From Mycetohabitans endofungorum (GTDB taxonomy: Bacteria; Pseudomonadota; Gammaproteobacteria; Burkholderiales; Burkholderiaceae): a stretch of DNA of 64,000 nucleotides. Below are positions 1 through 64,000 of the stretch, one piece after another. How positions within the stretch are numbered: position 1 is the stretch's first letter; every line of letters begins with the position of its first letter. Location: assembly GCF_037477895.1 (NCBI RefSeq), contig NZ_CP132744.1, positions 62,001-126,000 on the forward strand. The letters run 5' to 3'. The position numbers were made by a program, and so were the translations under genes. The notes beneath the pieces were generated by a model. The model worked only from the letters and a program-made list of their open reading frames with translations. It did no database searches and was not told the DNA's origin.

Positions 1-294
1 CATCGCTTCTTGCATCTTCGCGGCCAGCGCCCCAACCGGCTCGCCTGAGTCCAGCCCATCGAGCAGCATCGCCGCAGATTCACCATACGCTTGCGCCACA
101 GCCTTGACCTGCGCAATGGTCCACGGATTGGCGCCCTTCATCTTCCGGTGAGCCTGGGAATAACTTAGCCCAAGGATGCGCTGTACCTCCACCGCATGTT
201 GGCGTTTGCCAACTCCATGGCGGTTCAGTAAATCATGAATTCGCATGGCAATCGCCAGCGACTCTTCTGAAACCTTGTCTTCGCTTGAAAACAT
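1..294 (-). CDS. BetR-domain / receiver regulator, N-terminal part (cut by window edge)
   Basis: Reading leftward from the ATG at 294, 98 codons are open to the window edge. The N-terminus has a BetR-type helix-turn-helix region (LGLSYSQAHRKMKG, then NPWTIAQVKAVA). The nucleotide sequence differs from the start of the gene at 53500 at only 6 of 294 positions, giving three amino-acid changes (I8V, A35V, V98M). The full product is therefore probably the same kind of protein: BetR DNA-binding domain followed by a response-regulator receiver domain. The two copies are in opposite orientation. About 30 bases upstream of the ATG are also partly similar, then the flanks diverge. Confidence 0.85.
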   Translation of the reverse strand, partial: MFSSEDKVSEESLAIAMRIHDLLNRHGVGKRQHAVEVQRILGLSYSQAHRKMKGANPWTIAQVKAVAQAYGESAAMLLDGLDSGEPVGALAAKMQEAM

Positions 295-385
295 GTAATG
301 TCCGAATCGTTCTGCTCGGCCCCAACTTTAGGAGAAAACGCGCATCACATGCAATGTTCTTTTAAGAAACCCAGCAAAATATTGC

Positions 386-414
386 TTGACATACGATGTT
401 TAGCCGCTAATACT
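386..414 (+). promoter_or_regulatory. Candidate sigma70 promoter
   Basis: TTGACA at 386-391, a 17-base spacer and AATACT at 409-414. The -35 is perfect and the -10 matches four of six. No gene starts within 500 bases downstream, so it may drive an unseen small RNA or be a relic. Confidence 0.35.
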
Positions 415-672
415 TGCATTCCGTACAACGATTTGACTTGCCATTGATGGGGTAAAGGGTATCCGCCATGAACGTAATAAATCCGACATGGTGCATAGGT
501 TCGGGCAAACGCAATGGATTGAATGGCCTATGCCCGCGTCAATTCAGCGTTGCTTGTCGCGGACTCGATGAGCCGATATTGCAACGGTAAGACGTACGCC
601 TGAACGGACTGGTCAGCCGGTTGCCCTCAATTGACGAATCCCATGCAGTTCAAACGATTGATAACGCAAAAG

Positions 673-694
673 GCCATGCAATTCATTGCATGGC
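673..694. repeat. 22-bp palindrome, 10-bp perfect arms
   Basis: GCCATGCAAT, two bases (TC), then ATTGCATGGC. The arms are perfectly complementary. It is compatible with an operator for a dimeric regulator or a short hairpin. It lies about 300 bases upstream of the membrane-protein gene at 1000. Confidence 0.5.
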
Positions 695-999
695 AGTAAT
701 CGCCGCATTGCGCCGCCGGGTTCATCCAAACCACGAGGCGCGTCTACGACATCGAACCGCTCCCGATGGCGCGCAGCCCTATCTGTACGGTTCGATCATG
801 CTGGCCAATGTGAAGGCAAAAGCCACGTGGCCGTTTCCCTTAACGTGGAGGCAACAACGCTGACAATGAACGAGCGTAGTGCAGGCAGGCCTGGACAGCA
901 GGCGACAGTACAGCAAGACACGAACGGACCGGTCCCACCTTTGCGGGTTAGGTGCCACGGGTGTCGAAGGCGGGACACAGCGGCATCGGAGGTGGCGGC

Positions 1000-1452
1000 A
1001 TGAGCTTCGAGTCAGGTCCACGCGCGAACGCCGCCTTGGAACGGCCGTTGACACGTGACGAGCTCAGCCGCCATGCTGTCGCGTTCGAGGTGGCCAAATG
1101 GCTGCATATCGGCGCGGCGGCGGTCATCGTATTGCTGTGCATGATGATTATTTATCGCGCGCTGCAGGATATCGACGCAGGCCACGGCGGACAGTGGAAA
1201 ATCGCCGCGGCGTTGTTGATCGGCCATCTGGCCGTGCTCTGGGCCATTTTGCGCGCGATGCGCAGCAATCGATATCGGCCGCTGGGCAAAGATGACGAAC
1301 CGGCTGCCACGCTGCTGCTGGAGGGGATGCGGCACGACGCGCAAGTGCAGGCCTACTGCCAGGCCATCCAGGACGAGCCACGCGCATTGACGGGCCATGA
1401 CATCGACGTCTTACAGCGCTATCGCCAATCCATGAGCGCAGGATCCGGCTAG
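1000..1452 (+). CDS. Small two-helix membrane protein, function unknown
   Basis: 150 residues from the ATG at 1000, chosen because GGAGGTGG lies at 988-995 directly upstream. Two hydrophobic stretches are visible: roughly residues 28-48 (WLHIGAAAVIVLLCMMIIY) and 60-80 (IAAALLIGHLAVLWAILRAM). They are flanked by a charged N-terminus and a hydrophilic C-terminal half of about 65 residues. I recognise no family. It precedes the promoter of the polyol/ether operon and is probably a separate unit, since a good promoter lies just after its stop. Confidence 0.65.
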   Translation: MSFESGPRANAALERPLTRDELSRHAVAFEVAKWLHIGAAAVIVLLCMMIIYRALQDIDAGHGGQWKIAAALLIGHLAVLWAILRAMRSNRYRPLGKDDEPAATLLLEGMRHDAQVQAYCQAIQDEPRALTGHDIDVLQRYRQSMSAGSG

Positions 1453-1463
1453 TTCATCCGCGC

Positions 1464-1493
1464 TTGACACGCCGCCCGCACTCGCCGTAAAGT
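1464..1493 (+). promoter_or_regulatory. Candidate promoter of the 1601-10002 operon
   Basis: TTGACA at 1464-1469 (perfect -35), 18-base spacer, TAAAGT at 1488-1493 (four of six to TATAAT). Transcription would start near 1500, giving a leader of about 100 bases that contains the palindrome at 1511-1539. Confidence 0.5.
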
Positions 1494-1510
1494 GAGCGCA
1501 CAGATCTAGA

Positions 1511-1539
1511 CAAGAGACTATCTGTAAGATGGTCTCTTG
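1511..1539 (+). promoter_or_regulatory. Leader hairpin / operator; possible GlpP-antiterminator target
   Basis: CAAGAGAC (1511-1518), T, ATCT (1520-1523), GTA loop, AGAT (1527-1530), G, GTCTCTTG (1532-1539): a 29-base inverted repeat with one internal T/G position. It lies inside the predicted 5' leader of the operon, which encodes a GlpP-type RNA-binding antiterminator at 7932. No U-run follows it directly, so it may instead be a DNA operator. Confidence 0.5.
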
Positions 1540-1600
1540 CGCGCATCGATCGCGTTGTCTGTTCAGGCCTCTTACAGAATCATGGGAATGGAGGCCGGCA

Positions 1601-3064
1601 GTGCAAGCCATCGCGATCAAGATTCGTGGCATTGAAGACATCATATCGTTCCTCGACTCACAGCCCCGCATCGCGGGCAGAGCCGGCCTCATCTGGTGGC
1701 TGTCGCTCGGTGGGTTGTTTCTCGACGCATTCTCGAATTCAGCGCTGAGCGCGGGCCTCGGGCCAATGACGCGCGATCTCCATCTGACGGCGGCGCAGGT
1801 GGCGCTCATGACGTCGTTCGCATCATGGGTGGCGATTGCATTCAATCCAATCGGCGGTTGGATGGCCGACCGCTGGGGCCGGATCCGCCCCCTAGTCATC
1901 GCGAAACTGCTGTCAGTGCTCGGCGCAGTGCTGGTGGTATTCGCGCCGCGCTTTGAAGTGATCCTGCTGGGGCGCTTCTTCGTTGGCATGGCGTATGGCA
2001 TCGATTTCGCGATCGCCATGGCCATGCTGGCCGAGTTCACGCCAGCACGCTTGAAAAGCCGCCTGAACGCGTGGCAAGGCATGTGGTACACGGCGGTATG
2101 CACGAACTTGTTGTTGGCGTTGCTGTTCCACTCATGGAACGTTGGGGATTCGATCTGGCGCTACTCGGTTGCGGCCACTGCCGTATTTGGCGTCGCCATT
2201 TTGCTCATGCAGTTTGCATTCCTGATTGAGAGCCCGATCTGGCTCGCTCGCAGGGACAGACTGGATGACGCGGCCCGCGCGATGGCGCAAATCTATGGTC
2301 GACCATTCGTCGCTGCGCCGCTGCATGAGCGCGTGCCGCTGGTTAACCCGGCAACGCGCGGGCTGGCCAACGTGCTGTTGATCTTTCGCGGTGTGTACCT
2401 GCCGCGCACGGTCCTGGCGGCCACCGTGCAGATCGGACAATCGATCGAGTACTTCGCCATCGGCTGGTATTTGCCGCTGATCAGCGCGGCGCTGTTCGGC
2501 AAGGATTTCGTGTACGCGACGCTCGGTGCACTGGTGTTCAACGTATTTGGTATCGCGGGTGGCTTCACTTCGCCGCTGATCGCGCGCCGACTGGGCTTGC
2601 GGCATGCATCAGCCATGGGATTTGCAGCGGTCTTCGCGATGTTGCTGATACTAGGCCTGTTCCATGCCCAGATGCCGCTATGGGCATGCGTGGTTATTCC
2701 ATCGTTGTTCATTCTGCTTCATTCCGGCGGGCCGGGAGCGAATGGCAAGAGTCTGTCGTCACTGTCGTTCCGCGGCGAACTGCGCGCCAGTGCCAACGGC
2801 GTTGTCGGCGCGCTCGGCTCGATCGGTGCGGCGCTGGGACTGCTCGTCTTCCCGCTGTTCCTGGAACGATACGGCCTGGAGCAGACCTTCCTGATCCTGG
2901 CCGTCGTGCCATTTGTCGCCAGTGTGATCTGCTTGACGATTCGCTGGGACCCCACGCGCACAACGATCACTCCGGATAACGAGCCGGACGCACCCCAGTT
3001 CAAGAATGCCCCGTCGTCCAAGCCGGCGTTGACGAACCCCGCCATCGAGAAGACCCAACCATGA
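1601..3064 (+). CDS. MFS transporter (metabolite:H+ symporter type)
   Basis: 487 residues from GTG 1601, preceded by GGAATGGAGG; an upstream in-frame ATG at 1529 falls inside the leader palindrome and is unlikely. About twelve hydrophobic segments are visible. The loop between helices 2 and 3 has the MFS signature region GGWMADRWGRIRPLV. The protein resembles the aromatic-acid/metabolite symporter branch, which includes E. coli YgcS. It ends with ATGA overlapping the kinase start, so the two genes are translationally coupled. It is the likely importer for the substrate of this operon; the substrate is not known from sequence. Confidence 0.8.
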   Translation: MQAIAIKIRGIEDIISFLDSQPRIAGRAGLIWWLSLGGLFLDAFSNSALSAGLGPMTRDLHLTAAQVALMTSFASWVAIAFNPIGGWMADRWGRIRPLVIAKLLSVLGAVLVVFAPRFEVILLGRFFVGMAYGIDFAIAMAMLAEFTPARLKSRLNAWQGMWYTAVCTNLLLALLFHSWNVGDSIWRYSVAATAVFGVAILLMQFAFLIESPIWLARRDRLDDAARAMAQIYGRPFVAAPLHERVPLVNPATRGLANVLLIFRGVYLPRTVLAATVQIGQSIEYFAIGWYLPLISAALFGKDFVYATLGALVFNVFGIAGGFTSPLIARRLGLRHASAMGFAAVFAMLLILGLFHAQMPLWACVVIPSLFILLHSGGPGANGKSLSSLSFRGELRASANGVVGALGSIGAALGLLVFPLFLERYGLEQTFLILAVVPFVASVICLTIRWDPTRTTITPDNEPDAPQFKNAPSSKPALTNPAIEKTQP

Positions 3065-4668
3065 CCGCGCATCGAAACGCCATCCTTGCGATCGACGAAG
3101 GCACGTCTGGCACACGGGCCGCGCTAGTCGACGCCAGTGGACACGTATCCTGCCTCGAATATCTGCCGCTACACGTGGACAGTCCGCAACCAGGGGTCGT
3201 CGAGCAAGATGCGAATGCGATCCTGGACAAGACCATCGCGGTCTGCTACGCGACGCTGGCAAGGGCTGCACAGCAAAAGGTGCGGGTCGTCGCGGTGGCC
3301 ATCGCCACCCAGCGGGCAACGGCCGTACTATGGGACACGCACACGGGACGGGCACTGGTCCCTGCGATGGTCTGGCAGGATACGCGTCATGCGGCCGATC
3401 TCGAGCGCCTGGCCGCCACCTGGGACCGCAGGTTGGTGGCAGGCGTAGGCCGACCCGCCGGCGTGCGCTCGCCGTATCTATGGGCGGCCCATCAACTACG
3501 CACGGTGCCGGCAGTCGCCGACGCGTTCCGCGCCCGCCGCCTCGCGTTCGGCACGATCGACACTTGGCTGCTATGGCACCTATCCACCGAGCGTACATGC
3601 GTGACCACGCCGACCAATGCGACTTCGGCGAGTGCCTATTTGCTGGGCGAGCATCGGTATTTCGACGCCTGGATCGATGCGCTGGGCTTTCCGCGTGAGC
3701 TGTTGCCGGCGTTGCGCGAGGACGCGGACACGTTCGGCCGCACCCGGCCCGAGTTACTCGGGATCGACGTGCCGATCCTGGCCTGCGCGGGCGACCAGCT
3801 TGCCGGCGCGATCGGACTCGGGTGCCTCGACCGTGGGCAATCGATGTGCGTACACGGCACGGGCAGCTTCGTCGACCTGCTGACGGGCCCGGCCTTACCG
3901 TGCACCACGCTCATGGATGAGCACCAGCACCAGCACCAGCACCAGCACCAGCACCAGCACCAGCACCAGCACCAGCACCAGCACCAGCACCCACCATCAT
4001 ACGGCGCAACGCTGGCCATAACAGCACGCCGCCATGGCGGCGTTTCACACTATTCGCTCGAAACCTTCGTCGCCACGACGGGCTGCGCACTGAATTGGGT
4101 TTGCGACACGTTGCGCTGGTTCGACCATCCGGCGCAGATCAGCGCCCTGGCCCGCACCGTGTCGTCGGCGCGCGACGTGCTGTTCGTCCCCGCATTGACC
4201 GGGTTGCGCGTGCCGCAAATGGAACCCTGCGCCCGCGCATCGCTATCCGGGATATCGATTGCGACCACGCGGGAAGAGGTCGCGTTCGCCCTCCTCGAGG
4301 GCATTGGCCATTCGGTGACATCATGCATGGAGGCGAACCAAGCGGTGGCACGTATCGACGTGCATGAGCTGGTGGTCGGCGGCGGCCTATCGGGCAGCGA
4401 CGTGCTGCTGCAGATCCAGGCGGATCTGAGCGGCCTGCCGGTGCGGCGTATCCGCGAGAGCGACCGCGCGAGCCTGCGCGGTGCGGCGTTCCTGGCCGGC
4501 GCCTCGGGCCTGTTGTGGGACTCGCTGGATGCGGCACGCGCCACGCTGGTCACCGACGCGGTGTTCGAGCCGTCGCCCGACACCGGCTTGCGACAACAAC
4601 GGCGCGCGAGATGGCACGCGCGCATCCAATCTGAACTTGCCCATGCGGCCGATTTCGATCACGGTTGA
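3061..4668 (+). CDS. FGGY-family carbohydrate kinase, glycerol-kinase-like
   Basis: 535 residues. The N-terminal phosphate-binding motif is IDEGTSGTRAALVD (residues 11-24). A second actin-like motif, HGTGSFVDLLTG, lies mid-protein, and the C-terminal domain has the FGGY signature region ELVVGGGLSGSDVLLQIQAD and SLRGAAFLAGA. It should phosphorylate a polyol such as glycerol or a glycerol derivative. Directly after the HGTGSF domain there is an inserted (His-Gln)n tract, which accounts for much of the excess over the usual 500 residues. It is coupled to the MFS gene upstream and followed after 18 bases by the GlpD-like gene. E. coli YgcE is a comparable kinase in a comparable neighbourhood. Confidence 0.85.
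   Translation: MTAHRNAILAIDEGTSGTRAALVDASGHVSCLEYLPLHVDSPQPGVVEQDANAILDKTIAVCYATLARAAQQKVRVVAVAIATQRATAVLWDTHTGRALVPAMVWQDTRHAADLERLAATWDRRLVAGVGRPAGVRSPYLWAAHQLRTVPAVADAFRARRLAFGTIDTWLLWHLSTERTCVTTPTNATSASAYLLGEHRYFDAWIDALGFPRELLPALREDADTFGRTRPELLGIDVPILACAGDQLAGAIGLGCLDRGQSMCVHGTGSFVDLLTGPALPCTTLMDEHQHQHQHQHQHQHQHQHQHQHQHPPSYGATLAITARRHGGVSHYSLETFVATTGCALNWVCDTLRWFDHPAQISALARTVSSARDVLFVPALTGLRVPQMEPCARASLSGISIATTREEVAFALLEGIGHSVTSCMEANQAVARIDVHELVVGGGLSGSDVLLQIQADLSGLPVRRIRESDRASLRGAAFLAGASGLLWDSLDAARATLVTDAVFEPSPDTGLRQQRRARWHARIQSELAHAADFDHG
3922..3990 (+). repeat. In-frame CACCAG hexanucleotide repeat coding for (His-Gln)11-His
   Basis: 69 bases of uninterrupted CAC CAG codons inside the FGGY kinase gene. 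Because the unit is six bases, copy-number change would alter protein length by dipeptides without shifting frame. The insert falls between MDE and PPSYGATL, in a region that is a variable loop in glycerol kinases. Confidence 0.95.
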
Positions 4669-4686
4669 GTACGGAGATTCACCAGT

Positions 4687-6366
4687 ATGATTTTCTTACC
4701 ATCCAGACGGCCCAGGCAGGATCGGGCTGCGATGACGGCCACGTCGCCACTGCGCGTAGTGCGTGAGGAACAGCTCGCGCGCCTGGGCGGCGACACATTC
4801 GACATGTTGATCGTCGGCGGCGGCGTCACCGGCGCCTATGCGGCACTGGACGCGAGCCTGCGCGGCTACCGCGTCGCTTTGGTCGAGAAAAGTGACTTCG
4901 CGTCCGGGACGTCGTCCAAATCCTCGAAGATGGTTCATGGCGGCCTGCGCTACATCGAGCAGGGCAATCTCAGCCTGGTGCGCCACTCGCTGCTGGAGCG
5001 GCAGCGCCTGCGCCGCAATGCGCGCCACCTAGTGCAACGGCTGCCGTTCCTGTTCCCAGTGATGGAGCGCGACGGCGTATTCGACAAGCGCCTGGCGAAG
5101 GCCTTCGAGAGCCTGTTGTGGACGTATGACCTCGCCGGCGGCTGGCGCGAAGGCATCCTGCACCAGAAACTGACCAAGGCTGAAGTGCTGTCGCACTGCC
5201 CAACGTTCAACGAAGCGTACTTAACCGGCGGCTTCATGTATTTCGATGCGCGCGTGGACGATGCGCGGTTGACGCTGACGCTGGCGCGCACCGCGGCGTT
5301 CCACGGCGCGGCGCTGGCCAATCATGCGCGCGTGGCCGAGGTTACCCGTAATGCGCAAGGACGCGTCGATGGTGCAATCGTGCATGCCGACGGCCGCGAG
5401 ATCCGCGTGCGCGCCGGCGTGGTAATCATGGCAACCGGCGTCTGGCTGCGCGACTGGGACGGGCGCCGCAAGGGGGATGCACCAGCGCTCCAGGTACGAC
5501 CGGCCAAGGGCGTGCATGTGGCGATTCCGTGGTTGAAGATTCGCAACGACTGCACCGTCACGATCCCGGTGCCGGGCCGCAACCGGCGTGCGACGATCAC
5601 CCGCTGGGGCAACGTCTCGTACCTGGGTACCACCGACGAAGACTACGACGGCAACCTGGACAACGTGTACTGCACACGGCAAGAACTTGATTTCCTGCTG
5701 GAAGGCGCCCGCTCGGCTTTGAAGACGGACCTGCAGCCGCACGACGTAGTGGGCAGCATCGCCGGCTGCCGGCCGCTGGTCGGCCCCCCCGGCGGCAAGA
5801 CGATCGAGATGCGCCGCAACCATGAGATCCACATCGCGCCCGACGGCCTGGTGACGATTGTCGGCGGCAAGCTGACGACCTCCCGGCACATGGCGGAGCA
5901 GACCATCGACGCGGCGCAGACAGTCATCGGCAAACGCGCGCCATGCCGCACGAAATCGGCCTACCTGCTGGGCGCGGCCGGCTACGACCCGCAGGCGATC
6001 GTCGCCTCGGGCGGACTGGCCGCGCATCTGGGCGAGCGCTACGGCACCGAGGCACGTTTTGTCAGCGACCTGATCGATGCACGCCCGTCACTGCTCGCCC
6101 CGATCGTCGAGGGCTTGCCGTACAGCGAAGCGGAAGTGGTCTACGCTGCGCGCCATGAGTTGGCGCGCAGCGTAGACGACGTGCTGTCGCGGCGCACGCG
6201 CGCACGATTGATGGCGCGCGATGCGTCAGCCCGCGCCGCACCGCGCGTGGGTCAGATTCTAAAGGCGGAGCTCGGCTTGTCCGACGCGCTCGTCGCCAGC
6301 CAGGTGCGCGACTACGTCGCGGCCGTCCAATACGAGAAATCGGTCCTCATCGGAGATAACGGATGA
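4687..6366 (+). CDS. FAD-dependent glycerol-3-phosphate dehydrogenase, GlpD/GlpA-like
   Basis: 559 residues. FAD-binding GxGxxG at about residues 44-49 (LIVGGGVTGAYAALDA), then the family signature FASGTSSKSSKMVHGGLRY. GlpD-family landmarks continue with YLGTTDEDY and a C-terminal GlpD cap domain. It should oxidise a glycerol-3-phosphate-type substrate at the membrane and pass electrons to quinone. ATG 4687 follows ACGGAG; an internal ATG at 4732 is a possible alternative. It overlaps the next gene by ATGA. In this operon it would act on the product of the adjacent kinase. The true substrate may be a substituted glycerol phosphate rather than glycerol 3-phosphate. Confidence 0.85.
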   Translation: MIFLPSRRPRQDRAAMTATSPLRVVREEQLARLGGDTFDMLIVGGGVTGAYAALDASLRGYRVALVEKSDFASGTSSKSSKMVHGGLRYIEQGNLSLVRHSLLERQRLRRNARHLVQRLPFLFPVMERDGVFDKRLAKAFESLLWTYDLAGGWREGILHQKLTKAEVLSHCPTFNEAYLTGGFMYFDARVDDARLTLTLARTAAFHGAALANHARVAEVTRNAQGRVDGAIVHADGREIRVRAGVVIMATGVWLRDWDGRRKGDAPALQVRPAKGVHVAIPWLKIRNDCTVTIPVPGRNRRATITRWGNVSYLGTTDEDYDGNLDNVYCTRQELDFLLEGARSALKTDLQPHDVVGSIAGCRPLVGPPGGKTIEMRRNHEIHIAPDGLVTIVGGKLTTSRHMAEQTIDAAQTVIGKRAPCRTKSAYLLGAAGYDPQAIVASGGLAAHLGERYGTEARFVSDLIDARPSLLAPIVEGLPYSEAEVVYAARHELARSVDDVLSRRTRARLMARDASARAAPRVGQILKAELGLSDALVASQVRDYVAAVQYEKSVLIGDNG

Positions 6367-7922
6367 TCAGCAAGGAAGCCATTCAGCGCGGCTACAACCG
6401 CGGCAATTATGTCGTCGGCGCTCACACGCCGCCACCGTACTCGCTGAACCTGCCCAGTGTGCCGTACGACGCGCCGGCCGGCAGCATGCAACGCGCACCG
6501 GTGCAGGTCTCGGAGCGGCAATGCGACGCGCTGCGGGAAATCGCCGACGAGGTGATCACACAGCCGGCACAAGTGGTCGCGTGGACCCGTGACTGGTGGG
6601 CTGCCTCGATGGTCACGGAAACCGCCGGCCGGCCGGCCACGCCGCACGCCGTTGTCGTGCGCGTGTCCAGCGTCGCGCAGGTCCAGGCGGTAATGCGCAT
6701 TGCGCATGCGGCGTCGATCCCAGTGACGGCGTCGGCCGGGCGCAGCAACGTCACCGGCGCGGCGCTGCCGGTGCGTGGCGGCATCGTGCTGGACTTATGC
6801 GGCCTAAACCGGCTACTCAGCGTAGATCAAGAAAGCCAGCTCGTCGAGGTGGAGGCGGGTATGTTCGGCGACGTGTTCGAGGCGTCGCTGCAGCGCGAGC
6901 ACAAGTTGACGACGGGACACTGGCCGTCGTCGTTTGGTATCAGCACCGTGGGGGGGTGGATCGCCTGCCGAGGCGCCGGACAGCTGTCCACGCGCTACGG
7001 CAAGATCGAGGACATGGTATACGGCATGGACGTCGTGCTGGCCGACGGCTCGCTGATCAGCGTCGGCGGCTATCCGCGCGCAGCGGTCGGGCCGGACCTG
7101 CAGCAGCTGTTCATCGGCAGCGAAGGCACGCTGGGCATCATCGTGCGCGCACGATTGAAGCTGCACCGCCTACCGGACTACGGTCGGGCGATTGCCTATG
7201 GCTTCGACTCGTTCGCCGCCGGCCTGCACGCATGCCGCGAAATCATGCAGCGCGGCGCCCAACCAGCGGCGCTGCGTCTGTACGATGCGCTCGAAAGCGG
7301 CGTGCAGTTCGGCCTGCCAGACACGAATGTGCTGCTGATCGCCGACGAGGGCACGCGCGAGATTGTGGATGCGGGGATTGCGGTCTGCGAGCAGGTGTGC
7401 AAGCCGCAAGGGCAGCCGCTGGCCGGGGAAGCGATCTTTGAGAAGTGGCTCGACACGCGGTACCTGACCGGCAAAAGCGCGGAGGGCTTCAAACGCAGCC
7501 CGGGGTTCGTCGCCGACACGCTGGAGATGGCGGGGCGCTGGCGCGATCTGGCCGCGATCTATCGCGATGTGGTCGATGCGCTGCAATCGGTGCCGGGTAC
7601 GTTGGCGGGCTCCGCGCATCAGTCGCATGCCTATGTGGACGGCGCATGCCTGTACTTCTCGTTGCGCGGCGAAGTGGCCATCGAGCAGCGCGCCGCGTGG
7701 TACCGCCGTGCGTGGGACGCGGCCAATGCCGTGCTGATCCAATACAATGCGACGCTGAGCCACCACCATGGTGTAGGTCTACTGCGCGCGCCCTACATGC
7801 GCGACTCGCTGGGCAGCGCGTTCCCCGTGCTACAAGCGCTCAAGCGTACGCTGGATCCGAAGAACATTCTCAACCCTGGTAAGCTCGGCCTGGATGACGA
7901 CATCGTCCCGCCGGCAAGCTGA
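6363..7922 (+). CDS. Alkyl-dihydroxyacetonephosphate-synthase-like FAD flavoprotein
   Basis: 519 residues with a PCMH-type FAD domain. It matches human AGPS in remembered hallmarks: STVGGWIACRGAG, IEDMVYGMDVV, GSEGTLGIIVRARLKL, the catalytic-type Arg in AALRLYD (R305), Tyr in GACLYFSL (Y431) and the triple His in LSHHHGVG (H467-469), ending DPKNILNPGKLGL. AGPS exchanges the acyl group of acyl-DHAP for a fatty alcohol to form an ether; bacterial homologues include the uncharacterised E. coli YgcU. It overlaps the GlpD-like gene by four bases, and GlpP follows after nine. Inference: it cleaves or forms a C-O bond on the DHAP made by the preceding dehydrogenase. It could also be a plain FAD oxidase. 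Confidence 0.85.
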   Translation: MISKEAIQRGYNRGNYVVGAHTPPPYSLNLPSVPYDAPAGSMQRAPVQVSERQCDALREIADEVITQPAQVVAWTRDWWAASMVTETAGRPATPHAVVVRVSSVAQVQAVMRIAHAASIPVTASAGRSNVTGAALPVRGGIVLDLCGLNRLLSVDQESQLVEVEAGMFGDVFEASLQREHKLTTGHWPSSFGISTVGGWIACRGAGQLSTRYGKIEDMVYGMDVVLADGSLISVGGYPRAAVGPDLQQLFIGSEGTLGIIVRARLKLHRLPDYGRAIAYGFDSFAAGLHACREIMQRGAQPAALRLYDALESGVQFGLPDTNVLLIADEGTREIVDAGIAVCEQVCKPQGQPLAGEAIFEKWLDTRYLTGKSAEGFKRSPGFVADTLEMAGRWRDLAAIYRDVVDALQSVPGTLAGSAHQSHAYVDGACLYFSLRGEVAIEQRAAWYRRAWDAANAVLIQYNATLSHHHGVGLLRAPYMRDSLGSAFPVLQALKRTLDPKNILNPGKLGLDDDIVPPAS

Positions 7923-7931
7923 TATTTCGAT

Positions 7932-8543
7932 ATGGACAAGTCCCTCGGAGCGCGTCTGGCCCGACATCCTGTGATTGCAACGCTGTATGGCACCGAGCAG
8001 CTTGACAGCTTCATCGGCAGCGCGGCCGAGGTCGGCATCGTGGCCAACGTCGAGCTGCGCAAGCTGCAGGCGGTCGTGGTCACGCTGACGCGGGCCGGCA
8101 AGTCCGTGATCGTCAATATCGACAGCTGCGATGGGCTGTCGCAGGACAAGGGCGGCGTCGAATATCTCGTCGATATTGGCGTCACCAGCTTAGTGTCCAC
8201 GCGCGTGGCGACGGTGCAACGCGCCAACCGCGCCGGTCTGATGACAATGCAGAAGGTTTTCGTGACGGACCGCTCGACGTGGCCGCGCAGCATCAAGGCG
8301 ATCGAGCAGAGCGATCCCAATTTGGTGCAGCTGATGCCGGCGCCGATGCTGCCGCACCTGCGTGAGCAAAACCGTGCGGCGCTGCCACCGATCGTCGCGT
8401 CGGGCTTCGTCTGCAATGAGCACGATGTGCGCCAGGCGCAGGCGCACGGCGCGGTGGCGGTGTCCACCAGCGACAGTCAATTGTGGAACCTGGATCGCCG
8501 CGCGGAACGCGCGACGAACCGTGGAAGAGGGAATCAACAGTGA
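7932..8543 (+). CDS. GlpP-family glycerol-3-phosphate-responsive antiterminator
   Basis: 203 residues. The typical GlpP core is visible: VVNIDS-like strand (SVIVNIDSCDGL), then VQLMPAPMLPHL, then IVASGFVCNEHDVRQAQAHG and AVAVSTSDSQLW near the C-terminus. In Bacillus subtilis GlpP binds glycerol-3-phosphate and prevents termination in leader RNAs of glp genes; the E. coli homologue YgcP is uncharacterised. Here the gene sits inside the operon it probably controls. The hairpin at 1511-1539 in the operon leader is the obvious candidate target. Its stop overlaps the GTG of the next gene. Confidence 0.85.
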   Translation: MDKSLGARLARHPVIATLYGTEQLDSFIGSAAEVGIVANVELRKLQAVVVTLTRAGKSVIVNIDSCDGLSQDKGGVEYLVDIGVTSLVSTRVATVQRANRAGLMTMQKVFVTDRSTWPRSIKAIEQSDPNLVQLMPAPMLPHLREQNRAALPPIVASGFVCNEHDVRQAQAHGAVAVSTSDSQLWNLDRRAERATNRGRGNQQ

Positions 8544-8848
8544 AGCCGCCCTACTTGCAGGTCATTGCCCACTATTTCGCCAAGCCCGGGCAGAGTGAGC
8601 GCGTGCTAACGCTGCTCGACGCGCTCGCGCGCGCCACGCGCGATGAGCCGAAGAACCTGGACTACCAGTTCTTCCGCTCGCCGCACGATCCTGACCATTT
8701 TGTGATCCTCGAGCAGTATACCGATGCAACGGGGCTGGACGAGCATCGGCAAACGCCGCATTTTCAGCAGATCGGTTACGGTCAGATCATTCCGATGCTT
8801 GAACGCCGCGATGTCAGAAGCCACATGGTTCACGGAGCAAGCCAATGA
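8540..8848 (+). CDS. ABM-domain (antibiotic biosynthesis monooxygenase-like) small protein
   Basis: 102 residues from GTG 8540, which overlaps the GlpP stop (GTGA) and follows AGAGG at 8525-8529. The dimeric alpha-beta ABM fold is suggested by VIAHYFAKPGQSERVLTLLDALARATRDEPKNLDYQFF and ILEQYTDATGLDEHRQTPHFQQI. Members are often small oxygenases or isomerases (YgiN/LsrG types). Its job here is unknown; it may process a reactive aldehyde or quinone intermediate. It ends with ATGA over the alcohol-dehydrogenase start. Confidence 0.8.
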   Translation: MKPPYLQVIAHYFAKPGQSERVLTLLDALARATRDEPKNLDYQFFRSPHDPDHFVILEQYTDATGLDEHRQTPHFQQIGYGQIIPMLERRDVRSHMVHGASQ

Positions 8849-10002
8849 CCCCCTTGCTCTTTCAGACCGTGCCGACCGTGATCGTGGAGTTCGGCGCGGC
8901 ACGCCGGCTCGGGGCATTGCTGCGCGAGCACTTCGGCACACTGAGCCGACTGTGCGTGGTCACCGACGCGTTCCTGCATCGCAGCGGACTGCTCGGGCCC
9001 GCGCTGGCGGACCTCACCGCGCAGGGCTGGCATGTCACTGTCATCGATGACGTGGTGGCCGATCCGCCCGAACAGGTGGTGCTCCACGCCGCCGCGCGTG
9101 CTTCGGCCGTCGGTGCCGAAATCGTGCTCGGACTCGGCGGCGGCTCGTCAATGGACGTGGCCAAACTGATCGCCATCCTGGTGGCCGGGCAGCAACCGCT
9201 GGCCGAGATGTACGGCGTAGGCAACGTACGCGGCACGCGCGTGCCACTGGTGCAAATGCCGACCACCGCGGGCACCGGCTCGGAAGTCACCGCGGTGTCG
9301 ATCGTCACGCTCGGCAAGGCGCGCAAGATGGGCGTGGTCGCGCCACAGCTGTTCGCTGACGTCGCGATTCTGGACGCGGAACTCACGCTTGGCCTGCCGC
9401 GTGCGACGACCGCGGCCACCGGCATCGATGCCATGGTGCATGCGATCGAGGCGTACACGTCGGCACGCCTGAAGAACCCGCTGTCAGACAGACTCGCGCT
9501 GCAGGCGCTGGAGCTGTTGTCCCGCCACCTGCTGCCGGCGTGCGACAACGGGCAGGACCGCGCGGCGCGCGAGGCAATGCTACTCGGCGCGATGCTGGCC
9601 GGGCAGGCTTTCGCCAATGCACCGGTGGCCGCCGTGCACGCGCTCGCGTATCCGATCGGCGGCCTGTTTCACGTGCCCCACGGCTTGTCCAATGCACTCG
9701 TACTGCCCCACGTGCTGCGCTTCAACGCGAACACAGCCGCACAGCAGTATGCGCAGCTTGCGTCGATCGTCGCGCCCGACGCACGCGGCAGCGACGAAGC
9801 CAGGACCGCGGTATGGATTGCACGGATCGACGCGCTGATTGCCGCCACCGGGATCCCGAGGACGCTGCGCGAAGTCGGCGTCGGCCGGCACGATCTGCCG
9901 AGAATGGCCGCTGATGCGATGCTGCAGACCCGTCTGCTCGTGAACAATCCGCGTGAAGTCCGCGAAGCCGACGCCCTCGCCATCTACGAGCAGGCTTGGT
10001 AG
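8845..10002 (+). CDS. Iron-containing alcohol dehydrogenase (group III)
   Basis: 385 residues. NAD-binding GGGSSMDVAK (98-107) and TTAGTGSEVT (140-149) are canonical. The metal ligands expected for the family are present as Asp195, His199, His265 and His279, in GIDAMVHAIEAY, VHALAYP and HVPHGLSNALVLPHV. It oxidises a primary alcohol or reduces an aldehyde with NAD(P). As last gene of the operon it would handle the alcohol released from the substrate, for instance an alkyl alcohol if the flavoprotein cleaves an ether. A maleylacetate-reductase-like role cannot be excluded. Confidence 0.85.
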   Translation: MTPLLFQTVPTVIVEFGAARRLGALLREHFGTLSRLCVVTDAFLHRSGLLGPALADLTAQGWHVTVIDDVVADPPEQVVLHAAARASAVGAEIVLGLGGGSSMDVAKLIAILVAGQQPLAEMYGVGNVRGTRVPLVQMPTTAGTGSEVTAVSIVTLGKARKMGVVAPQLFADVAILDAELTLGLPRATTAATGIDAMVHAIEAYTSARLKNPLSDRLALQALELLSRHLLPACDNGQDRAAREAMLLGAMLAGQAFANAPVAAVHALAYPIGGLFHVPHGLSNALVLPHVLRFNANTAAQQYAQLASIVAPDARGSDEARTAVWIARIDALIAATGIPRTLREVGVGRHDLPRMAADAMLQTRLLVNNPREVREADALAIYEQAW

Positions 10003-10017
10003 GACGCCCACGTTTCG

Positions 10018-10196
10018 TGGACCTGGCCCACATGTCTTTCTTTGCGACCGTGGGCTCGGCCCGCACGCCTTTCTTTGCGATCTTGCCATAGGCCGACTTG
10101 GGCAGCGCGTTCCAGAACACGAATAAGCGCGGACCTGTGTAGCGCGCAGTCGGGCATGCCGAGTACCGCGACCTCATGCACGGCCGGGCTACGCAC
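10018..10196 (-). pseudogene. Remnant of an AMP-dependent acyl-CoA synthetase, C-terminal end
   Basis: On the minus strand two typical C-terminal pieces are read in different frames: SPAVHEVAVLGMPD near 10190-10155 and ARYTGPRLFVFW followed by LPKSAYGKIAKKGVRA near 10150-10060. In intact ANL-family ligases these are separated by about 60-70 residues, so the gene has lost its N-terminal bulk and an internal part. It converges on the Fe-ADH gene. It may once have activated the acid derived from the alcohol product. Confidence 0.7.
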
Positions 10197-10274
10197 GCCA
10201 ATCTCGTTTCATTAACACGCATACGTAGCGCAGCGCCGCCCGCGCAGCATCCGCTTGCGCACCACTCGACGGTC

Positions 10275-10460
10275 GATGTCACCGAGCTGCACCGGGAGTC
10301 GTTTCTGATATCGCCGCGCCAGACAGTGCCGTACCTTTACGATACGATCCTCACACATTACAAACGATGCGGCTTCACGCTGAAGATTCGGCCCGAAAAC
10401 CGCTATTAGCAGACTATCATCAAGCTGGTCGGCCACGGGATTGGCGGGACGGCAGGGGCG
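10275..10460 (+). pseudogene. Remnant of a LysR-type regulator, effector domain
   Basis: The frame reads TELHRESFLISPRQTVPYLYDTILTHYKRCGFTLKI, an in-frame TAG at 10407-10409, then QTIIKLVGHGIGG. This is the recognisable middle of the LysR substrate-binding domain (compare typical MQTIVSLVAAGLGV). No DNA-binding domain remains. It may be the lost regulator of the neighbouring acyl-CoA synthetase or of the whole cluster. Confidence 0.7.
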
Positions 10461-10579
10461 CGCGCCCGGCGCAAAAGGGCTGTCGGAAAAGGCGGTGGAC
10501 CAGGCCCATCCCCGAGCCGGCATCGAACTTGCGCACGACCATCGACGTCTGTCGAAGAAGGCCGAGGAGAGTCGATACC

Positions 10580-11182
10580 ATGCATCCGACGATGCCCCCT
10601 GCCGACACGGCGCCGATATGGCCGTCACTGGCCGATCCGCGCCCGGCACATCATCCCCCAGCATTCGTCCATCCGGGGCCTCCGACATCGCCACGCATCG
10701 CTCAAGTGCTGACTCATCACAGCACGCACGAGCTACTCATCACGCTGCCGCCGGGCGCTAACTTCGCAACCGCACTGCACCGGACACTGGATGGCTTCAC
10801 GCAGCGCAGCGGCTGTGCGCGCATCAGTGGCGGCGGCGTATGCGCGCACGTCGAATATCACGTCATCATTCGTGCCGCGCACGCTGGCCCACCGTACGTG
10901 TATGGCCCGCCAATCGTCTGTGACGGCGACGTCACGCTAGTGGATGCGACGATCACGATTGGTCGGTGCGAGGACGGCAGCCGCGTGCTGCATTGCCATG
11001 GCGGCATGATCGATGCCCGCGGCAGGCACCACGGCGGCCATTTGGACCTGCAGCGGACCGTGGTCGGCCATGAGCCGATGCGGGTCAGGGTATGCCTGTT
11101 CGACGAGTTGGAACTGGTCGTCTCCCATGATCCGGAAACCACCTACGACCTGTTGCAACCGATAAGGACACCGCTCGTATGA
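10580..11182 (+). CDS. PPC/DUF296-domain protein
   Basis: 200 residues from ATG 10580, chosen because GAGGAGAG at 10564-10571 precedes it. After a Pro-rich N-terminus of about 45 residues, a PPC (plant and prokaryote conserved, DUF296) fold is suggested: HELLITLPPGANFATALHRTL, ARISGGGV, GPPIVCDGDVTLVDATIT, VLHCHGGMIDARGRHHGGH. The domain is found alone in bacteria and fused to AT-hooks in plants; its bacterial function is unclear and the His cluster may bind metal. It overlaps the second PPC gene by ATGA, so the products may form a hetero-oligomer. Confidence 0.75.
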   Translation: MHPTMPPADTAPIWPSLADPRPAHHPPAFVHPGPPTSPRIAQVLTHHSTHELLITLPPGANFATALHRTLDGFTQRSGCARISGGGVCAHVEYHVIIRAAHAGPPYVYGPPIVCDGDVTLVDATITIGRCEDGSRVLHCHGGMIDARGRHHGGHLDLQRTVVGHEPMRVRVCLFDELELVVSHDPETTYDLLQPIRTPLV

Positions 11183-11604
11183 AAGACCACGTCATGATCG
11201 AATCGGGCCGCCTGGGGCGGCTGGTCGTCGCGCGCGTCAAACCTAACGAGGACCTGATCACGTCGCTGGAACACCTGTGCGACGCGCACGGGGTCGAGCG
11301 GGCGCTGGTACGCGGTGCGGTCGGCAGCCTACTCGGCGCGACACTGCTGCTGCCGCAGCGTAGTACGAGCGCGGCCATCACGGTCGAGGGTCCCGGGGTC
11401 GAAATCCTGAGCCTGTCCGGCGAAATATCGCGTATGGCCGCAACGGGCTGTGCGTCGTCGATCAGCGGCATGGTCGCGGACCCGAACGGGCGGATGTTCG
11501 CGGGACGCTTGCAACGAGGCGGCAACCGCTCGTTTATCACAATCGAGGTGTCGTTGCAGGAGTGGCTGGTCGACTCCATCATCGAAGGTCCCGCCACGCC
11601 GTGA
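11179..11604 (+). CDS. PPC/DUF296-domain protein
   Basis: 141 residues. A single PPC domain: RLVVARVKPNEDLITSLEHLCDAHGVERALVRGAVGSLLGATLL, GVEILSLSGEIS, ISGMVADPNGRMFAGRL. It lacks the His-rich loop of its upstream partner. It starts within the stop of that gene (ATGA) and ends two bases before the convergent metR stop. The two proteins are paralogous only at domain level. I cannot assign a reaction; association with the preceding catabolic operon is by position only. Confidence 0.75.
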   Translation: MKDHVMIESGRLGRLVVARVKPNEDLITSLEHLCDAHGVERALVRGAVGSLLGATLLLPQRSTSAAITVEGPGVEILSLSGEISRMAATGCASSISGMVADPNGRMFAGRLQRGGNRSFITIEVSLQEWLVDSIIEGPATP

Positions 11605-11606
11605 CG

Positions 11607-12506
11607 TTACGCTGCCGCATAGCGGGCTGAATGCCGCGCAAGCGCGACGAAGGCGGCCAGGTAGTCGGTATCGGCATCCGCCTCGCGCATACCCACGAAG
11701 ATCTGCTTGTCGATGCCGTCGCGTCCCAGCCGCACCGGCTCGATCGGCATCTTGTCCGCATATTCCTGCACCAGCCAGCGCGGCAGCGCGGCAACGCCGC
11801 GGCCGCTGGCGACCATTTGCACCATGATGTCGGTGGTCTCGATCGTCTTGTGACGCTTCGGCCGCACGCCGGCCGGCACCAGGAATTGCGCATACACGTC
11901 GAGCCGGTCGATATCGACCGGATAGGTAATCAGCACTTCGCCGGCCAACTGCGCCGGCTCGACGTGCGTGCCACGTGTCAGTGCATGTCCGCGCTGGACC
12001 ACCAGCACCTGCTCGTAGTCGAACACCGGCTCGAAGCGAAGGCCCGAGCGGTGCAACGGATCGGGCGTAACCAAGATGTCGATGTCATAGACGAACAACG
12101 CGCCAATGCCGCCGAACTGGAACTTCTGCTTCACGTCCACATCGACGTCCGGCCATTGTGCCAGGTACGGCGACACCACCTTAAGCAACCATTGGTAGCA
12201 GGGGTGGCATTCCATCCCGATGCGCAGCGTGCCACGCTCACCCTGCGCGTACTGCACCAGACGTGCCTGCGCGTGCTCCAGCTGCGGCAGTACGCGATTG
12301 GCGACCGATAACAGGTATTCGCCCGCCTGCGTCAGCCGCAGATTGCGGCCTTCGCGGCGCCAGACCGCCGTGCCCAGCATCTGCTCCATCTTCTTGACCG
12401 TGTGGCTCAGCGCCGATTGGGTCAAGCACAACACCTCGGCGGCAGCGGTCAATGAACCCCGCCGGTCAACCTCGCGCACGATCGCCAGGTGGATACGTTC
12501 GAGCAT
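11607..12506 (-). CDS. metR: LysR-type regulator MetR
   Basis: 299 residues. N-terminal winged helix (LTAAAEVLCLTQSALSHTVKKMEQMLG) followed by a LysR effector domain. It is transcribed divergently from metE, 105 bases apart, which is the classic metR-metE arrangement. MetR activates metE using homocysteine as coactivator. TGAA and TTCA half-sites at 12537-12540 and 12556-12559 lie in the shared intergenic region, though the spacing does not match the standard MetR box. Confidence 0.85.
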   Translation of the reverse strand: MLERIHLAIVREVDRRGSLTAAAEVLCLTQSALSHTVKKMEQMLGTAVWRREGRNLRLTQAGEYLLSVANRVLPQLEHAQARLVQYAQGERGTLRIGMECHPCYQWLLKVVSPYLAQWPDVDVDVKQKFQFGGIGALFVYDIDILVTPDPLHRSGLRFEPVFDYEQVLVVQRGHALTRGTHVEPAQLAGEVLITYPVDIDRLDVYAQFLVPAGVRPKRHKTIETTDIMVQMVASGRGVAALPRWLVQEYADKMPIEPVRLGRDGIDKQIFVGMREADADTDYLAAFVALARHSARYAAA

Positions 12507-12611
12507 ATTGAAATATGAAAATAACTAATGGGCCGATGAAATAATGCCACTTTTTTTCATGGATCCCAACCCCTATGATCGACGCACTCTTGACCCACCC
12601 TCTATCAAATT
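12507..12611. promoter_or_regulatory. metR-metE divergent promoter region
   Basis: 105 bases, AT-rich compared with the flanks, holding TGAA/TTCA half-sites and a T7 run at 12551-12557. I see no cobalamin riboswitch in front of metE and no good Shine-Dalgarno sequence before its ATG. Confidence 0.45.
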
Positions 12612-14891
12612 ATGGCCATCACGCACAATCTGGGCTTTCCGCGCATCGGCGCGAAGCGGGAATTGAAATTCGCCCTCGAGTCTTACTGGAAGGGACAGTC
12701 CTCGCTAAATGAACTGAAGGCAGCGGGCGCTCAACTGCGCCAGCAGCACTGGGCCGACCAGGCGAAACTGGACTGGTCGCCGGTAGGTGATTTCGCGTTC
12801 TATGACCAGGTGCTCGACATGAGCTTCACGCTCGGCAACCTGCCGGAGCGAGTACGCGAACTGGACGGCGATTCGCTGGACAACTACTTCCGGATCGCGC
12901 GCGGGCGTTCGGCCACGGACGGCGCATGCAGCTGCGGCGTGCAGGCCGGCGAGATGACCAAGTGGTTCGATACCAACTATCACTACATCGTGCCGGAATT
13001 GAGCGCGTCCACGACCTTTTCGCTCGATGCATCGCGCCTGCTCGGTGAGTTCGAACAGGCACGTCGCCTTGGCGTGAAAGCCAAGCCGGTGATCATCGGG
13101 CCGCTGACGTACCTGTGGCTCGGCAAAGCCAAGGACGACTCGGACAAACTTGCGCTATTGCCAAGACTGCTGCCGGTCTATGCGCAATTGCTAGATGAAC
13201 TCGCCGCGTGCGGTGCCGAGTGGGTGCAGATCGACGAACCGATCCTCGTCACCGAGCTCGATCCGCAGTGGCAGCAAGCGTTCGTGCGCGCCTACGACAC
13301 GCTGCGCACCGATCGCGTTAAGCTGCTATTGGCTACCTACTTCGGCCAATTGCAGGAGAACCTGCCGCTTGCATGCCGATTGCCAGTGCAAGGCCTACAC
13401 GTGGACACGCTCAATGCGCGCGATGAAGTCTGCGACGTCATCGCGGAGCTGCCGGCCGAGCGCGTGCTGTCGCTCGGCGTCGTCAACGGCCGCAATATCT
13501 GGAAAACCGATCTCGTCGCCACGCTCGACTGGCTCGAGCCGATCCACCGGCAACTCGGCCAGCGGCTCTGGCTCGCGCCGTCGTGCTCACTACTGCACGT
13601 GCCGGTGGATCTGGCCAGTGAGCGCGAACTCGACGCCGAGCTACGCTCATGGCTTGCTTTCGCACTGCAAAAACTGGACGAACTCAACGTGCTTGCTACG
13701 GCACTGAACAACGGTAGGCAGGCCGTAGAGGCTGACCTGCGGGACAATCAGGCCGCCATCGCGGCGCGCAAGGTATCGGCGCGCGTACATAACCCGGCCG
13801 TCAAGGCGGCGCTCGCGCGCATCGACGCCGACATGGAACGCCGCACCAGCCACTACCCGGAGCGCGCGCGCAAACAACACGAGCAGTTGCAACTGCCGCC
13901 GTATCCGACCACGACAATTGGCTCGTTTCCACAAACCGAAGACATCCGCCAGGCGCGCAGCCATTTCCGCCGCGGCGAACTGGACGAGGCGAGCTACCGC
14001 GCGGCCATGCGCGAGCAAATCGCGCGCAGCGTGCGCGAACAGGAAGCGCTGGGGCTTGACGTGCTCGTGCATGGTGAGGCCGAGCGCAACGACATGGTTG
14101 AGTATTTCGGCGAGCAGCTCGAAGGCTATGCGTTCAGCCAATTCGGCTGGGTGCAGTCGTATGGCTCGCGGTGCGTGAAACCGCCGATCATGTTCGGTGA
14201 CATCCGCCGGCCAAAGCCGATGACGGTCGAATGGATCCAATATGCGCAATCGCTGACTCACAAGCCGATGAAAGGTATGTTGACCGGGCCCGTGACGATC
14301 CTGAACTGGTCATTCGTGCGTGACGACCAGCCGCGTGCCGTGTCGTGTCAGCAGCTTGCGCTGGCAATCCGCGAAGAGGTGCTTGATCTGGAGCGCGCGG
14401 GCGTGCGCGTGATTCAGATCGACGAAGCGGCCTTGCGCGAAGGCTTGCCGCTGCGCAAGTCGCAATGGCATGAGTACCTGCAGTGGGCGGTCGGCGCGTT
14501 CCGCATTGCGGCCAACGGCGTGCGCGACGACACGCAGATCCACACACACATGTGCTATTCGGAGTTCAACGACATCATCGCGTCGATTGCGGATATGGAC
14601 GCAGACGTCATCACAATCGAAACATCGCGCTCCGACATGGAACTGCTCGATGCGTTCGATCACTTCAACTATCCGAATGAGATTGGACCGGGCGTGTACG
14701 ACATCCATTCACCGAACATCCCGACGCAGGAGCACATCGTCCAGTTGATGCGCAAGGCGGCCGAGCGCATCCCAGCCGAACGCCTGTGGGTTAATCCGGA
14801 CTGCGGGTTGAAGACACGCGCATGGACAGAAGTCATCCCGGCGCTGCGCAACATGGTGGCCGCCGCGCATACGTTGCGCGGCACTGCATAG
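12612..14891 (+). CDS. metE: Cobalamin-independent methionine synthase
   Basis: 759 residues, normal family length. It transfers the methyl group of 5-methyltetrahydropteroyl-triglutamate to homocysteine in the cytoplasm. The N-terminal domain begins [21 protein letters not shown]; the C-terminal catalytic barrel starts near [14 protein letters not shown]. Zinc ligands are in HTHMCYSEF (His and Cys) and NPDCGLKTR (Cys). It is divergent from metR. Its stop is seven bases from the convergent methyltransferase gene. Confidence 0.95.
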
Positions 14892-14898
14892 CGCGCGC

Positions 14899-16053
14899 TC
14901 AACGGCCTCGGACCGCGAGGCGCCACAGCGACGTCACCTCGCGGGCCCGCGCCGCATGCAACGGATCCGCGACGTCCGACGCTTTGGGATGACGCGGCCG
15001 GATATCGGCGCGGTCGAGCACCTGTAAGCCGGCCGCGTCGATCATCGCGAGGAAAGCTTCGCGCGGGCGCAAGCCAAGATGCTCGGCCAAGTCCGACATG
15101 ATCAGCCAACCCTCGCCGCCGGGTGTCAAATGCGCCGGCAGGCCGGCGAGGAATCCTCGTAACATGCGGCTGTCCGGATCGAACACGGCATGCTCGATCG
15201 ATGCGCTCGGGCGCGCCGGTACCCACGGCGGATTGCAGACCACCAGCGGCGCGCGACGTGATAACGGAAAAAGATCTGCCTGCACGACCTCCACTTGCGC
15301 GGACAGCCCCAGCCGGGCGACATTCTCACGCGCGCAATCCAGCGCGCGAGAATCAACGTCCGTCGCGATCACGCGCCGCACGCCGCGCCGGGCCAGCAAT
15401 GCAGCGATCACGCCGGTACCGGTGCCAATGTCGAAAACAAGCGCATCGGCACCCTCTGGCAACGGCGCCTGCGCTATCAGGTCCAGGTATTCGCCGCGTA
15501 CGGGCGAAAACACGCCATAGTGCGGATGGATCCGGTCACCGCCGAGCGCGTCGATGACCACGCCCTTGCAATACCACTCGAACGCGCCGACTATCCCCAG
15601 CAACTCACGCAGCGAAACGACGCTTGCCGCATCGCCGCCGGGCGGCGGGCCGTATGCGTGCGCGCACGCCTCACTCAGGTCCGGGGCACGACGCAGCGGT
15701 ATCCGGTAATGCCCATCGAGCGGCACCAGCAGCATCGCCAGCGTGCGGGCCCGTTGCGATTGCGCCAGCCGGTGCAGGTTGAACATTTCCTGTGGCGTCG
15801 CACCGCCCTTGGCCCGACGACGCTCAACACGCCGCGCGATGGCCTGCAGCAGCTGCCGCGCGTTATTGAAGTCGCCCCGCCACAGGATTGCGGTTCCCTC
15901 GCATGCCAGGCGATAAGCGTGATCGGCACTGAGCGTGTCATCGGCCGGTACGACGCGCCGCGGCGGCGGCAGCCCAGCGTGCGAGCGCCAGCGCGCATGG
16001 CGGGTCTGGCCGCCTTCAGTCCAGTTCAGCATCGGGCACTCAGGTTCGCTCAT
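14899..16053 (-). CDS. Class I SAM-dependent methyltransferase (HemK/RsmC-like small domain)
   Basis: 384 residues. A long N-terminal region of about 180 residues without clear motifs precedes a Rossmann methyltransferase domain: VFDIGTGTGVIAALLARRG (SAM-binding motif I), VIATDVDSRALDCA (acidic loop) and VVCNPPWVP. The NPPW motif is typical of enzymes that methylate an amide or exocyclic nitrogen (Gln of release factors, bases of RNA or DNA). The substrate is not evident. It faces metE tail to tail and lies 40 bases downstream of the copper-chaperone gene, possibly co-transcribed with it. Confidence 0.75.
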   Translation of the reverse strand: MSEPECPMLNWTEGGQTRHARWRSHAGLPPPRRVVPADDTLSADHAYRLACEGTAILWRGDFNNARQLLQAIARRVERRRAKGGATPQEMFNLHRLAQSQRARTLAMLLVPLDGHYRIPLRRAPDLSEACAHAYGPPPGGDAASVVSLRELLGIVGAFEWYCKGVVIDALGGDRIHPHYGVFSPVRGEYLDLIAQAPLPEGADALVFDIGTGTGVIAALLARRGVRRVIATDVDSRALDCARENVARLGLSAQVEVVQADLFPLSRRAPLVVCNPPWVPARPSASIEHAVFDPDSRMLRGFLAGLPAHLTPGGEGWLIMSDLAEHLGLRPREAFLAMIDAAGLQVLDRADIRPRHPKASDVADPLHAARAREVTSLWRLAVRGR

Positions 16054-16092
16054 CGTGTCACCCGCGACAACAAACCGGTTGGCGCGGCGACT

Positions 16093-16569
16093 TCAATGCG
16101 CCGACGCCGAGGCAGGCCGAAGCTCGCACTGTACGTCCAGCTTGCCGGCAGCGCCGAAATCGAGCGTCAACGGAATCGTCGTGCCGACTTTCAGCGTGCT
16201 CTTGGGCTGTTCGAGCATCACGTGATAACCGCCCGGCGCAAACTGCAGCGTACCGTGGGCCGGCACGTCAACCGCATCAACATGGACCATCCGCGACGTA
16301 CTGCCGTTGCTCTGCGTCTGGTGCATCATGACCATCCCGAAGGCCAGCGCATCGACGCCCAGCAGCGAAACCGGCTTGTCTGCGTTGTTTCTTATCGTGA
16401 AATAGGCGGATGACGGCAGGGTCGCCGGCATCGTGCGCACCCAGCAGCCGCTCACCTGCACCCCCGCCAGCCCAGCGGCCTGCGTGGTGGCCTGCGCGGC
16501 GGCGGGCACGCCAGCGCCCAGCATGGCAAACAGCGCCACAGTGGCGCCTATCAGAGACTTAACCTGCAT
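16093..16569 (-). CDS. Periplasmic copper chaperone, PCu(A)C family
   Basis: 158 residues with a signal peptide (MQVKSLIGATVALFAML to about AAAQA). The PCuAC domain is recognisable by WVRTMPATLPSSAYFTIRN, the copper-ligand region MVMMHQTQ (Met and His), followed by HGTLQFAPGGYHVML. It delivers Cu(I) to the CuA site of cytochrome oxidase from the periplasm. The start follows GGAGGTAGGA. It is transcribed after the cation antiporter gene, 47 bases away. Confidence 0.85.
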   Translation of the reverse strand: MQVKSLIGATVALFAMLGAGVPAAAQATTQAAGLAGVQVSGCWVRTMPATLPSSAYFTIRNNADKPVSLLGVDALAFGMVMMHQTQSNGSTSRMVHVDAVDVPAHGTLQFAPGGYHVMLEQPKSTLKVGTTIPLTLDFGAAGKLDVQCELRPASASAH

Positions 16570-16616
16570 TCCTACCTCCGAAATCGAACGGCGAACAATC
16601 GAACAGCATCGCAGCA

Positions 16617-17621
16617 TTATGCCAACGTCACGGCCAGATAGACTGCATAGAGCACGCCGTTGAACAGCAGCGCCCAGATCGGCAGGCCGCGACCGCGCGA
16701 CAGCGCGCGGCACCACGCTGCCGCGACCAGTGTGATCACGATACCAGTCAGCACCTCGATGCGCGGCTCCCATGGCGTGAGCATAATGCCCAGCGCCGGC
16801 AGCAGTGTGCCTTGGAACACCATCGCGCCGGTGAGGTTTCCAAATGCGAGCGTGTCCTTGCCGCGACGCACCCACAAGATGCTGTTGGTCTTCTCGGGTA
16901 ACTCCGTGGCGATCGGGATAATCAGCAGCGACAACAGCAGCGGCGACACGCCCAGCAGCTGGGAGACTCCGTCCACGCCATGGATGAATCCCTTCGCGCC
17001 GCCGACCAGCAAAGCCAGCGCGAGACCCAGCTGCAGTACGATCGTCACGAGCCGGGTCGGGACACCAAAGCGCGACAGATGCATGACGTGTGGCGCCTCG
17101 GTGCCGTGTCCGCCAGCTACCAACGCTTGCGAGGCGTGCAACGTCGCATACACGTAGCGTAGATACACGCATACGAGCGCGGTGCTCAACCCTGCCCGCA
17201 CCAGCACATTCGTATGCGGCACGTACATCGCAGCGGCCGATAACGCAAACGCAAACAGGAAATAGTTGAGATCGCGGTTGATGCCGCCGGTCTCCGGCCG
17301 TATCCGTCCGCAGAGCCCACGCTGGCGCAATACCGCAACGGTCATTAGACACGTGGACAGCGTCGCAAGCATCAGCGGCGCACCTAGGATCGCGCCCACG
17401 CCAATCTCCTCGTTGAGCCGCTCGCCGCGTCCCGACACAATGGCGATCAGCGGAATCGACGTCTCGGGCAGCGCAGTGCCAACCGCCGCGAACAATGAGC
17501 CGGTCACGCCCTCGGATAGTTTCATCCGCTCGCCCAGGTGTTCTAGCGCGTTCGTGAACAATTCGGCGGCGATCAGGATCACCGCGAGCATCAGCACGAG
17601 TTCGAGCACGAGCCAAGTCAT
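16617..17621 (-). CDS. Cation antiporter, Ca2+/Na+ exchanger (CaCA) family
   Basis: 334 residues, ten or so hydrophobic segments. Both inverted alpha repeats of the family are visible: GSLFAAVGTALPETSIPLIAI near residue 42 and PIATELPEKTNSILWVRRG in the second half. The PE glutamates are the ion ligands. I chose ATG 17621 because the hydrophobic first helix (VLELVLMLAVILIAAELF) follows directly. It exports calcium or another cation across the inner membrane. It heads a likely three-gene unit with the copper chaperone and methyltransferase. Confidence 0.85.
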   Translation of the reverse strand: MTWLVLELVLMLAVILIAAELFTNALEHLGERMKLSEGVTGSLFAAVGTALPETSIPLIAIVSGRGERLNEEIGVGAILGAPLMLATLSTCLMTVAVLRQRGLCGRIRPETGGINRDLNYFLFAFALSAAAMYVPHTNVLVRAGLSTALVCVYLRYVYATLHASQALVAGGHGTEAPHVMHLSRFGVPTRLVTIVLQLGLALALLVGGAKGFIHGVDGVSQLLGVSPLLLSLLIIPIATELPEKTNSILWVRRGKDTLAFGNLTGAMVFQGTLLPALGIMLTPWEPRIEVLTGIVITLVAAAWCRALSRGRGLPIWALLFNGVLYAVYLAVTLA

Positions 17622-18024
17622 GCGCACGCTCCCGTCGCAACGGGCGGCATGACCCAACGGGCAGGCGGGTAAGGGGAATGGGGATGTTGCACGATATCTC
17701 CACGGTCGGACACATGAACCATGACGCGGCGCAACGGTCCGACCGGGACGAGGCGCGGCGTCGATGGTCTGGCCAAACCCGGGTGGGCCGAGCGCGCCAC
17801 GGCATGAGCCGGAGACTGTTGGCGCGATCTTCCTAGCGTACCGGCATCGGACTCACGCGACGCGGCCACCGGGCCGGCCGCCGCATCGCATCCGCGACCC
17901 GGCAACGCAGGAAAGGCTACTCCCCAAAGACTGGCGTATTCTAACCGACACGCAGCGGCTCGCATAGAATGAATGCTGCACAGCACCGCGTACCCGCTAG
18001 CCCTTATCCGAGACACTGCTGAAC
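17622..18024. other. Divergent intergenic region
   Basis: 403 bases between the antiporter and the NERD/helicase gene. It presumably holds both promoters. A spaced inverted repeat CGGTCGGAC (about 17702) and GTCCGACCG (about 17738) is the only structure I see. No gene is supported. Confidence 0.5.
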
Positions 18025-19653
18025 ATGGCGCGCATCATTCCCGACGACTGGAAACACCTGGACGCAGCAGGCGCCGCCGCCCGCGAGCGCGAGACGTTGA
18101 CCACGCTGGCCGAGCAACTGCCGGACGGCTACACGGTCTATCACGGCGTGCATTGGACCCGCGTGAACCAGGGCTTCTCAGTATTCGGCGAAGCGGACTT
18201 CGTCGTGGTGGGCCCGTCGGGGCGCCTGATGGTGATCGAGCAGAAGTCGGGATTCCTGCGCGAAACGTCTACGGGCCTAGTTAAGGTCTATCTGCAAAAG
18301 GAACGCAATGTCGCAGTCCAGTTGGCCCGCACGATCGAAGGCCTGCATCGACGCTTCACCGCGGCGTTCGGCGCCGGCACCTATTGCATCGAGGCGCTGC
18401 TGTATTGCCCGGACTATATCGTGCGCGACCCGGGCATTGCTGGCGTCGCCCCAGAGCGCATCGTCGATGCGACGCGTAAAAACCAACTCGCCGCGGTCAT
18501 CCAGCGCGCGTTGCCGCCCGACGAGGCCCCCTTCGACTGTGCTGCCAAGCTGCATCATTTTCTGTCCGATCACCTTGCGCTGACGCCGGACGCCAGCGCA
18601 CTGGTCGGGCAGGCAGACACGCTGGTCACGCGGCTCTCCGGCGGCCTAGCCGAATGGGCGCGGCGCCTGTCGTTCGAGCCGTTCAGGCTGCGCGTGACCG
18701 GCACGGCGGGCTCAGGCAAGACGCAATTGGCGATCCAGGTGATGAAGGACGCGCTCGCACAGGGCCGGCGCGCGCTGTACGTATGCTTCAACCGTCCACT
18801 GGCGGACCATATCGCGCGCGTCGCGCCGCCGGGCGTGAAGGTCGCGACCTACCACCAGCTGTGCGACTGGGTCGTGCGCGACAGCGGGCAAGAGCCAGAC
18901 TTTGCCTCACCGGATGTCTTCGGTTGGCTCGACGCACGCTTTGCCGACGTACCCCCCGGTGAGGCGTGGCGCTTTGACGTGTTGATCGTCGACGAGGGAC
19001 AGGACTTCCGCGCGCACTGGGTCGCCGCGCTGCAACGGCTACTGGCGCCGAGCGGCGCATGGTGGTGGCTGGAAGACCCGATGCAGAATTTGTATATGCG
19101 CGAACCAGTCCCGTTGCCAGGTTGGGTCACGTTGAATGCTAGCGTCAACTATCGCAGCCCACGCGAGATCTTCGACTACTTGCGTGAGGTGATCGGCCCG
19201 TCGTTCACCGTCGAAAGCGGCAGTCCCTTCGGTGGCTCGGACGTTTCCGTGTCGACCTATGACGGCGACGATCCCCTTGAGCCGACCAAGCGCGCTATCA
19301 CTCAGGCATTGTCGCTGGGTTTTCGCAAACAGGATATCGCGCTGCTGTCGTTCCGCGGCCGTGAGAAATCACGCTTTGCCGCACTGGAACAGCTCGGGCC
19401 GCACCGGCTGCGCAGCTTCACCGGCCGTTACGATCTGTTCGGCAATCCCGAGTACCGCGACGGCGACGTGCTGTACGAATCGATCCACCGCTTCAAGGGC
19501 CAAGCCGCGCCCTGTGTCATCCTGACCGAGGTAGATTTTGATGCATTCGACGAGCGGGCCGCCCGCAAGCTTTTTGTCGGGGCAACCCGCGCCACGATGA
19601 AGCTGATCGTCGTGATGTCCGCCCGCGCTGCGGCGCGGCTGCCGCGACGCTAA
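18025..19653 (+). CDS. NERD-like nuclease fused to UvrD-type ATPase/helicase
   Basis: 542 residues. The N-terminus has a PD-(D/E)xK/NERD pattern: GEADFVVVGPSGRLMVIEQKSG, with Asp58, Glu72 and Lys74 as likely catalytic residues. A P-loop ATPase follows: GTAGSGKT (226-233), RRALYVCFNRPLADHI, VDEGQDF (Walker B, Asp323-Glu324), NYRSPREIF and, at the end, HRFKGQAAPCVILTEV and LFVGATRA, as in UvrD/superfamily 1. Such proteins act on DNA, in repair or defence. It stands alone between a divergent antiporter gene and gshA, so context does not decide the role. Confidence 0.75.
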   Translation: MARIIPDDWKHLDAAGAAARERETLTTLAEQLPDGYTVYHGVHWTRVNQGFSVFGEADFVVVGPSGRLMVIEQKSGFLRETSTGLVKVYLQKERNVAVQLARTIEGLHRRFTAAFGAGTYCIEALLYCPDYIVRDPGIAGVAPERIVDATRKNQLAAVIQRALPPDEAPFDCAAKLHHFLSDHLALTPDASALVGQADTLVTRLSGGLAEWARRLSFEPFRLRVTGTAGSGKTQLAIQVMKDALAQGRRALYVCFNRPLADHIARVAPPGVKVATYHQLCDWVVRDSGQEPDFASPDVFGWLDARFADVPPGEAWRFDVLIVDEGQDFRAHWVAALQRLLAPSGAWWWLEDPMQNLYMREPVPLPGWVTLNASVNYRSPREIFDYLREVIGPSFTVESGSPFGGSDVSVSTYDGDDPLEPTKRAITQALSLGFRKQDIALLSFRGREKSRFAALEQLGPHRLRSFTGRYDLFGNPEYRDGDVLYESIHRFKGQAAPCVILTEVDFDAFDERAARKLFVGATRATMKLIVVMSARAAARLPRR

Positions 19654-19682
19654 ACGCCCGCTTAGCCTTATCTGGCCGAATA

Positions 19683-21299
19683 ATGCTCAAGAACACGCCC
19701 GCCCTCCCGACGACGGATGCATATGCCCAACGCCTGGCGTTGTTGGCGCAGCCCGCGCATCGCCCGTTGCTGGCGCAAGGTCTGCGTGGCGTCGAGAAGG
19801 AGAGCCTGCGGGTTCAGCACGATGGTACGCTGGCGCCCACGCCGCATCCGGCCGCATTGGGCTCGGCGCTCACGCACGAGCAACTGACGACCGATTATTC
19901 CGAAGCGTTGCTCGAGATCATCACGCCGGCCGGGCACGCCGCCGATGTAATGCTGGAGCAGCTCGATACGCTGCATCGCTACGTCTACGAATCGATTGGC
20001 GACGAGTTACTGTGGAACGCGTCGATGCCCTGCGTGCTGCCGCCCGAGGAACAAATCCCGATCGCGCAATACGGCACATCGAATATTGGCCGGCTCAAGC
20101 ACGTTTATCGGCGCGGACTGGCGCTGCGTTATGGCAGGGCGATGCAGTGCATCGCCGGCATTCACTACAATTTTTCGTTGCACGAGGACATTTGGCGCCT
20201 GCTGCAACAGCACGAACGGGTCGACGGCTCGCCGCTCCAGTACCAGTCGGATGCCTACCTTGCGCTAATTCGCAATTTCCGCCGCAGCAGTTGGCTGCTG
20301 ACGTTGCTATTCGGCGCCTCCCCAGCGCTGTCACGCAGCTTTGTACCCGCACGCGCGCATGCGCTGGATACGTTCGATGCCGACACGCTGTTCCTGCCGT
20401 ACGCGACCAGTCTCCGAATGAGCGACCTGGGCTACCAGAACACATCCGCACAGGCGGCATTGCACGCAAACTACAACAGCCTGGACGGTTATCTACATAA
20501 CTTAGCAAACGCGGTCAGCCAGCCCTATGCGCCGTATGAGCAGTTTGGCACCCAGCGCGACGGCGAGTGGTTGCAGATCAACACCAACGTACTGCAGATC
20601 GAAAACGAGTTCTACTCGACGATCCGCCCGAAGCGCGTCACGCGACCAGGCGAACGGCCGCTGCACGCGCTCGCGTCGCGCGGCGTGCAGTACATTGAGG
20701 TGCGCCTGCTGGACATCGATCCGTTCGAGGCCACCGGGATCTCGGCCACCACCGCGCGTTTTGTCGAAGCGTATTTGTTGTTTTGCGCGCTGGACGCAAG
20801 CCCCTTGCTCCATGAGGCGGAGTGCACCGAAGCAGGCAACAACTTCGCCCGTGTGGTGACGCAGGGGCGGCGTCCGGGACTTGAATTGTCCCGCGGCGGC
20901 CGCCCGGTGCCCTTGCGGGACTGGGCCGTCGAATTGCTCGAGCGGATTGGGCCGGCCGCGGCGTTGCTCGACGCACAGGAGGGCGGCAGCCGATATGGCG
21001 ACGCACTGGCCGCGCAACGCGCGAAGGTCGAGGACTTCTCGCTGACCCCTTCGGCACGTGTATTGGAAGACATGCGCACGACCGGGCGCTCGTTCACACG
21101 CTTCGCGCTCGAGCACAGTGCGCAGCACGCTGCGCAGATGCGTGCCCGGCCGCTGCCGCGCGGGCTGCATGCCCATTATGCGGCCCTGGCAGCGCGCTCG
21201 CTGCAGCAACAAGCCGAGATCGAGCGCACCGAAGTCGGCCACTTCGATCAGTTCGTCGCAGCTTACCGCGCGTATACGCTGAACCGGATCAGCGTCTGA
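19683..21299 (+). CDS. gshA: Glutamate-cysteine ligase
   Basis: 538 residues of the gammaproteobacterial/E. coli GshA type. It makes gamma-glutamylcysteine, the first step of glutathione synthesis. Seen: LRGVEKESLRV near the N-terminus (ATP/Glu site), LTTDYSEALLEIITP, IAGIHYNFSLH and YIEVRLLDIDPFEATGI. It follows the helicase gene by 29 bases. It is convergent with ada, 80 bases apart. The window also has a distinct YbdK-type ligase at 46440. Confidence 0.95.
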   Translation: MLKNTPALPTTDAYAQRLALLAQPAHRPLLAQGLRGVEKESLRVQHDGTLAPTPHPAALGSALTHEQLTTDYSEALLEIITPAGHAADVMLEQLDTLHRYVYESIGDELLWNASMPCVLPPEEQIPIAQYGTSNIGRLKHVYRRGLALRYGRAMQCIAGIHYNFSLHEDIWRLLQQHERVDGSPLQYQSDAYLALIRNFRRSSWLLTLLFGASPALSRSFVPARAHALDTFDADTLFLPYATSLRMSDLGYQNTSAQAALHANYNSLDGYLHNLANAVSQPYAPYEQFGTQRDGEWLQINTNVLQIENEFYSTIRPKRVTRPGERPLHALASRGVQYIEVRLLDIDPFEATGISATTARFVEAYLLFCALDASPLLHEAECTEAGNNFARVVTQGRRPGLELSRGGRPVPLRDWAVELLERIGPAAALLDAQEGGSRYGDALAAQRAKVEDFSLTPSARVLEDMRTTGRSFTRFALEHSAQHAAQMRARPLPRGLHAHYAALAARSLQQQAEIERTEVGHFDQFVAAYRAYTLNRISV

Positions 21300-21379
21300 T
21301 GCCCACCGCCGCGCGCGGCGACAGCTTCGGCGTCGGCCAGTCGTACAGCGGCCGATAAGCGATCGGCGTGGTGAACGCA

Positions 21380-22507
21380 TTACGCATCGATGGGTTCCGC
21401 GCCGAGCGTTGCAGCGCGGACCGCGCCATCGCGCCGTTCCGCGTCGAGCAACGCCGCCTTGCGCTGCAGCCCCCACCGGTAGCCGGCCAACGCACCGCTT
21501 TTCTGAACCACGCGATGACAAGGAATGACCAATGCCACCGGATTCGCGGCACATGCGGCGGCGACCGCCCGCACCGCGTTCGGCACGCCAAGTTCAGCCG
21601 CGACCTCGGTATAGCTGCGCGTCTGTCCGTACGGAATCCGGCGCAGCGCGTCCCAGACGCGGCGCTGGAACGCAGTCGCCACCCCATCGAACGGCAAGTT
21701 CGTCGGATCGGCACGGCCGTCCAGGTAGGCGTCGATACGCTCGACGTAGTGCGCGAGGCGTTCAGGATCGCAGACCCGCTTCGCGTTGCGAAACTCGTCG
21801 TGCAATGCGTGTAACAGTGAGGCTTCGTCGTCACCGAACGCCACTTTGCACAGGCCGCGCCCGGTGGCCGCGATTAGTACCGGACCCAGCCGACTCGAGG
21901 CGATCGCATAGGCGATCGTCATGCCGGCGCCATGTTTGCGGTACGCCGACGGGGTCATGCCCAGATGCCCTCGTGCGGCATTGCGCAGCGGCGACGCAGA
22001 TTCGAAGCCGGCGTCCAACGCCGCATCGGTCACGCTGCTGGCCGAACGCAGCGTTTCGCGCAGCCGCTCAGCGCGCAAATTCGCGTGATATTGGCGCGGC
22101 GAGATACCCATCATGCGACTGAAGACACGCTGTAAATGATAGGGACTCGTGTGGACCGCGTCGCCGAGCTGCGCCAGCGTGACGCGCTCATCGATCCGTT
22201 CGGCTAGCACCGAACAGGCCCGCGCGACCAATTCGACCTCGCGGGGAACACGTAGCGGCTGGCAGCGCTTGCACGCGCGGAAACCCGCCGCCATGGCCGC
22301 GTCGGCGGACGCGAAGAAGCGCACGTTTTCGCGCCGCGGCGGACGTGACTTGCACGACGGCCGACAGAACACGCCGGTCGTGCGGACCGCAAAGAAGAAA
22401 TACCCATCGGCGCACGGGTCGTGCGCGCGTACCGCGTTCCAACGCGCATCATCGCTCGCGTAATCGCCCGGCGCGCCGCTGGATGGACTGGCTGTATCGT
22501 GCGTCAT
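21380..22507 (-). CDS. ada: Ada: methylphosphotriester/O6-methylguanine repair protein and activator
   Basis: 375 residues from ATG 22507. Order of domains: Ada N-terminal zinc domain (RWNAVRAHDPCADGYFFFAVRTTGVFCRPSC, with the CKRCQP pair later), AraC-type helix-turn-helix (VTLAQLGDAVHTSPYHLQRVFSRMMG), and the methyltransferase with active-site PCHRVV. It repairs alkylated DNA and, when methylated, activates alkylation-response genes. An in-frame ATG at 22609 with AGGTCAGGT upstream would add 34 residues and is a real alternative start. It converges on gshA. Confidence 0.92.
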   Translation of the reverse strand: MTHDTASPSSGAPGDYASDDARWNAVRAHDPCADGYFFFAVRTTGVFCRPSCKSRPPRRENVRFFASADAAMAAGFRACKRCQPLRVPREVELVARACSVLAERIDERVTLAQLGDAVHTSPYHLQRVFSRMMGISPRQYHANLRAERLRETLRSASSVTDAALDAGFESASPLRNAARGHLGMTPSAYRKHGAGMTIAYAIASSRLGPVLIAATGRGLCKVAFGDDEASLLHALHDEFRNAKRVCDPERLAHYVERIDAYLDGRADPTNLPFDGVATAFQRRVWDALRRIPYGQTRSYTEVAAELGVPNAVRAVAAACAANPVALVIPCHRVVQKSGALAGYRWGLQRKAALLDAERRDGAVRAATLGAEPIDA

Positions 22508-22784
22508 GACGATCGAATGATACGTCTTCGGCAGGGACGCGGGGGCGACCGCACGCGGTGAACCGGCCCGGTGTGCCGGATAAACTGGCATGGTGGCTCG
22601 ATCACTCATAATGGACCTGACCTTTACTATGGATAGCGTGTGATTCACTTTATCGATGTCGCCGTACCCGGGCGCCACGTATCTTGCGCTGTCATTCGGC
22701 AGGACAAAGCGCTGGTTCGACACTATTAGGAACGGATCATCCGCCGATCGATAGAATGCTTACTCTAAAATTTCCACGCAAAGA

Positions 22785-22815
22785 TGTTGCATTGCAGCAC
22801 CCGAATCAGTATAGT
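22785..22815 (+). promoter_or_regulatory. Promoter of the candidate sRNA, overlapped by a TGCA palindrome
   Basis: TTGCAT (22787-22792), 17-base spacer, TATAGT (22810-22815). The -35 lies within TGTTGCATTGCAGCA (22785-22799), a near-perfect inverted repeat about a central T. The motif recalls TTGC/GCAA-type operators of the PHB regulator PhaR, but that link is from memory and inferential. Transcription would start near 22822. Confidence 0.55.
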
Positions 22816-22821
22816 GAGAAC

Positions 22822-22881
22822 CGTCTCCTCCATGTCTCCTCCTGATATGGATTCAGCCCGCTTGATGAGCGGGTTTTTTTT
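22822..22881 (+). ncRNA. Candidate small RNA of about 60 nt with two anti-Shine-Dalgarno motifs
   Basis: A promoter at 22787-22815 and a strong intrinsic terminator ending at 22881 define a transcript of about 60 nt. It contains CTCCTCC twice (in GTCTCCTCCATG and GTCTCCTCCTGA). The second copy sits in the loop of a small hairpin closed by TCCAT and ATGGA. CU-rich loops that pair with ribosome sites are known from alphaproteobacterial sRNAs (CcsR and alpha-r14 families). It may instead be an attenuated leader of the MATE gene that starts 53 bases further on. Confidence 0.55.
22855..22881 (+). terminator. Intrinsic terminator
   Basis: Stem AGCCCGCT (22855-22862) with AGCGGGTT (22868-22875, one G-T pair), loop TGATG, and an eight-T tract at 22874-22881. 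Confidence 0.85.
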
Positions 22882-22934
22882 ATGTCGCTGTCACGCGCAG
22901 GACGCGAATCCGTCGTTCCAAGCCCTTCTCCGTC

Positions 22935-24392
22935 ATGATGACGGCCTTGCCCAACATGGCGCTGTCCACGAACGAATCCAACGACCGCTTGCCGCCGTGC
23001 CAACCGCTGTCCGCGTCCCTGTCCAATACACCGATCAGTGCTGCTCGGTGGCATCGCCGTGTACTCGCGCTGGCGATACCGATCATTCTGGCAAACCTAA
23101 CCCAGCCGATCCTTGGCGCGGTGGACACGGCCGTCGCGGGCCACCTATCGGACCCAGCGTATCTGGGGGCGGTCGCCGCTGCAGGCCTGTTCTTCAATTT
23201 CGTTTTCTGGGGCTTCGGCTTCCTTCGCATGGGCACCACCGGGCTCACGGCGCAGGCATTCGGCGCACGCGACACCGTCGCGTTGCGCGCGACGCTGCTG
23301 CGCGCATTGGCACTGGCGACCATAATTGGCCTAGTCGTGCTCGCGTCGCGCACGCCATTGATCAGTGCCGCGTTGCGCCTCATCGGCGGCAGCAACGCAC
23401 TGCAGCAGTATGCGAGCGACTATTGCCACGCACGGATCTGGGCCGCCCCACTGGCACTGTGCAACTACGTGATACTGGGTTTCCTGCTGGGCTGCCAGCG
23501 TGTGCGCGTCGCGTTGTTCATTCAACTGTTGATCAATGCCGTCAATGTGGCGGCGGTACTGCTGTACGTCTATGTCTTCAACTGGAGCATCACCGGTATC
23601 GGTGCGGCTACCGCGACGGCCGACGCGTGCGGCTTCGCGCTGGGCGCGTGGCTGCTGTGGCGACAGCGGCCACGCGCGCTGCCGCCATTGCGCTGGGCCA
23701 CGCTTGTGGATACCGGCGCGCTGCGGCGATTGGTTGCGCTCAATCGCGACCTCTTCGTGCGTACGCTGTGCCTGCTGACATGTTTCGGCTGGTTCGCGCA
23801 CGCCGGCGCGGCACAGGGCGACCTGGTGCTGGCAGCCAACGCACTGTTGCTGAACTTCCAGACCTTCATGGCCTATGCGCTCGACGGATTCGCCCATGCC
23901 GCCGAGGCGCTGGTTGGGGCCGCCATCGGTGCGCGCCAACGCGATGCCTTCCGTCAGGCTGTGCGGACCACGATGGTGTGGGGCGGGCTCGGCGCACTGG
24001 TTTTTTCGCTGGTCTACGCGAGCGGCGGCACATGGATCATCGGCTGCCTGACCGATCAGCATGCGGTCCGCGATACGGCCGTGCGCTTTCTGCCGTGGGC
24101 CGTGGCGCTGCCGGTGATCTCCGTCTGGGGCTTTCTATTCGATGGCGTGTTCATTGGCGCGACGCGCACGCGGGACCTTATGTGGGCCATGGCAATATCG
24201 TTCGCCGTGTTCATACTGGGGACGGTGACGCTGCCCGGCCCGTTCGGCAACGATGGGCTATGGGCGTCACTGCTGCTGTTCATGGCGGCGCGCGGTATCA
24301 CGCTGGCGTGCGTGTTGCCGCGCATCGACGCGCAGTTGGGCAGGATATCACCAAAGTGGTGCCACAGCCCGCTCGACAGGCCGATAGCATGA
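22935..24392 (+). CDS. MATE-family efflux transporter (DinF-like)
   Basis: 485 residues, about twelve membrane segments. The N-terminal half starts VLALAIPIILANLTQPILGAVDTAVAGHL, which is characteristic of MATE/DinF proteins; the two six-helix halves are repeated around residue 250 (NRDLFVRTLCLLTCFGWF). It exports organic cations or drugs in exchange for H+ or Na+. ATG 22935 and a downstream ATG 22956 are both possible; neither has a strong ribosome site. The terminator of the sRNA candidate lies just upstream, so readthrough might matter. Confidence 0.85.
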   Translation: MMTALPNMALSTNESNDRLPPCQPLSASLSNTPISAARWHRRVLALAIPIILANLTQPILGAVDTAVAGHLSDPAYLGAVAAAGLFFNFVFWGFGFLRMGTTGLTAQAFGARDTVALRATLLRALALATIIGLVVLASRTPLISAALRLIGGSNALQQYASDYCHARIWAAPLALCNYVILGFLLGCQRVRVALFIQLLINAVNVAAVLLYVYVFNWSITGIGAATATADACGFALGAWLLWRQRPRALPPLRWATLVDTGALRRLVALNRDLFVRTLCLLTCFGWFAHAGAAQGDLVLAANALLLNFQTFMAYALDGFAHAAEALVGAAIGARQRDAFRQAVRTTMVWGGLGALVFSLVYASGGTWIIGCLTDQHAVRDTAVRFLPWAVALPVISVWGFLFDGVFIGATRTRDLMWAMAISFAVFILGTVTLPGPFGNDGLWASLLLFMAARGITLACVLPRIDAQLGRISPKWCHSPLDRPIA

Positions 24393-24579
24393 GACCGCGG
24401 CGGCCGCACGGTCGGCACTGCAGTGTCGAACGAATAGCGTTGTACGGCAGCTTGGCCACTTATGCGAAAAATCCTAGGGCTATGCGCAATCAAACGATCC
24501 AGTGCGCCACGGCGCACGGTGCGTCGGCGATAATCGGGTCACGCTCGACGCGCATCGCACAACAACGGAGGACACTTTC

Positions 24580-24783
24580 ATGGGTAACGCTGTATCGATC
24601 GCGCTGATTGTCGGCGGTATCGTGCTGCTGTATTTCGGCGGCACATCACTGCACTCATTCAGCAATGACGTGTCACGCCTGTTCACCGGCACGCCGACCG
24701 AACGCACCATCACGCTGCTCGCCGCCGGCGCGGTGGCATTGGTTGCCGGTATCGTCGGGCTCGCGCTCAGCTCGCGGCGCTAA
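24580..24783 (+). CDS. DUF3185-family small membrane protein
   Basis: 67 residues: MGNAVSIALIVGGIVLLYFGG, a hydrophilic middle (NDVSRLFTGTPTERT) and a second hydrophobic helix (LLAAGAVALVAGIVGLAL). This is the DUF3185 pattern, of unknown function. ATG 24580 is preceded by ACGGAGGAC. It stands alone between the MATE gene and the convergent PhyH gene. Confidence 0.8.
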   Translation: MGNAVSIALIVGGIVLLYFGGTSLHSFSNDVSRLFTGTPTERTITLLAAGAVALVAGIVGLALSSRR

Positions 24784-24860
24784 AGTACGCAGGACTGGCG
24801 CGTGAGCACGCGGTGGTGCACCCGGTCCGGATGCCACGCGTGCTCACCGCCCGTCAGCGC

Positions 24861-25625
24861 TCACAGCGGCACTTCCGGCTTGGCCGCCGAGCGCGTGCCC
24901 GGCACCGGTGCATTACTGACGCCATGGTAGGTGAAGACCAGCGAGAACTTGACGTCGTCAGTCAGGTTCTTGCCCGCCGAATGCAATGTGTTGCAGTGAA
25001 AGAACACTACGTCGCCCGGATTTAGCACCGGGGAAACCGCCGTGCTGATCAACGCTGCATTCTCGGGCACGTCCGCGCGAAAGAACTTCGCCTCGTCAAA
25101 ACGCTCCGGGGCAAAATCTACCGCGTGTGATCCTGGCACGAACCACAGCGCGCCGTTTTCCACGGTCTCCGTACCGAGCGCGAGCCACACCGATACCAGA
25201 TCCTCACGCTCGAATGCCCAATACCGGACGTCGCGGTGCCAGCCCGTCAGACTGCCGTATGTTGGGTGCTTGGTCATCATGCAATTATGATGCGCGCGCG
25301 AAAGCGACACGTGCTCGCCAAAATACAATTCCATCCAGTTGCGGATTGCCGTTGACGTGGCCCACTGTCGATACAATGCATCGCGCGCGTAGGCGTCCAG
25401 CAAACGGCGTACCGTATTGCCGCCGGGCGCGGCGTGCGATTGCGGTGCGCCGGGATAGCGCAGATCCGCCTCAAATTCCACCGGTCCCTGCGGCTGCGTA
25501 AGCTCGGCTCGCGCCGCCTGCTTGATCGCTTCGCAACGCTCGGCCGGCAACAATCCGGGCACGACGACAAAACCGTGCTGCCTCAGCAACTCGACCTGCC
25601 CTCTCTTTGAGAAATGCTCCGCCAT
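24861..25625 (-). CDS. Phytanoyl-CoA dioxygenase (PhyH) family Fe(II)/2-oxoglutarate oxygenase
   Basis: 254 residues. The 2-His-1-Asp iron triad is visible as His130-x-Asp132 in GWHRDVRYW and His215 in NTLHSAGKN. WFVPGSHAVDF is the family's signature strand, and an Arg/Lys anchor for 2-oxoglutarate is expected after LHSAGKN. It hydroxylates an unactivated carbon of a small molecule or acyl chain. No biosynthetic neighbours indicate the substrate. Similar single genes are common in Burkholderia. Confidence 0.8.
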   Translation of the reverse strand: MAEHFSKRGQVELLRQHGFVVVPGLLPAERCEAIKQAARAELTQPQGPVEFEADLRYPGAPQSHAAPGGNTVRRLLDAYARDALYRQWATSTAIRNWMELYFGEHVSLSRAHHNCMMTKHPTYGSLTGWHRDVRYWAFEREDLVSVWLALGTETVENGALWFVPGSHAVDFAPERFDEAKFFRADVPENAALISTAVSPVLNPGDVVFFHCNTLHSAGKNLTDDVKFSLVFTYHGVSNAPVPGTRSAAKPEVPL

Positions 25626-25826
25626 CGCATATCCGGTTCAATGACTTCGATTCCAACGATTTTACGTGCAGTACGCGTGGCACGCTTCCAACCTGTGTTT
25701 TTACCCTTGAACCCACACGCGGCGGCGTAGTCCGTGCCACTGTTGGGTAAGCTATTTCGGGTGTAAGCTGAGTCCGTTACCGCTGCAAAATGGCGCTTCG
25801 GCGCTTTCAATATCGAGTCAATGATC

Positions 25827-26195
25827 ATGTCAGCCCGTTTGTCTAAACGCATGTCCGCCACCGTCTGGCGTGCCGCTCACATCACGCGTATCGCACAACG
25901 GCGCGCCGCGCGTTCACTGCGCCATCATGTCGCGCGCACACGCGCGCTGGCCGCGCATTTGTCGCACACTATCGCGCAGCGCTGGAGCAGCAGCAGCGTA
26001 CGCGCGTGGGCGCACTCGCTCGTCCATCTGCGTCTACACAGCATCTGGCGTGCCTCGCTGGGCCGCTCGGTGCGCGTTGCGCCGGCGCGAGCGCTGCGCC
26101 ATCCGCGCCAAAGGCCCCGCCTTCATCTGGTGCGCGCGCCGCGCCGCCATGCCCCTCCATCCGGCCCCTGGTCGCCGTATTTCGGCAGCCGCTGA
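25827..26195 (+). CDS. Arg/His-rich hypothetical ORF (uncertain)
   Basis: About 122 residues, extremely rich in Arg, His, Ala and Ser, with no recognisable domain. No good ribosome site precedes it and other frames here are also open because of high GC, so it may not be a gene. It occupies the gap between the PhyH gene (divergent) and the convergent efflux gene. Confidence 0.25.
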   Translation: MSARLSKRMSATVWRAAHITRIAQRRAARSLRHHVARTRALAAHLSHTIAQRWSSSSVRAWAHSLVHLRLHSIWRASLGRSVRVAPARALRHPRQRPRLHLVRAPRRHAPPSGPWSPYFGSR

Positions 26196-26294
26196 ACCGT
26201 GCCGGCCCCGGACACCGGGGCCACGCCGGCAGCGCGCGACGCACGTGCCGTGCCCGCCGGCGACGCCTACCTGCAGTCGAGCCGTGCCGCGGCA

Positions 26295-27839
26295 TCAGCT
26301 GCCGCAGATCTCGGAAGCAGCGGTCGGCGCCGCCACCGAGCCGGTTTCGATATCCAGTCGCGCAACGTCCCAGCCACCGCCGAGTGCCTTGATCAGTCCG
26401 ACCGACGCAGTCATGCGTTGACCAGCCAGCGACTGCAATGTCTGCCGCGCGGATAGCAGGCTCGCCTGTGCGGTGAGCACCGACAGGTACGCGGCGGTAC
26501 CGGCCTTGTATTGGTTGAGTACGATGTCCAGCGCCTGCTGAGCCGAATCGACGCTGGCTTGCTGCAGCATGATCTGCTGCTCCAGGATCCGCAAAGAACT
26601 CAGGTTGTCCTCGACATCTTGGAGCGCCGCCAGCACGGTCTGCCGGTACACCGCGACTTGCTCGTCGTAGGCAGCACGTGCCGCGTCGACTTTTGCGCTG
26701 CGCAAGCCTGCATCGAAGATCGTCGCGGCCAGCTCCGGGCCAAGTGACCAGAACCGCGACGGCGCCCGCAGCAACTGCGCCAGCACCGAACTGGAGAATC
26801 CTCCTTGTGCCGACAACGTCAGCGAGGGGAAGAACGCGGCCATCGCCACGCCGATCTGCTCGTTAGCCGCGGCAGCCTTGCGCTCGGCGGAGGCGACATC
26901 CGGGCGGCGCTCGAGCAGCGCGCTGGGCAACGATACCGGGATCGCCGGCGGGGTCACGCCAAGCGGTGCGGGTGGCAGCGAGAATGTCGAGGCGGGCTCG
27001 CCGACCAGCACGGCGATCGCATGCTCATAGTGTGCCCGGGCGATACCGTTGCCAAGCGCGGCGGATTGCGCCGACTGCAATTGTGTTTGCGCCTGAATCA
27101 CGTCCGAGCGCGGCACGATACCTTGCCTGTATTGGTTTTGGGTCAACTCGAGCGTGCGCTGATACGCGGCCACGGTCTCGTCCAATATCTTTTGTTGGGC
27201 GTCCAACGTGCGCAGCAGGTAATAATTCTGCGCCAATGTCGCCTGCGCGGACAGTCGCGCATTGGCAAGATTGGCTGCAGCCGCCTGCTGCCCAGCCTTC
27301 TGTAACGCCACTGCGCGGGCAATTCCACCCCACAGGTCCGCCTCCCATGATGCGTCCAGCGACATACTGAAGTGGTTCGATACGCGCGAGCCGCCGGTCG
27401 CCACCCCGCTTGTCGTCGTGCCGCGCGACGCGCTGCCCGATCCGACACGGCTGCCGGAGGCCGACCCGCTGAGGGTCGGGAACCAGCTTGCGCGCGCCTC
27501 GGCAGTCAGCGCGCGCGCCTGCCGGTACGCCGCAGCGAACTGCGCGACGGTCTGGTTTGCGGCGTTGAGCCGGTCCATCAACGCGTCCAATTGCGTATCG
27601 CGATAAACAGCCCACCAATTGCCACGGTCCTGCTGATCGGCTGGTTGCGCCACTTTCCAGCCGGGCGCGGCCTCCTTGAAACTCGACGGTACTACGACGC
27701 CCGGACGCGTGTAGTTGGGACCCACCGCGCAGCCGCTAAGCAATAGTGCGAACGCCAGCGCATAGCGTAAAATGAAGGTACGGTCAGGCGTGGCGGTATC
27801 GCGTTGCGCCGCCGGAAAATCGCAAAAGTCCAAATGCAT
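26295..27839 (-). CDS. Outer-membrane efflux lipoprotein (NodT/OprM family)
   Basis: 514 residues from ATG 27839 (AGGAA upstream). A lipobox ALLLSGC is followed by AVGPNYTRP, the standard N-terminus of RND outer-membrane factors. The typical duplicated TolC fold follows: FPTLSGSASGS, ARLSAQATLAQNYYLLRTLDAQ, LLERRPDVASAERKAAAANEQIGVA. It forms the outer-membrane channel of tripartite efflux pumps. No membrane-fusion or pump gene is adjacent, so it is an orphan partner. It converges on an uncertain ORF. Confidence 0.9.
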   Translation of the reverse strand: MHLDFCDFPAAQRDTATPDRTFILRYALAFALLLSGCAVGPNYTRPGVVVPSSFKEAAPGWKVAQPADQQDRGNWWAVYRDTQLDALMDRLNAANQTVAQFAAAYRQARALTAEARASWFPTLSGSASGSRVGSGSASRGTTTSGVATGGSRVSNHFSMSLDASWEADLWGGIARAVALQKAGQQAAAANLANARLSAQATLAQNYYLLRTLDAQQKILDETVAAYQRTLELTQNQYRQGIVPRSDVIQAQTQLQSAQSAALGNGIARAHYEHAIAVLVGEPASTFSLPPAPLGVTPPAIPVSLPSALLERRPDVASAERKAAAANEQIGVAMAAFFPSLTLSAQGGFSSSVLAQLLRAPSRFWSLGPELAATIFDAGLRSAKVDAARAAYDEQVAVYRQTVLAALQDVEDNLSSLRILEQQIMLQQASVDSAQQALDIVLNQYKAGTAAYLSVLTAQASLLSARQTLQSLAGQRMTASVGLIKALGGGWDVARLDIETGSVAAPTAASEICGS

Positions 27840-28061
27840 TGAAATTCCTATAACCGGACGCGGTGCTCGGCCCGTTGAACAGCCTGCCGCGCAATGCGAA
27901 GCATAAACCACCCAATACGCCGGCGCGTTGATGAACTTCATGGCAAAACGACCCTTGCAAAGCCGCTACCTCGCGGCCGGACTGATCAACACAGGGCCTC
28001 GATGGCGAAAACGAAAAACCAGCAGCGCCATTTTATTGCCTATGCAATCTTTTCTTCAAGG

Positions 28062-28107
28062 TAGCCTAGGCTATGTTTTCTCGCTGCATTGACCTACCTG
28101 CCTAGGT
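28062..28107. repeat. Two palindromes sharing CCTAGG
   Basis: TAGCCTAGGCTA (28062-28073) is a perfect 12-bp palindrome. ACCTA (28092-28096) and TAGGT (28103-28107) form a second inverted repeat. Both lie between the efflux gene promoter side and the end of gspN; they could be operator sites or a weak structure at the gsp operon end. Confidence 0.35.
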
Positions 28108-28108
28108 T

Positions 28109-28888
28109 TCAGCGCGCAAAGGTGATCGCGTATGTTGCGTCATCGATGCGGCGACCCAGCAGGTTTAACAACCCGGCCAGACTGCCGCGGGCCTCGCTCG
28201 TCGAACGGGCGGTGCCATTGAACAAGAAGCGCCCTTGCTGCCACTGCCCGGCGCCGTCCAGTTGCAGCGGGCCGCTCAGCGTCGCCAGTTGCAGCGCCGC
28301 CGCCGGGCCTTGCGCAAGCAACGTGGCACAATAGCTGCCGAGTGGCCGGACCGGCGATATGCGCGAGGCCATGTCGGTCAGCCACACGGTGAGCTGTCCA
28401 TACGCCTGCTGGTTCAGCACGCGCATGTCGGTCCAGGACAACCGCACGTCACCTTGCAAATCCAGCGTATTGAACGGTGCGCCCAGCCCTTCGAGCAACG
28501 TGGCGGGCAACGCCAGTGAACCAGCACCGAGCACGGCCTGGCTGCGCGACGCGTCCAGCGTGACCGGCTGGTGCATGGCTTCGGTATGCTGCAGCGTCAT
28601 GTGCAAGCGGCCGCCGAACAGCGGCCAAAAGGCAGTGTGCCATTCGACCCGGCCAGGCAGCAGCGTCGAATTGGCGCGATCGTTGCCGGGCGCCAGCAGC
28701 AGCGTGGCTGACCCGTGCCACAGCGAGCCAGCCGGATCCACCAAGTTCACCCGTCCGCCGGTGGCCCGCCCGAACTGCGGCGTGATCCACGCGGCGGGCG
28801 CGATGCATAGCAGCGTAATGAGCACCGCCAAGCCGCCCGCGACGATCCAAGGCAACGCGCGCGCGATCCGGTGCCAGAAAAAATTCAT
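28109..28888 (-). CDS. gspN: Type II secretion protein GspN
   Basis: 259 residues from ATG 28888. One N-terminal membrane anchor (ALPWIVAGGLAVLITLLCIAPAAW) followed by a periplasmic domain with GGRVNLVDPAGSLWHGSATLLL, typical for GspN. It is the last gene of the minus-strand gspG-N series, 16 bases after gspM. GspN is an accessory inner-membrane component, not essential in all systems. Confidence 0.85.
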   Translation of the reverse strand: MNFFWHRIARALPWIVAGGLAVLITLLCIAPAAWITPQFGRATGGRVNLVDPAGSLWHGSATLLLAPGNDRANSTLLPGRVEWHTAFWPLFGGRLHMTLQHTEAMHQPVTLDASRSQAVLGAGSLALPATLLEGLGAPFNTLDLQGDVRLSWTDMRVLNQQAYGQLTVWLTDMASRISPVRPLGSYCATLLAQGPAAALQLATLSGPLQLDGAGQWQQGRFLFNGTARSTSEARGSLAGLLNLLGRRIDDATYAITFAR

Positions 28889-28904
28889 CGTGGGTCTCGT
28901 CGGA

Positions 28905-29414
28905 TCATTTTGTATTAGCCGGCTGCAGCGTCGCGGTGACGTCCACCTGGCCGTCATCCTTCAATGCACTGACATGCGCCTGCGAAACCTTAACCTTGAA
29001 CTGCCGGCGCACATCGTCCAGCCACGCAACCCAACTGCCGAACTGCCCGTTCTTCAATTGAAGCTGGACGTTGGGACCGGCCACGTTCAACTGCGTCGCC
29101 GCCAGCCCGCGTTGCGCGAGCGACGCGGCCAACGCCTCCTTAAGCGCATTGCCGGTAGGCGCACGGCCCTGCGCCTGTACGGCGAGTGAGCGGACCTCAT
29201 TCGCGTCGGCCGTCATCTGCGCCAGGCGACGCTGCATCGCGGGCAAGTCAGCGCGCAGCTTTGCGCGGCCACTCAGTGCGGGGCCCAACGCCACCGAATA
29301 CAGTACGACCAGTGCCAGCACGACGCCGCCAATCGTGATAAACTTCTTCTCGCGCGGCGCCCGCTCGCCCCAAAAATCGCTCAGAGCCGTCGCTACGGCG
29401 CTTTTCCCTTTCAT
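28905..29414 (-). CDS. gspM: Type II secretion protein GspM
   Basis: 169 residues. Cytoplasmic N-terminus (FWGERAPREKKFITIGG), one membrane helix, then a periplasmic ferredoxin-like domain. GspM partners with GspL in the inner-membrane platform. ATG 29414 overlaps the gspL stop by four bases, indicating coupling. Confidence 0.9.
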   Translation of the reverse strand: MKGKSAVATALSDFWGERAPREKKFITIGGVVLALVVLYSVALGPALSGRAKLRADLPAMQRRLAQMTADANEVRSLAVQAQGRAPTGNALKEALAASLAQRGLAATQLNVAGPNVQLQLKNGQFGSWVAWLDDVRRQFKVKVSQAHVSALKDDGQVDVTATLQPANTK

Positions 29415-30838
29415 CGTGCACTCCTGATCGTCCATTTGCCGGTGCTGGTATCTACCTCGCCGGCTACGCCATGGCGGGCCAGGCGTTGCGTCAGTCCGTT
29501 ATCGACGGCGACCGACGGCTTGAACGTCACCTCCAGCGCGCGGTTGCGATAGTCCAGCTGCGCGATCGTATTGGACGGCACTGGCCCCAGCGAGCGGGCA
29601 AGCGCATCGGCCAGCGACAGAAAATCGTCTGGCGCCGGCTCGCCGACAGCCAGCCGCAACTGGTCCAGTTGCCGCGTCATCTGACCGGCCGGATCGAGCA
29701 CGACCGTGGTTTTCGGAAAGGCGCTGAGCAACAACTCGGTCATTTGTGTATTGATTGCATCACGCTGCCGCGCCAACATCAGCCATTGCACGTTCACGCC
29801 AATCACCGCGGCGACGATCGACGCGAGCGCAAGCGCGATGGGCAAGCGCCAGCGCGCGAGCGTGGCGCTGGACAGGTTCCACAATTGCGGCGCGAACTCG
29901 AACTGGCATAGGTCGAAGTCCTGCGCCAGCGCGTTGTGTGCCAGCGTCTCGAACGTCAGCGGCAAGGCCTCAATATGCGTGGCCGGCGCCGCCGCGTCAT
30001 TGCCATCAAGGCTGGCGTGCAGCTCGCTGCCCGGCACCCCGGTGAGCCGATAAAGGGTAACCGGCACATCGGCGGCCAGGGCAGCAAGCGTCGGCTCCAG
30101 CGCATCGACCGGCACCGCAAAGCCTTCGCCAAGCGCACCGCGCGCCAGCGCCAGCTCCCAATGCGGCCCAAATGCGCCAGCCAGCTCACCCGGTTCGCCG
30201 AGCAGCGTGGCCGGCTTCGTGCGCACGACATCGCCGAGGATCGCGGCGGCGATCGGCAAATGCGCAGGAACGCCGGCCTCATCACCCACCTCAGCATTAG
30301 ACAGGTCCGCGCCGCCGCCGTCAGCCGCGACCCGGGGCCGTGCCGCGCCGGCGGCAGCCTGCGAGTCAACCTCGTCCAGTGCGTGCTGCACGGCGCCCGG
30401 TTGCGGCAGGCATCGCGTGACCGGCACCGCACGCAGCGATGTATGGCCAGCGCTGCGAAACGCATCACAGATAAAGCGGAACCAGCCGCGGTCAATCGCG
30501 GCGACCACGCGCTTGCCGTCGATCGGCTCGGCCGGATCGAGCGCGATGTGGCAGGTCTGCGCATCCTGGATCAGGTGATCCTCGATGACATTGGGTAGTG
30601 CCTGGCGCAAGCGCGGGCCCTTGAGCGGCGGCACTGTCGCGGCCAGCATCAGCAGGTCGCGCGCGGCTAGTATCAGCACGGTACGGGTGGCGCGTGGCAG
30701 CAACGCCAGCGACGCGCGGCCGGCGCGTTGGGTCCGGCCTTGCTTGTCGAGCAGCAGAAACGGCAGATCCGGCAGTTGCCATTCTTGCGACGGCACCGCC
30801 GGGTCGCGCGGCGGCAGTTGGACGATCAGCGTGGTCAA
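29411..30838 (-). CDS. gspL: Type II secretion protein GspL
   Basis: 475 residues from TTG 30838 with GAGGA eight bases upstream; no better ATG exists. The N-terminal actin-like cytoplasmic domain (LIVQLPPRDPAVPSQEW, LLPRATRTVLILAARDLLML) recruits the GspE ATPase. A membrane helix (IALALASIVAAVIGVNVQWL) and a periplasmic ferredoxin-like domain follow. It is coupled to gspM. Confidence 0.88.
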   Translation of the reverse strand: MTTLIVQLPPRDPAVPSQEWQLPDLPFLLLDKQGRTQRAGRASLALLPRATRTVLILAARDLLMLAATVPPLKGPRLRQALPNVIEDHLIQDAQTCHIALDPAEPIDGKRVVAAIDRGWFRFICDAFRSAGHTSLRAVPVTRCLPQPGAVQHALDEVDSQAAAGAARPRVAADGGGADLSNAEVGDEAGVPAHLPIAAAILGDVVRTKPATLLGEPGELAGAFGPHWELALARGALGEGFAVPVDALEPTLAALAADVPVTLYRLTGVPGSELHASLDGNDAAAPATHIEALPLTFETLAHNALAQDFDLCQFEFAPQLWNLSSATLARWRLPIALALASIVAAVIGVNVQWLMLARQRDAINTQMTELLLSAFPKTTVVLDPAGQMTRQLDQLRLAVGEPAPDDFLSLADALARSLGPVPSNTIAQLDYRNRALEVTFKPSVAVDNGLTQRLARHGVAGEVDTSTGKWTIRSAR

Positions 30839-30905
30839 GAAGCAGTCCTCGTTCGATGACGGGGTTGAATTGCAAGGCAAGGAAGCGCGACGCGAGGCTG
30901 GCGCA

Positions 30906-32039
30906 TCACTCGTCCCTCACACTGACGACGCGCGTGGTCTTGGTCAACGCGTCGCGGTATATCAAAGTCGTACGGATCAATTCGGCACGCTCATGCTGGA
31001 CTTTGCCATGCACGATAAAGTAGTTCGTGTCGACGCCGATTGTGTTTAGGTCCCTCCCCACCGCGGGGATGCCAGCCGCCTGTAGCGCGAGCTGCACGTC
31101 GCCCGTATTGCGAAAGAACACCGTGCTGCGGCGCGCCACCAGCGCTTGCGCCGCACCGATTGACATACCCGGTATAGTGGCGGCGATCACTTCGGCGTTG
31201 GCGGTATTCATGTTGAGCACCGTGCTGGTTGGCAGCACGATCACAAACGGCTTAAGACGCGCGACCATCTCCGGCGTAAAACCGGCCACATCCAGCAGCG
31301 CGGTTGCATCAACCATCTGGATCGGCCGACGCGCGGCCGCATCGTCACCGCCTTCGAGTCCCGGCTTGTCGGTCAACTCGCCGCTGATCGCTGAGCCGGC
31401 CACTGCCTGCTGAACGGACGCGCCACTCGCGCCAAGCGACGCCTGTGCATTCGTCTGAAAGCGCGTCGCGGAGCCCGCCAGGCTGTCACGCACCGCACTG
31501 GCGACACGGCCGGCCAATTGTCCATCCAATCCCAGCGACGACAGCAGTCGCTGGAACGCCAGCAGTTGGTTCGAGTCGACCGCGATGACACCAGGGCGTG
31601 GAATGGTGACCAGGTTGCGCAAGTTAAAGCGCGCCTGCGCATCCTCGATCGAACCGGACAGGTACGTTGCGGCCCCTTCCTCGGCACGTACCTCGCCGAT
31701 CTGGCCGAGAAAGTCGGACAGGCGCGTGCGTGCGATGGGCACGCCCCAGATACCACCCAGGTATGTAAAACTTGGCGTGGTATCGCCCTCACTGCGCAGG
31801 ATCAGCCGCGTCCAATCGGTCGCACCGCGCGAAATCCAGCGCGCCTGTGCCAGCAACCGCTGGTTCTCGATCCGCCGGATCTGCACCTGCTGCCGCCACA
31901 GCATTGCGGAGACCAGCATGGCCGCAAGCGCGACCACGAATAGCGCCGTGACGATCGCGGCACCGCGCTCGGCGCGCGTGCGCCGTGGCGGCCGAGCGCA
32001 ACGCAGAAGATCTGGACGGCGATGGGCGCACATCATCAT
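30906..32039 (-). CDS. gspK: Type II secretion minor pseudopilin GspK
   Basis: 377 residues. The prepilin peptidase site is ERG followed by AAIVTALFVVALAAMLVSAML. As in other GspK proteins, the conserved Phe-Thr after the cleavage Gly is absent. A large globular alpha-domain is inserted (long for a pseudopilin). GspK caps the pseudopilus with GspI and GspJ. Its start overlaps the end of gspJ. Confidence 0.9.
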   Translation of the reverse strand: MMMCAHRRPDLLRCARPPRRTRAERGAAIVTALFVVALAAMLVSAMLWRQQVQIRRIENQRLLAQARWISRGATDWTRLILRSEGDTTPSFTYLGGIWGVPIARTRLSDFLGQIGEVRAEEGAATYLSGSIEDAQARFNLRNLVTIPRPGVIAVDSNQLLAFQRLLSSLGLDGQLAGRVASAVRDSLAGSATRFQTNAQASLGASGASVQQAVAGSAISGELTDKPGLEGGDDAAARRPIQMVDATALLDVAGFTPEMVARLKPFVIVLPTSTVLNMNTANAEVIAATIPGMSIGAAQALVARRSTVFFRNTGDVQLALQAAGIPAVGRDLNTIGVDTNYFIVHGKVQHERAELIRTTLIYRDALTKTTRVVSVRDE

Positions 32040-32695
32040 TCCCCGATCAACAGGACGCGCGTGAGCGGCGCGCTGACCTGCGGCGCGCGCAGCGTCACCT
32101 CCAGCCCTGTGGCCGCGCGCAGCAGCGGCGCGGCGTTCAAGCCGGGTACCCTGAGGTTGTTCATGCTCTTCGCGATGGTCGCGTCAACATCGGCCATGGA
32201 ACGGGTCCAACCGACTTGAGGCACAAACAGACGCATGCGCATCGCGCTAACACCGCCGATCAGCGACACCTCGCTCCAGCCATCCAAGCCGCCACGCAAC
32301 GCACTGCGCAATTGTCCCCGCGTGGCGATCGGCGGCGACGCGAGACGGATGATCCGACCATTGTCGAGCCGGTAACGCACCACTTGCAACCGCGGCGCAC
32401 TGTCCTGGGCGAACAGCAGACGCACGATGCGCAGCTCGCCATTACCGATCGCCACCGCCGCGGTGCCCGCCTGGTCATCGGTGGCCGCCTGTCGAGCGTC
32501 CGCGCGCATCTGATCGAACAGCTGCGCCAGGACGCGCTCGTCCTCCATTGAGCGGCTGATCGCCTCGCGACTGCGCGTGATCGAATCCAACCCGCGCCAC
32601 GACAGCACGGCGATCACCGCCAGGATCGCAATCGCGACCAGCAGTTCGATCAGCGTGAAGCCACGCTGCTGGTCAGAGCGAGCGGCTGGTTTCAT
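32036..32695 (-). CDS. gspJ: Type II secretion minor pseudopilin GspJ
   Basis: 219 residues from ATG 32695. Type IV prepilin leader QQRG then FTLIELLVAIAILAVIAVL. It overlaps gspI by 23 bases and gspK by four. GspJ forms the tip complex of the pseudopilus. Confidence 0.9.
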   Translation of the reverse strand: MKPAARSDQQRGFTLIELLVAIAILAVIAVLSWRGLDSITRSREAISRSMEDERVLAQLFDQMRADARQAATDDQAGTAAVAIGNGELRIVRLLFAQDSAPRLQVVRYRLDNGRIIRLASPPIATRGQLRSALRGGLDGWSEVSLIGGVSAMRMRLFVPQVGWTRSMADVDATIAKSMNNLRVPGLNAAPLLRAATGLEVTLRAPQVSAPLTRVLLIGE

Positions 32696-33053
32696 TGGCG
32701 ATGACCGTAACCATTTGCACCAGGTAGCCCGGCTGCCCCGGGGTGGCGACAAACACCTCAACGCGCCGGAAGATCGGATTCGGGGTGGCCGATACTCGCT
32801 CCGTACAACTCAATGCGAGATTGCCCTGCGAACAGTCAAACGTGCGCGAGCCGATATTGGGCCACGCCTTCGTCAAATGCAGCCTGGCTAGTTCGTTGTC
32901 TGCACTCCAACCCGCATACATGCGCTTGTTCAACTCGCTGCTATTAACGGCCAGCACGCCGACCGCACGCAACGATGCAGCAAGCGCGATCGCAATGATC
33001 GCCAACGCAACCAGCACCTCGATCATCGTGAAACCACGTGTGCCGCGCCTCAT
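32673..33053 (-). CDS. gspI: Type II secretion minor pseudopilin GspI
   Basis: 126 residues from ATG 33053. Prepilin leader MRRGTRG then FTMIEVLVALAIIAIALAAS. Short C-terminal pseudopilin domain ending VQMVTVIANE. It starts one base after the gspH stop and runs into gspJ by 23 bases. Confidence 0.9.
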   Translation of the reverse strand: MRRGTRGFTMIEVLVALAIIAIALAASLRAVGVLAVNSSELNKRMYAGWSADNELARLHLTKAWPNIGSRTFDCSQGNLALSCTERVSATPNPIFRRVEVFVATPGQPGYLVQMVTVIANETSRSL

Positions 33054-33054
33054 C

Positions 33055-33591
33055 TCAATGCACCTCGAAGCGGCCATTGCCATTGCCGGCGATGCTGACC
33101 TGACCGATCGCCGAATAAAGCGTGACCTGCACCGGCGTGTCGATGCTCTCCAGCCCGAACACGATCCGGCTGGCCGTCTCGTCCGATCCTGGATAACGTA
33201 TCGCCACCCCAGTCACTTCCGTGTCCCAGCGACGCGGCGCAAGCAGATCGTCACGCAGTGCACGCCAGCCATCCGCGGTACGCACCTCGAAGCGATAGCC
33301 GCCTGCTACCGGCACCCAGGCGATCGGCTGGGAACGCACCTGCGCCTCGTCGCCGGCCGACTCGAACAGCAACGCCAGACGCTGCGCCTGCTCGTTCAGA
33401 TCCGTGCGCGGATTGCGCGTCATCGTCAGCGTCGCCATCGATACCAGGATGCCCGCGATCACCAGCACCACCAGCATTTCCAGCAGCGTGAAGCCGGCCG
33501 CCCCGCACGCGCCTCGGCACGGCTGCACACAGCCAGCGCCGCGCGCCGCGGCGCCACGGGCGATCATCGCCACGCCCATCACACGAGCCAT
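33055..33591 (-). CDS. gspH: Type II secretion minor pseudopilin GspH
   Basis: 178 residues from ATG 33591; longer starts upstream add a low-complexity Ala/Arg-rich stretch. The prepilin site is CGAAG then FTLLEMLVVLVIAGILVSMA. The leader before cleavage is unusually long (about 33 residues) and Cys-containing (CVQPCRGAC), so a start nearer the cleavage site is possible. It lies between gspG and gspI. Confidence 0.85.
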   Translation of the reverse strand: MARVMGVAMIARGAAARGAGCVQPCRGACGAAGFTLLEMLVVLVIAGILVSMATLTMTRNPRTDLNEQAQRLALLFESAGDEAQVRSQPIAWVPVAGGYRFEVRTADGWRALRDDLLAPRRWDTEVTGVAIRYPGSDETASRIVFGLESIDTPVQVTLYSAIGQVSIAGNGNGRFEVH

Positions 33592-33613
33592 GAGCTGCGC
33601 GCTGGCTCGCGCA

Positions 33614-34078
33614 CTACTGCCACGAGCCGATGTCGGCGTCGTTGCCCTCACCGCCTGGCTTACCATCGGCGCCATAGCTAAACACGTCGATTTCGCCGTG
33701 CACGCCCGGGTTCAGGTACTGATACGGGTTACCCCAGGGATCATTCGGCAGCTTCTCGAGGTAGCCCCCTTCCTTCCAATTGTTTGGCACCGGATCCGTC
33801 GACGGCTTCTGGATCAACGCACGCAAACCTTGCTCCTGTGTCGGGTACCGGCCGTTGTCGAGCCGGTACAGCTTGAGCGCATCCATAATCGTATGGATGT
33901 CCTGGCTCGCCGCCACGCGGCGTGCCTGATCGGGACGACTCATAATCTTGGGCACTACCAGGGCGGCCAGGATCCCAAGGATCGCGATCACGACCATAAT
34001 TTCAATCAGCGTAAAACCACGCTGGCGGCGCGCCGACGTGCCGGCCTGACGGCGAATCGTTGGTCTTGCGTATTGCAT
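33614..34078 (-). CDS. gspG: Type II secretion major pseudopilin GspG
   Basis: 154 residues. Cleavage site RRQRG then [25 protein letters not shown]; the C-terminal calcium-site region [29 protein letters not shown] and [13 protein letters not shown] is typical. It is the main subunit of the pseudopilus. It is the first gene of the gspG-N run and is divergent from gspC across 237 bases. Confidence 0.95.
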
Positions 34079-34315
34079 TCCTACCTCGTTACTCGAATTA
34101 ACTGAAAAAAGCCGTCGTGATGCGCCAGTGCATCGGCGCTCATCGACCAGCCTCGTGCCGCAGCCATTTTAAGCCGCTGTCCGGGCGACCGGTCCGCACG
34201 GCCGCCGTTTTGCGCTCCCCCGTGGCGCCATGACGCACGCGCTCGCCATGCCGTCTGCTGTGATCTAACGCCATGCACTCTTCTCAATGTCATATAAGCT
34301 CGTACAATATCTGCC

Positions 34316-34747
34316 ATGAACTTTCTGACTCAACGCCTTGCGGTGCGGCTTGCATCGCTCGCCTTGTTCGCCGTGCTGTGCGCGACCGTCACTTACTGGG
34401 TCGTCACGCTCGGCTCCCGCGACACCGCACCGCTTCCAGCCGCCGCGCCGGGCCGTCTGCCGGTCACCATCGACGCGGCGCAGACCCTGTTCGGCTCGCA
34501 CGCCGGCGACACGCGTGCGGCCAACATCCACCTGTCCGGCATCCTCGCGCTGGCCGACGGCGCGGCCGCGATCGTGTCGTACGGCGCTGACCCGGCCCGC
34601 GCGATATCGCTAAACAGCCCGATTGCGCGGGGTGTGAAGCTCGTCGCCGTGCGGCAGCGCTCGATCGTCGTCGAACGCAATGGCGGGCGCTCAGAAATCT
34701 TCCTGCCCCCCAACGCACAAGGCCAACCAACGATCTACGTGCGCTGA
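34316..34747 (+). CDS. gspC: Type II secretion protein GspC (short form, no PDZ)
   Basis: 143 residues. One N-terminal membrane helix (LASLALFAVLCATVTYWVV) and an HR-type periplasmic domain (AQTLFGSHAGDTRAANIHLSGILAL) that links to the GspD secretin. The C-terminal PDZ or coiled-coil domain of enterobacterial GspC is missing. It is transcribed opposite to all other gsp genes, between gspF and gspG. Confidence 0.88.
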   Translation: MNFLTQRLAVRLASLALFAVLCATVTYWVVTLGSRDTAPLPAAAPGRLPVTIDAAQTLFGSHAGDTRAANIHLSGILALADGAAAIVSYGADPARAISLNSPIARGVKLVAVRQRSIVVERNGGRSEIFLPPNAQGQPTIYVR

Positions 34748-34796
34748 ACCACAGGCAATGAACCACGGCGCGGCGACCCCCGCCGCGTCGCGGCGC

Positions 34797-36014
34797 TCAG
34801 CCCACCATGCTGTTCAACTCGATGATCGGCAGCATCACCGCCAGCACGATCACCAGCACCACCCCGCCCATCGCGAGGATCAACAGCGGTTCCAGCAAGC
34901 TGGTCAGGAACATCGTGCGTCGCTCCAGTTCCAGCGCCTCGCCTTCCGATGCACGGTCGAGCATCGACGTCACGTCGCCCGTCGCTTCGCCGGAGCGAAT
35001 GAGATGCACTAACACTGGCGGAAAGGTACGCGTGTTACCCAACGCGCGTGACAGCGAGGTTCCCTCGCGCACGCGTACGATCGCCTCATCCACCAGCGAA
35101 CGCATGGCACGATTGTTCAATGTTTCCCCGGCGGCCTGAAGCGCGCGCAGAATCGGCACGCCGGCGGCGGTCAGGATCCCGAGCGTCGACGCGAAGCGCA
35201 CCGTGTTATAGCCGCGCACCAGCTTGCCGGCGAGCGGCGCGCCGAGCAACCAGCGATCAAACGCCAGGCGCGGCCCGCTTTGCTGCAGGATGCGACGCAC
35301 GAGCCAGATCGTGACCACCACGGTCAACAGAATCGCCCACCAGCCGTGCCGCACGAACGACGACAGCGACATCATCATCACCGTTAGCAGTGGCAATTGC
35401 TGTTTCGTGCTCGCGAACACGCTGACCACCTGCGGCACCACGTAGCTGAGCAGGAACGTCACAATGCTGAACGCCACCAGCGTGACAATGGCAGGGTACG
35501 TGAAGGCGAGTTGGATCTTCGAGCGCAGCGCGTTGCGCTGCTCGATATAGTCAGCCAGCCGGGACAGCACGAGCCCAAGCTTGCCGGTATGCTCGCCGGC
35601 CGACACCAGTGCGCGATAGATCTCTGGGAAATCGCGCGGATGCTGCGCCAGCGCGCCGGCCAGTGACTGACCGCCGAGCACTTCGGCACGGATGGCAGCA
35701 ATCAACTCGCGGATGTACTCGCGCTCGGCCTGGTCCGTCAGCACACCGAGCGCTTCGTCCAACGGCAGCCCGGCGATCAACAAACTAGCCAGCTGGCGCG
35801 TAAAAAGTGCCTGCTCACGCTGCGACAGCTTGCGACCGAATACCAGCCGCTGGCTGCGCTCGCCACGCGCGCGGCTGCCAGCGGCCTCAACCAGTAGCGG
35901 CGTCAACCCTTGCGTGCGTAACTGCGCACGCGCGGCGCGCGCGCTGTCGGCCTCAACTACGCCGCGTTGCGACTTGCCTGTGGCGTCAATCGCCTCGAAT
36001 CGGAAAGCGGGCAT
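34797..36014 (-). CDS. gspF: Type II secretion inner-membrane protein GspF
   Basis: 405 residues. Two repeats of the GspF domain, each with conserved LSQREQALFTRQLASLLIAGLPLDEAL and FASTLGILTAAGVPILRALQ, and three membrane segments, the last near the C-terminus (LILAMGGVVLVIVLAVMLPI). It forms the platform that contacts GspE and GspL. It ends 49 bases from the convergent gspC stop and starts 12 bases after gspE. Confidence 0.95.
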   Translation of the reverse strand: MPAFRFEAIDATGKSQRGVVEADSARAARAQLRTQGLTPLLVEAAGSRARGERSQRLVFGRKLSQREQALFTRQLASLLIAGLPLDEALGVLTDQAEREYIRELIAAIRAEVLGGQSLAGALAQHPRDFPEIYRALVSAGEHTGKLGLVLSRLADYIEQRNALRSKIQLAFTYPAIVTLVAFSIVTFLLSYVVPQVVSVFASTKQQLPLLTVMMMSLSSFVRHGWWAILLTVVVTIWLVRRILQQSGPRLAFDRWLLGAPLAGKLVRGYNTVRFASTLGILTAAGVPILRALQAAGETLNNRAMRSLVDEAIVRVREGTSLSRALGNTRTFPPVLVHLIRSGEATGDVTSMLDRASEGEALELERRTMFLTSLLEPLLILAMGGVVLVIVLAVMLPIIELNSMVG

Positions 36015-36026
36015 AAGCGGTCCGTG

Positions 36027-37517
36027 TTATTCCCCGCCGGTCACGCGCAGCACTTCCTCGAGCGAGGTCACGCCGGTGTCGAGCCAGCGCTGCGCATCCT
36101 CGCGCAAGGTACGCATGCCGCCCGCGCGTGCGCGCTGGAGCAGTTCGGCATCTGATGCATTGCGGTGAATCAGCGTGCGGATCGCGTCATCAATCACCAA
36201 CAGCTCATAGACGCCACGGCGGCCGGTATAACCTGAGTGGCCACATTTGTCGCAACCGACCGGATGCCACTGCACGCGGCCATCATCAACGCTCTGTCGC
36301 TTACATACCGGACACAATTGGCGCACCAGACGTTGCGCGAGCACGCCCAGCAGGCTCGACGCAAGCAGATAGGGCTCCACGCCCATGTCGGTAAGCCGCG
36401 TCACCGCGGATGCCGCATCGTTGGTGTGCAACGTGGCCAGCACCAAATGCCCGGTCAGCGACGCCTGCACCGCGATCTGCGCCGTTTCTAGGTCGCGGAT
36501 TTCTCCAATCATGATGATGTCCGGATCCTGCCGCAGGATTGAGCGCAGCGCGCGAGCAAAATTCATCCCGATGCGATCATTGACCTGCGTCTGCCCAATG
36601 CCGGACAAGTCGTACTCAATCGGATCCTCGACCGTCATGATGTTCGACGTCTCGGTCTCCAGCCGCGACAGCGCCGCATACAACGTCGTGGTCTTGCCCG
36701 AGCCAGTCGGGCCGGTCACCAGCACGATGCCGTGCGGGCGTCCAATCAGCTTGTCGAATTGCGCAAGCGTATCGGGGCCCATTCCCAGCCGCTCTAGGTT
36801 CAGTCGCTGCGCATCCTTCTCGAGCAGCCGCAGCACCGCGCGTTCACCGTGACCAGTGGGCAGCGTCGATACCCGGACATCAACCGGACGCCCGCCGACG
36901 CGCAACGTGATGCGCCCGTCCTGCGGCAAGCGCTTTTCGGCAATGTCCAGTTGCGCCATGATCTTGATGCGCGAGATCAGCGCGCCATGCAGCGCCTTTT
37001 TTGGCCGCACCACGTCGCGCAACGTGCCGTCCACGCGAAAACGCACGACCGACGTGTGCTCAAACGGCTCGATGTGGATATCCGACGCGCCTTCGCGCGC
37101 AGCTTGTGTGAGCAGCGCATTGATCATCCGAATAATCGGCGCGTCGTCCTCGGACTCGAGCAGATCCTCGACCTCCGGAATGTCCTGCATCAGCCGGGAC
37201 AAGTCGACTTCGCCCTCGACCTCGCCGACCACTTGCGCAGCGCTGCCATCCTGCCGCGCGTACGCGCTGTTGATCGCCTGCGTCAATTCATCTGACGGCA
37301 AGCGGGTCAGCGTCAGCGCGCCGAAGTTGCGCGCCACCTCAGCCAGCGCCGCGGCACTGGTGCGCTCGCTGATCCAGACATCCAGTCCGCTGGCGTGCTG
37401 GTGCGCGATCAGGATCTGGCCGCTGCGCGAGAACGCGTAAGGCAGCAGCCGCGCGGCCAATGGCGACGGCGGCTCGCGGCCGACAACGGTTTCGTTCGAA
37501 GCAGTCACGGTACGCAT
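36027..37517 (-). CDS. gspE: Type II secretion ATPase GspE
   Basis: 496 residues from ATG 37517 (AGGTCC upstream); a GTG at 37553 overlapping the gspD stop is an alternative. Walker A GPTGSGKTTTLYAAL, Asp box VEDPIEYDL, Walker B IIMIGEIRDLETA and the His box LATLHTNDA are all present. A tetracysteine zinc motif (CPVC and CDKC) lies near the C-terminus. It powers pseudopilus assembly at the cytoplasmic face. Confidence 0.95.
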   Translation of the reverse strand: MRTVTASNETVVGREPPSPLAARLLPYAFSRSGQILIAHQHASGLDVWISERTSAAALAEVARNFGALTLTRLPSDELTQAINSAYARQDGSAAQVVGEVEGEVDLSRLMQDIPEVEDLLESEDDAPIIRMINALLTQAAREGASDIHIEPFEHTSVVRFRVDGTLRDVVRPKKALHGALISRIKIMAQLDIAEKRLPQDGRITLRVGGRPVDVRVSTLPTGHGERAVLRLLEKDAQRLNLERLGMGPDTLAQFDKLIGRPHGIVLVTGPTGSGKTTTLYAALSRLETETSNIMTVEDPIEYDLSGIGQTQVNDRIGMNFARALRSILRQDPDIIMIGEIRDLETAQIAVQASLTGHLVLATLHTNDAASAVTRLTDMGVEPYLLASSLLGVLAQRLVRQLCPVCKRQSVDDGRVQWHPVGCDKCGHSGYTGRRGVYELLVIDDAIRTLIHRNASDAELLQRARAGGMRTLREDAQRWLDTGVTSLEEVLRVTGGE

Positions 37518-37549
37518 CAACGGACCTGTCGTTACAGAAAGGGCGGGCG

Positions 37550-39991
37550 TCACGGACGCTGTTCGGGCGTCACCGTGGAATCGACCGGCGACGCGGGCGC
37601 CGGCAACGCGCCCACCGGTGCAGCAGCATCGTCGACGGACGCGTTGGTTGCACCGGGTGCACCCGGTGCAGTACCAACAGAGGGCGGTGCGCTCGCCGCT
37701 GCCGCGCCATTGTCGCGCGCATCAACTCCATTGCCATGGTACGGTCCGCCGCGGCCATATGTCGAGCGCAGGTCGAACACGTTGTTCGCTGCGGGCCCGC
37801 CTCCCTCGTTCGGCCCCAGCGGCGCGGGCGGCAGCAACGGCGTTTCGCGGTCCTTGATGATCCGGTTATCCGATTGGTATGCAGCCTGCTCAGCGCGCAA
37901 GTACTCGTAGCGGTCCAGCGCCAACTGGCTACTGGTGCTCTGGTCACGTACGATCACCGGACGCAGGAACACCATCAGGTTCGATTTCGTGCGCGCCTTC
38001 TGTTCGCTACGGAACAGGCTGCCGAGCACGGGGATATTGCCCAGCCACGGCACCTTCGAATTGCCGTTCATGTAGTTGTCCTGGATCAGGCCGCCGAGCA
38101 CGATAATCTCGCCGTCGTCCGCGAGCACGGTGGACTGGATCGAGCGCTTGGTGATCGACACCCCACCAGGGTTGGACTGCGTGCCTTGCTGCACGGCGGA
38201 ATCCTCCTGGTAGATTTGCAGCTTCAGCACACCGCCCTCGCTGATCTGCGGCTTGATATGCAGCGTGATCCCCACGTCCTGGCGATCGAACGTGTTGAAC
38301 GCGCTGACCGACGTCGTCGTATTGGCGGTCGGCGTCGCGTACGAACCGGTCACCACCGGTACGTTTTGGCCGACCACGATCCGCGCCTCTTCATTGTCCA
38401 GCGTGATTAGGTTAGGCGTGGACAGGATGTTGGTATCGCTGCTCGTGGCCAGTGCCTGCAACAGGCCGCCCAGACCGAAGACCTTACCGAAGCGGTGCAA
38501 CAGGCCGATGTTCAGGCCGTTGTTGAGCAAATTGTTCGGGCCAATCTGTGCAGCCGCGGTGGCCGGGTCCTGCGCGACGATGGCGCCGGTGGCGCTCAAG
38601 CCGACGATGCCCTGGCTGCCGTTTGCATTGAAGTTCGAGCCGCCATACAACCCATTGTTGCCGTTGTTCGACAACAGCGCGCCCTGCCATTGGATACCGA
38701 GGTTGGCACCGGTGGTCGCGTTCATGTCCACGATTACCGCTTCGATGTAGACCTGCGCCCGGCGCTGGTCGAGCTGGTCGATCACGTTGCGGATGTTCCG
38801 GTACAACGGCTCTGGCGCGGTGATGATGAGCGAATTGGTGGCTGGGTCGGCCTGCACGATGCCGCCCTGTGCATTGTCGTCGTTGCTAATTTCCTTGTCG
38901 CTGAAACTCTGGTCCCTCGACTGCCCGGAGCCGAATCCGCCGATGCCGCCACTGCCCGACAGCGGGTTGCGGCTCATCGCACTGGACGAGCCCGACGGCA
39001 GCGGTGGCAGCCCAGAGGCGCCAGTGGAGTTGCCAAGACCGCCGCCGAATGAATCGGATTTACCGCCGCTGCCTAGCGATTCCGAGCCCGTTGCGCCGCG
39101 GCTGCCCTGTCCGAGCATGCCGCGCAGCGTCTTGGCCAAGCGCACCGCTTCCGCGTTGCGCAGCGGCACCACATGGATATTGCCCGGTTGCGTCGTCGGC
39201 GCGTCCAGCGTCGCAATCAACGATTTCGCCGCCGCCAGCCTTGACGGGCTCACCGCGCGCAGCAGCACCGAATTGGTCCGCGGGTCGGCGTTCACGCTCA
39301 CGCGCAGCGTCGCATCGGTGCCCCCGATTGCACCCGGGTCGAGCAGCTTGCCCAGTTGTTGCGCAACATCGACCGCGCTGGCGTTCTTCAACGGCACGAT
39401 CTGCACTTGTGTCCCGGCCGACGTGTCGATGCCCTGGATGATCCGGCCGATACGGCGCACGTTGTCCGCGTAGTCGGTCACCACCAGCGTATTGTTCGCC
39501 GGATAGGCGGCAATTTGGTTATTTGGCGAGATCAATGGGCGCAACACCGGCAGCAGGTTGTTCGCTGACTCATTGCGCAGTTGGAACACCTGGGTGACCA
39601 CTTGGTCGCCGCGGGCCGGCGTCGTGTTGCCGATATAGGTCGGCACGCCTTGCAGCTTCGCATCGGCTTCCGGCACGACCTTCAGCACCCCATGGTCCTG
39701 CACCAGCGCGAACCCCTGCATCCGCAACGCGGACTGCAGCGTCTTGAGCGCTTGATCCTGCGGCACCGGCTGCTCGGAAACGAGGTTCAATTGCCCCTTA
39801 ACACGGGGGTCGACAATGATCGTCTTGTTGGTCGCCGCGCCGACTGCCTTGGCGACCTGGTCAATATCGGCATCGACGAAATTCAAGGTGACCTGCGCGC
39901 GAGCGGGCGACGCCCCGAGCACGGCGGCGATCAGACCCGCGACCAGCAGCGAACGCGCCATGCGCCGCGCAGGAAAACGATTCTGTGTCAT
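37550..39991 (-). CDS. gspD: Type II secretion secretin GspD
   Basis: 813 residues from ATG 39991 with a signal peptide (RSLLVAGLIAAVLGASPARAQ). N-terminal N0-N3 domains (VTLNFVDADIDQVAKAVG, IVPLKNASAVDVAQQLGKLL) contain a Gly/Ser-rich loop. The secretin core includes VPVVTGSYATP, ISEGGVLKLQIYQE and VPWLGNIPVLGSLFRSEQ. It forms the outer-membrane gate. The C-terminus past the core is about 110 residues long and Pro/Ala-rich. Confidence 0.95.
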   Translation of the reverse strand: MTQNRFPARRMARSLLVAGLIAAVLGASPARAQVTLNFVDADIDQVAKAVGAATNKTIIVDPRVKGQLNLVSEQPVPQDQALKTLQSALRMQGFALVQDHGVLKVVPEADAKLQGVPTYIGNTTPARGDQVVTQVFQLRNESANNLLPVLRPLISPNNQIAAYPANNTLVVTDYADNVRRIGRIIQGIDTSAGTQVQIVPLKNASAVDVAQQLGKLLDPGAIGGTDATLRVSVNADPRTNSVLLRAVSPSRLAAAKSLIATLDAPTTQPGNIHVVPLRNAEAVRLAKTLRGMLGQGSRGATGSESLGSGGKSDSFGGGLGNSTGASGLPPLPSGSSSAMSRNPLSGSGGIGGFGSGQSRDQSFSDKEISNDDNAQGGIVQADPATNSLIITAPEPLYRNIRNVIDQLDQRRAQVYIEAVIVDMNATTGANLGIQWQGALLSNNGNNGLYGGSNFNANGSQGIVGLSATGAIVAQDPATAAAQIGPNNLLNNGLNIGLLHRFGKVFGLGGLLQALATSSDTNILSTPNLITLDNEEARIVVGQNVPVVTGSYATPTANTTTSVSAFNTFDRQDVGITLHIKPQISEGGVLKLQIYQEDSAVQQGTQSNPGGVSITKRSIQSTVLADDGEIIVLGGLIQDNYMNGNSKVPWLGNIPVLGSLFRSEQKARTKSNLMVFLRPVIVRDQSTSSQLALDRYEYLRAEQAAYQSDNRIIKDRETPLLPPAPLGPNEGGGPAANNVFDLRSTYGRGGPYHGNGVDARDNGAAAASAPPSVGTAPGAPGATNASVDDAAAPVGALPAPASPVDSTVTPEQRP

Positions 39992-40487
39992 TGGATAGTG
40001 GTGTTTGGCGCCGGCCGGGCGGTGCCCAGGCCGATCAATTATGCAAGTAGTTTGGTGTGATGCCGCAAAAGATGCCATGCGGGGTGCCAAAATTGCAACA
40101 TTAACAGCTTTTTAACGCTGAACTATCACAAGAACGATCATTCGTCGAATTCGGACAAAAAGCTATCTCTAACCGATCCTTACTTGCGCACGCATTGCTC
40201 ACCATGGCAAAAATGCCGGCGGCGGATTATTCCGCCTGCCGCCTCTGTGAGCAACCGCCTAGTTCCGCCGCCTATCGTGCCAGATAATGGGCCACGCGCG
40301 GCACAACTCGGTGGCGTGCCGCGCAGTGACGCGTGCCGGCGCGAAGCCACGCCCCAGACCGGGCATCCCAATGCGTTACCATGAGCGACGAAGTGGCACG
40401 AGGGTACACGTGCCGGCACGCGCCGGCCGTGCCGGAGTCGCATTGTACACGCCGGGTGCCGCCTTGAAACTGCTCCTGTCCGAAACG
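39992..40487. other. Intergenic region upstream of gspD and the lytic transglycosylase
   Basis: 496 bases, AT-rich around 40080-40180, which is the likely gspD promoter region. A GC-rich segment with an imperfect hairpin around 40220-40250 follows. I see no convincing gene; open frames on either strand here have no recognisable similarity. Confidence 0.5.
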
Positions 40488-40937
40488 ATGAAATTGAGAT
40501 CCGTCACCTCGATCGCCTTTGCCGTCAGCCTGCTCGCGCTGACGTCACCGCGCGCGCATGCGGACTGCTTCGACAACGCGGCTGCCTATCATCACGTGAA
40601 TCCACTGATCCTGCGCGCGATCGCGTGGCAGGAGTCGCACAACCGACCTGATGCGCTGCACAAGAACGCGAATGGCTCGACCGACTACGGCCTGATGCAG
40701 ATCAACTCGATCCACCTACCCAAGCTTGCGTCGTACGGCATCTCGCACCAAACGCTCATGGAACCATGCAAAGCCGTCTACATCGCCGCCTGGCACTTAC
40801 GGCGCCAAATGGACAAATACGGCAATACCTGGCAGGCGGTCGGTTCTTACCATTCCGAAACACCGGCGCTGCGCGACAAGTACGCTAAGCAAATCATGGC
40901 GATCCTGAACAAGTGGAACCTGCTCGCACAACGCTGA
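40488..40937 (+). CDS. Small lytic transglycosylase (IagB/SLT type)
   Basis: 149 residues. Signal peptide MKLRSVTSIAFAVSLLALTSPRAHA, then DCFDNAAAYHHVNPLILRAIAWQESHNRP with the catalytic Glu in WQESH, and the SLT motifs DYGLMQINSIHLP and AAWHLRRQMDKYG. It cleaves peptidoglycan in the periplasm. This IagB-like short form often serves secretion systems or pili; here it lies beside gspD and may open the wall for the T2SS. ATG 40488 lacks a clear ribosome site; a TTG at 40464 is possible. Confidence 0.85.
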   Translation: MKLRSVTSIAFAVSLLALTSPRAHADCFDNAAAYHHVNPLILRAIAWQESHNRPDALHKNANGSTDYGLMQINSIHLPKLASYGISHQTLMEPCKAVYIAAWHLRRQMDKYGNTWQAVGSYHSETPALRDKYAKQIMAILNKWNLLAQR

Positions 40938-40982
40938 GCTAAGCGGCACAAGCGACGGCGGCGGCAGGCGTAGAATGTGACG

Positions 40983-41366
40983 ATGACTTCCGCCCCCTCC
41001 CTGTCACCGTACTCTGCGGCTTTCTTGGCGCCGGCAAGACCACACTGCTCAATCCTATCCTCGCGAACCGCGCCGGCTTGCGCGTGGCCGTCATTGTCAA
41101 TGATGTCGCGTCGATCAATATCGATGCGCAACTGGTACGCGGCGCGAGCGAGCTGTCGCACGTCGATGAGCGGCTCGTTGAGCTTTCGAATGGCTGCATC
41201 TGCTGCACGTTGCGCGACGCAATGGCAAGCAGGACAGGAGGACGCCGATCCGTCGGCATGGCAGGAATTCGCCGACCCGTTTCCGCAATGGAGCGAAGCG
41301 TTCGATCACGTCAGCGATGCCGATGACCCACCCAAGAACACGCCCGGGGTTGCCGGCGTTCGCTAG
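40983..41366 (+). pseudogene. Decayed CobW/ZigA-type GTPase gene
   Basis: Starting at ATG 40983, the frame slips in the C-rich run near 40993-41000. It then reads [19 protein letters not shown] (Walker A), [18 protein letters not shown] and [15 protein letters not shown], which is the CxCC metal site of COG0523 GTPases. A second frame change leads to a short tail [12 protein letters not shown] that resembles the C-terminal end of the same family. More than 200 central residues are missing. These proteins are metal-insertion chaperones. Confidence 0.75.
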
Positions 41367-41391
41367 CCGATCAATGTACACCGCGGTGCCG

Positions 41392-41427
41392 CGCGCCACG
41401 TCCGGCGCGTTCGCCGGACGTGGCGCG
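41392..41427. repeat. Perfect 16-bp-stem hairpin
   Basis: CGCGCCACGTCCGGCG (41392-41407), loop CGTT, CGCCGGACGTGGCGCG (41412-41427). It lies 55 bases downstream of the hupB stop and just after the CobW remnant. There is no T-run on either side, so it may act as an mRNA-stabilising structure or a transcription block rather than a standard intrinsic terminator. Confidence 0.75.
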
Positions 41428-41481
41428 GGGAAAGTGCACCCGCTCGCGGGCGGCGGGCGGCACGGCTGCCTGCGTCAGCGC

Positions 41482-41760
41482 TTACCGCTTGTTGACGGCA
41501 TCCTTGAACGCCTTGCCGGCCGTGAACTTGACCGTCTTTGCAGCGGGAATCTTGATCGTCTCGCCGGTCTTCGGGTTACGGCCAGTGCGCGCTGCGCGCT
41601 TGCCCGAGCCGAAGCTGCCAAAGCCAATCAACTGGACGCTGTCGCCCTTGGACACAGCCTTCTTAATAACTTCGAGTAGCGTGTCGAGCGTCTCACCGGT
41701 TTGCGCCTTGCTGGCACCGGTCTGCGCGGCGACCGTGTCGATCAGTTCCTGTTTGTTCAT
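41482..41760 (-). CDS. hupB: DNA-binding protein HU
   Basis: 92 residues, full length. [15 protein letters not shown], then [23 protein letters not shown], the DNA-intercalating arm with RNPKTG, and [20 protein letters not shown]. It bends and packages DNA and is involved in replication initiation. A TATAAT-like -10 lies on the minus strand at 41808-41813 and AAGGA precedes the ATG by six bases. It sits about 2.4 kb from the candidate origin. Confidence 0.97.
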
Positions 41761-42106
41761 ACGTATCCTTCTAAAGTTGGTTGATTATGAACGCCACAAA
41801 CGCGCCGATTATACGTGTGCGAGCCCTGGCGTCGAGTCCCGCGATCTTGCTGCAAGCGTTCCGCAAGCCACCTGCGACGATGCAACGTATAGCGTTGCCG
41901 CCTCCCATCTCGAACTGGTGCACCCCTACGTGCGTAGACGGTACTTGCTATGATAACCACGGCAAACCCTTTATTGACAAGGGTTCTGCAGAATTTACCT
42001 GCTCTTTCATGCGCTGTGCGCAGTTTATGCCGAAAAGGAACGCGATGTTCGCTCCCATCCCGATAAAAACCCGGCCAGCGTTGGTTTTTGCCAACGTTAG
42101 AGCCCA
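41761..42106. promoter_or_regulatory. hupB-mnmC divergent region
   Basis: 346 bases with the hupB -10 at 41808-41813 (minus strand). No other gene is visible. The region is moderately AT-rich near 41940-42010. Confidence 0.5.
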
Positions 42107-44095
42107 ATGACTGGCCCGCTCATTGCCGCGCAGCTTGCATTGCGCGAGGACGGCACCCCTTATTCGCCGCTGTTCAATGATGTCTACCATAGCGCGATGG
42201 GAGGTATCGGCCAGGCGCTGCACGTATTCGTTACGGGAAACCGACTGCCCGCCAATTGGCAACACAAAGCGGTGTTTTCGATCGTGGAGACCGGCTTCGG
42301 GCTCGGCTTAAACTTTCTCGTCACATGGTCGCAATGGCGCGGCGACCCCTCGCGATGCGATCGGCTACATTTTGTTTCCGTCGAAAAACATCCGTTCAGC
42401 CGCGACGATCTTGACACGCTACTCACGCGCCTGCTCGATTCGCATGCCGAACTGGCAGGCCTTGCGCGCGAGCTAGTAAGCGCCTGGCCCATGCTCACGC
42501 CCGGCCTCCATCGGCTGGTGTTCGACAACGGACGCGTCACATTGACACTGGCACTGGGCGATGCAGCGCAAATGCTGCCCAAACTGGCCGTGCGCGCCGA
42601 TGCGTTCTATCTCGACGGCTTCTCGCCGGCCAAGAACGACGCGCTATGGTCGCCCGCCATCTTCAAGGCGCTGGCCAGGATGGCCGAAGTCGGCGCCACG
42701 TTCGCCACTTATACCTCGGCCGGCAAGGTCAAAGCCGCGCTCACCGGCGCCGGTTTCGTGCACCGTAAGGCACAGGGCTACGGCGCCAAGCGCGACATGC
42801 TGGTCGGTGAATTTGCACCGGCCTACCGGGTCCGACGCCACGAACCGCCGCCGCGCGCTGCCTGGACGCACCGCCATGCGATCGTGGTCGGTGCGGGACT
42901 GGCCGGCTGCGCAGTAGCCGAGCGGCTGGCTGCGCGTGGCTGGGCGATCACACTGCTGGAACAGCGCGAAGCACCGGCGAGCGAAGCGTCAGGTAACCCG
43001 GCGGGCGTGTTCCATCCGATGATCGCGCGCACGGTGACACCCGCCACGCGGCTCTCGAGTGCGGGCTTTCTGTATGCGCTGCGAGCCTGGCAAACATTGG
43101 CCGACGCCGGCCATACGCTGCATTGGCACGCCGGCGGGCTGCTGCAGCTCGCGCAAGACGACGTCGAGGCCGCGGCGTTACGCAACGCCCTCGCCGCGGC
43201 CCGACTGCCGACTGGATTCGCCGTCGCGGTGGACCGCGATGCAGCCAGCGCCTACGCTGGCGTCACGCTTGAACGCGGCGGCGTCTGGTTTCCCTATGGC
43301 GGATGGATCGCGCCGCCATCGCTGTGCTGCGCCCAATTGGCCGCGGCCCGTACCGCGCTCGCCGCAAACGGCCAAAGCCCGGCGTGGCGCACGCTGTTCG
43401 GCGTGCGCGTTGAGCAACTCGTCCATGATGTGGAAGGCTGGCACGCGCTTGATGCAGCGGGCAGGCGGATCGCCACGGCACCCGTCGCGGTCATCGCCAA
43501 CGCGCACGACGCGGTCCGTCTGTGCCATTTAGCACACGCGCCGGTGCGATCGGCCCGCGGGCAATTGACAATATTGCCACATGCCGCACCGACTTCGCTT
43601 CGTGTGCCCGTAATGGGCGATGGCTACGCACTAGCACTGGATAACGGCCGCCTGATGACCGGTGCCAGCTACGACATGGATGACACCGGCTTGGACGAGC
43701 GGCGCGCGTCACACGACGAGAATCTCGCCCGCCTGCGCGCGCTAATACCGGGAATTGCGCCGTCAATCGACTGGGCCAAGGTACAGGGGCGGGTGGGCCT
43801 ACGCTGCGTGGTCAGTGACCGGCTACCCATGGTTGGTCCGCTAGCGGACGAAGCGAATCCGATGGCAGCCGGCGCCTCCCAGTCCGGCGCTCGGCTGCCG
43901 GATCTGCAACGGCGCTCTGGCCTGTACGGTGCATTCGCTTATGGTTCACGAGGACTCGTGTGGTCGGCGATAGGCGGCGAATTGCTCGCCAGCCAGATCA
44001 ACGGCGAGCCTTGGCCCCTGGAGCGGGACCTGGCCGACGCATTGGATCCGGCGCGTTACCTGCTGCGGGCACTGCGCGCTGCAGCTCAGCGATAG
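42107..44095 (+). CDS. mnmC: Bifunctional tRNA 5-methylaminomethyl-2-thiouridine enzyme MnmC
   Basis: 662 residues. The N-terminal methyltransferase (VETGFGLGLNFLVTWSQW, FVSVEKHPF, YLDGFSPAKNDALWSP) methylates the wobble uridine; the C-terminal FAD oxidase (AIVVGAGLAGCAVAERLAARG, SGNPAGVFHPMIAR) removes the carboxymethyl group. The enzyme completes mnm5s2U34, the pathway begun by MnmG and MnmE; mnmG is at 57312. It is followed by the long gene-free stretch. Confidence 0.95.
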   Translation: MTGPLIAAQLALREDGTPYSPLFNDVYHSAMGGIGQALHVFVTGNRLPANWQHKAVFSIVETGFGLGLNFLVTWSQWRGDPSRCDRLHFVSVEKHPFSRDDLDTLLTRLLDSHAELAGLARELVSAWPMLTPGLHRLVFDNGRVTLTLALGDAAQMLPKLAVRADAFYLDGFSPAKNDALWSPAIFKALARMAEVGATFATYTSAGKVKAALTGAGFVHRKAQGYGAKRDMLVGEFAPAYRVRRHEPPPRAAWTHRHAIVVGAGLAGCAVAERLAARGWAITLLEQREAPASEASGNPAGVFHPMIARTVTPATRLSSAGFLYALRAWQTLADAGHTLHWHAGGLLQLAQDDVEAAALRNALAAARLPTGFAVAVDRDAASAYAGVTLERGGVWFPYGGWIAPPSLCCAQLAAARTALAANGQSPAWRTLFGVRVEQLVHDVEGWHALDAAGRRIATAPVAVIANAHDAVRLCHLAHAPVRSARGQLTILPHAAPTSLRVPVMGDGYALALDNGRLMTGASYDMDDTGLDERRASHDENLARLRALIPGIAPSIDWAKVQGRVGLRCVVSDRLPMVGPLADEANPMAAGASQSGARLPDLQRRSGLYGAFAYGSRGLVWSAIGGELLASQINGEPWPLERDLADALDPARYLLRALRAAAQR

Positions 44096-44123
44096 AGCGG
44101 CGCAGTGACCTGACGCCCGTTCG

Positions 44124-44153
44124 CGGTTATCCACCTCGTGCTGTGGATAACCG
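44124..44153. repeat. Inverted pair of DnaA boxes
   Basis: CGGTTATCCAC (44124-44134), eight bases, GTGGATAACCG (44143-44153). The arms are perfect and each embeds a DnaA box (TTATCCACC forward and TGTGGATAA reverse). It starts 28 bases after the mnmC stop. Confidence 0.8.
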
Positions 44154-44311
44154 TATGGGTTACTGACGCACGACATGTGGACCCATTCTGGGTAACAGCT
44201 GGCTGTGAACTTGCGGTCAGAAAGTTGTTCGGCGAAAGCAGTGCGCGCCACACATTTTTTCCGAAGACTTCTCAGTATGGCAAGTAGATGTTTACAAGAG
44301 GTTAACTTAGG

Positions 44312-44320
44312 TTATCCACA
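44312..44320 (+). promoter_or_regulatory. Perfect DnaA box
   Basis: TTATCCACA, exact match to the high-affinity DnaA consensus, in a low-GC context. Confidence 0.75.
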
Positions 44321-45166
44321 GGTAGAGCACCGCGTTGTTAACTGCTACTACGTTTACATATACGGTAAATCTTAAAACCAACACTCGGTCATGCCAAGTT
44401 AGACAAATGGGCGATATGTCAGGATCACCTACACAACACAGCCAGGTTTCGTCATGCATCAAGTCAACTAAATTCACTACTCGCTGTTCTTCGTACGCTG
44501 TAAGCAATTGGCCATTACACCCATGCAGTACGGTTTGCTAACCCAGCTGTCGCATGTACTAAGGGTGGTTTGATTACGTGGGAGTCAAGTGAACAAGACC
44601 CAGTGCCAATGCATCGAGCAGCTACTCGGGAACAGACGCACATCCGTCAAACTCCTCAAATAGCATCGCGAGTGGCATACATCGGTCAAAATCACCCATC
44701 ACTCATGCCTAACCAATGCGTACCACGTTGTTTTTACCGACTCAGGCGTATCGATTTCGTTTGAAATCCACAAAGTTGCTTCGAGATAGCCGGGCTATGG
44801 CAAAATCGGGCACTTTCTACTCTGCTCGTATTTGCTCGGGCAGCCAATCCGGCTTATCCGGCATCGCACGGGACACATAGCTACAACGATCTGCGGTGCA
44901 ACAGCGGACGCGCCCGTCAGGCGACGCAGCCGCCACCTTGACGGAACGTGCCCAACCGGTCGTATCAGGCTGTGGATTGCTTCACGCCGTGGTATTTCGA
45001 TGCGGTGTTCGCACAGGGTATATCGCCACGCGTGCCGCCCGGCGGCCACGCGCAAACCGGCGACGATCGTAGATAATGAGCCAGCCGCGCCGGTGGTGCG
45101 CAACGACTGTCCTCTAGGCAAATACTTTGCAGAAACGCTGGATACTTGACAGGAGAAGGCATCACG

Positions 45167-46369
45167 ATGAAGTCGGCGTTTTCTTTTTTTCCGAGCTGGC
45201 CGCTGGTTCCCGACGCGGTTTTCTATGCCGGCCTCATCTTACTGATCGCCGGGTTGTGCGGTGAAGCCTGTTGGCGGGCGTTTCGCTTACCGCGCATTAC
45301 CGGCTATGCGATCATCGGCCTGGTGGCTTCGGGCACCGGTGCGCATGCGATTGATGCGACATTGGGTTTTTCGACACGCTTGTTAATGGACGTGGCACTC
45401 GGCTTATTGCTGTTTGAGCTTGGCAGCCGTGTCGACTTGCGTTGGTTGCGCAAGAATCCATGGCTGATCGTATCGAGCCTGGCCGAGGGGGCGTTGACGT
45501 TCATCGCGGTGTTTGGCGCATTGCTGTCGTTGAAGATGCCGGTCGTCGAGGCAACCGTGCTGGCGGCGATCGCGATCGCCACTTCGCCTGCGATGGTAAT
45601 CCAGTTAAAGACCGAACTGCGTGCACAGGGGCAGGTCACGCAGCGTTTGCTGACCCTCGCGGCACTCAACAGCATGTACGCTGTCGTATTGGTGAAGCTG
45701 GTGTCTGGCTGGTTGCACCAGGAGTACTACGGCAACGCGTTCGCCACGATTGTGCAGCCGATTTACTTAATTGTCGGCTCGTCGGTGTTGGCCTATGGGC
45801 TTGCGCGCAGTTGTAATTTCCTGTACCGGCGTATCGGTTTGCAAGACGAGCATTCATTTGTCGCGATCTTTGGCCTCGTGCTCCTGGCGATCGCCATCGC
45901 GCATCTGTTCAAGTTGTCCACGGTTCTGGCCTTGCTCGCAGCGGGAATCATCTTCAAGAACTTGGATGAGCGCCCGCAGCTGTGGCCTGAGCATTTCGGC
46001 AGCGCCGGCTGGCTGCTAACCGTGATCCTGTTTGTGTTGACGCTACTTAGCTTCCAATGGTCGCAGATCGCCATGGGTGGATTGGCCGCGCTTGTGTTAA
46101 TCGTCGCGCGCTTCGTCGCCAAGCTGGTGGGTGTACTGGCATTTGCTAAGCCCAGCGGTATCGACCTGCGTCAAGGTACTGCGCTGGGCGTGTCGCTTGC
46201 GCCGATGTCCGCGCTCGCGTACTTGCTGATGGACGACACCTATGCGTTGTATCCTGACTTCGACCCCGCGTTTCGAGCCGTGCTGATGTGCTCGATTGTC
46301 ACGCTGCAACTGGCTGCGCCACTGCTCGTGTATTGGGGACTGGCGCGCGCGGGTGAACGGCGTCAATGA
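45167..46369 (+). CDS. Cation:proton antiporter, CPA2 family
   Basis: 400 residues from ATG 45167, preceded by AGGAGAAGG at a good distance. Twelve or so membrane segments; the family region [24 protein letters not shown] and [21 protein letters not shown] resembles KefB/NapA-type exchangers. The unwound helix region [16 protein letters not shown] is also seen. There is no C-terminal TrkA-N domain, so regulation by nucleotides is not expected. It exchanges Na+ or K+ for H+. A YbdK gene follows after 70 bases. Confidence 0.85.
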
Positions 46370-46439
46370 CAATTGGTGCAGCCGCGATATGCGGCTGCGG
46401 CCAGGTGTACAACAAGCGAAGCATCCAGAGGCGTTGATT

Positions 46440-47555
46440 ATGGCACTCGAACCCTTCATCAATTCGGAGCCGTTCACGTTCGGCATCGAGCTAGAGATCC
46501 AGGTCGTCAATACGCACGACTATGACCTGACCAAGGCCGCATCCGATCTGATGCGGCTGATCAAGGACCAAAAGGCCCCAGGCGTGGTCACACCCGAGAT
46601 CACCGAAAGCATGATCGAACTGTCGACCGGCATTTGCCGCTCCCATGCACAGGCGCTGGACGAGCTTCGCGCGCTGCGTGACATGCTGGTTTGCGCGGCC
46701 GATCAACTCAATGTCGGGCTATGCGGCGGCGGCACGCATGCATTCCAGCAATGGAACGAGCGGCAGATCTTCGACATGCCGCGGTTCCAGTATCTATCGG
46801 AACTGTACGGCTATCTGGCCAAGCAATTCACCGTGTTCGGCCAGCATGTGCACGTCGGCTGCCCGGACGCGGACAGTGCATTGTTCCTATTGCATTCGAT
46901 GTCGCGGTATATTCCGCATTTCATCGCGTTGTCAGCCTCATCGCCATACGTGCAAGGTGTGGATACGGGATTTCATTCGGCACGGCTAAATTCGGTATTT
47001 GCATTTCCGCTCTCGGGCCGCGCGCCGTACGAGCTGACGTGGAAAGGTTTCGAGACGTATTTCTCGAAAATGGTCAGCACCGGCGTGGTGAACAGCATGA
47101 AGGATTTCTACTGGGACATCCGGCCGAAGCCCGGCTACGGCACCATTGAGGTACGCGTGATGGATACGCCGCTGTCGATCGATCGGGCTGCGGCGATTGC
47201 GTCGTACATCCAGGCGCTCGCACGTTACTTGCTGCTCGAGCGGCCGCTGACGCTGTCCGAGGACGACTATCTCGTCTATACGTTCAACCGTTTTGAGGCA
47301 TGCCGTTTCGGACTTTCCGGTGTATTTGTCAATCCACAGACCCGTGAGCGGCGCACGATCGGTGAAGATATCCTGGCAACGCTTGCTGCACTAGAGCCGC
47401 ATGCACGCGCGCTGGGCTCGATCGGCGCGCTGACCGATATCGAGCGAATTGCGCGAGGCGGCGAGAATGATGCGACATGGCTGCGCAATGTCTTCAGCCT
47501 GGAACAGTCGTTACCCGAAGTGGTGCGGCAGCAGACGCTACGCTGGCGAGGCTGA
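46440..47555 (+). CDS. Carboxylate-amine ligase, YbdK type (GCS2 family)
   Basis: 371 residues from ATG 46440 (AGAGG upstream). The N-terminus [20 protein letters not shown] holds the GIELE motif of glutamate-cysteine-ligase family 2; [11 protein letters not shown] and [14 protein letters not shown] are also typical. YbdK of E. coli has weak glutamate-cysteine ligase activity; the natural role is unclear. It is distinct from gshA at 19683. Possibly co-transcribed with the upstream antiporter. Confidence 0.88.
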
Positions 47556-48239
47556 CACATTGCCGCGTTGCCACTATCGCTGTGCCGGCAATTGTTTCGT
47601 AATCCCGGCTGTATGGCGTGTGGTGGCCGCGCCCGGATCGACTTATTGAATAACGAATAGCCCCACGGAACCCCAGTAATTTATCGTTGTCCGCCATAAT
47701 ATGTAGGCATCCGGAAAGCTTGGTAAAGGTTCGAAATGTTTGCGCTTAATACGGTAGTGGGCTCGATTCGACATCCTCACCAAGATTATCAGAATTTTCG
47801 TATAGAACAATAATAGTCGTTAACAAAGGCGGGCCCACAGCGTGGAAAACTGCAGAAAACACTAGTACATCAATATGTTATGAAAATGATAACAATAGAG
47901 ATTGCGGCGTTGCTACGTTGGATCGCGATGAACAGAGGTTAGCTTGCCGCTACCGTCGGACACTTATTCAGAATTGATGCACCATGATCGACGCCGTTTT
48001 TTCACGGGTTTATCCACCGTTTATGTTTGATTGCGACATGACCTATCATTCAGGATCGCATAGAATGGACACGTCGATCCGGTAACGTGGCCACAGAACA
48101 TCGTGGTACGAACTTTCATTGTTGGCGTTCTGGCGCATGGCTGCGCGGCGCCAACAGTGAACCGGGCGGCGGGAGCCGCAGTGCATTGCTGCAGGTTCCC
48201 ATCTTTATAATTATCTTGGATGGATTGCAAAACACGACT
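47556..48239. other. Low-GC intergenic region
   Basis: 684 bases with no gene. The part 47640-48060 is strikingly AT-rich for this genome and includes one DnaA-like box with a single mismatch (TTATCCACC at 48010-48018). It could contain regulatory sites for the MarR gene downstream or be an insertion of foreign DNA. Confidence 0.5.
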
Positions 48240-48884
48240 ATGAGCGAAGGGGTCTACGGCGATAGGGTAACCGGTCGAATTACCCATGGGTTGCTGCGGC
48301 TGAGTACGGCAATGCGCAGTCAGGCCTGGGGCTGGGCAGAAGGCGTGGGCCTAACGCCGACCCAGGGAGAAATCCTGGTGTTGTTGATGCAGCGCAAGGG
48401 ACCGATGCGTCTAGGCGAGATCGCGCGTGAAACGGCATTGACACCGGCCACCACCAGCGATGCAGTCAGTACCTTGGAGAGCAAGGGCTTGGTCGAGAAA
48501 CGCCGCGCGCTGGACGATGGGCGGGCGCTCGCGGTGCGCCTGAGCGCGCGTGGCAAGACGGCTGCCAAAAAGGCGTTGCAATGGCCCGACTTCATCGGGC
48601 ATGCACTCAGTGTGCTGCGCACGGAGGAACAATCGCACTTCTATCGCTCGTTGTTGAAGATGATCTGGCAGATGCAGGAGAAGGACCATATTCCACGTCA
48701 TCGGATGTGTGTCTCATGTACTCATTTTGTGCCGAGCAAAACGCCGAAGAAGACACCGCACCGGTGCGAGTTGCTCGATCTGTCGATGGGCGACACAGAC
48801 CTGCGGCTCGATTGTTCGGTCTTTGAAGAAGCCGACGTACCCACACAGAAGAGAACCTGGAAGATCTTCTCGCAAGCTGTCTGA
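48240..48884 (+). CDS. MarR-family regulator with Cys-rich C-terminal extension
   Basis: 214 residues. A MarR winged helix is clear: GLTPTQGEILVLLMQRKGPMRLGEIARETALTPATTSDAV, wing KRRALDDGRALAVRLSARG. About 50 residues are added at the C-terminus with CVSCTHFVPS, HRCELLD and LDCSVFEEA, four cysteines and His in a CxxC-x(n)-C-x(n)-C pattern that could hold zinc or an iron-sulfur cluster. ATG 48240 is chosen at the start of the conserved helix. Regulated genes are unknown; an Old-Yellow-Enzyme remnant follows, which may once have been its target. Confidence 0.85.
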   Translation: MSEGVYGDRVTGRITHGLLRLSTAMRSQAWGWAEGVGLTPTQGEILVLLMQRKGPMRLGEIARETALTPATTSDAVSTLESKGLVEKRRALDDGRALAVRLSARGKTAAKKALQWPDFIGHALSVLRTEEQSHFYRSLLKMIWQMQEKDHIPRHRMCVSCTHFVPSKTPKKTPHRCELLDLSMGDTDLRLDCSVFEEADVPTQKRTWKIFSQAV

Positions 48885-48890
48885 GGGGGA

Positions 48891-49165
48891 GTGCCGCAAC
48901 GTCGTCGGCTGCGCGACATGACGCTCGCGAACCGGATCGTCATGTCGCCGATGTGCCGGTATTCAGCGTTGCAGGGCCGGGCCGCAAACTGGCACATGAT
49001 CAGTTTGGGCCAACTGGCGCTGTCCAGGGCCGGCATACTGGACCATCGAGGCGAGCGCGGTGGAACCGGCTGGCCGTATCACGCCAGCGGACCTCGGATT
49101 GTGAGACATGCGCGGTACGGCTCGTCGGTGCGATCCGCGATGCATTCGATGCGTGCCCGCGTTGA
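48891..49165 (+). pseudogene. Remnant of NADH:flavin oxidoreductase (Old Yellow Enzyme)
   Basis: Reads LRDMTLANRIVMSPMCRYSALQGRAANWHMISLGQLALSRAGIL, then after a frame change TIEASAVEPAGRITPADLGL and a stop. This is the N-terminal third of OYE family proteins (XenA/YqjM type). The rest is missing. It immediately follows the MarR gene, an arrangement often seen for redox-sensing regulators and their reductase. Confidence 0.8.
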
Positions 49166-49231
49166 ACAGCGCAATGGTGTGCGTGTACGATGCGGAGTTT
49201 CACAGTTGATTCTTCGGGGAAGGACGATTCG

Positions 49232-49789
49232 ATGAGTTCACGCAGGATCGCCGTACGCCGCTCTGGAGTGCATGGCAAAGGCGTGTTCGCGACCAGCAGG
49301 ATTGCGCCGGGCGAGCAGCTGATCGAATACAAAGGAGAGCGCATTTCCTGGAAGGAAGCGCTGCGTCGCCATCCGCACGATCCTGAGCAGCCGAACCATA
49401 CATTTTATTTTGCGCTAGATGATGGCACAGTGATCGATGGTAAGGTTGACGGCAACAGTGCGCGCTGGATCAATCATTCGTGTGCGCCGAACTGCGAAGC
49501 GCAGGAGGTCGACGGGCGCGTATTCATCCATGCGATCCGTACGATCGAGCCGGATGAGGAGTTGTTCTACGACTATGGGCTGGTCATCGACGCACGACTG
49601 ACAAAGAAGCTGAAGAAGGAATATGAATGCCGGTGCGGCGCGAAGAAGTGCCGCGGTACGATGCTCGCAACATCGTCGCCGGTGTCCGGCAGCGGCGGTA
49701 AAAAGCCGCGTGCCAGCAGCGGCGACGTGAAGCCGCGCAACAGCAGTCGCCAGCACGGCAATTTGGCCTCGGTGAAGAAAAAGCGCTGA
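49232..49789 (+). CDS. SET-domain protein lysine methyltransferase
   Basis: 185 residues from ATG 49232 (AAGGA upstream). SET motifs in order: GVHGKGVFATSRIAPGEQLIEYKGE, ARWINHSCAPNCEAQ (SAM and pseudoknot motif), DEELFYDYG, and a post-SET cysteine motif CRCGAKKCRG. The C-terminal tail is basic and Lys/Arg/Ser-rich. It methylates lysine on proteins. A Burkholderia thailandensis SET protein (BtSET) has been reported, as I recall, as a nucleolar effector in host cells. No signal peptide is seen here, so it might act on bacterial proteins. Confidence 0.88.
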   Translation: MSSRRIAVRRSGVHGKGVFATSRIAPGEQLIEYKGERISWKEALRRHPHDPEQPNHTFYFALDDGTVIDGKVDGNSARWINHSCAPNCEAQEVDGRVFIHAIRTIEPDEELFYDYGLVIDARLTKKLKKEYECRCGAKKCRGTMLATSSPVSGSGGKKPRASSGDVKPRNSSRQHGNLASVKKKR

Positions 49790-49845
49790 ACGCGGCGGGG
49801 CCCGTGCCGGCCAGGCCGGGTTGTATTCGTAGGCCGCGCCAGAGT

Positions 49846-51396
49846 TCAGTGGGCCGGTCCCGGCGGCGGATCATCGTGTCCAGGCTGGCGCAACGACGGC
49901 AGCGGCAGGCGCACGATAAATCGTGATCCGCCGCCTGGCGTGTCTTCATAGTGGATCGAGCCACCGTGCAGCGCGATGATGTCCCGCACGATGGCCAGCC
50001 CCAGGCCCGCGCCCATCGGCCCTTCGCTGCCGGTCTGCGCATCGCCGCGGAAAAAGCGCTTGAACAGGTCGGCATGCAGCGCCTTCGGCACACCGGGGCC
50101 GTTATCCTCGACAACCACTTTCGCCCAGCGGCGCAGGTTGGCGGGCGGCCGGGCTCCGGGGGCGCGCTCGGCTGATTCGACGGCCACAGTCGCGCGATCG
50201 TCGGCCGATTCGGCCTCGGAGAGCAGGACATCGACATGGCCGACCGTGACCGTGACGGTGCCGCCGCCGCTGGGCCGCGCCGGTGGTACATATTTGAGCG
50301 CGTTATCAATCAAGTTGCCGATGACCTCGCGTAGTAACACTGGATTACCCCGCACGATCAGCGGTTTGCTATCCGGTGGCGGATCGTAGTGAAAGCCCAG
50401 ATCCAGTTGCGCGGCCAGCGCACGGGGCACCCATTCCGCGCCGGTGTCGAACGCAAGCTCGGTCAGGTCGATATCGACAAATCGCGCGTTTTGCTCCTCC
50501 GGTTCCGCACGGGCTAACGACAACAATTGGTTAGATAGGCGCACTGCGCGGTCTGCCGAGGTGCGCAGCTCGTGTAGCGCAAGCCGCAACGTCGTATTGT
50601 CCTTGGCCACGCTGGCCTGTTCGGCATGCAGCTTGACTGCGGTCAACGGCGTGCGCAGTTGGTGCGCGGCATCGGCAATGAACTTGCGCTGTGCGTCTAG
50701 CGCCGCTTTTAACCGATCGAGTAACGCGTTCAGTGCACTGGTCAATGGGCGGATTTCCAGTGGCACGTGTGTTTCATCCACGGGCTCCAGCGATCGGTGC
50801 GTCTGGCGGTTCAGCGAGTCAGCCAGGTCGGTGAGCGGATTCAATTGCTGGTTGACTACACGCCATACGATTGCCCAGCCGGCGAACAGCAAAATTAGCA
50901 GCGGTATCATGATCGCGACGAGGAATTCAGCGGCGATTTGGTAGCCGTGTGTGACGTGCTGGCCCACCTCGATGATGATTGCATCGCCGTTTACCTGTTC
51001 GACCCGTACCTGGGCCACCCGCACCAGGCTGTCGCCATAGCGGGCGTCGAACACGTACGCGTAGTGCATGTGGCGCACCCGCGTGCCGTGCAGCGGCAAT
51101 GCCGGGTCGCCAGCGATCAGCTGATTGCCGCGGCTCACCCGGTAGATTAACTGCTGCACCGGATCGGAAAACATCGCATGCGTGAGCGGCGGCACGGTCC
51201 GCGGCGCGTCCGGCCCGGACAGCTCGACTTGCCGTGCAATCGCGCTGGCCAGGTCGATCATCGAACGGTCAACGACTCGCTCGGTGTATTCCCACGCGAG
51301 CCAGTACGCGATGAGTCCGCTCATCAACGCTAGCATTGACAACGGCGCCGCCAGCTTGCGCAGCAGCGAGCGGCGTAGACTCTTGGCAGCAATCAC
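49846..51396 (-). CDS. Sensor histidine kinase (TctE/QseC type)
   Basis: 516 residues. N-terminal membrane helix (LAAPLSMLALMSGLIAYWLAW), periplasmic sensor of about 140 residues (2CSK_N-like), second helix (FLVAIMIPLLILLFAGWAIVW), HAMP-like segment, H-box FIADAAHQLRTPLTAVKLH, N-box NLIDNALKY, G1 DNGPGVP and G2 GAGLGLAIVRDI. About 35 extra residues (around VDVLLSEAESADDRATV) are inserted between the N and G1 boxes. It overlaps the response-regulator stop by four bases, so the two are coupled. Neighbours give no hint of the stimulus. Confidence 0.9.
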   Translation of the reverse strand: MIAAKSLRRSLLRKLAAPLSMLALMSGLIAYWLAWEYTERVVDRSMIDLASAIARQVELSGPDAPRTVPPLTHAMFSDPVQQLIYRVSRGNQLIAGDPALPLHGTRVRHMHYAYVFDARYGDSLVRVAQVRVEQVNGDAIIIEVGQHVTHGYQIAAEFLVAIMIPLLILLFAGWAIVWRVVNQQLNPLTDLADSLNRQTHRSLEPVDETHVPLEIRPLTSALNALLDRLKAALDAQRKFIADAAHQLRTPLTAVKLHAEQASVAKDNTTLRLALHELRTSADRAVRLSNQLLSLARAEPEEQNARFVDIDLTELAFDTGAEWVPRALAAQLDLGFHYDPPPDSKPLIVRGNPVLLREVIGNLIDNALKYVPPARPSGGGTVTVTVGHVDVLLSEAESADDRATVAVESAERAPGARPPANLRRWAKVVVEDNGPGVPKALHADLFKRFFRGDAQTGSEGPMGAGLGLAIVRDIIALHGGSIHYEDTPGGGSRFIVRLPLPSLRQPGHDDPPPGPAH

Positions 51397-52079
51397 GGAT
51401 TCTGGCGGATTTCCTGAAGCAGGTAGCCGAAGCCGCGCACGGTCACGATTTCAACGCGGCAATGCTCGAGCTTCTTGCGTACGCGGTGCACATAGACCTC
51501 GATCGCCGTGTCGCCGAGGTCGCCGCCGAAGTGCGTTAGGTGGTCCTGCAACTGCGCCTTGCTGACCACGCGCCCGTGGCGCAACAGCAGCATCTCAAGC
51601 ACCGCGAACTCGCGCGGCGACAACTCGAGCGGTTTGTCGTCGTTGAAGATGCGCCGATCGACGCCGGATAGCCTCAGTCCGCCGAGGCTTACCTCCGGAC
51701 GCGGCATGTCGCCATGCGACCCGCTGCGGCGCATGATCGCACGGATCCGGGCCTCGAGTTCGGCCGGCTCGAACGGTTTGATCATGTAGTCGTCGGCGCC
51801 GCTGTTCAAGCCCTGCACGCGGTCGTCCAATTCGTCGCGGGCGGTTAGCACGATGACCGGCGTATGGCGATTCGTCTGCCTGAATCGCGCCAGCAACGTC
51901 ATGCCGTCGATGCCCGGCAAACCCAAATCGAGAATCACAAGTTCATGCCGGTTCTGTGTCAAGGCCTGTTCCGCAAAAATGCCGTCGTGGACCATGTCCA
52001 CCGTAAAGCCCGCCTGCTCTAGGCTGCTCTGGATACCCCGTGCGATGGGGCGGTCATCTTCGATCAGGAGAAGTCGCAT
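51393..52079 (-). CDS. OmpR-family response regulator
   Basis: 228 residues. Receiver with IEDD, phospho-acceptor Asp51 in LVILDLGLPGIDG, Thr in VLTAR and Lys in YMIKPFEP; C-terminal winged helix ending TVRGFGYLL. It is the partner of the kinase at 49846, overlapping it by ATGA. It is close to TctD/QseB/PmrA regulators, which commonly control nutrient uptake or envelope genes. Its promoter faces that of the DUF3717 gene. Confidence 0.93.
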   Translation of the reverse strand: MRLLLIEDDRPIARGIQSSLEQAGFTVDMVHDGIFAEQALTQNRHELVILDLGLPGIDGMTLLARFRQTNRHTPVIVLTARDELDDRVQGLNSGADDYMIKPFEPAELEARIRAIMRRSGSHGDMPRPEVSLGGLRLSGVDRRIFNDDKPLELSPREFAVLEMLLLRHGRVVSKAQLQDHLTHFGGDLGDTAIEVYVHRVRKKLEHCRVEIVTVRGFGYLLQEIRQNP

Positions 52080-52154
52080 GAAAGTCGCTCAAGTACAATG
52101 GGTTGGACCGCCTGCCGGGGCGACAAGGCCCCGCGTTTTGCACAAGGGCCCGCG

Positions 52155-52376
52155 ATGTCCAATATCTCGATTCACGAACTGGAAGCTGCAATCAACTACT
52201 GGCGTGCTCGCTCGCCGTCCACCGGTGATGAATTGCGCCTGGGCAACGAGGCGAGCGCGTTATCGAAACCTTATGCGCTTTTGATTGTAACGCGTCAGCA
52301 CGCCATTCCGGAGGACGCGCTAGACCCCGTGGCGCGCGAGGCGTGGCAGGCTTACATACGGTTGAACGGGCGCTGA
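52155..52376 (+). CDS. DUF3717-family small protein
   Basis: 73 residues: MSNISIHELEAAINYWRAR, SPSTGDELRLGNEASALSKPYALLIV, EDALDPVAREAWQAYI. This is a Burkholderia-typical short protein of unknown function (DUF3717). It lies between the response-regulator gene (divergent) and the phhB gene (convergent). The start follows GGGCCCGCG with no strong ribosome site. Confidence 0.75.
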   Translation: MSNISIHELEAAINYWRARSPSTGDELRLGNEASALSKPYALLIVTRQHAIPEDALDPVAREAWQAYIRLNGR

Positions 52377-52407
52377 CATTTGTGAAAGGCAGCGCCCGCG
52401 CGAGCCT

Positions 52408-52710
52408 TTAACAGCATGACGCGCCGACGATCGAATCGATGAAGCCGGCCAGCTCGACGTCACGCGTGGTGATGCCGCCTGCCTCGTGCGTGGCCAGTGT
52501 GATCTCGACCCGATTGTAGACATTGAACCATTCCGGATGATGGTTCATTTCCTGCGCCTTGATCGCCACACGAGTCATGAAGCCGAACGCCGCGTTGAAG
52601 TCGGCGAACTGCAACTTGCGCTGAATCGCGTCACGGCCGCTGACCGGCTGCCATGCGGGCAATGTCGAGCCGAGCTTCGAGCGCTCGTCGGCGCTGAGTT
52701 TCTGGATCAT
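52408..52710 (-). CDS. phhB: Pterin-4a-carbinolamine dehydratase
   Basis: 100 residues. [36 protein letters not shown] carries the EMNHHPEW motif with the catalytic histidines. It regenerates tetrahydrobiopterin for phenylalanine hydroxylase. The phhA gene is not in the window. The start overlaps the stop of the CYTH gene by four bases. Confidence 0.93.
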
Positions 52711-53234
52711 GTCGTCACTTGTTTCTGCAGCAGGTCAACATAGGCATGCGGCACGAGGTCTGTGTCGGATACACCCAGCTTGCCGAAGATATCGAGTGCT
52801 TCAGCTTCGCCACCCGCCTCCTCGTCATCCTGTGCGAGCACGACTTCAAGTTCGACGAAATCACCTAGGCCGTCGACACGATCCAGATGGATCCGGGTGC
52901 GGCCGGCCAGGTAGACGGTGCGCTCCTTTGTGACGATGCCGCTCGTGCCCAGTGCCGCAGCTAGGAGCGCATGCGTGGCGTGCGGATTCGCGACCGGACA
53001 GCGCTGGTAGAACGACACCTTTGGACCATCGCGGTCATCGCGTTGGTAGAAGATCAACTCGGCTGGCGTGCCATCCTCGAACTGTCGTAGTTTCAGCCTG
53101 CCGCGCGGCACATCGTAGAAGTGATCCTGCTGGCGGTACACCAACGGGGCGTCGCCGTTGGCGAGCGCCGCCGCGCGCTCGCGCAGCGCGTCGATGTTCG
53201 GAATCCGGGCCTTCATTTCGATGTTACGTGCCAT
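52707..53234 (-). CDS. CYTH-domain protein (class IV adenylate cyclase / thiamine triphosphatase type)
   Basis: 175 residues from ATG 53234. N-terminal ExExK-like motif in [52 protein letters not shown] and DLLQKQ are CYTH strands. The family splits triphosphates or forms cAMP; the member here is CyaB-like. It is translationally coupled to phhB, an association that seems accidental or housekeeping. Confidence 0.85.
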
Positions 53235-53383
53235 TGATCTCTCCACGACGATGGGTGCGGTAAATGGCCGAACGGCGCTTGCCGCGCGGCTGCTCATGCA
53301 GCTTAGCGTATCATCGTGTCATTGTGCCCATTGTTGTTCGACTAGTCGCAGCGCAGCAGCAATCGCTGGCTCGTGGTGGCGCC

Positions 53384-53482
53384 GGCGAGTATGACTACAT
53401 CATTGTGGGGGCGGGCACGCCATGCTGCATGCTGGCGAACCGGTTCTCGGTGGATCCGGGCATCCGGGCCGGGGGTCGAGCA
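53384..53482 (+). pseudogene. N-terminal fragment of a GMC oxidoreductase / choline-dehydrogenase-like gene
   Basis: GEYDYIIVGAGTPCCMLANRFSVDPGIR is the FAD-binding start of GMC oxidoreductases (compare DYIIVGAGSAGCVLANRLS). The frame is lost within 25 bases of the start of the BetR/receiver gene, so the rest of the gene is gone. The break is close to where similarity to the left-edge copy begins. Confidence 0.75.
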
Positions 53483-53499
53483 GATGATCCAGACATGAC

Positions 53500-54375
53500 A
53501 TGTTTTCAAGCGAAGACAAGATTTCAGAAGAGTCGCTGGCGATTGCCATGCGAATTCATGATTTACTGAACCGCCATGGTGTTGGCAAACGCCAACATGC
53601 GGCGGAGGTACAGCGCATCCTTGGGCTAAGTTATTCGCAGGCTCACCGGAAGATGAAGGGCGCCAATCCATGGACCATTGCGCAGGTCAAGGCTGTGGCG
53701 CAAGCGTATGGTGAATCTGCGGCGATGCTGCTCGATGGGCTGGACTCAGGCGAGCCGGTTGGGGCGCTGGCCGCGAAGATGCAAGAAGCGGTGTTTTATG
53801 TGGGAGATGCTGAGTATCGTTGCCTAGCCGATATTGGAGAGAGGGCGCATGACGTATCGGGGCTGGAGTTCGTTGCGCTAAGGGAGGGCAGTCGCTGGAA
53901 GGTGTATCCGGTAGAGTCGGCACCGGGTGGCGACTATTTCGTGGTGGAGCAGATTCTGATTCGCCCTCGTGACGCGCCTGAGTCGAGCCCGGTCATTGCG
54001 ATAGTGGACGACGATCCGCTATTGACCGCAGAGATGTGCTCGTATTTCCATTCGCATGGCTATATTGCCCGGCCGTACAATACGGAGGCCACGTTCCGCG
54101 CGGCGCTTGGGGAGAATGTGTTCGACGGGTTCATCGTTGACTGGCTACTGGAGACGGGCACGGCCGAAGCGATTATCCAGTCGATCCGTCAGTCGCGTCA
54201 CGGCGACGCACCCATTTTGCTGCTCACGGGCAAGCTGGTGACAGGCGAGGCGAACGAGGATGAGGTGGCGCGGGTCATTCAGCAATACGATGTGAAACCC
54301 TTTGAAAAGCCGGCGCGATTGAATTGGGTAGCCGTGGAACTGGCGCGTCGGCTCAAGGTGGGGGGCCATCCATAA
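53500..54375 (+). CDS. BetR-domain regulator with C-terminal receiver domain
   Basis: 291 residues. The BetR HTH region (residues about 10-75) includes LGLSYSQAHRKMKGANPW. A linker of about 90 residues follows, then a CheY-like receiver: IAIVDDDPLLTAEM (acidic pair), GFIVDWLLETG (phospho-Asp), ILLLTGKLV and VKPFEKP. BetR proteins are known from Burkholderia and Ralstonia. Having the receiver at the C-terminus after the HTH is the reverse of the usual order. It is 98% identical in the first 294 bases to the gene at the left window edge, in inverted orientation. No adjacent histidine kinase. Confidence 0.88.
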   Translation: MFSSEDKISEESLAIAMRIHDLLNRHGVGKRQHAAEVQRILGLSYSQAHRKMKGANPWTIAQVKAVAQAYGESAAMLLDGLDSGEPVGALAAKMQEAVFYVGDAEYRCLADIGERAHDVSGLEFVALREGSRWKVYPVESAPGGDYFVVEQILIRPRDAPESSPVIAIVDDDPLLTAEMCSYFHSHGYIARPYNTEATFRAALGENVFDGFIVDWLLETGTAEAIIQSIRQSRHGDAPILLLTGKLVTGEANEDEVARVIQQYDVKPFEKPARLNWVAVELARRLKVGGHP

Positions 54376-54414
54376 CAAACGAGCCGCTGCGCAACAAACA
54401 GTGCCGGGGGAAAA

Positions 54415-54441
54415 CCGCTTGCCGTGCAACACGGCAAGCGG
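54415..54441. repeat. Perfect 12-bp-stem hairpin after the BetR/receiver gene
   Basis: CCGCTTGCCGTG (54415-54426), loop CAA, CACGGCAAGCGG (54430-54441), 39 bases past the stop. No T-run follows. It probably protects the 3' end of the regulator mRNA or is a rho-aided stop. Confidence 0.7.
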
Positions 54442-54492
54442 CAGCGACGCCGCACGGAAATGGCGCGGCGATGAATTCGACCCGCACCTGGG

Positions 54493-54560
54493 GCACGGTT
54501 CCATTCATGCACTGATCGGACCCAACGGCACCGGCAAGACCACTTGTTTCAACGCTAACC
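54493..54560 (+). pseudogene. Walker-A fragment of a LivG-type ABC ATPase
   Basis: GSIHALIGPNGTGKTTCFNANP is the P-loop region of branched-chain amino-acid ATPase LivG. It is about 1.5 kb before the remaining piece of LivG at 55850-56239, which lacks a P-loop. The fragment is thus either translocated within the decayed operon or from a second transporter. Confidence 0.65.
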
Positions 54561-54845
54561 CAATTTCGCTGGAAAGGGTGCATGGGAGCTTGCCTGTGCA
54601 CGCCGCCCATCGCGGGCGACAGAGGACACAGAGGACGCCTGCGTGGCTGTATCGTGCGTTGCGACTGCAACAGCGGTGTGGCGTATCACGGCGATGCAAT
54701 GGGGGCACCTATTTCGAGCGTCATGCACCACTAGGGTAAATGCTAGTTGTTACTGGGGAAGTGATTGTTTAATCTTCAAACCGTTCGACGCACCGCATTG
54801 CAGGTGGAGAACGAGGAGACAAGTGGCGTAAAGCGCCCGAAAACG

Positions 54846-54884
54846 AAAGCGCTGTTGGATAAGTGTCCAACAGCGCTTTTTATT
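54846..54884 (+). terminator. Strong intrinsic terminator
   Basis: AAAGCGCTGTTGGA (54846-54859), loop TAAGTG, TCCAACAGCGCTTT (54866-54879) followed by TTATTT. The stem is perfect over 14 bp. The transcription unit it served is not recognisable; the preceding 280 bases hold only the LivG fragment. Confidence 0.85.
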
Positions 54885-55439
54885 TACACCGTCTATTAAT
54901 ATTTATTAGACAATTGCGCGGTCGCCGATTGTATGTCAGCCACGATTCAAGAGGCCGTGTCACGCGGTGTGACTGTTGCGTGTGCCGGGCGCGGTCACCA
55001 TCATGATGACTGTTACGATCGTGCCCGGACTGCGCCTACCCTGCGCCGGCGGCCGCACCTGTCGTCACGATCGCGCTTGCCGCAGCCGCGTTGCACTGCC
55101 GCACTCGCTATGCAAAATTACATAACCGGCCGGTTGGGTATAGCGAGCCTGACGTGGACCAACTCGATTGTCTGATGCGCGGCAGCGGCGTGCGGGCGAA
55201 GTTGGTGTACGTCCGATCACTGTGCACGATGCGGTATTAGCGCAACGGGCGTATGGAGAATCGCGAAATGGAGGAAAGCGTGAGATCTGTTCGACTTAAA
55301 GGCGTGCACCGATTCGCCGTCTTTTCTGCGTCGTCGACGGACGATGCAATGTATGCGCAACATGCCCATTCGCCTGCTGAGTGTCGGGGAAACGACGCGC
55401 GGTTTTTCCGAAATAATATTAATAATTTAAATAAATAGT
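54885..55439. other. Non-coding spacer of decayed liv region
   Basis: I see no gene and no repeat. Short frames (for example 54933-55175) show no recognisable similarity. Part of 55380-55440 is AT-rich. Confidence 0.5.
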
Positions 55440-56239
55440 CAATCAACGGCATACGGGCGCGCATACGGAGCCGCGACTTTGCCGCTATAGGCCTATGCGA
55501 CTGCGTTCCTGGCCATCCGCTATGGGATCTCGCCATGGATCGGCTTGGTGGCGGCGTCGCCATCACGGCGCTGGCCGCGCTGGCGATCGGCGCCCTCATG
55601 ATGCGGCTGTCCGGGCACTTCCTGCCGCTGAGTACGATTGCTTGGGGCCTTTCGCTGTTCTGCCTGCTCGGCAATATGGAATTGCTGGTCAAGTACGACG
55701 GGATCAACGGTATCCCGGCGCTCGAGTTGTTCGGTTGGATACTGGATAGTGGCCGCAGCATCTACTACCTGATTTGGCGACCATCTGCATGGAACGACCG
55801 GCGTATGGCGCAGTATCACGAAAATTGAAACGCGCGGACGAGATGCGCTTGCGGGGTGAAGCGGCGATGCATATCAAGCGCGTGGGGCTGAAGAAGCAGA
55901 TGTATGACGAAGCTGGCAGCCTCGCCCTGGCCAAAAACGGATTTTGAAAATTGCCGGCGCGTTGTGCTACAACCTAATGCGGCTGCTGGACGAGCCGGCA
56001 GCCGGGCTTGCAATATCAGAAAAAAACAGTAGTTTGCCGAGTTATTGCGTCGCCTCAAGACTGAAGACGTGAGCGTGTTACTGGTCGAGCACGGCATGGA
56101 TTGCGTGATGAACTTGACCGACCATTGGGTCATCATGGAATTCGGGACGAAGATCGCAGTGGGATTGCCCAGCGAAGTGCAAGCGGACCCCGTAGTGCTC
56201 GAAGCGTATTTGGGGATAGAGTCCGAAGGCCACCGGTAA
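55440..56239 (+). pseudogene. Decayed livM-livG (branched-chain amino-acid ABC transporter)
   Basis: LivM permease residues are read in two frames: TAFLAIRYGISPWIGLVAA, then AITALAALAIGALMMRLSGHF and GNMELLVKYDGINGIPALELFGW ending IYYLIW. It jumps directly to LivG from MRLRGEAAMHIKRVGLKKQ, then through stops to VSVLLVEHGMDCVMNLTDHW and VLEAYLG. The LivM C-terminus and the LivG P-loop are deleted at the join. Burkholderia often has LivM and LivG fused, which this order suggests. Confidence 0.85.
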
Positions 56240-56988
56240 CAATCCGGATAAAACCATCCTCGACGTGTCGCATTTGACGTGCACTATGCAAGATCGACGC
56301 GCTGCGCGATACGCACATCAAGGTGGGCGCGGGGCAGAACGTTACGGTCATCGGGCGGATGGCGCGGGCAAGTCCACGTTGCTAACGCTATCATGGGATC
56401 GTTGCCAAAAACGGGCCACGCTCAGGGCTTGATCCGCTATCTGGGCGAAGACGTCAACGGCATCGAGGTGGAGCGCCGCGTCGCGCGTAGCACGTGTTTG
56501 GTGCTGGAAAAGCGCGAGTTGTTTGTGTTGATGACGGACGAGGGTAACCTGTTGCTTGTGCCTATCGACGCAAGCGTGCCGGAGACGCCACTACCTGGAT
56601 CAGACCGAGCCGGTTTTCAGCTTGTTCTTCCGGCTCAAGGAGCGGCGCAAGCAAGCCGCGGGCACGCTGTCCGGCGGGGGAGCGACAAATGTTGGCAGTG
56701 AGCCCGCGCGTTGATGGGCAAGCCCGATCTGTTGATGCTCGACGAGCCTAGCCTAGGATTGGCGCCGCTGATCACGAAGGAGTCTTGCATATCATCGCGA
56801 ACCTGCGCAGGACCGGCGTGGCGACGTTGTTGATTGAGCAGAACGTGCACGCCGCGTTGCAGACGCCCGACTACGACTACATGACAGAGACTGGCGACTT
56901 GGTGTGGGAAGGCCCTGCGGTATCGCGTGCGTTGAATCCACGCATGATTGCGACCTACTTGGACTCTGCCAAGGAGACCGCAGCGTAG
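56240..56988 (+). pseudogene. Decayed livF ATPase gene
   Basis: LivF fragments appear in several frames: GAGKSTLL (Walker A) near 56370, IRYLGEDVNGIEVERRVARS near 56435, YLDQTEPVFSLFFRLKERRKQ near 56600, the ABC signature GTLSGGERQMLAV broken by an extra G in a run near 56678, [13 protein letters not shown] near 56740 and [20 protein letters not shown] near 56810. Several single-base indels show the gene is dead. The decay seems recent, since residues are still well conserved. Confidence 0.88.
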
Positions 56989-57174
56989 CGTTTCTTCGCG
57001 ACCGGCTTCGCGGCTAGGGCCGGTGCGGCGGGGACGCAGAGAAGGGGATACGGGCTAACAAGGTCGCCGGAGTCGTCCGGTGGCTTTGTCGTTTTCGGCG
57101 CAAACCCTTGGGGCGCAATGCTGTGGGCATCCAGTCAGCGCCGCTTCGCCCAGGGTGAGGCGATAATTCATAGT

Positions 57175-57190
57175 TGTTTCACGTGAAACA
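57175..57190. promoter_or_regulatory. parS site
   Basis: TGTTTCACGTGAAACA, a perfect 16-bp palindrome equal to the ParB-binding consensus. It lies 121 bases upstream of mnmG. Confidence 0.95.
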
Positions 57191-57225
57191 CGACGCTTTT
57201 TTCACGCATAGGTCGTGCGGGTTAA

Positions 57226-57253
57226 TTCACTAGCGTGGCTGAGCCGCTATAAT
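57226..57253 (+). promoter_or_regulatory. Candidate mnmG promoter
   Basis: TTCACT (57226-57231), 16-base spacer, TATAAT (57248-57253, perfect). About 60 bases before the mnmG ATG; it would start the mnmG-rsmG-parA-parB unit. Confidence 0.65.
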
Positions 57254-57311
57254 TCGCTGATTCCCTTATCTCTTTGCAGGGGCGCGCACGGTTGTTCGGC
57301 GCGTCATCATC

Positions 57312-59321
57312 ATGCTTTACCCCACCGAATTTGATGTCATTGTGGTTGGCGGCGGACATGCCGGCACCGAAGCCGCGCTTGCTTCCGCCCGGATGGGCGC
57401 GAAGACGTTGCTGCTGACCCATAACATCGAGACGCTTGGCCAGATGAGTTGCAATCCCTCGATTGGGGGCATTGGGAAAGGACATCTGGTTAAGGAGGTC
57501 GATGCTTTAGGTGGAGCAATGGCGGCTGCCACCGATGAAGCCGGAATCCAATTCCGTATTCTCAATTCGTCCAAAGGCCCCGCCGTTCGAGCGACTCGCG
57601 CACAAGCCGACCGTATCTTGTACAAGGCGGCGATTCGACGCCGTTTGGAAAATCAACCGAACCTGTGGTTGTTCCAGCAATCCGTCGACGACTTGATTAT
57701 AGAAGGCGACTGTGTAGCAGGCGCTGTCACGCAGGTCGGCATTCGCTTCCGTTCTCGTGCGGTTGTCTTGACTGCGGGCACCTTTCTGGACGGTAAAATC
57801 CATGTCGGCCTGAACAACTATACGGGCGGTCGCGCCGGCGATCCGGCCGCGGTGTCGCTGTCAGCGCGCCTGAAGGAACTGAAGCTACCACAGGGACGAT
57901 TGAAGACCGGCACACCGCCCCGGATCGATGGCCGATCCATCGATTTCTCGAAGCTGGAAGAGCAGCCGGGTGATTTGGATCCAATCCCGGTATTCTCGTT
58001 TCTAGGTCGCGTCGATCAGCACCCGCGGCAAGTGCCGTGCTGGGTGACGCATACGAACGCGCGGACGCACGAGATCATCCGTAATGGTCTGGATCGCTCA
58101 CCGATGTACGCTGGCGTGATCGAAGGTGTAGGCCCCCGCTATTGCCCCTCGATCGAGGACAAAATTCATCGATTTGCCACCAAGGACTCCCATCAAATTT
58201 TTTTGGAGCCGGAAGGGCTGACGACGAACGAGTTCTATCCGAATGGTGTCTCGACCAGCTTGCCGTTCGACGTGCAACTGGACCTGATTCGTTCGATGAA
58301 AGGTCTCGAGCACGCTCATATCCTGCGACCGGGCTATGCAATCGAATATGATTATTTCGATCCGCGGGCACTGAAGGCATCGCTGGAGACGAAGGCGATC
58401 ACAGGATTGTTTTTTGCCGGACAAATTAACGGAACGACCGGGTATGAAGAAGCCGCCGCTCAGGGGCTACTGGCGGGCATCAATGCAGGGCGCTTTGTGC
58501 AACAGCGCGATGCATGGGTGCCCCGTCGCGACCAGGCGTACTTGGGTGTGCTCGTCGACGATCTTGTGACGCGGGGCGTCTCCGAGCCTTACCGCATGTT
58601 CACCAGCCGGGCTGAATACCGGTTGAGCCTGCGCGAAGACAACGCCGATATGCGGCTGACGGAAATCGGCCGGGAATTGGGTGTCGTCGACGACACGCGG
58701 TGGGAGGCATTCTCGCGTAAACGCGATGCTGTTTCACGTGAAACAGCCCGTTTGAAGTCGATATGGGTCAATCCTAAGACGTTGCCACAGGAGGACGCGA
58801 TTGCGTTGCTGGGCAAGCCGATCGACCATGAATACAGCCTGGCGGATTTGTTGCGTCGTCCTGGAGTAGGCTACGACGGCTTGATGGCACTGCAAGCCAG
58901 CCGCTATACGCCACCCGACGTATTGGTCGACGATCCGGGGCTACTCGAGCAGGTCAAGTACCAGATCGAAATCGGGATCAAGTATCAAGGCTATATCGAG
59001 CGACAAGCAGGCGAAATCGAGCGAAACGAAGCGCATGAGAACACCCGGCTGCCGGCGAACTTGGATTACGCGCAGGTCCGCGGGTTGTCGTTCGAGGTCC
59101 GCCAGAAGCTGAATCATCATCGTCCTGAAACTATCGGCCAAGCCTCACGGATTTCCGGCGTGACACCCGCGGCCATTTCGCTGTTGATGGTTCATCTGAA
59201 GAAAGGTCTGGGTCGCTCGACACCGAAAAAAAGCGCGGTGGCGGCGAATACCCCTCTCACTGAATCGGAAGCCGTCGATGCCACAACGGGCGCTTCCTCC
59301 ACTCGGTCTACCGCGCAATGA
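57312..59321 (+). CDS. mnmG: tRNA uridine 5-carboxymethylaminomethyl modification enzyme MnmG
   Basis: 669 residues (family about 630); extra residues are at the C-terminus, Ala/Thr/Ser-rich. FAD motif [22 protein letters not shown] at the N-terminus, [22 protein letters not shown] and the catalytic Cys region follow. With MnmE it installs cmnm5 on wobble uridine using FAD and folate. Also called gidA. A second parS lies inside the gene. Its stop overlaps the rsmG start by four bases. Confidence 0.97.
58730..58745. promoter_or_regulatory. parS site inside mnmG
   Basis: TGTTTCACGTGAAACA, identical to the site at 57175; the palindrome extends to 20 bp, GCTGTTTCACGTGAAACAGC (58728-58747), without disturbing the reading frame (AVSRETAR). 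Confidence 0.95.
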
Positions 59322-60028
59322 TCCGTACCGGGAATGGAGCAGTTCGCAACACGCCCGAAGACTTCGCGGCGCAACGGCCCGAGCTTGAGCGATTGTTGCG
59401 TAGTGGTGCCACTGAGCTGGGCGTTCCGCTGTCGGAAGGGCAGATCGGCGGATTGTTGGACTATGTCGGCTTGTTGGCGAAATGGAATGCGGTCTACAAC
59501 CTGACGGCGATCCGCGAGCCGCGCCAAATGGTGATCCAGCACCTGCTCGATTCGCTGGCGATCGTGCCGCATATCGCGTCCCGTTCGCCAGCGTCGTTGC
59601 TTGATGTCGGTTCGGGCGGTGGTCTGCCTGGGATCGTGATCGCGCTCGCTATGCCGTTCTGCGACGTAGTGACCAACGATATCGTGCACAAGAAAACCGC
59701 ATTTCAGCAGCAAGCCAAGGGATGCTTGCGCTTGCCGAACCTGTCTATCGTGACCGGCCGCGTGCAGACGTTGCGTGCTGAGACTGACGTACCGGGTCGA
59801 TTCAATGCGATCGTATCGCGCGCGTTCGCGGAGCTGGCCGATTTTGTTACGCTCGCTCGGCATTTGGTCACGCCAGGCGGCGCGTTGTGGGCCATGAAGG
59901 GCGTTCGTCCGGATGAGGAGATCGCTCGGTTGCCGGCCGGCGCGACAGTGCGCCAGGTCATTCGTTTGACTGTTCCGTCGCTCGATGCCGAGCGTCATCT
60001 TGTTGAAATAGCCGTGGAGCCTGAATGA
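59318..60028 (+). CDS. rsmG: 16S rRNA (guanine-527-N7) methyltransferase RsmG
   Basis: 236 residues. SAM-binding motif [20 protein letters not shown], then [20 protein letters not shown] and [13 protein letters not shown]. It methylates G527 of 16S rRNA; loss gives low-level streptomycin resistance. Also gidB. ATGA overlap with mnmG upstream and parA downstream indicates one operon. Confidence 0.95.
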
Positions 60029-60867
60029 GCGATGCTGACAACACCCTGGCCGAGTCGCGCGTGGTGAACGCGACCAGTCCCGCAGGCCAGCAAGCCGTGG
60101 CCAAAATCTTTTGTATCGCGAACCAGAAGGGCGGAGTTGGCAAGACTACGACGTCGGTTAACCTCGCCGCGAGCCTGGTGATGCAGGGACAGCGCGTGTT
60201 GCTGATCGATCTCGATCCACAAGGCAACGCGACGATGGGCAGTGGCGTGGACAAGGCCAATTGCGATAACACTGTCTATGAGGTATTGGTCGACGGCGTG
60301 GCGATCGCCGATGCCTGCACCCGCGCGCCGACGTCGGGATACGACGTGTTACCGGCAAATCGTGAGCTTGCGGGCGCCGAAGTCGAACTCGTGAGCGCGC
60401 CGCAACGCGAGCGACGACTCAAAGACGCGCTAGCTAAGGTCGCCGATGCTTACGACTTCGTGCTGATCGACTGCCCGCCGGCATTATCGTTGCTGACTCT
60501 GAATGGTTTGTGCGCAGCACATGGTGTAATCATCCCGATGCAGTGCGAGTACTTCGCGCTCGAGGGATTGTCCGACCTGGTCAATACCATCAAGCAGATT
60601 CACGCGAACCTGAATCGCGAGTTGACCGTGATTGGCCTGCTGCGGGTCATGTTCGATCCACGAATCACGCTGCAACAGCAGGTATCAGACCAATTGAAGC
60701 AGCATTTTGGCGACAAGGTATTCAATGCGGTGATTCCGCGCAATGTCCGGTTGGCCGAGGCGCCTAGCTATGGGATGCCGGGCATCGTATTCGATGGTGC
60801 CTCACGGGGCGCCCAGGCATACCTGCAATTCGGTGCAGAAATGATTGAGCGCGTGCGTGCGCTATAG
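60025..60867 (+). CDS. parA: Chromosome partitioning ATPase ParA
   Basis: 280 residues. Deviant Walker [16 protein letters not shown], Walker A' [13 protein letters not shown] and [18 protein letters not shown] short N-terminal extension of about 25 residues precedes the fold (family about 260). It forms a gradient on the nucleoid that moves ParB-parS complexes. Start overlaps rsmG by four bases; parB follows after 66 bases. Confidence 0.95.
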
Positions 60868-60933
60868 GGCCTGTTTGCGCATGGACAGGTCGGGTGAAAC
60901 AGGCGTCGCGGCGAAGCCGTGTCGTGAGGGACG

Positions 60934-61827
60934 ATGATGAACGCAGCAGCAGTCAAGAAGAAGGGATTGGGCCGGGGCCTCGATGCACTGCTTGGGGGCA
61001 GTGCCGACATTACCGAGGCCGTCAAGCAGCAGGGCTTGCCGAGCGTGCTGCCGCTGGACCGGCTGCAACCCGGCAAATACCAGCCGCGCACGCAGATGGA
61101 CGAAGGTGCATTACAGGAGCTTGCTGCGAGCATCCGCGCGCAGGGGTTGATGCAGCCAATTCTGGTGCGACCGGTGGCGGCGCAGCGCTACGAGATCATT
61201 GCCGGGGAGCGGCGCTTTCGCGCGGCACGGCTCGCTGGCCTCGACGAGGTGCCGGTGCTGGTCAAGCAGGTCGCGGACGAAGCGGCGGCCGCGATGGCGC
61301 TGATCGAGAATATTCAGCGCGAGGATCTTAATCCGCTCGAGGAGGCGCAGGGCATCCAGCGACTGCTCGACGAATTCAAGTTCACGCACGAGCAAGCAGC
61401 CGAGTCGCTCGGACGTTCGCGTAGCGCGGTGTCGAACCTGCTGCGGCTGCTCAATCTGGCACAGCCGGTTCAGACCATGCTGCTGGCGGGCGATCTCGAC
61501 ATGGGACATGCCCGGGCACTGTTGGCAGTGGATGGTGCGACTCAGATTACGTTGGCGAACCAGGTGGTCAACCACCGATTGTCGGTCCGTGAAACGGAGA
61601 AGCTGGTTGCGGCCACCGCCAAGGAGACACCGCCATCGGCCAAGCGGGCGAGCCAGGAGCGCAGCCGTGACATCATGCGGCTCGAAGAGGAGGTGTCTGA
61701 CCTGGTCGCGGCCACGGTCAGGATTAAGATGGGCCGACGTGGCCGTGGGCAGCTGACAATCGACTTTGGCAGCCTCGATGCATTGGATGGCATCCTGGCA
61801 CGCCTGCGTCGCGACGCGACTGCGTGA
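60934..61827 (+). CDS. parB: Chromosome partitioning protein ParB
   Basis: 297 residues. KKKGLGRGLDALLGG opening, LDRLQPGKYQPRTQMDEGALQELAASI, the CTPase motif GERRFRAARLAGL (GxxRxxA), ALIENIQREDLNPLEEAQG, the HTH (QAAESLGRSRSAVSNLLRLL) and a C-terminal dimer domain. It spreads from the two parS sites in this window. ATG 60934 and ATG 60937 are adjacent; GAGGG at 60926-60930 favours the second. Confidence 0.96.
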   Translation: MMNAAAVKKKGLGRGLDALLGGSADITEAVKQQGLPSVLPLDRLQPGKYQPRTQMDEGALQELAASIRAQGLMQPILVRPVAAQRYEIIAGERRFRAARLAGLDEVPVLVKQVADEAAAAMALIENIQREDLNPLEEAQGIQRLLDEFKFTHEQAAESLGRSRSAVSNLLRLLNLAQPVQTMLLAGDLDMGHARALLAVDGATQITLANQVVNHRLSVRETEKLVAATAKETPPSAKRASQERSRDIMRLEEEVSDLVAATVRIKMGRRGRGQLTIDFGSLDALDGILARLRRDATA

Positions 61828-63041
61828 AGCTGCCTCACCAGGAGTCGTCGCGCCTCGTGCAACGCGAGCAGGGCGCTGGTTCCGCGCAGCCCGACGCTGT
61901 GCTACGCAGCACGGGCGCCGCCTATCGCCGGATCCGTCGCGTCATCGTGGCAGTGCGTCGCGGGTTTGCTAAGGAGCCCATACTGACGACGCTGGTCGCT
62001 GCGTTCGTACTATTGCAGTGCGTTCACCCGCAGCCCTGGCGCACCATGCCGGCCCAAGTCGACTGGCAAACCGTGATGACGCTGGCCGGTCTGCTGATGC
62101 TGGCCAAAGCGGTCGAATATTCAGGATTTCTGACATGGGCGTCGCATCGCCTGGTGCGTCGTATCCATAGTGAACGTGGCCTCGCGTTGTGGCTCGTGCT
62201 GCTCGCCGCCGGCTTGTCAACGCTGCTCACCAATGACGTTGCGTTATTTGTGGTTGTTCCTTTGATGCTGTCGCTGCATGCGCTCGTGCCGCTGCCCGTC
62301 GGCCGCCTGGTGGTCCTCGTGGCTTTGGCGGTCAATGCCGGCTCCATCCTGACGCCGTTCGGCAATCCGCAGAACCTGTTCCTGTGGCAGCGCAGCGGCG
62401 AGTCGTTCCTCGCGTTCATCGTCGCGCTTGCGCCGCTGTGCGCCGCGCTGATGGCCGTGCTGGTGGCATTGACGCTGGTGACCTGCCGCTCGCGGCCATT
62501 GGTCCTGTCGCGTGATCCATTGCCGGGCATGCTTGATTGGCCGTTGTTCTGCGCCGCCGCGGTCTCGTTTGCCGGCTTCGTGGCGCTGGCCGACGCACAT
62601 CATGCCGGAATCGGTCTTGCGTTGGTGGCACTGGGCTTGGGGGCGTGGCGGCGCGACATCGTGATGCGCATCGACTGGCTGTTGCTACTGATCTTCGTGC
62701 TGATGTTCGTCGTGCTGCGCAGTGCCGCGTCGTTGCCGACCGTGCACCAGCTGCTAGCGGGCGCTGATCTCACGCGGCCGGGGCCAGCTTACCTTGCCGG
62801 CGCACTGGTGTCGCAGCTCGTTAGCAATGTGCCGGCTGCGATCATGCTCGCCGAGTTCTCGCAGAATTGGCGCGCGCTCGCATTCGGCGTCAGCGTTGGC
62901 GGCTTTGGCATCGCGATCGGTTCGCTGGCGAACCTCGTTGCGATGCGTTTGGTCGGTGCGCATGGCTGCTGGTGGCGCTTTCACGCGATTTCGCTGCCAT
63001 TTTACGTGCTTGCGTTGCTGTTGGGCGGAGTATTGTTATAG
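61824..63041 (+). CDS. ArsB/NhaD/citrate-type ion permease (IT superfamily)
   Basis: 405 residues from GTG 61824, overlapping the parB stop (GTGA). About 11 membrane segments after a basic N-terminus of about 45 residues. Typical duplicated motif: LSTLLTNDVALFVVVPLML and VSQLVSNVPAAIMLAEF, and VNAGSILTPFGNPQNLFLW, as in anion permeases of the ArsB/NhaD group. Substrate not known. Its coupling to parB is probably historical. Confidence 0.8.
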   Translation: MKLPHQESSRLVQREQGAGSAQPDAVLRSTGAAYRRIRRVIVAVRRGFAKEPILTTLVAAFVLLQCVHPQPWRTMPAQVDWQTVMTLAGLLMLAKAVEYSGFLTWASHRLVRRIHSERGLALWLVLLAAGLSTLLTNDVALFVVVPLMLSLHALVPLPVGRLVVLVALAVNAGSILTPFGNPQNLFLWQRSGESFLAFIVALAPLCAALMAVLVALTLVTCRSRPLVLSRDPLPGMLDWPLFCAAAVSFAGFVALADAHHAGIGLALVALGLGAWRRDIVMRIDWLLLLIFVLMFVVLRSAASLPTVHQLLAGADLTRPGPAYLAGALVSQLVSNVPAAIMLAEFSQNWRALAFGVSVGGFGIAIGSLANLVAMRLVGAHGCWWRFHAISLPFYVLALLLGGVLL

Positions 63042-63162
63042 CGCAGGCATGCCCCATGACGCCTGTCCGCGTTAGCGTGCAGTAAGGAAAAACCTGCGGC
63101 AAACGATGCAGTGCATCGCTGCACGCCAGGCCGGATGCGCGTGTGCCGGCGGCAATAAAGCC

Positions 63163-63191
63163 TTGAATACGCTGCAACAATCGCTTACAAT
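63163..63191 (+). promoter_or_regulatory. atp operon promoter
   Basis: TTGAAT (63163-63168), 17-base spacer, TACAAT (63186-63191). About 70 bases before the atpI start. Confidence 0.65.
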
Positions 63192-63261
63192 CGCCCGGAT
63201 TTATCAGCTTGCCTACCCTGAAAGGCGCGCGTAAGCGTGGTGGGGCTGCAGAGGATTTGTG

Positions 63262-63801
63262 ATGACAACCGGCGTACCGGAAAACGAGCGTGATCCGGCC
63301 GTTGCGTCGGGTTCGACGCCATCGCCTTGCAAGCCATCAAACCGGCCCGCCACTGCGCGCAACGATCGGGACGACGAGCTGGAAGATAACGACATCGTTC
63401 CGCTCACCCGGGGCGAAGCCGAACGTATGTTCGGGCCGCAGGTGAGCCGTCCATCGCGTGTCACGCCGACAAAGGTCGTGGCAGCGCAAATGGTTGTATC
63501 CCTGGCAGCGGCGCTCGCGTGGTGGCTGTTTTCAAAGTCGCCGGGTCATGCTGCGCTGTCCGCGGTGTTGGGCGGGGCGATATGCTGGGTGCCGAGTGCG
63601 TTGTTCGCGGCACGCCTGAGGAGAAAGGGCAGCACCGAGAGCATTCTTGCCTGGGTGCTGGGCGAGGCGGTCAAGATCGCATCGACGGTCGCGATGTTTG
63701 TTGCGACCGCGATGCTGTATCGGAACGTCCACTGGCTGGCGCTGCTTGTCACCTACCTCATTGCGCTGAAAACGTACTGGCTCGCGCTGGCATGGCGCTG
63801 A
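63262..63801 (+). CDS. atpI: ATP synthase protein I
   Basis: 179 residues from ATG 63262 (GAGGA at 63251-63255 upstream); a GTG one codon before is also possible. The N-terminal 65 residues are hydrophilic and not typical; the membrane part starts KVVAAQMVVSLAAALAWW and continues with three more helices. AtpI helps assemble the c-ring. First gene of the F0F1 operon; atpB follows after 51 bases. Confidence 0.88.
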   Translation: MTTGVPENERDPAVASGSTPSPCKPSNRPATARNDRDDELEDNDIVPLTRGEAERMFGPQVSRPSRVTPTKVVAAQMVVSLAAALAWWLFSKSPGHAALSAVLGGAICWVPSALFAARLRRKGSTESILAWVLGEAVKIASTVAMFVATAMLYRNVHWLALLVTYLIALKTYWLALAWR

Positions 63802-63852
63802 GCGGTGCGGTACCCGACGAAGCAGGTTTTCGATTTATTGGATTGACACGTC

Positions 63853-64000
63853 ATGGCCGCTAGCGCAGGAACGCATCTGGATCCGTCCGAGTATATCCAG
63901 CACCACTTACAGAATTTCGCGACGAAGCACCAGACTTCGATCGTTGACTTTTCGATCATCAACCTCGACACGTTGTTCTGGTCGATTGCGATGGGACTTG
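63853..64000 (+). CDS. atpB: ATP synthase subunit a, N-terminal part (cut by window edge)
   Basis: 49 codons: MAASAGTHLDPSEYIQHHLQNFATK and IINLDTLFWSIAMGL. Beta-proteobacterial AtpB starts just like this (EYIQHHL, then first membrane helix). Forms the proton channel of F0 with the c-ring. Cut off at the window end. Confidence 0.93.
   Translation, partial: MAASAGTHLDPSEYIQHHLQNFATKHQTSIVDFSIINLDTLFWSIAMGL

Follow-up and report, generated by a model that had tools for sequence, protein, structure and literature searches.

Which substrate is served by an operon that sets a glycerol-kinase-like and a GlpD-like enzyme beside a flavoprotein of the AGPS type, and how might such an operon be controlled? 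The seven same-strand genes that raise this question lie, together with their candidate promoter, at positions 1464–10002 of the window, the 64,000-nucleotide stretch of Mycetohabitans DNA analyzed here, in the order MFS importer, FGGY kinase, GlpD-like dehydrogenase, AGPS-like flavoprotein, GlpP, ABM protein, and Fe-ADH (Table 1).

Layout and conservation of the operon

Gene calls and profile matches confirm that seven tightly coupled genes of these families are present, as the original prediction held. The first three junctions are an ATGA overlap (3061–3064), an 18-bp gap (4669–4686), and a second ATGA overlap (6363–6366), followed by a 9-bp gap (7923–7931), a GTGA overlap (8540–8543), and an ATGA overlap (8845–8848). 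The GlpP assignment passes the Pfam gathering score for PF04309 (167 bits vs 27), and the control for the candidate promoter gave a mean of 0.1 in 50 shuffles. For the MFS gene, GTG 1601 is more likely to be the start than ATG 1529 because 1499–1600 is conserved as a leader RNA. The 6-bp repeat within the kinase gene is missing from the two sister Mycetohabitans loci aligned.

Table 1. Operon and leader features, in window coordinates
Feature	Position	Strand	Remarks
Sigma-70-type promoter, TTGACA-18-TAAAGT	1464–1493	+	10/12 consensus positions; consensus match only
Conserved leader RNA, ~100 nt	1499–1603	+	Begins near expected transcript start; covariance model, folding
P1: 1500–1504 (ACAGA) with 1521–1525 (UCUGU)	1500–1525	+	Paired in 54/54 aligned leaders
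Hairpin A: 1511–1522 with 1528–1539	1511–1539	+	89.3% of cells paired
Long-range alternative: loop strand 1521–1529 (UCUGUAAGA) with 1570–1578 (UCUUACAGA)	1521–1578	+	
Shine-Dalgarno (SD) hairpin: 1566–1571 (GGCCUC) with 1591–1596 (GAGGCC)	1566–1596	+	SD pairing probability
MFS importer, aromatic-acid/sugar-porter superfamily	1601–3064	+	GTG start proposed; longest ORF 1529–3064
FGGY kinase, glycerol-kinase-like, QRAT replacing QRET	3061–4668	+	TIGR01311 311.9 bits, under 590 cut-off
6-bp repeat, 12 perfect copies, inside kinase (His-Gln run)	3920–3991	+	
GlpD-like FAD dehydrogenase (DAO, DAO_C domains)	4687–6366	+	Profile matches
AGPS-like flavoprotein, His467–469, Tyr431	6363–7922	+	
GlpP-type antiterminator (G3P_antiterm)	7932–8543	+	PF04309, E 3.5e-49
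ABM-fold protein, LsrG/PA3566-like, accessory	8540–8848	+	Profile matches
Fe-containing alcohol dehydrogenase, accessory	8845–10002	+	Profile matches

Gene order within a five-gene core is conserved from Proteobacteria through to Actinobacteria. Homologues of the AGPS-like gene are found in all 80 loci kept, of GlpD-like in 79, of FGGY in 78, of GlpP in 77, and of MFS in 74, and since the core recurs at this rate its grouping is more than chance. The accessory genes are less constant (ABM match in 33 of the 80 related loci, Fe-ADH in 23). Two actinobacterial loci carry a Zn-ADH, and two loci carry an IlvD/EDD dehydratase and lack MFS and GlpP. Genes flanking the operon were considered as substrate clues in Citrobacter, Raoultella, Burkholderia, and Achromobacter and set aside, as those scanned have unrelated functions (HlyD/ABC-2 exporter, cytochrome bd, OKR decarboxylase, DAHP synthase). 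Among 20,395 E. coli records, none matches the AGPS-like gene of the window at the nucleotide level. The operon has probably spread horizontally. Of the papers listed by a literature search in which subscription journals were thinly covered, none gives this operon a function or reports its RNA.

Active sites of the kinase and the flavoprotein

The kinase scores below the cut-off for canonical GlpK, and the GlpD-like enzyme likewise falls under the NF008899 equivalog cut-off (264.1 vs 360 bits). Elsewhere in the genome there are two glycerol kinases above the TIGR01311 cut-off (729 and 726 bits) and one GlpD-type (DAO_C) gene, which adjoins one of the two. In the C. thermophilum glycerol kinase (PMC7765489, section 2.3), glycerol is held by four residues, Arg, Glu, Asp, and Gln, and Trp and Phe pack against it. 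All 76 readable operon kinases retain five of these six residues (Arg, Trp, Asp, Gln, Phe), but in every one of them the Glu of the “QRET” motif is replaced (Ala in 64, Cys in 6, Ser in 6), leaving the canonical site of Arg-Glu, Asp-Gln, Trp, and Phe incomplete. The four tested GlpK-like partners of other AGPS-like genes read QRAT, QRAS, QRTT, and QRTS; QRGT is found in the kinases of three loci (L197–L199). In three of the four more distant GlpK-like partner kinases (Novosphingobium, Paracoccus jeotgali, and L196) the Phe is lost as well, so the Glu is not the sole change there.

The flavoprotein carries FAD_binding_4 and FAD-oxidase_C domains, and its closest solved family is AGPS (2uuu, 2e-48; 4bby, 1e-42), followed by LctD (4e-34). 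The AGPS triple His and active-site Tyr motifs predicted from the sequence are borne out: the triple His corresponds to residues 467–469, and Tyr431 aligns with Tyr578 of guinea-pig AGPS, which we take to be the catalytic Tyr. An HHHG motif is present in 80 of 80 loci; a Mesorhizobium AGPS-like gene in a kinase context (L191) encodes EHH, and the L197–L199 proteins have HQH in place of HHH (HQHG motif).

AGPS-like genes recur beside several kinase and dehydrogenase pairs, namely GlpK-like with GlpD, YgcE-like with GlpD (L197–L199), YgcE with SDR, xylulokinase-like with GldA or SDR, and a four-carbon-acid kinase with PdxA. The last pair is the one beside an AGPS-like gene in both L175 and M. 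nodulans; it is not found in the window, and its kinase and dehydrogenase are not homologous to those of the window. Four-carbon acid sugar kinase and PdxA routes lead to DHAP. A threonate to DHAP route is described in the available text of PMC12540250. Judged by gene content, these unrelated pairs could all end in a DHAP-type ketone, which supports the predicted order of steps (kinase, dehydrogenase to a DHAP-type ketone, AGPS-like enzyme) as a recurring module built from non-homologous parts. The P. jeotgali relative encodes, within one gene run, an Fe-ADH, an ALDH, and enoyl-CoA hydratases, as expected if an alcohol were released and then oxidized.

A leader RNA with competing structures

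The leader RNA upstream of the MFS gene, which the original prediction does not mention, scores 79.9 bits with a covariance model of which the window is one of the building sequences. A search of Rfam 15 with positions 1400–1750 gave no match up to E 10. The minimum free energy of the leader has a z score of −3.1. Three of the five P1 pairs are invariant and none is changed on both sides; formation of P1 excludes the top of hairpin A. In hairpin A, 33 cells are changed on both sides, a count that none of 500 shuffles attains (15.4 in the shuffles), and slid controls are 36–53% paired. The long-range pairing of at least 8 bp is found in 55 of 59 distinct leaders vs 4.6% of shuffled controls, is compensated in the Ochrobactrum/Brucella-group and Aureimonas leaders, and is missing in four enteric leaders of the 59 (L051, L052, L057, and L067). 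It competes for the same strand with the SD hairpin, and the competing pairings take in the ribosome-binding site; the SD pairing probability exceeds 0.7 in 53 of 59 leaders vs 53% of 295 controls with shuffled upstream sequence. The three actinobacterial leaders folded contain a terminator-like hairpin. RNAalifold on the leader alignment returns only six pairs, none changed on both sides; the evidence for the RNA comes from the named-structure counts, the complementarity test, single-sequence folds, and SD pairing.

In the glp leaders of B. subtilis, a terminator is disrupted by GlpP together with G3P, according to the available text of PMC9604022. The window resembles that system in pairing a GlpP family regulator with a leader RNA and differs from it in that the type found in Proteobacteria combines SD sequestration with pairing between a loop and a downstream strand. 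In the proposed scheme, GlpP would sense the phosphorylated intermediate and act on the leader, switching the MFS ribosome-binding site between sequestered and free states, and in actinobacteria control would pass through the terminator-like hairpin; both the binding of GlpP to the leader and the direction of the switch are what we infer. The alternative pairings and SD sequestration are also typical of riboswitches, and the leader could instead bind a metabolite directly, which we consider rather improbable. Against this stand the precedent of B. subtilis GlpP acting on leader RNA, as far as that source describes it, and a shared distribution, in that the leader, an AGPS-like gene above 880 bits, and a GlpP above cut-off mark one identical set of 19 among the 249 genomes of the family, although both points also fit simple co-inheritance of an operon. 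A class-wide leader search under stricter filters found it in 1 of 274 genomes, the organism's own.

Proposed pathway and competing explanations

Our preferred reading, held with slightly less than even confidence, is a catabolic operon whose substrate is a polar glycerol bearing a substituent at one end (R-O-CH2-CHOH-CH2OH) and which is controlled by GlpP and the leader. The MFS protein would import the substituted glycerol, the GlpK-like kinase would phosphorylate its free end, and the GlpD-like enzyme would oxidize C2 to give dihydroxyacetone phosphate substituted at position 1. With water replacing the fatty alcohol, the AGPS-like enzyme would then displace R-OH and leave DHAP via the flavin-adduct chemistry of alkyl-DHAP synthase, and the Fe-ADH (Zn-ADH in the two actinobacterial loci) would oxidize R-OH. 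AGPS makes ether lipids from acyl-DHAP, and its flavin-adduct chemistry could run on water. The window protein shares with eukaryotic AGPS the HHH motif and the Tyr578 equivalent, whereas its gene context is catabolic. R would be an ether substituent. The MFS importer, the sugar-type ABC importers that adjoin relatives, and the IlvD/EDD dehydratase of two loci point to a polar group; a long-chain alkylglycerol is not favored, given the same importers.

GlpK-, GlpD-, and GlpP-like parts would also suit a second operon for plain glycerol or glycerophosphate. Plain glycerol is, however, an unlikely substrate because two glycerol kinases above cut-off lie elsewhere in the genome, one beside a GlpD-type gene; together with the loss of the kinase Glu this disfavors plain glycerol use and agrees with the predicted substrate other than glycerol. 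As such an operon would also leave the AGPS-like enzyme without a role, we regard it as very improbable. The closest published set found, P. aeruginosa PA3026–PA3024 with GliR/PA3027, has an unknown function in the available text of PMC8151288. By described classes, not sequence, it is likewise an operon of an FAD oxidoreductase, a GlpD-like enzyme, and an FGGY kinase, and L197–L199 match it in these classes and in their order; the P. aeruginosa set differs in its AraC activator GliR, and that text names no MFS or GlpP. Its authors propose, in silico, the opposite direction, alkylglycerone phosphate synthesis, and report that deleting the set had no phenotypic effect on glycerol, on citrate, or on the Biolog plates they used (PMC8151288, available text). 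A corresponding biosynthetic role in the window, from glycerol through DHAP to alkylglycerone phosphate for ether lipids, would draw on the same three enzyme classes; it seems quite improbable to us, as the operon contains an MFS importer and GlpP, its kinase lacks the glycerol-binding Glu, its seven genes include no acyltransferase or alkyl-DHAP reductase, and the genome has other glpK and GlpD-type genes.

A more serious competitor to the catabolic reading, though still an unlikely one, makes the AGPS-like protein an ordinary flavin dehydrogenase that performs a second two-electron oxidation once the substrate has been phosphorylated and oxidized by GlpD, in the style of D-lactate dehydrogenase or YgcU. 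LctD, a lactate dehydrogenase subunit and the next best solved family, is linked to ETF, and ygcU adjoins ETF-like and FAD/4Fe-4S genes in E. coli and ETF-like genes in the enteric locus L195, which suggests a redox role in the ygcU branch. The window protein has HHH and the Tyr, in contrast to GEHG/AEHG in three GlcD-type proteins of its own genome, and no ETF match was found among the selected operon-type neighbors scanned. The description of the operon as ygc-like holds only for gene classes: E. coli ygcN–ygcE shares an AGPS-like protein (HHHG), an FGGY kinase, an MFS, and a GlpP-like class. It does not extend to close relationship, the identities being 31% over 397 residues for YgcU, 26% for YgcS, 25% for YgcP, and 29% over only 122 residues for YgcE, and E. 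coli has SDR and ETF-like genes in place of GlpD. The ten window proteins scanned show no SDR or ETF family, the classes of the ygc partners YgcW (SDR) and YgcQR (ETF-like), and the leader model has no match at the E. coli ygc region up to E 10.

A broader proposal, possible but doubtful, is that bacteria use the chemistry of alkyl-DHAP synthase in reverse as a modular means of splitting glycerol ethers: a 1-O-substituted DHAP, made by whichever kinase/dehydrogenase pair, would feed an AGPS-like enzyme that yields R-OH and DHAP. The window version would be under a new class of GlpP-dependent pseudoknot RNA switch, acting at translation in Proteobacteria and at termination in actinobacteria. 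If true, the proposal would give a function to an enzyme set that in E. coli and P. aeruginosa has been assigned only to classes, add a way of cleaving glycerol ethers without an oxygenase, supply an RNA switch and regulator pair with a testable ligand, and make the role of a bacterial AGPS-like protein directly testable.

The overall interpretation first given for this locus is partly supported, namely in its non-glycerol substrate, AGPS-type site, and recurring module. Its adjacent AMP-ligase remnant is not supported: a Pfam scan of one ORF at E 0.001 and a tblastn search with one ligase were both without a significant match. A tiny remnant near 10030–10180 could still be present. By eye, two short ligase look-alike motifs are seen on the minus strand in that interval.

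Gene content and distribution of the operon

In terms of gene content, the original prediction of seven tightly coupled genes was borne out, with the genes running to 10002 behind a sigma-70-type promoter. The search for related loci returned 114 pattern matches, of which 85 were confirmed as relatives and 80 loci were kept. With a match to a window gene above 60 bits counted as a homologue, the core genes recur in nearly all of the 80 (AGPS-like 80, GlpD-like 79, FGGY kinase 78, GlpP 77, MFS 74); ABM and Fe-ADH homologues are found in 33 and 23. MFS is missing from six loci: L049, L053, and L082 are truncated at the end of a contig, and L071, L077, and L083 have no GlpP either. In L071 and L077 (~4.4-6.7 kb), which lack a leader match, an IlvD/EDD dehydratase upstream of the kinase replaces MFS, and in L077 a sugar-type ABC binding protein lies close to this variant. 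A Zn-ADH is located 3' of the operon in L075 and L080.

The order MFS-kinase-GlpD-AGPS-GlpP is identical, where the genes are present, in Burkholderia, Achromobacter, Cupriavidus, Citrobacter, Raoultella, Ochrobactrum, Delftia, and Actinobacteria such as Agromyces, with AGPS-like identities of 64-97%. The nearest named relatives, Mycetohabitans sp. B8 and M. endofungorum, have AGPS-like proteins at 96-97% identity. The host genome is 3.55 Mb in two contigs, and the gene is carried by four of eight Mycetohabitans genomes, the larger ones (3.3-3.8 Mb, non-carriers ~1.1-1.2 Mb). In a sample of 249 genomes from one family, Burkholderiaceae by its named relatives, 26 have any AGPS-like match at 1e-40. 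The shared gene order, the identity range across distant taxa, and the sporadic presence together suggest that the operon may have spread by horizontal transfer.

Features of the window and of related loci, with the neighbors of AGPS-like genes outside the operon type
Feature	Locus	Positions	Observation
166-aa ORF	window	952-1452	immediately 5' of operon; no Pfam/NCBIfam match; among 80 loci, matched only in two Mycetohabitans
Sigma-70-type promoter	window	1464-1493	upstream of the seven genes
Hairpin A	window	1511-1539	in leader RNA
6-bp repeat, 12 perfect copies	window	3920-3991	puts His-Gln run into kinase
N-terminal extension MISKEAIxRGYNRGNY	window	6363-6510	conserved in operon-type AGPS-like protein; absent from YgcU, L095, L175 proteins
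Two ORFs	window	10367-11604	3' of operon; second with PCC (PPC) domain, first weakly so; among 80 loci, matched only in two Mycetohabitans loci
Split MFS, kinase, GlpD, GlpP ORFs	L062 (B. cytisi record)	5357-12135	decay or sequencing error
PdxA + four-carbon acid (sugar) kinase	includes L175, L185	L175, 5725-9501; L185, 6950-10565	with DeoR regulator in L175, L185
YgcE + YgcW	E. coli ygc; also L195		
Xylulokinase-like + GldA-like and SDR			with Ugp-type ABC importer
GlpK + GlpD			
GlpD + FGGY	includes L196-L199		
GlpP with SDR or GldA, plus FGGY			

The leader RNA and GlpP

The firmest new element of the operon is the leader RNA, which gave no match in Rfam 15. It is found upstream of MFS in 65 of the 80 loci and in the window (covariance model R1, E <1e-8), most of these matches arising by construction, since R1 was built from alignment A1, which comprises the window and 53 loci (54 sequences). 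The remaining 15 comprise the three contig-end loci, the three that lack both MFS and GlpP, and nine from actinobacteria, of which L080, L078, L079, and L090 match weakly (E 0.018 to 1.7). No match was obtained up to E 10 in L071, L077, L083, E. coli ygc, Labrenzia, or canonical glp loci, or up to E 1 in L175, L176, L181, and L185-L194. The 249 genomes provide a more independent test, though they are still close relatives of the A1 sequences: the leader, an AGPS-like match above 880 bits, and GlpP above the Pfam cut-off each occur in 19, and these are the identical 19 genomes, with one such copy each. The leader and GlpP are thus tied to the operon. As co-inheritance alone predicts equal counts, GlpP is a putative binder of the leader. 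In B. subtilis, a leader terminator is disrupted by GlpP with G3P (PMC9604022).

Hairpin A is paired in 89.3% of alignment cells, with 33 both-side changes (15.4 in shuffles). Helix P1 is paired in 54/54 leaders but says little alone, as it is nearly invariant. The loop strand is complementary to the strand just 5' of the Shine-Dalgarno over 8 bp or more in 55 of the 59 distinct leaders (4.6% of shuffles), and this pairing is kept despite sequence change (UCUGUAAGA/UCUUACAGA, AUCUGCAAGG/UCUUGCAGAU, AUCUGCAUGA/UUAUGUGGAU); the four exceptions are enteric leaders (L051, L052, L057, L067). The Shine-Dalgarno itself is a further pairing partner of this downstream strand, at probability >0.7 in 53/59 leaders versus 53% of 295 controls, and single-sequence folding of six leaders gave z of -3.1 to -6.7. 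Counting against the structure, RNAalifold on a sequence-based alignment returned six pairs only, none with changes on both sides. Folding of three actinobacterial leaders gave long stems (-26 to -32 kcal/mol) with T-runs after them; a simple terminator scan did not flag L080, the one tested.

The AGPS-like enzyme, the kinase, and the direction of the pathway

The best solved relatives of the AGPS-like protein are the Dictyostelium and guinea-pig AGPS structures (2uuu and 4bby), with lactate/glycolate dehydrogenases ranking behind. SHHHGxG is present in 80/80 operon loci, and three own-genome GlcD-type proteins carry GEHG or AEHG at this site. Outside the operon type, AGPS-like genes adjoin kinase/dehydrogenase pairs of differing descent (Table), a pattern that is not a frequency, as contexts were picked by eye for diversity (10 annotated contexts opened among 40 matches listed of 62 records, and two, one without annotation, among 40 listed of 764). 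By established chemistry the GlpK/GlpD pair would end in a DHAP-type ketone, and the other pairs presumably do so as well. Counter-cases are L176, with HHHALG and, as the three neighbors scanned, a CoA-transferase, TctC, and a GlcD-like protein, and Mesorhizobium L191, with a xylulokinase and EHHG. The L175/L185 gene set is possibly a route for 2-O-substituted tetronates.

Use of plain glycerol can be weighed through the kinase. Two kinases above the GlpK cut-off are encoded elsewhere in the genome, one adjoining the one further DAO_C dehydrogenase. In C. thermophilum glycerol kinase, Arg148, Glu149, Asp317, and Gln318 hold glycerol, and Trp168 and Phe342 pack against it (PMC7765489). When aligned to own-genome GlpKs, all 76 readable operon kinases (two loci without a kinase ORF, the cut L053, and the broken L062 left out) conserve Arg, Trp, Asp, Gln, and Phe, and the Glu position holds Ala (64), Cys (6), or Ser (6). 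This Glu presumably touches the hydroxyl opposite the phosphorylated end. The loop that carries Tyr135 in GlpK is also altered, with a gap that makes the residue match uncertain. Among four GlpK-like kinases adjoining other AGPS-like genes, the QRET motif, which holds the Arg-Glu, reads QRAT (Microbacterium), QRAS (Novosphingobium), QRTT (P. jeotgali), and QRTS (L196), and Phe is also lost in all but Microbacterium. The L197, L198, and L199 kinases, best matched by YgcE in the reference set used, have QRGT. Kinases of the YgcE, S. clavuligerus, E. gilvus, and xylulokinase types have no QRET-type motif at all and are therefore uninformative on Glu loss. The glycerol genes elsewhere in the genome and these residue comparisons support a substrate other than plain glycerol.

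The literature searched assigns no function to the operon and does not describe the leader. Of the published gene sets encountered, P. aeruginosa PA3026-PA3024 is the nearest: its deletion is reported to cause no phenotype on glycerol, on citrate, or on the Biolog plates tested, and its authors propose a conversion toward alkylglycerone phosphate (PMC8151288). For the window operon, the importer, GlpP, and the lost kinase Glu favor the catabolic direction over such synthesis. The predicted substituted glycerol is supported as a substrate class; that the substituent is an ether, and that the AGPS-like enzyme cleaves it, we infer. The repeat within the window kinase gene is not in the sister loci L013 and L014, and changes in its length would keep the reading frame.
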